Positions 1 to 13,199 of a stretch of 13,199 nucleotides of DNA are shown here, piece after piece. Every line of letters begins with the position of its first letter. Positions within the stretch are counted from its first letter, which is position 1. The stretch lies in assembly GCA_010028615.1 (NCBI GenBank), contig RHAS01000009.1, positions 1 to 13,199 of the forward strand, in the 5' to 3' direction. This DNA is from Actinomycetota bacterium. GTDB lineage: Bacteria; Actinomycetota; Actinomycetes; Actinomycetales; Microbacteriaceae. The notes under the pieces were generated by a model. It saw only the letters and a program-made list of their open reading frames with translations, ran no database searches and had not been told where the DNA came from. Made by a program: the position numbers and the translations under genes.

Positions 1-53
1 ACGAATTGGTGTTATTCATGAGTAAAGTATGGTATTGCCAGAATTGATTTTGA
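1..53 (+). other. Unresolved junction with upstream gene
   Basis: Three frames end here: frame 2 stops at TAA 23-25 after seven readable codons, frame 1 at TGA 19-21, and frame 3 at TGA 45-47. ATG 18-20 overlaps the TAA at 23-25, a spacing typical of coupled phage genes, but opens only nine codons (MSKVWYCQN) before TGA. The last codons of an upstream phage gene probably lie here, but too little is present to assign a product or a frame. Confidence 0.3.
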
Positions 54-305
54 CTGCCAGCACAGCGGGCAGCGACTAACAGGAAGAAAATTGAAGGCTC
101 TAGGGGTGGAGAGCAATTTGTACCAAATACAAACGCCGCTAGGTCAGCGCGAAAGCGTTCCGTTAAAGGCGTTACATATACAGCATTTTACGACGCACTA
201 GAAATAAAGACAATTGAATCCGGTATAGAAACTAAGGCAGCTTCGCGCCGAGCCGCGAGAAGGACCCTGCAGACACCTGGAGCACTAAAGCCTCGCCTCA
301 ACTCG
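54..305 (+). other. In-frame 5' extension of the giant ORF with possible non-canonical start
   Basis: Reading the giant gene's frame backwards from ATG 306, no stop occurs until TGA at 51-53. The 84 codons translate to protein-like sequence, for example VKGVTYTAFYDALEIKTIES, followed by a basic stretch that blends into the Arg/Pro-rich N-terminus after 306. There is no ATG, GTG or TTG in frame. ATT at 90-92 is preceded by AGGAAG at 81-86, with about five bases between AGGA and ATT, a good ribosome-binding arrangement. Another in-frame possibility is ATG 18, but it is cut off by TGA at 45 and 51. Either the gene starts at ATT 90, or the true start lies upstream and the first 60 bases carry an error or recoding event. 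Confidence 0.5.
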
Positions 306-3300
306 ATGGGTCGAGACTTAAACCCATCGACAGCCAGGAACGCTGACCTTGACCCATATGTTCTTGAGGGAATCCCAACAATCAACCGTGGGCGAGGGGT
401 ACTCGACCCAACCCCAGGTGGAAAACCGGCAAGATGGGTCCCACGAGCACGGCCAGCTTCCCGTGTAGACATACCAAAAACTCCGGATAAACCGCAGCGC
501 AGACTTGACAGGTCGCTTGCACCGACGCCAAAACCGCCAGCAGCCCCACGCCGGCGCAGCACGCTTGCGTGGTTGCCTGATGATGCAGATAAATGGACAG
601 AGCGCGACATGCGCCAGCTGTCTGAACTGCAAGCACGTTCAGGGCAGTCATTTGCGGAATTTGCAAAAACAAATAATTTGTTTGTCGACGATGTTCGAAA
701 TGCAATTCAAACGCACAGTTCCCGCCGCAAAAAGCGTATGGCGAGCTTCAAGAAGCGTTTCCCAAAGCTTCACAACGTCATAAATCAGCTTGGTGCTGTT
801 AGGGCAGAGGCCATGGACGCGGTGTCCGACGGTGCTATCAAAGATTGGCCATCGATGGTTAGATGGGCGTTTAAGGACCCAGAACTTAAGCGTCAGCGTT
901 TAACGGAGCGCGCAGTTAATGACCTTTTCAATAACGTTGCAGACGGTCTGGACCCAGATAGGCGCTCGAATACAATATTGGGTTTTGTACCATCTCGTAG
1001 CAACCCGTCTGAAAAAGTAAAAACATTTGCAGAATCAGACAAGCTCCCATTGGGATTTGAGCCGCGATTTAAGAAAACGCGCGACAGCATTCAATCAACT
1101 GGAAATATATCTTCTGTTGTTGAGCGCGCAGCCCGTCGTCCCCAGCAAAGACTCGACAGGATTAGTAGACCGACTGCAGATACGCGCGCCGCTTATGGCA
1201 GGCTTAACGATTTTGCTGGCATTGCAGGACGAATGGCGACGCCCACGGGGCCAGACTCTGGGTGGACAAACCAGGAAAAGCAGGTCTGGAGAGCGCAGCA
1301 ATGGCAGAAAAAGGTGCTATTTGATGGAGTGTTCAATTCACTACATAGGAATGCATCAAAAGCGCTTCAGGCATTCATTGCAAAGTATCCAGACAAGATG
1401 GCTGCAGCAAGGGCAATATTAGACCTTAACGAAAATGACCTTAAGGCCCTATTTACCCCACACTGGAGCGAACTTGGTGCGGCAGGGCTGCAGCCCCCTC
1501 GCCCAACGGCGGCTGATTTGCCGTTGCTACCATCAGAGGTGGAGCAAGCAGCGCTTATTAAGCGACCGTTATTACGCGCATTTTTGGATGAATACAAAAA
1601 GATGGCTCCCAACGGAACCCTCGCCAGACTTGATGTCGACACGTTGACAAACGAGGACGTTGAGGAATTATTCAATCGCTACATCCTGCCGGAGATGGTA
1701 GACCCGACAACACCAACTATCGGACAGGCGGAAGACATAGCTAGGCGAATTCTGCAGCCAGGAAATGAAAATTCACCGCTACGCCTTCTAGACAACGTTC
1801 TATTTATGGCCGGAGACGACGCATTCACTCTGGAGGGAAAGCGTCGAATTCTGGAAGAGCGCTTAAACGCCGGTCAAGCTGCTGGCACGTTAAGCCCGTC
1901 TGCGGCAACAAATCTACAAAATCAAATGGACGCCATCGATGAGGAGCTTGCCAAGCTAATTGATGATGCCAATGCTGGACGGCCGCTTGATTCAACAATT
2001 CCATACACGGGTACGGAGCCAAGCGACGAAGAGCCAGTCGACACTCGTAGGCGCATGCCCAAATGGGCCGAAGAACGCCCTGTTATTACATTTGAAGAAT
2101 CTCCAGATGAATACATCATGTTCCTGCTTGAGCATGCGAATGATGAATTGGGTGACCACCCAGAATATGGGCTTATAACACGCGAGGAATGGGACGCGTG
2201 GGGTGAGGACATTAAGGAGCGACAGGAACAGGCAATGAAGGTCTACATGGAGGGAGGCTCCCTCGAGGCCCAAGATGCCATATTGGCGCTCAATGCAGAA
2301 ATAGAACAGTGGATAGAAATAGGTAGAAATAGTCCGCCAACACGACCACCGTCACAGCGCTGGATTCCAGAAGAGACAGATGATGAAGAAGAGCCTGAAG
2401 AGCCTCTTGAAATGTACGACGAATGGGGAATTCTTGACGAAGACTGGGTATGGAACTCGCAGCATGGCTCGCCGTCTGAGCTCGGAGTTACAGATGACCC
2501 GTCCACGTGGGGTTTGCATCCCGACAACGTCGATGAATTCGGCGAGTTAATTCCATTATTAGAATTGAAAGAATTCATTGAAAGTCTTTCTATATCAAGG
2601 AAAGAAAAAGACGACCTCCTTGAGCGACTTGAAAGCAGTGAGTGGACTGACCCTCACAACTCACATATAGCTCAACGGTATCTGCCACTCATATCCGAAT
2701 TGCTAGATAGGTTCGTCTCTGACCCTGGCGGTGGGCTAACCATAAGTCCAACTGAGCCTGCCCAGCTTCCCGACCTAGGGGGTTCTGATACAGACGTAGG
2801 ACTATCAGACCCAGGTGGCCCGAGACTCAGGCGATTCTTCCCATACTTACCGCGACAAATTAACTGGGATGCCGCTGGTGAAATGTTTAAGCGCATCACA
2901 GAACGACTTGGTGGCGGAACAGCGCAAAAGGGCAGATACAGTACCGCTTCACGAGGCACCGTTTTTGCCCCCGGTCAGTACGAGGATATGAGCCCCCAGC
3001 AGCTTCAAAACGTATTTATTGAAGCTGCCCAACAGGCGAGAGAGCTCTATCTTGGGCAAAGTAATGAGTCTCGGAGCGCTAGGCAGCAAATATGGGATTT
3101 ATTATCTGCTGGTAGAACGGCAGATGAAATCGCTCAGGAATTAATTATATTCGGCGCAGAACAACCAGACCCAGATTATCCAGCAACTCCACTCGACATT
3201 AGAAACGCCATCGTTAAAGCTGCGGCAACACAGTATGCAGTCGAAAATAACATTGCGGTAAACCAAGTCTCCCAACTTCTAAATGCTGCCGATACAGCAT

Positions 3301-6300
3301 TTGCAGCGGACCAATCGCGTCAAGATGCGTTACGTAAAACGCAAATCGAAAGACTAAAGACGTCATTGGAACAGTTATTCCCAGGTCAGACACCGCGCGA
3401 AATAGCAGATGCCATACCTGGCCTCAAAATGGCAGCCGAGCGTGAGCTTGAATGGGCAAACAGGATGTACCAGGAAGCACGGGCCCATGCGGCAATTCTA
3501 AGAATGCAACTGGCCGAAATCGCACAAACATTCCCGTTGCCAACCGCTCGTCGTGCTCTATATCTAAAGCCGGACGGTAAAACGTTTACTGATGACCCAT
3601 CCAGAGGTGTTCCGGTATTCCAAGACCCTGATACCGGCGAGCTTACAACCGATAGTAAGTTCGGCTGGCCTCAGGCATATGACGAGGGCTGGGACCCTAC
3701 CACCGACACGCGCGCTCGTTTAGATAATCGCCAAAATAGATGGTGGCGTCAAAACTACGGCTATGAAACACCGCCAACCACTATTCCGGGACCAGGCGGA
3801 GAGGACTATGTAATCCCCGGTACTGGAAAACTGTATAAAGGTCCACTGCGACAATTCCAAGAAGCACTACAGATGCATGTGCGCAAATATGGCGACGCAG
3901 GCCTGTCTGGTGTTGGCGCATACATTTATAGTTCTCACACTGCTCGCATACGGCAGCTAGACGACGTCTCTCGAATGCTCACCGATAGAACATTGCGAGC
4001 AGATGCTCAACGATTTGGCATATCGGGTTTTATGGGGCGCGTAGGCGGACCAAAGGAATATGAACAACGCGCCAGAAAAGCCGCCAGAGTCCTCGCCGGG
4101 GGTAGGTTCAAGCGTCGCGATGTGTCGCAATTGTTGGATTACGATAGTGACGGTTTCCCAGTAACGCGGGCAATGCGCCAACAATATTCTGGATTGTCTG
4201 GAAAGTTTATGGCTGCTGCTGATGAATTTTCTCTCCAGAGCAGGCTAAACCCTGAAAATGTTGACTTTTTTCAACATTTATCGCCCGCCGAAAAGAAGTA
4301 TATGCGGGCTCTATATAAAGATGTTCAAGACCTTATTGCTGTTCCTAAAAATAAACCACTGAGAAAGAAAAGACAAGTCCGTGGAGATTCGCGCACGCGC
4401 GATGAGATACTTGCTGACGCGTTTTATTCCGGCATAGAAGAAAACCGTGGTGATATTAGCGGAAGAATGGGATTGAAGCGCAATCTAACTGATGCTAAAG
4501 CCGTTGCACGTAGTAATCCAAAACGTTGGCAGCGCCGATATATGACGGCTCGTAATAGTTTTAGAATGCTTACGCCGCGCAAGGGCAAATCACAAAATTA
4601 TCGTCTTGAACAAAGAGAACTACCGGACTCAATATTTGGTCCCGTACGCGGACTATACCTAGTTGACGCAGATTCAGGCAATGTTATTGATGGGCCATTT
4701 ACAGCAAATGAAGCTGCTGTTGCTGCAGGTGAGTTGACGGCACCAGAAAAAGCTAAAGGCGCTGCAAAACGCGTAATTGCACAAAATTACCCGCGCCCAT
4801 GGGAGCAGTATCCAGAAGTAATCGAAGCCGTAGCGTTCGGTGTTGCACAACCATTCATCGAGTTTCTAACACTTGATTCTCACAAAATTAGTGACATGCG
4901 CAGTACCGTATATGACACACAAAAAGGCGAAGTAAACGAACGCGCACTGGCCCTAGATAAAGGCGTGCCACAAAAAGCTTCCGATACAGCAATATTTAGC
5001 CGTGACCCAGAAACCGGCGAACTCATGGTTCTCCTCATTCAGCGAGCATTCGGCCCGCATAAAGATGAGACAGGCGCATGGGTCTTGCCAGGAGGTTTTG
5101 CCGACCCGGGTGAAACAGCACTAGAAACAGCTCTGCGCGAACTGGAAGAAGAAGTTGGACTGAAGGTATCGCCAGACCAGGCGCGTGTAAAACAGATTGG
5201 CACTATTATTGCCCCAGATTGGGACGTCAGGTTCACAAAAGGCGTCGAGGTGAGTGGGACAGCACTATTTGTCCCCTCTGATGTTGCGTTTAAAGCAGGT
5301 GACGACGCTTTGCGCGCTCAGTGGTTCCCAGTTAGGGATATTGCTGATGGAAAACTTCCAATTGGGTTCGGGCACATCGCATGGATTCGCCATGGAGCAT
5401 ACCTCGAATCAGACGAACCAGCATTCACGCCGTTCGATGCCGACACAGCAACACGACTCGAGAGGCTGGAGCGTGCTACGCGCATGCGCAACAAAGAGTT
5501 AATAGAGATATCTAATTCATGGCGCAAAGAAATAAACCGCACGCGTGACAAAGATAACAAAGTTAAGCTGTTTGATGAAAACAATCTCGGTGGATTTGAT
5601 GCATGGGAATTAATTCCATCTGATGACATGATTGAATCAGGCGTCCGCTCGCGAGCCAAAATATTTGGTCGCAGCCTGGACCCACAAGATATTACTGGCG
5701 AAACACTACGAATTGCGCCTACACAGCGTGCAAAAGTTCAGTCGAATTTTGGTCCGAGTATTACTGGGAATATGGGCAATGTCAGCGCATCGCATGTCTA
5801 CAAAATGCATACAGATGGTAAGTCAGCCAATGAAATCAAGGGTTCGATGGCTGGATTTTCTGATGACGACATAACACGCGCAATTCTCGCATCCGCAATT
5901 ACTCTTTCAAAATCGTCGGAAGGTTTGTCACCAGAAGATAAATCTATTTTTGAGCGCCTTAACGCTAAGGGTGAATCTGCAGCTGATGTTGCGCGCAAAA
6001 TGAATATGACGGTGGGAGAAGTAACTTCAGCCGCAAACAAATACCTTGAAATGCTGACAAACACAGAATCGCCAGTAAACAAGGCGTTCAGGAAAGCAAT
6101 AAAAAGTGATAAAAAGTTATCTGGTGTCGAAAAAGAGGTTTTAACCCGCAGATTAAATGGCGCATCAATAAAAGATGCAGCGGCGTTTCTCGGAATAGCA
6201 GAGGATGAATACCCAGGACGCGAAGCCAAGTTATTTGCCAATCTGCGCAAACGCAAACCAGAAGCATTTAAGTCATCGGGCCAATGGTCCAATAATCTTG

Positions 6301-9300
6301 CATCGCTCCTTACCGACCAAGAAATATATATGAGATACGTGCATGATGGGCGTAGTCCAAAGCGCATAGCAGAATCTTTTGGCATGGATGAAGCAATGGT
6401 CAAGCGCATTGCGAAAAAATACGCCCGTTGGCGTGATAAAAATGCACCGCTCGAAACTGCAGCATTAAGAAATGCTTTCTATGTACACGGTTCCAACTTG
6501 ACCGTCGCTGAAAGCCAATTAATGCGCAGAGTCATAGATGGGGAATCCGTCAGCTCGTTCGCAAAACGTACTAACATGCCGTCGAAAGCAGCGTCGCGTC
6601 TCTACAACAGCGCTATGCGTAAAATGCACATGTCATCTGGTGCTGCGCCAAAGACTCGAACATTTAGTGCAAATATATATAAAGCAATGCCGGAGCATTG
6701 GATTTCCCCATTAATGCCGGCAGACCTAAACCCAGCCGATGGCGGTATATCTGGGCGTATGGCAAAACCGTCAGCTTCAGCAAATGCAAAAACCTCAAAT
6801 AAAGCTAACGAGCGTCTCCGTGGACTAGTGACAGCGCCGATAGCCGACCTTAGGGCAATGGCTCTTGATGTTCGCGAAGAGATGCGCGACAGAATTATAG
6901 ACGTCCCTCAGGCGGCAATGATTGGTCATCCTGTCCTTGGCGGACATGAAGGCGTTGAAAAAATGAACGTCCTCGGTGCGTACATTAGTCGCACGCTCGA
7001 GGATGCCGCATTGGATGGCGTATTGCAGGCTATCCGTAAAGCTGGTACTAAGTTCCTGTCTGGAGACGAAAAAGACAAAGCCGCAACAGAAGCTGTCGAT
7101 AAAGCACGTCGTAAATTATCTGAAGAGTTGTGGATGAAGCGCGACATGCTCGAGCTGGTTCAGTCAATCCATCACATGATGGACTCTGCATCGTGGCCGT
7201 GGTTGAATTGGGGTCAGGACAATCCTGAATGGAAGCGCCATAAGAGCATCGTTGCCACAATGGATATGTTCGACATATCTACCCCTTCTGGACGACAGAA
7301 GTACATCAACGCCGGCTTTTATTTGCCGTTGACTCGCCGCGAGACAGAAGCATTCATAAACAAAGTTTATGAAAACAATGGAATTGCTGGGAAAATGGCA
7401 ACCCCTGGACCTCGCAGGTGGGCACAACTTCGGGACCTATACCAGGTTCTCGGCGTCAATCCGGATGCGACCGACGATGAACTCAAAAAGGCATACAGGG
7501 CCAAATCTCGAGCTCTCCACCCAGATTTAAATCCTAATAATCCTCAGGCTGAAGAGCAGTTTAAAGAGCTCGGTGAAGCATGGGAAACTTTAGGAAATAC
7601 GCGGCATAGAACTAACTATGACGAGTGGCGCAGAGACAATTCTTCTCAAAGACGAGTAAGTGAGCCACGGCCAGAAGCAGATGACTTTGACTATACGCCG
7701 CCATCGGAGCCCGCAGAAGACCCGCTAAACAATAACCAATTCATGACAGACCAGAATGGTCGGGTGTGGCTAAGACATAACCCGAGACTCCATGATTGGC
7801 CAACAGTCCCATTCACAGACAGCACAATTTTCCCGCAACGTCAAATGACGAGCGAAGAATTCGATGAGTGGTCAGATTGGACGCGGCACCGAATACAGCC
7901 GTCGCGCCCTGTTGGAAGTGCCCTGTGGGGATGGGAACAGCGCGGCCGTGATGTAAACAATCCGCCGATATCCGATGACCCATTCGACGGGTTTGATTTT
8001 GGCTCAGGCCCAATGGGAACACCGCCAAATCCGATGCCCAACGGTCCTGGTAGTCCATTCTGGAACCAAATACGAGACGACCTTGGTCCAGGCGCGACAT
8101 ATGAGGAAATAGCTGATGAAGTACGACGTCGCATAGAGGATGGAGATGGGCCCGAACCGCAATCTCCATATCGTGGGCCGTATTACTATACTCCAAGTGG
8201 GTCAGGTGATATTGCTGGGCGAATGGCTTCGTCATTGCCGCCACTTGATGACAGTGCTCAAAAACGTCTAAAACTTGGCGCTTTACCATCGTCTTATGAC
8301 TCTGCAGAGTTAGTAAAAGCGTATCCAACTCCGACAATTAGCGCATACGCTCCGAAGCCTGGCGAAGTTGCAATAGCTGTAACAACAACATTTGGCGGCA
8401 AAACATACATATCACGCTATAGGTATGACAATGTGTACAGGCCCATTATCGAGGCAATGATTGCATCTGTTCAGCAGCCTGCGAGGCGCGGCAAAAAACG
8501 ATTTGTATCCGTTGGTGGTCCAGCCGGTTCTGGAAAAACAACAGACCGCAAAACTGGAGCACACGGCATACCAATGCCACAATTCGCGGTACATGTTGAT
8601 GCGGATGAAATAAAAACACTTCTGCCGGAAGCAAGACAACTTCATGCCGCAGGTAATCCGCAGTGGGCAAGCGCCGTGCATGAAGAGTCGCGCATTATTG
8701 CTGACCTTGCTCTGCAGGAAGCGATTCGCGATGGCCTAGATGTTGTTTATGACTCAACTGGCCAATACAACTCCGGTTTTGACACATTAAAAGCGGCACG
8801 AGCAGCTGGATACGACATTGTGATGCACTACAACACGGCATTGCCGGGTGCGTTACAACGCAATATTGAAGCTAGGTCGGCAAATGACCCACGAACATTG
8901 CCAGACCACTTCAATAGTGCTGTTATGCAGAGGAACTTCAGAATAATGCCAGATGTTGCAAAGTCGGCAGATGAGTTCTATTTATGGGATTCTACCGACA
9001 TTGGGGCAAGAAAACTTCTTGTTGAAAAAACAGGGCAGACTTCACCTATTAAAGTTTTACATGAAGATGCCTATGTATATGGTGAGTTTGATGACTCATC
9101 ACAGGCAGTAAAACGAGGCGGACGCCCAACAGCAAATATACCGACGCTACGATTTGCTGTCGGCAGCATTGAATCTCAAGTCATAGATAGGTTTGAAGCC
9201 GGTAAATCAATAGATGATATTGCCGCAGAACTGCCGGCTATCCCCAAAAATCACATCTTTGACATAGTCACACGTGGTTTTGTAGACCCGACTTTTGTAT

Positions 9301-10385
9301 ACACTCCGCCACGCCCATCTCAAGCCCCACGGCCGCCGGCAGAGACTGCAAAAAAAGTTGATGACTTTGTTGAAGACGACCAGTTAAGAAATACATGGGA
9401 TTCGCTAGACGATGTAAACAAGCAAATTGTGAAAGACGTATTGGCAAAACAGCCGAATGCGCTTGACAGATTTGAAGCCACCAATATGCCGATGGACATA
9501 ATCATCTGGGCTGCTCAGAATCCAGGAATAGTTGGAAGCATGGGGCGTGGTGGGGACATTGCTGGGCGAATTACTCAACCAGCTGGCGGTTGGGACGACT
9601 TCAATGAACGCCGCAAAATGAAGAATGCCCCAACATATAGAGGTAAACCATGGAGAGATGTTGTTGCGACTCTCGATGGGATGCCGTGGCCATTCAAGAC
9701 ACAGAAGAAGCAGTACCCTAAAACAGGAGAGCCAGGACTCTCGTACTTCCGTGGCGAATTCCCCAATGAGCCCAACATATGGGTCGACTGCCTTTTGTGG
9801 AGAGATGAAAAAGGCGAACTAGTGGGAATCCTCAACCACTACCCAGTGGATATGCCGCTAGAGAAAAAGGGCAACTTCAATATATTTATTGACCCCAAAG
9901 CCAAGCGACAGGGTATTGCAACAGCTCTCGTAAGTGAGGCCATAAAGAGGTACAACGTTGACTTGAGACAGCAGCGATACTCAAGGGAGGGAGCTGCTTT
10001 TATTAACGAGTTTGTGCGCCGTTTGCCAGAAAATTCCGGTGAAGTTGGAGGCAAAATGGGCATCAGTCAAGCAGATGCTAAAAGAGCCCTAAAATTTGGG
10101 TGGGGTAAGTCGCGCAGGAGGCAGCGTTCTGGATTTGACTTGCGCGATTCAAGTTTCTGGAAATGGCTATATGAAGAGGGTGGGTGGTCGCCCGAAGAGA
10201 TTTCTGAATTTGTCATAAACGAAGCGTACCGCCGCCAGGGATGGAACATCCGCACAAATCGTGGATATGGCACTTCTAAGAAGCCAAATATTGCCGAAGA
10301 AATGTATTCTCCAGAAAAAATAAGACTAGAGATACAGCGCGACCTAAGCAACGCCCAAACCAGGGCAGGTGAATCAGCATCATGA
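306..10385 (+). CDS. Giant multidomain phage head-region protein (putative polyprotein), 3359 aa
   Basis: One uninterrupted reading frame, about 370 kDa at 110 Da per residue, ending in TGA that overlaps the next ATG. Order of parts: basic Pro/Arg-rich N-terminus (1-100); mixed helical region; strongly acidic Asp/Glu/Trp-rich region (about 560-850); long helical region (about 890-1150); NUDIX domain (about 1560-1698); five tandem HTH-like units (about 1830-2107); unrecognised region (2150-2358); J-domain (about 2378-2441); Gly/Pro-rich linker; zeta-toxin-like kinase (about 2730-2910); GNAT fold (about 3155-3240); basic C-terminus. A motif like GIAGRM recurs near module boundaries. I saw no signal peptide or membrane segment. 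Its place immediately before the capsid gene suggests a head-assembly or packaged-cargo role, which is inference. ATG 306 has no good Shine-Dalgarno, and the frame is open back to 54, so translation may start earlier (ATT 90). Not a tape-measure by position. The frame is certain; the function of the whole is not. Confidence 0.93.
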   Translation: MGRDLNPSTARNADLDPYVLEGIPTINRGRGVLDPTPGGKPARWVPRARPASRVDIPKTPDKPQRRLDRSLAPTPKPPAAPRRRSTLAWLPDDADKWTERDMRQLSELQARSGQSFAEFAKTNNLFVDDVRNAIQTHSSRRKKRMASFKKRFPKLHNVINQLGAVRAEAMDAVSDGAIKDWPSMVRWAFKDPELKRQRLTERAVNDLFNNVADGLDPDRRSNTILGFVPSRSNPSEKVKTFAESDKLPLGFEPRFKKTRDSIQSTGNISSVVERAARRPQQRLDRISRPTADTRAAYGRLNDFAGIAGRMATPTGPDSGWTNQEKQVWRAQQWQKKVLFDGVFNSLHRNASKALQAFIAKYPDKMAAARAILDLNENDLKALFTPHWSELGAAGLQPPRPTAADLPLLPSEVEQAALIKRPLLRAFLDEYKKMAPNGTLARLDVDTLTNEDVEELFNRYILPEMVDPTTPTIGQAEDIARRILQPGNENSPLRLLDNVLFMAGDDAFTLEGKRRILEERLNAGQAAGTLSPSAATNLQNQMDAIDEELAKLIDDANAGRPLDSTIPYTGTEPSDEEPVDTRRRMPKWAEERPVITFEESPDEYIMFLLEHANDELGDHPEYGLITREEWDAWGEDIKERQEQAMKVYMEGGSLEAQDAILALNAEIEQWIEIGRNSPPTRPPSQRWIPEETDDEEEPEEPLEMYDEWGILDEDWVWNSQHGSPSELGVTDDPSTWGLHPDNVDEFGELIPLLELKEFIESLSISRKEKDDLLERLESSEWTDPHNSHIAQRYLPLISELLDRFVSDPGGGLTISPTEPAQLPDLGGSDTDVGLSDPGGPRLRRFFPYLPRQINWDAAGEMFKRITERLGGGTAQKGRYSTASRGTVFAPGQYEDMSPQQLQNVFIEAAQQARELYLGQSNESRSARQQIWDLLSAGRTADEIAQELIIFGAEQPDPDYPATPLDIRNAIVKAAATQYAVENNIAVNQVSQLLNAADTAFAADQSRQDALRKTQIERLKTSLEQLFPGQTPREIADAIPGLKMAAERELEWANRMYQEARAHAAILRMQLAEIAQTFPLPTARRALYLKPDGKTFTDDPSRGVPVFQDPDTGELTTDSKFGWPQAYDEGWDPTTDTRARLDNRQNRWWRQNYGYETPPTTIPGPGGEDYVIPGTGKLYKGPLRQFQEALQMHVRKYGDAGLSGVGAYIYSSHTARIRQLDDVSRMLTDRTLRADAQRFGISGFMGRVGGPKEYEQRARKAARVLAGGRFKRRDVSQLLDYDSDGFPVTRAMRQQYSGLSGKFMAAADEFSLQSRLNPENVDFFQHLSPAEKKYMRALYKDVQDLIAVPKNKPLRKKRQVRGDSRTRDEILADAFYSGIEENRGDISGRMGLKRNLTDAKAVARSNPKRWQRRYMTARNSFRMLTPRKGKSQNYRLEQRELPDSIFGPVRGLYLVDADSGNVIDGPFTANEAAVAAGELTAPEKAKGAAKRVIAQNYPRPWEQYPEVIEAVAFGVAQPFIEFLTLDSHKISDMRSTVYDTQKGEVNERALALDKGVPQKASDTAIFSRDPETGELMVLLIQRAFGPHKDETGAWVLPGGFADPGETALETALRELEEEVGLKVSPDQARVKQIGTIIAPDWDVRFTKGVEVSGTALFVPSDVAFKAGDDALRAQWFPVRDIADGKLPIGFGHIAWIRHGAYLESDEPAFTPFDADTATRLERLERATRMRNKELIEISNSWRKEINRTRDKDNKVKLFDENNLGGFDAWELIPSDDMIESGVRSRAKIFGRSLDPQDITGETLRIAPTQRAKVQSNFGPSITGNMGNVSASHVYKMHTDGKSANEIKGSMAGFSDDDITRAILASAITLSKSSEGLSPEDKSIFERLNAKGESAADVARKMNMTVGEVTSAANKYLEMLTNTESPVNKAFRKAIKSDKKLSGVEKEVLTRRLNGASIKDAAAFLGIAEDEYPGREAKLFANLRKRKPEAFKSSGQWSNNLASLLTDQEIYMRYVHDGRSPKRIAESFGMDEAMVKRIAKKYARWRDKNAPLETAALRNAFYVHGSNLTVAESQLMRRVIDGESVSSFAKRTNMPSKAASRLYNSAMRKMHMSSGAAPKTRTFSANIYKAMPEHWISPLMPADLNPADGGISGRMAKPSASANAKTSNKANERLRGLVTAPIADLRAMALDVREEMRDRIIDVPQAAMIGHPVLGGHEGVEKMNVLGAYISRTLEDAALDGVLQAIRKAGTKFLSGDEKDKAATEAVDKARRKLSEELWMKRDMLELVQSIHHMMDSASWPWLNWGQDNPEWKRHKSIVATMDMFDISTPSGRQKYINAGFYLPLTRRETEAFINKVYENNGIAGKMATPGPRRWAQLRDLYQVLGVNPDATDDELKKAYRAKSRALHPDLNPNNPQAEEQFKELGEAWETLGNTRHRTNYDEWRRDNSSQRRVSEPRPEADDFDYTPPSEPAEDPLNNNQFMTDQNGRVWLRHNPRLHDWPTVPFTDSTIFPQRQMTSEEFDEWSDWTRHRIQPSRPVGSALWGWEQRGRDVNNPPISDDPFDGFDFGSGPMGTPPNPMPNGPGSPFWNQIRDDLGPGATYEEIADEVRRRIEDGDGPEPQSPYRGPYYYTPSGSGDIAGRMASSLPPLDDSAQKRLKLGALPSSYDSAELVKAYPTPTISAYAPKPGEVAIAVTTTFGGKTYISRYRYDNVYRPIIEAMIASVQQPARRGKKRFVSVGGPAGSGKTTDRKTGAHGIPMPQFAVHVDADEIKTLLPEARQLHAAGNPQWASAVHEESRIIADLALQEAIRDGLDVVYDSTGQYNSGFDTLKAARAAGYDIVMHYNTALPGALQRNIEARSANDPRTLPDHFNSAVMQRNFRIMPDVAKSADEFYLWDSTDIGARKLLVEKTGQTSPIKVLHEDAYVYGEFDDSSQAVKRGGRPTANIPTLRFAVGSIESQVIDRFEAGKSIDDIAAELPAIPKNHIFDIVTRGFVDPTFVYTPPRPSQAPRPPAETAKKVDDFVEDDQLRNTWDSLDDVNKQIVKDVLAKQPNALDRFEATNMPMDIIIWAAQNPGIVGSMGRGGDIAGRITQPAGGWDDFNERRKMKNAPTYRGKPWRDVVATLDGMPWPFKTQKKQYPKTGEPGLSYFRGEFPNEPNIWVDCLLWRDEKGELVGILNHYPVDMPLEKKGNFNIFIDPKAKRQGIATALVSEAIKRYNVDLRQQRYSREGAAFINEFVRRLPENSGEVGGKMGISQADAKRALKFGWGKSRRRQRSGFDLRDSSFWKWLYEEGGWSPEEISEFVINEAYRRQGWNIRTNRGYGTSKKPNIAEEMYSPEKIRLEIQRDLSNAQTRAGESAS
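489..1160 (+). repeat. Two copies of a KPQ-R-LDR peptide motif in the N-terminal region
   Basis: Residues 62-69 (nt 489-512) read KPQRRLDR and residues 278-285 (nt 1137-1160) read RPQQRLDR. Both sit in basic, proline-rich, probably unstructured stretches and are followed by a short segment containing proline and threonine. The second lies about 20 residues before the first GIAGRM copy. It may be a short linear binding motif; the role is unknown. Confidence 0.5.
1986..2840 (+). other. Acidic, scaffold-like region of the giant protein
   Basis: Residues about 561-845 are rich in Asp, Glu and Trp, with runs such as ETDDEEEPEEP and repeated E-W-D-x-W or D-E-W patterns, and end in a Gly/Pro/Asp linker. 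Phage scaffolding proteins and scaffold domains fused to capsid proteases are often acidic and helical, and no separate scaffold gene lies between this ORF and the capsid gene. Composition is visible directly; a scaffold role is inference only. Confidence 0.35.
4983..5402 (+). other. NUDIX hydrolase domain inside the giant protein
   Basis: Residues about 1560-1698. The full NUDIX box is present: G1597, x5, E1603, x7, then R1611-E1612-L1613, E1615-E1616, G1618-L1619, an exact match to GX5EX7REUXEEXGU. It is preceded by AWVLPG, as in ADP-ribose and related nucleoside-diphosphate pyrophosphatases. Such enzymes use the glutamates to bind Mg2+ and cleave a diphosphate linked to a nucleoside. The catalytic residues look intact. 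The substrate cannot be read from the sequence; ADP-ribose or another NAD-related dinucleotide is a reasonable guess. Confidence 0.9.
5793..6626 (+). other. Array of five helix-turn-helix-like units inside the giant protein
   Basis: Units start near residues 1830, 1874, 1938, 2002 and 2065. Four share the layout L-[ST]-x(2)-[EQ]-x(n)-G-x-S-x(3)-A-x(n)-[AV]-x(n)-K, as in sigma-70 region 4 and LuxR-type HTHs, for example LSPEDKSIFERLNAKGESAA and LTDQEIYMRYVHDGRSPKRI. Spacing is 44 to 64 residues, and the units end in basic helices. The copies are strongly diverged, so the array is old or under diversifying selection. DNA or RNA-polymerase binding is suggested by the fold only. I assign no target. 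Confidence 0.65.
7437..7628 (+). other. DnaJ-type J-domain inside the giant protein
   Basis: Residues about 2378-2441. It begins DLYQVLGVNPDATDDELKKA, has the diagnostic HPD tripeptide at 2405-2407, and ends with the helix IV-like NYDEW. J-domains stimulate ATP hydrolysis by Hsp70/DnaK through HPD. It is followed by a long Gly/Pro/Asp-rich linker reminiscent of the flexible region after J-domains, but without zinc-finger or C-terminal substrate domains. It lies about 19 residues after the GIAGKM copy at 7380. Recruitment of host DnaK during folding or assembly of the giant protein is a plausible inference. Confidence 0.92.
8211..9571 (+). repeat. Identical 14-bp DNA repeat at two motif copies
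   Basis: ATTGCTGGGCGAAT is present at 8211-8224 and again at 9558-9571, encoding IAGR plus the start of the next codon. Bases on both sides differ, including codon-level differences (GAT against GAC just upstream). Related but diverged copies occur at 1221, 6747 and 7383. Identity at the DNA level, and not only at the peptide level, is compatible with recent duplication or recombination at module boundaries, although strong codon preference could also produce it. Confidence 0.6.
8493..9035 (+). other. Zeta-toxin-like P-loop kinase domain inside the giant protein
   Basis: Residues about 2730-2910. Walker A is GGPAGSGKTT, with the lysine at 2744. Then follow HVDADEIKTLLPEAR, carrying the acidic residues typical of the zeta-toxin fold, a helix with conserved Glu/Arg (HEESRIIADLALQEA), and the strand VVYDSTG. 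Zeta toxins phosphorylate UDP-N-acetylglucosamine and are held in check by an epsilon antitoxin; related P-loop kinases act on other small molecules or RNA. No antitoxin-like gene is visible in this window. Family assignment is fairly sure, substrate unknown. Confidence 0.85.
9770..10020 (+). other. GNAT-like acetyltransferase domain inside the giant protein
   Basis: Residues about 3155-3240. The pattern is a strand with an acidic turn (LLWRDEKGELVGILNHYPV), then NIFIDPKAKRQGIATALVSE, which contains the acetyl-CoA-binding signature R/Q-x-x-G-x-G/A (RQGIA, Arg at 3201), followed by the helix of GNAT motif A. The expected C-terminal motif B is short and ends in a basic region, so the domain may be compact or incomplete. 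It follows the motif copy at 9555 and precedes the one at 10041, so it occupies a discrete module. Acceptor substrate unknown. Confidence 0.75.
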
Positions 10386-10567
10386 AACAAAACATGTCTC
10401 AGTCCCTTGATGAGCTTGACAGAATTTACTTAGCCGCAGCACGAAATGAAGACCTGTCCAAGTACGGCGTAAAGGAAACAACCGAGAATGTTGCCTTGTA
10501 CTGGCGGCTCGTGTTTGCTGCTCGCGAAATACTAAATTCCAACAGCGCTTTACAAGTTCCAAACTAA
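10382..10567 (+). CDS. Small hypothetical protein, 61 aa
   Basis: The ATG overlaps the TGA of the giant gene in an ATGA arrangement, so translation is probably coupled to it; GCAGGTGA about ten bases upstream gives a moderate ribosome-binding site. The product is soluble-looking and mostly helical, beginning MKQNMSQSLDELDRIYLAAA, with acidic and basic residues evenly spread and no cysteine or membrane segment. I do not recognise a family. Position just before the capsid gene suggests a small head-assembly or decoration partner, but that is context alone. A second in-frame ATG at 10394 is a less likely start. Confidence 0.75.
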   Translation: MKQNMSQSLDELDRIYLAAARNEDLSKYGVKETTENVALYWRLVFAAREILNSNSALQVPN

Positions 10568-10711
10568 TTTCGTTTTTCATTAATACTTCCACTACAACAG
10601 ATATTAGGTTTGGTACATTAGGTACCAGGACACAGGAGCTGGGTGCTTACCTAAGCAGATGTATCTGACCCATAATCCAAAAATCCAAAACTTTTACAAG
10701 GAGAAAGACAA
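10568..10711 (+). promoter_or_regulatory. Regulatory gap upstream of the capsid gene with three TTAGGT copies
   Basis: This is one of the few real gaps between genes. TTAGGT occurs at 10604-10609 and 10618-10623 in direct orientation (extended ATTAGGT, 14 bases apart) and once inverted as ACCTAA at 10649-10654, the last inside the dyad GCTTA-CC-TAAGC (10645-10656). The second copy lies in the inverted repeat TGGTAC-ATTAG-GTACCA (10611-10627). A weak promoter could be TTACCT (10647-10652) with CATAAT (10671-10676) and an 18-base spacer. The repeated element fits an operator or a phage-specific promoter element; which one is not decidable here. Confidence 0.4.
10698..10704 (+). promoter_or_regulatory. 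Strong Shine-Dalgarno of the major capsid gene
   Basis: AAGGAGA seven bases before ATG 10712, a near-perfect anti-16S match at ideal spacing. It fixes the start and fits the very high expression expected for a capsid protein. The ATG at 306 of the giant gene has nothing comparable. Confidence 0.85.
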
Positions 10712-12049
10712 ATGTCTTACGACGAGTCCAGAGTACGCGAGCTCCAAGCCGCGCTACGAACCAAGATGGCTGAGAACAAGGCGATTGCCGATTCGTTCAA
10801 GGTCGAAGACGGCACAGTTGTTGTGTCGGCAGAGCAAAAGTCCGCATTCGACACCAACATGCGTGACATCCGTGAAATCCGCAGCCTTATCGACGGGCTA
10901 GAGCAGATGAAGGATGCAGACGCATGGGGCCGCGAAGAGGGCTCATCCGTTGCTGTTGAGTACAACGCAAAGAGCGCCGAGGCTGCAATGACTGCAGCTG
11001 CACGCGACCTTGGCTTCAAGAGCATTGGCGAGATGTTCATCAACTCGCAAGAGTTCAAGTCACTCCAGGGTGGCCGCAACGGTGCCAACATGATTACGCC
11101 TTGGCAGGCCGGCGTTTCGCTGACAAACTATGGCGTCAAGGACGTCTACTCAGCGCTGCCGACCGGTAACCCAGGTTCGTTTGGCACCATCCAGCGTGAC
11201 CCAATGGTGACACCGCCAACCCGCACAAAGCGCGTTCGCGACCTCTTCCCAACACGCACGACAACTGCTGCTGTGATTGAGTACTTCCGTCAGCTTGGTT
11301 TCACCAGCGCTGGTGGCGGCACCAACAACGCAGCTCCTGTTGCTGAGCGCTCGGGTAGCAGCTTTGCTGCCAAGCCGCAGTCCAGCATGGTCTTCGTGGG
11401 TGAGCAAGCGCCAGTTCGTACGCTCGCCCACTGGGAGGCAGCACACCGTAACGTTCTAGCCGATGAGCCGCAGCTCCGCAGCATCATCGACAACGAGCTC
11501 ATGTACGGTCTGCGTCTTCTCGAGGACGACCAGATTCTGAATGGCGACGGCACAGGCGAGAACCTGACCGGCGTTCTGCAGACAACTGGCATCCAGACCT
11601 ATGACTGGTCAGACGGTGCGGCCCTTCCGGTTGCCGACACGAAGGCCGATGCGATTCGTCGCGCGGCGACGCTGTCGTTCCTCTCGTACTACGAGCCAAC
11701 CGGCGTGGTTATGCACCCGAATGACTGGGAGGACATCGAGCTGACCAAGGACCTCAACGGGCAATACCTCGTTGCTGTCTCGGTTGCGATGGGTGGCGAG
11801 CCAAAAATCTGGCGTCTCCCAATCATCGACACCCCGGCAATCGCAGAGGGTACCGCTCTCGTCGGAGCTTTCGGCACCGGCGCACAGCTGTACGACCGCG
11901 AGCAGGCCAGCATCCGCATCTCGGAGCAGCACGCAGACTTCTTCGTGCGCAACGCGATTGTGGTTCTCGCCGAGCAGCGTCTCGCCCTCGCGGTGAAGCG
12001 TCCAGAGGCCTTCGTCAAGGTGACCTTCGACGGCGCACCAGAGGCCTAA
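10712..12049 (+). CDS. Major capsid protein, HK97 fold
   Basis: A 445-residue phage major capsid protein of the HK97 family, the main shell subunit. Residues 1-75 form charged helices (DESRVRELQAALRTKMAEN and RDIREIRSLIDGLEQMKD), as in the N-terminal delta/scaffold domain. The segment PVRTLAHWEAAHRNVLADEP followed by LEDDQILNGDGTGENL (270-285) and the strand leading to GVLQT are typical of the family, as are the C-terminal DTPAIAEGTALVGAFG and RISEQHADFFVRN. Length is normal for a capsid protein carrying its own N-terminal scaffold domain; cleavage, if any, would be expected near residues 100-125. No copy of the giant protein's GIAGRM motif is evident. It ends in a double stop, TAA TAG. G+C and codon choice look higher and more biased than in neighbours. 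Confidence 0.95.
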   Translation: MSYDESRVRELQAALRTKMAENKAIADSFKVEDGTVVVSAEQKSAFDTNMRDIREIRSLIDGLEQMKDADAWGREEGSSVAVEYNAKSAEAAMTAAARDLGFKSIGEMFINSQEFKSLQGGRNGANMITPWQAGVSLTNYGVKDVYSALPTGNPGSFGTIQRDPMVTPPTRTKRVRDLFPTRTTTAAVIEYFRQLGFTSAGGGTNNAAPVAERSGSSFAAKPQSSMVFVGEQAPVRTLAHWEAAHRNVLADEPQLRSIIDNELMYGLRLLEDDQILNGDGTGENLTGVLQTTGIQTYDWSDGAALPVADTKADAIRRAATLSFLSYYEPTGVVMHPNDWEDIELTKDLNGQYLVAVSVAMGGEPKIWRLPIIDTPAIAEGTALVGAFGTGAQLYDREQASIRISEQHADFFVRNAIVVLAEQRLALAVKRPEAFVKVTFDGAPEA

Positions 12050-12067
12050 TAGCTAAAGCCTAGGAGC

Positions 12068-12107
12068 GGCCCCCGTGCTGAACCCGAAAGGGGAAAGCAC
12101 GGGGGCT
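12068..12107 (+). terminator. Strong hairpin after the capsid gene, likely terminator or processing site
   Basis: A 10-bp perfect stem (12070-12079 CCCCCGTGCT with 12096-12105), extended by one G-C and one G-T pair, encloses a smaller CCC-GAAA-GGG hairpin with a GNRA tetraloop (12083-12092). It lies 18 bases after the capsid stop. Downstream the sequence is TTAACCTTTT, only a weak T-tract, so termination may be partial. The 3' arm sits just before the next ATG (12117) and includes the only G-rich stretch available there, so the hairpin could also limit translation of the next gene or protect the capsid mRNA. Confidence 0.7.
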
Positions 12108-12116
12108 TAACCTTTT

Positions 12117-12641
12117 ATGGAAGAAAGTTTCTCATTTCTTGAGCTAGGGCCAATGCCCGAATTCGATGAATTGCGCGCTGCAGTCTTATCTTTTAGTGAG
12201 AAAGACTGGGTTGAATATATAAATAGAAAATCCGGAATCGCCGCCGAAAACAGCCAGACAATCCCACTGTTGCACGACCCCCGTCAATCGGCGATTATAG
12301 AACATGCTCGGTACCGGCAGTTCAAGCATCACATAGAGCGCGTCTATGAGATTACTGCGCAACACCTCGGATGTTCTGCGGTTAGACAGGCAATGTTCGC
12401 CAGGATGATGCCGCATGCGAATATACCCAAGCACCGTGATAAAGGGCCAATGACTGCAAAGTGTCATAGGGTTCATGTGCCTGTTTTTACAAATCAACAG
12501 TGTTTATTTTCTGTTGCCGAAGAGACCCGACATATGACTGAAGGCAATATATGGGTTATAGATAACGTCGGGAAATATCACTCGGTAGTAAATGCTGGTA
12601 GCACTGAACGTATACATTTAATAATTGACATACTGGCATAA
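12117..12641 (+). CDS. 2-oxoglutarate/Fe(II) dioxygenase, aspartyl/asparaginyl hydroxylase-like
   Basis: A 174-residue protein with the double-stranded beta-helix signature of the aspartyl/asparaginyl beta-hydroxylase family. The iron triad is H106-x-D108 (KHRDK) and H155 (KYHSVVN), and R165 (ERIHLI) is the expected 2-oxoglutarate-binding arginine; HRVHVP at 117-122 and GNIWVIDN at 143-150 are typical core strands. The catalytic set looks intact. Members hydroxylate side chains of proteins or free amino acids and other small molecules; the substrate here is unknown. ATG 12117 is the first start after the in-frame TAA at 12108 and keeps the conserved N-terminal strand; the Shine-Dalgarno is poor, with only a G-run about 11 bases upstream in the hairpin. 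The next ATG (12153) would remove 12 residues. Confidence 0.87.
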   Translation: MEESFSFLELGPMPEFDELRAAVLSFSEKDWVEYINRKSGIAAENSQTIPLLHDPRQSAIIEHARYRQFKHHIERVYEITAQHLGCSAVRQAMFARMMPHANIPKHRDKGPMTAKCHRVHVPVFTNQQCLFSVAEETRHMTEGNIWVIDNVGKYHSVVNAGSTERIHLIIDILA

Positions 12642-12665
12642 GCCAAAATATGGGATGATTATATA

Positions 12666-12673
12666 AAAGGAGA
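12666..12673 (+). promoter_or_regulatory. Shine-Dalgarno fixing the GTG start of the nuclease gene
   Basis: AAAGGAGA lies six bases before GTG 12680. It supports this non-ATG start and independent translation initiation in the short gap (38 bases) after the dioxygenase gene. Confidence 0.8.
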
Positions 12674-12679
12674 ACGGCA

Positions 12680-13078
12680 GTGTCAGAACGATTTTGGTAC
12701 GGCGCAACGGTACTAAATGTAATTGATGGCGATACGGTTGACCTTATGATTGACCTCGGATTTAACATTCACCACAAAATAAGGGTTCGACTTTATGGTG
12801 TAAATACCCCGGAATCCAGAACGTCAAACAAAGAAGAAAAAGTCTTAGGCCTTAAAGCAAAAGACTTCACAAAAGACTGGCTCACATCCCATAAGTGGGT
12901 TTATATCAATACCATTCCAGATAAGAACGACAAATACGGTCGCATCCTGGCGAAGATATACAGTTCTGAAAATATCAACGACCCGTCGACTGCTTGTCTC
13001 AACAAGGACATTATCGAATCAGGTTTAGCTCGGGAATATTATGGAGTCGGGGACAAGACATGGACGGAATTCAAATGA
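12680..13078 (+). CDS. Staphylococcal-nuclease-like (thermonuclease/SNase) protein
   Basis: A 132-residue SNase-domain protein starting at GTG. The signature runs VIDGDTVDLMIDLG (D16, D18, matching D19 and D21 of the staphylococcal enzyme), RVRLYGVNTPES (R37 and E45, matching R35 and E43) and DKYGRILAKIY (R88, matching R87). The catalytic Arg-Glu-Arg set is present. N42 replaces the calcium-ligand aspartate of the reference enzyme, a change that could alter metal use. Family members are calcium-dependent phosphodiesterases cutting DNA or RNA. There is no signal peptide, so it acts in the cytoplasm or is packaged. Length is close to a minimal SNase domain. It ends in an ATGA overlap with the next gene. 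A role in DNA degradation or mRNA turnover is possible, but none is shown. Confidence 0.92.
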   Translation: MSERFWYGATVLNVIDGDTVDLMIDLGFNIHHKIRVRLYGVNTPESRTSNKEEKVLGLKAKDFTKDWLTSHKWVYINTIPDKNDKYGRILAKIYSSENINDPSTACLNKDIIESGLAREYYGVGDKTWTEFK

Positions 13079-13199
13079 ACGAAAAAAATTCTTTGATGGA
13101 TATCATCGCAACACTCATGGGTGGGGGCGTGAGGATTATAAAAATTGAACAGGATAAGCCTGTATTGCAGCCAGAGGAGCGCGAGCTAGCAGAATCCCT
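13075..13199 (+). CDS. Unrecognised protein, 5' part only
   Basis: Starts at ATG 13075, overlapping the TGA of the nuclease gene (ATGA), and stays open to the end of the window for 41 codons, beginning MNEKNSLMDIIATLMGGGVR. An in-frame ATG at 13060 is an alternative start with GGGGA seven bases upstream. Too short to assign; no domain visible. Coupling to the nuclease gene suggests the same operon. Confidence 0.7.
   Translation, partial: MNEKNSLMDIIATLMGGGVRIIKIEQDKPVLQPEERELAES

What the first reader, a model, noticed from the sequence alone, without database searches (positions are those of the whole stretch)
1218..10061. A repeated GIAGRM-type motif punctuates a 3359-aa phage polyprotein
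Seen: about 12 copies of a small-I-small-G-basic-M motif, several immediately before unrelated folds (J-domain, kinase, GNAT) and one after the HTH array. The modules share no ancestry, so the motif is the common element. Inference: it is a cleavage site releasing enzymes, a tag docking each module to the capsid or portal, or a boundary enabling module exchange. Lack of an evident copy in the capsid protein argues against a general prohead-protease site. I know of no named family with this layout.
Basis: partly seen in the sequence, partly recalled or inferred. Interest (0 to 1): 0.92.

Follow-up and report, generated by a model that had tools for sequence, protein, structure and literature searches.

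The report
Private motif punctuating giant phage proteins
A family of uncultured phages builds giant many-enzyme proteins whose parts are separated by a short tag that is the same throughout one phage but different from lineage to lineage, most likely the spot where the protein is cut into separate enzymes.

Summary
The motif is real. The window protein carries 9 copies (6 strict [IV][AGST]G[RK]M against 0.02 expected), not 12, between NUDIX, sigma-4/HTH, J-domain, zeta-kinase and GNAT modules. Close homologues keep most copies at the same boundaries, and two large module gains or losses begin and end at a motif. In relatives it is genome-wide, in several giant proteins of the portal-to-capsid block and in tape measure proteins, and private to the lineage: ISGRM, LSGSM, GPVGKM, RLSSGR and STRS types, homogeneous across unrelated proteins of one contig (0 of 5000 shuffles as high). 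Codon spellings differ, so selection acts on protein. Copies avoid Pfam domains (1 of 102 inside; 12.4 expected). Relatives encode an S78 prohead protease, in some lineages fused to the motif-bearing giant protein. Best explanation: processing sites of a phage-encoded protease in 'polyvalent' proteins. Cleavage is inferred, not shown: the S78 domain is 72-84% identical between motif classes and the capsid lacks the full motif, so docking tags or another reader remain open. Not every relative has a recognisable motif. I found no description in the papers searched. New variant of a known kind.

The parts
306..10385 (+). Giant multi-domain (polyvalent) protein; the open frame reaches upstream to about base 54, N-terminus outside the window
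1221..1235 (+). motif copy IAGRM (aa 306)
   Evidence: aligned ISGRM, ITGRM, ITGKM in relatives
4020..4034 (+). possible further copy ISGFM (aa 1239); F, Y or M at position 4 in 6 of 7 rows
4455..4469 (+). motif copy ISGRM (aa 1384)
5760..5774 (+). motif copy ITGNM (aa 1819)
6747..6761 (+). motif copy ISGRM (aa 2148), after the HTH array
7383..7397 (+). motif copy IAGKM (aa 2360), 17 aa before the J-domain
8211..8225 (+). motif copy IAGRM (aa 2636), before the kinase module; the aligned site in L028 (contig G008) reads GPVGKM
9528..9542 (+). motif copy IVGSM (aa 3075); about 290 extra aa lie between this and the next copy in G001 and G004
9558..9572 (+). motif copy IAGRI (aa 3085), before the GNAT module
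10044..10058 (+). motif copy VGGKM (aa 3247), after the GNAT module; G002 lacks the GNAT module and has one copy there
4992..5348 (+). NUDIX domain (PF00293, 1.6e-16)
5919..6428 (+). sigma-70 region 4-like / HTH array (PF08281 7.9e-7 and weaker HTH matches)
7434..7622 (+). DnaJ domain (PF00226, 6.3e-22)
8472..8933 (+). zeta-toxin-type / AAA_33 P-loop kinase domain (PF06414, 2.7e-18)
9774..9956 (+). GNAT acetyltransferase domain (PF00583, 7.8e-4; 20.1 bits, curated cut-off 20.7)
10712..12049 (+). major capsid protein, HK97 type (PF05065, 9.6e-44)
11063..11092 (+). capsid LQGGRNGANM, conserved as LxxG[RKQH]NGANM in 36 of 36 capsids; possible processing junction
   Evidence: role inferred

Best explanation
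The motif is a protein-level linker signal, read in trans, that separates the modules of giant 'polyvalent' virion-block proteins. Most likely it is the site at which a phage-encoded protease, best candidate the S78 (assemblin-like) prohead protease of the same gene block, cuts the long precursors into separate enzymes during virion assembly, so that NUDIX, transcription-factor-like, J-domain, kinase and GNAT modules travel in the virion and enter the host as separate proteins. Each phage lineage has its own spelling of the site, which its giant proteins share. Shown here: the motif, its linker position, its conservation at boundaries, module gain and loss at the motif, homogeneity within a genome, switching between lineages, and linkage to an S78 gene or S78-fused ORF in relatives. 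Inferred: cleavage, its agent, virion packaging and injection. Component odds: trans-read linker signal 0.9; proteolytic site 0.55; S78 as the agent 0.45.
For: (1) Enrichment: over 12 contigs 180 copies in the portal-to-capsid block (plus 6 kb past the capsid) against 1.9 in shuffles; elsewhere 21 against 1.65, of which 10 are in tape measure proteins, 10 in two further large ORFs of G011 and G012, 1 in a 156-aa ORF. (2) Homogeneous within a contig: 42 ORFs of 600 aa or more with 2 or more copies, mean cosine 0.85, shuffled mean 0.28, 0 of 5000 as high; with one contig each of classes A, B, C and E 0.996 against 0.215. (3) Protein-level: 17 DNA spellings for 17 copies in G001, 17 for 19 in G002, 23 for 24 in G012, 32 for 37 in G015. 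(4) Linkers: 1 of 102 copies overlaps a Pfam domain, 12.4 expected; in two low-confidence AlphaFold models 7 of 8 copies lie wholly and 1 partly in residues with pLDDT under 50. (5) Two large module indel events among five homologues start and end within 4 aa of a motif in the pairs where they form one gap. (6) An S78 protease lies in the same block in relatives (PF04586 3.5e-11, phrog_80 3.7e-28), and in L180, L181, L187, L202, G011, G012 and G016 it is the N-terminal domain of a 2510-4740-aa motif-bearing ORF. (7) Motif class clusters on the S78 tree, 11 changes against 28.4 shuffled. G006 and G007 have capsids grouping with class C, but their S78 domains are rejected from class C (AU p 0.002; group named after seeing the trees), and their motif is of the class A/B kind.
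Against: No cleavage data exist. The S78 domain is 72-84% identical between motif classes, close for an enzyme whose site would have changed from ISGRM to STRS. The capsid, its presumed main substrate, lacks the full motif and keeps one junction sequence in every class. In G001 and G002 the S78 ORF has no copy, and in G015 it is a separate 474-aa ORF without one. Tape measure proteins, which are not inside the prohead, also carry the motif. The capsid-tree conflict is weak: class A as one clade is not rejected (p 0.197). Many relatives show no recognisable motif: in the de novo scan it was the top pattern in 14 of 39 loci, and 3 or more copies of the classes tested were found in 32 of 80 capsid loci and 32 of 80 protease loci, many of them short. 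S78 was not found in the window's own 80%-complete assembly (no positive control).
Confidence: 0.5

Rival explanations
1. Docking or packaging tag: each copy binds an inner-surface, portal, scaffold or tail-tube partner so that every module is loaded into the virion. The partner changes between lineages and the tags change with it.
For: Copies also in tape measure proteins, which are likewise injected (injection recalled). The S78 protease and the capsid junction are nearly constant across motif classes. A conserved but faster-evolving head-block protein (orf686, 35-58% identity except within the pairs G001/G002 and G009/G010, found in 12 of 12 contigs compared) could be such a partner.
Against: One tag would suffice to load a continuous chain of 3000-5500 aa; a copy at almost every module boundary makes more sense if modules are separated. 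Doublets 7-10 aa apart fit either reading.
Confidence: 0.2
2. Processing site read by a protease other than S78, for example the zincin-like MPTase found in class C relatives or an unrecognised phage or host protease.
For: MPTase-PolyVal with ArdC-N in G011, G012 and G016. S78 looks too constant to have switched specificity.
Against: No MPTase match in the class A giant proteins scanned, which were the window's and G001's only. S78 was found in 10 of 12 contigs, the 2 without it (G008, G013) being 34-kb and 39-kb stretches. A host protease would not be expected to differ among such close phages (inference).
Confidence: 0.15
3. The motif matters mainly as a neutral seam for module exchange: short repeated linker sequence spreads by recombination and marks past joints.
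For: Large module indels coincide with motif copies.
Against: Nearly every copy has its own codon spelling, so DNA-level copying does not keep the motif alike. Selection on the peptide is needed.
Confidence: 0.08
4. Homotypic sticker: copies bind each other, condensing the giant proteins into an inner body, so all copies in one phage must match without any separate reader.
For: Explains uniform spelling within a genome and free drift between lineages with constant protease and capsid.
Against: No known sticker of this kind matches (recall only). Does not predict placement at module boundaries.
Confidence: 0.05

Closest known systems
Polyvalent proteins of phages and conjugative elements (Iyer et al. 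2017, PMC5512222; abstract, outline, Peptidases section and search passages seen)
   Same: Giant proteins joining unrelated enzymatic domains, encoded beside virion genes, thought to be injected and to be processed by embedded peptidases; relatives carry the MPTase-PolyVal and ArdC-N domains.
   Different: That paper says assemblin-like peptidases are always C-terminal, whereas here S78 is N-terminal in the fused ORFs; it reports no repeated punctuation motif in the parts read.
Prohead-protease processing of injected head proteins in SPN3US (PMC10052503; search passages seen), and in T4 and phiKZ (recalled)
   Same: One phage protease cutting several head and ejection proteins at a short motif (A-X-E in SPN3US).
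   Different: There, apart from the protease itself, the cuts found remove N-terminal propeptides. Here the motif sits between modules, up to 12 copies per protein, and differs by lineage.
Polyproteins of plant and animal RNA viruses, such as potyviruses (recalled)
   Same: Several sites of one spelling per virus, differing between viruses, with an embedded protease.
   Different: DNA phage, unrelated protease fold, several giant ORFs and not one.
Phages Brevibacterium Cantare and Gordonia GMA6, DalanDe, Chidiebere
   Same: Nearest deposited capsids (47-49% identity) and S78 (39-42%); DalanDe has S78 inside a 1633-aa protein.
   Different: None of the top repeated patterns in their large ORFs is one of these motif classes.

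Membership tests
Polyvalent proteins | several domains with disparate activities in one polypeptide | tested here: met
   NUDIX, sigma-4/HTH, DnaJ, zeta kinase, GNAT
Polyvalent proteins | encoded by a phage near virion genes | tested here: met
   adjacent to capsid; between portal and capsid in relatives
Polyvalent proteins | hallmark MPTase and/or ArdC-N domain (common, not obligatory) | tested here: inconclusive
   no match in the window protein, present in relatives G011, G012, G016
Polyvalent proteins | packaged in the virion and injected | not testable with these tools
   no proteomics at hand for these uncultured phages
Polyvalent proteins with assemblin-like peptidase | peptidase at the C-terminus (PMC5512222) | tested here: not met
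   S78 within residues 30-190 of 2510-4740-aa ORFs
Substrates of an S78 prohead protease | S78 gene in the same phage | tested here: inconclusive
   present in relatives; it would lie outside this window and was not found in the window's assembly
Substrates of an S78 prohead protease | same site in the capsid protein | tested here: not met
   no full motif in capsids; conserved LxxG[RKQH]NGANM in 36 of 36 may be a partial match
Substrates of an S78 prohead protease | cleavage at the motif | not testable with these tools
   needs mass spectrometry or an in vitro assay
SPN3US-type (A-X-E) sites | A at P3 and E at P1 | tested here: not met
   no A-x-E among the fixed or leading residues of any class (which lists the seven commonest residues per column)

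The most novel reading that the evidence does not exclude
A clade of DNA phages makes its injected effector set as self-processing polyproteins with a private cleavage code: one site spelling serves dozens of boundaries across several giant proteins and the tape measure protein, and the whole code has switched in concert several times (ISGRM, LSGSM, GPVGKM, LSSGR, STRS) while capsid and protease domain stayed 72-84% identical.
Probability: 0.45. Interest if true: 0.9.

Novelty: new variant of a known kind. Interest (0 to 1): 0.8.

Why it matters
It turns the loose idea that phage polyvalent proteins may be processed into a testable one: exact predicted boundaries, a candidate protease, and natural switches of the site between close relatives. 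If it holds, module borders of giant phage proteins of unknown function could be read from sequence, and the clade becomes a natural experiment in how a recognition site with dozens of copies can change in concert. If the motif is a tag and not a cut, it would be a packaging or ejection signal shared by head and tail proteins, which would be at least as surprising.

Tried and rejected
DNA-level repeat or recombination site: rejected, since codons differ at almost every copy. A general property of large phage proteins: the same scan on seven loci of cultured phages gave other patterns, weaker or from low-complexity stretches (strongest 10^-14.8, P.AH.H in Chidiebere). Homologues of the window's giant protein in deposited phages: none over its first 1565 aa; in the rest 45 records, those listed matching J-domain, kinase or NUDIX-region stretches. 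LQNA repeats in DalanDe gp27: 3 copies, dropped as too few. The N-terminal LSGQI of the G001 protease was not counted, as it lies at the start of the S78 match (judgement). orf686 and orf496 as reader candidates: PDB profile searches gave no match for orf686 and a best E of 0.17 for orf496. Structure search of the two AlphaFold models: not done because mean pLDDT was about 54. Host: not settled. The window sits in a 1.21-Mb, 316-contig assembly, and genome contigs gave three contigs of mixed origin.

Limits of the statistics. Motif regular expressions were chosen after seeing the repeats, so the shuffle enrichments are partly post hoc. The de novo Poisson scores (10^-17.7 in L012, 10^-13.1 in L028) are not, but are uncorrected for the number of patterns, and a motif of this kind ranked first in only 14 of 39 loci; the B-class loci L034 and L042 were recognised by eye. 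One search dropped ORFs under 600 aa or with fewer than two copies. One search used only proteins with a Pfam match; the G012 2354-aa and G015 3387-aa ORFs (no Pfam match) and the G001 exonuclease ORF were left out. Class labels on the S78 tree were assigned by me, from one or two copies in some contigs; L201 is mixed. Some copies in the G012 protease ORF lie in near-identical internal duplications.

Full report
What is in the window. One 3359-aa frame (306-10385, + strand) is followed by an HK97-type capsid gene, a small aspartyl/asparaginyl hydroxylase-like ORF and an SNase-like ORF. The giant protein holds NUDIX, sigma-4/HTH, DnaJ, zeta-type kinase and GNAT domains. Strict [IV][AGST]G[RK]M occurs 6 times (shuffles: mean 0.02, maximum 1), and the looser form 9 times. 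The protein starts before the called ATG: homology to G001 and G002 begins at base 57 in frame, at their residues 220 and 212.

Relatives. No near DNA match was found in 50,697 deposited phage records. In IMG/VR, three contigs encode a giant protein 54-56% identical in its best segment, and the best 80 of 305 capsid relatives were kept. I read whole or most of 14 such contigs. In G001 the block runs portal, S78 protease, orf496, exonuclease-type large protein, orf686, two further large proteins, the giant protein, capsid; other contigs vary on this.

The motif marks module boundaries. In an alignment of eight giant proteins the window's copies are matched by motif copies in G001, G002, G004 and G003 at most boundaries they share; G006, L027 and L028 align poorly. 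Two large indel events separate the five closest proteins: a segment of about 290 aa between the copies at 3075 and 3085, present in G001 and G004, and the GNAT module, absent in G002. In the four pairs where they form one gap of 285-460 aa, both ends lie within 4 aa of a motif. In the window-G004 pair the same segment breaks into three gaps (78, 118, 105 aa) whose ends are 7 to 88 aa from a motif. Four shorter differences (60-84 aa, all with G002 or G004) have 2 of 8 ends within 4 aa of a motif. Across 12 giant proteins (the window's and 11 of six contigs) 1 of 102 copies overlaps a Pfam domain, 12.4 expected; the exception, VSSG in the S78 domain of G011, is probably not a true copy. In AlphaFold models of aa 1370-2460 and 2620-3359 (mean pLDDT 54-55), 7 of 8 copies lie wholly and one partly in residues under pLDDT 50, where 42-43% of all residues lie; 6 of 8 are in coil and 2 in low-confidence helix. 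These models are weak evidence.

The motif is genome-wide and private to the lineage. A de novo scan of 39 capsid loci put a motif of this kind first in 14, among them ISG.M in L012 and L014, GP.G.M in L028, GLSSG or RLSSG types in L024, L039 and L064, STRS in L077. In 25 it did not, and in many of those no motif is recognisable (more contigs). Counted by class, 32 of 80 capsid loci and 32 of 80 protease loci had three or more copies (STRS not counted there). With lineage-specific expressions, 12 contigs hold 180 copies in the head block (1.9 in shuffles) and 21 elsewhere (1.65 in shuffles). Of the 21, ten are in tape measure proteins, eight in a 3061-aa ORF of G011, two in a 1216-aa ORF of G012, one in a 156-aa ORF of G002. 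Unrelated large proteins of one contig share one spelling: 42 ORFs, 64 within-contig pairs, mean cosine 0.85 against 0.28, 0 of 5000 shuffles as high; with one contig each of four classes 16 ORFs, 0.996 against 0.215. G006 mixes A-type and B-type copies. At two homologous places the spelling switches with the lineage: before the kinase module, SISGKM in G004 is GPVGKM in L028 (G008); near residue 44 of the tape measure protein are LAGRM (G002), LTGAM (G006), MTGSM (G004, not a formal match), RLSSG (G016) and STRS (G015, aligned within a few columns), while G001 and G012 have no clear copy there (5 of 7). Codons differ at almost every copy, so selection is on the peptide.

The protease. G001 encodes an S78 prohead protease (PF04586 3.5e-11; phrog_80 3.7e-28). 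In classes C and D it can be the N-terminal domain of a giant motif-bearing ORF: 2510 aa with 12 LSSG in G012, 4740 aa with 10 LSSG in G016, 2929-3222 aa with 7-8 GPxGxM in L180, L181, L187 and L202. In the class A and B contigs read it heads ORFs of about 785-1078 aa with 0-3 copies, and in G015 it is a 474-aa ORF with none. The G016 chain reads S78, sigma-4, KTSC, UvrD, RNase T, ArdC-N, MPTase, with LSSG copies between domains. Motif classes cluster on an S78 tree. G006 and G007 have capsids that group with class C, but their S78 domains are rejected from class C (p 0.002; the group was named after the trees were seen), and their motif is of the class A/B kind. That favours a reader that travels with the protease end of the block, but class A as one clade is not rejected on the capsid tree (p 0.197) or the S78 tree (p 0.182).

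The main difficulty. The S78 domain is 72-84% identical between motif classes and capsids 74-82%, and every capsid examined (36 of 36) keeps LxxG[RKQH]NGANM. A simple reading would want protease and capsid site to change with the motif. A reconciliation is possible but is inference: most spellings share a core of a small residue, then G (T in STRS), then often R, K, S or A, and the capsid junction has a similar core (LNSGRN in L039 beside that contig's RLSSG motif). Only outer positions would then have changed. A docking tag, a sticker or another protease would avoid the difficulty but explains less well why copies sit between the modules.

What is known. The closest concept is the polyvalent protein of Iyer et al. 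2017 (PMC5512222: abstract, outline, Peptidases section and search passages seen), where peptidase processing is proposed and assemblin-like peptidases are said to be always C-terminal. SPN3US gp245 cuts head proteins after A-X-E (PMC10052503, passages seen). Searches for prohead-protease motifs, for phage polyproteins and for the motif strings brought no description of this motif in the listings (open-licence PubMed Central only, listings capped). PMC9503650, PMC7824862 and PMC12810830 were seen as search passages only.

Verdict. The kind is known (polyvalent proteins); the private, lineage-switching punctuation is, as far as I could search, not described. Mechanism: proteolytic processing most likely, at about even odds.

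Noticed in passing
window 12117-12641: ORF resembling aspartyl/asparaginyl beta-hydroxylases (PF05118, 1.5e-19) right after the capsid gene.
   Followed up: no
window 12680-13078: Staphylococcal-nuclease-like ORF (PF00565 2.1e-14; phrog_452 1.3e-39).
   Followed up: no
window 1-56: Two in-frame stops just before homology to relatives begins suggest that the first bases of the contig are a poor or shifted end; the giant protein reaches beyond the window.
   Followed up: partly
L094:2997-5054: orf686: conserved head-block protein in 12 of 12 contigs compared, no PHROG or PDB match, with RCPEGYQ.GGRFTD and MVRRDGF.L.PVV-like blocks.
   Followed up: partly
L093:11568-13922: DUF6321 domain directly after the S78 protease domain; partial matches to this protein also lie just downstream of many capsids, perhaps DUF6321 (not checked).
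   Followed up: no
L094:12743-16600: DUF3626 domain (PF12294, 1.2e-9; recalled as ADP-ribosyltransferase-like) in a motif-bearing head-block protein, reminiscent of T4 Alt (analogy recalled).
   Followed up: no
tape measure ORFs of G002, G006, G015, G016: Lineage-specific motif copies in tape measure proteins, near a shared N-terminal place in 5 of 7 aligned, G004 loosely.
   Followed up: partly
L204-L225: Several S78 loci with smaller head ORFs in which none of the motif classes was seen; they may lack the system. L224 is an exception with class B copies.
   Followed up: no
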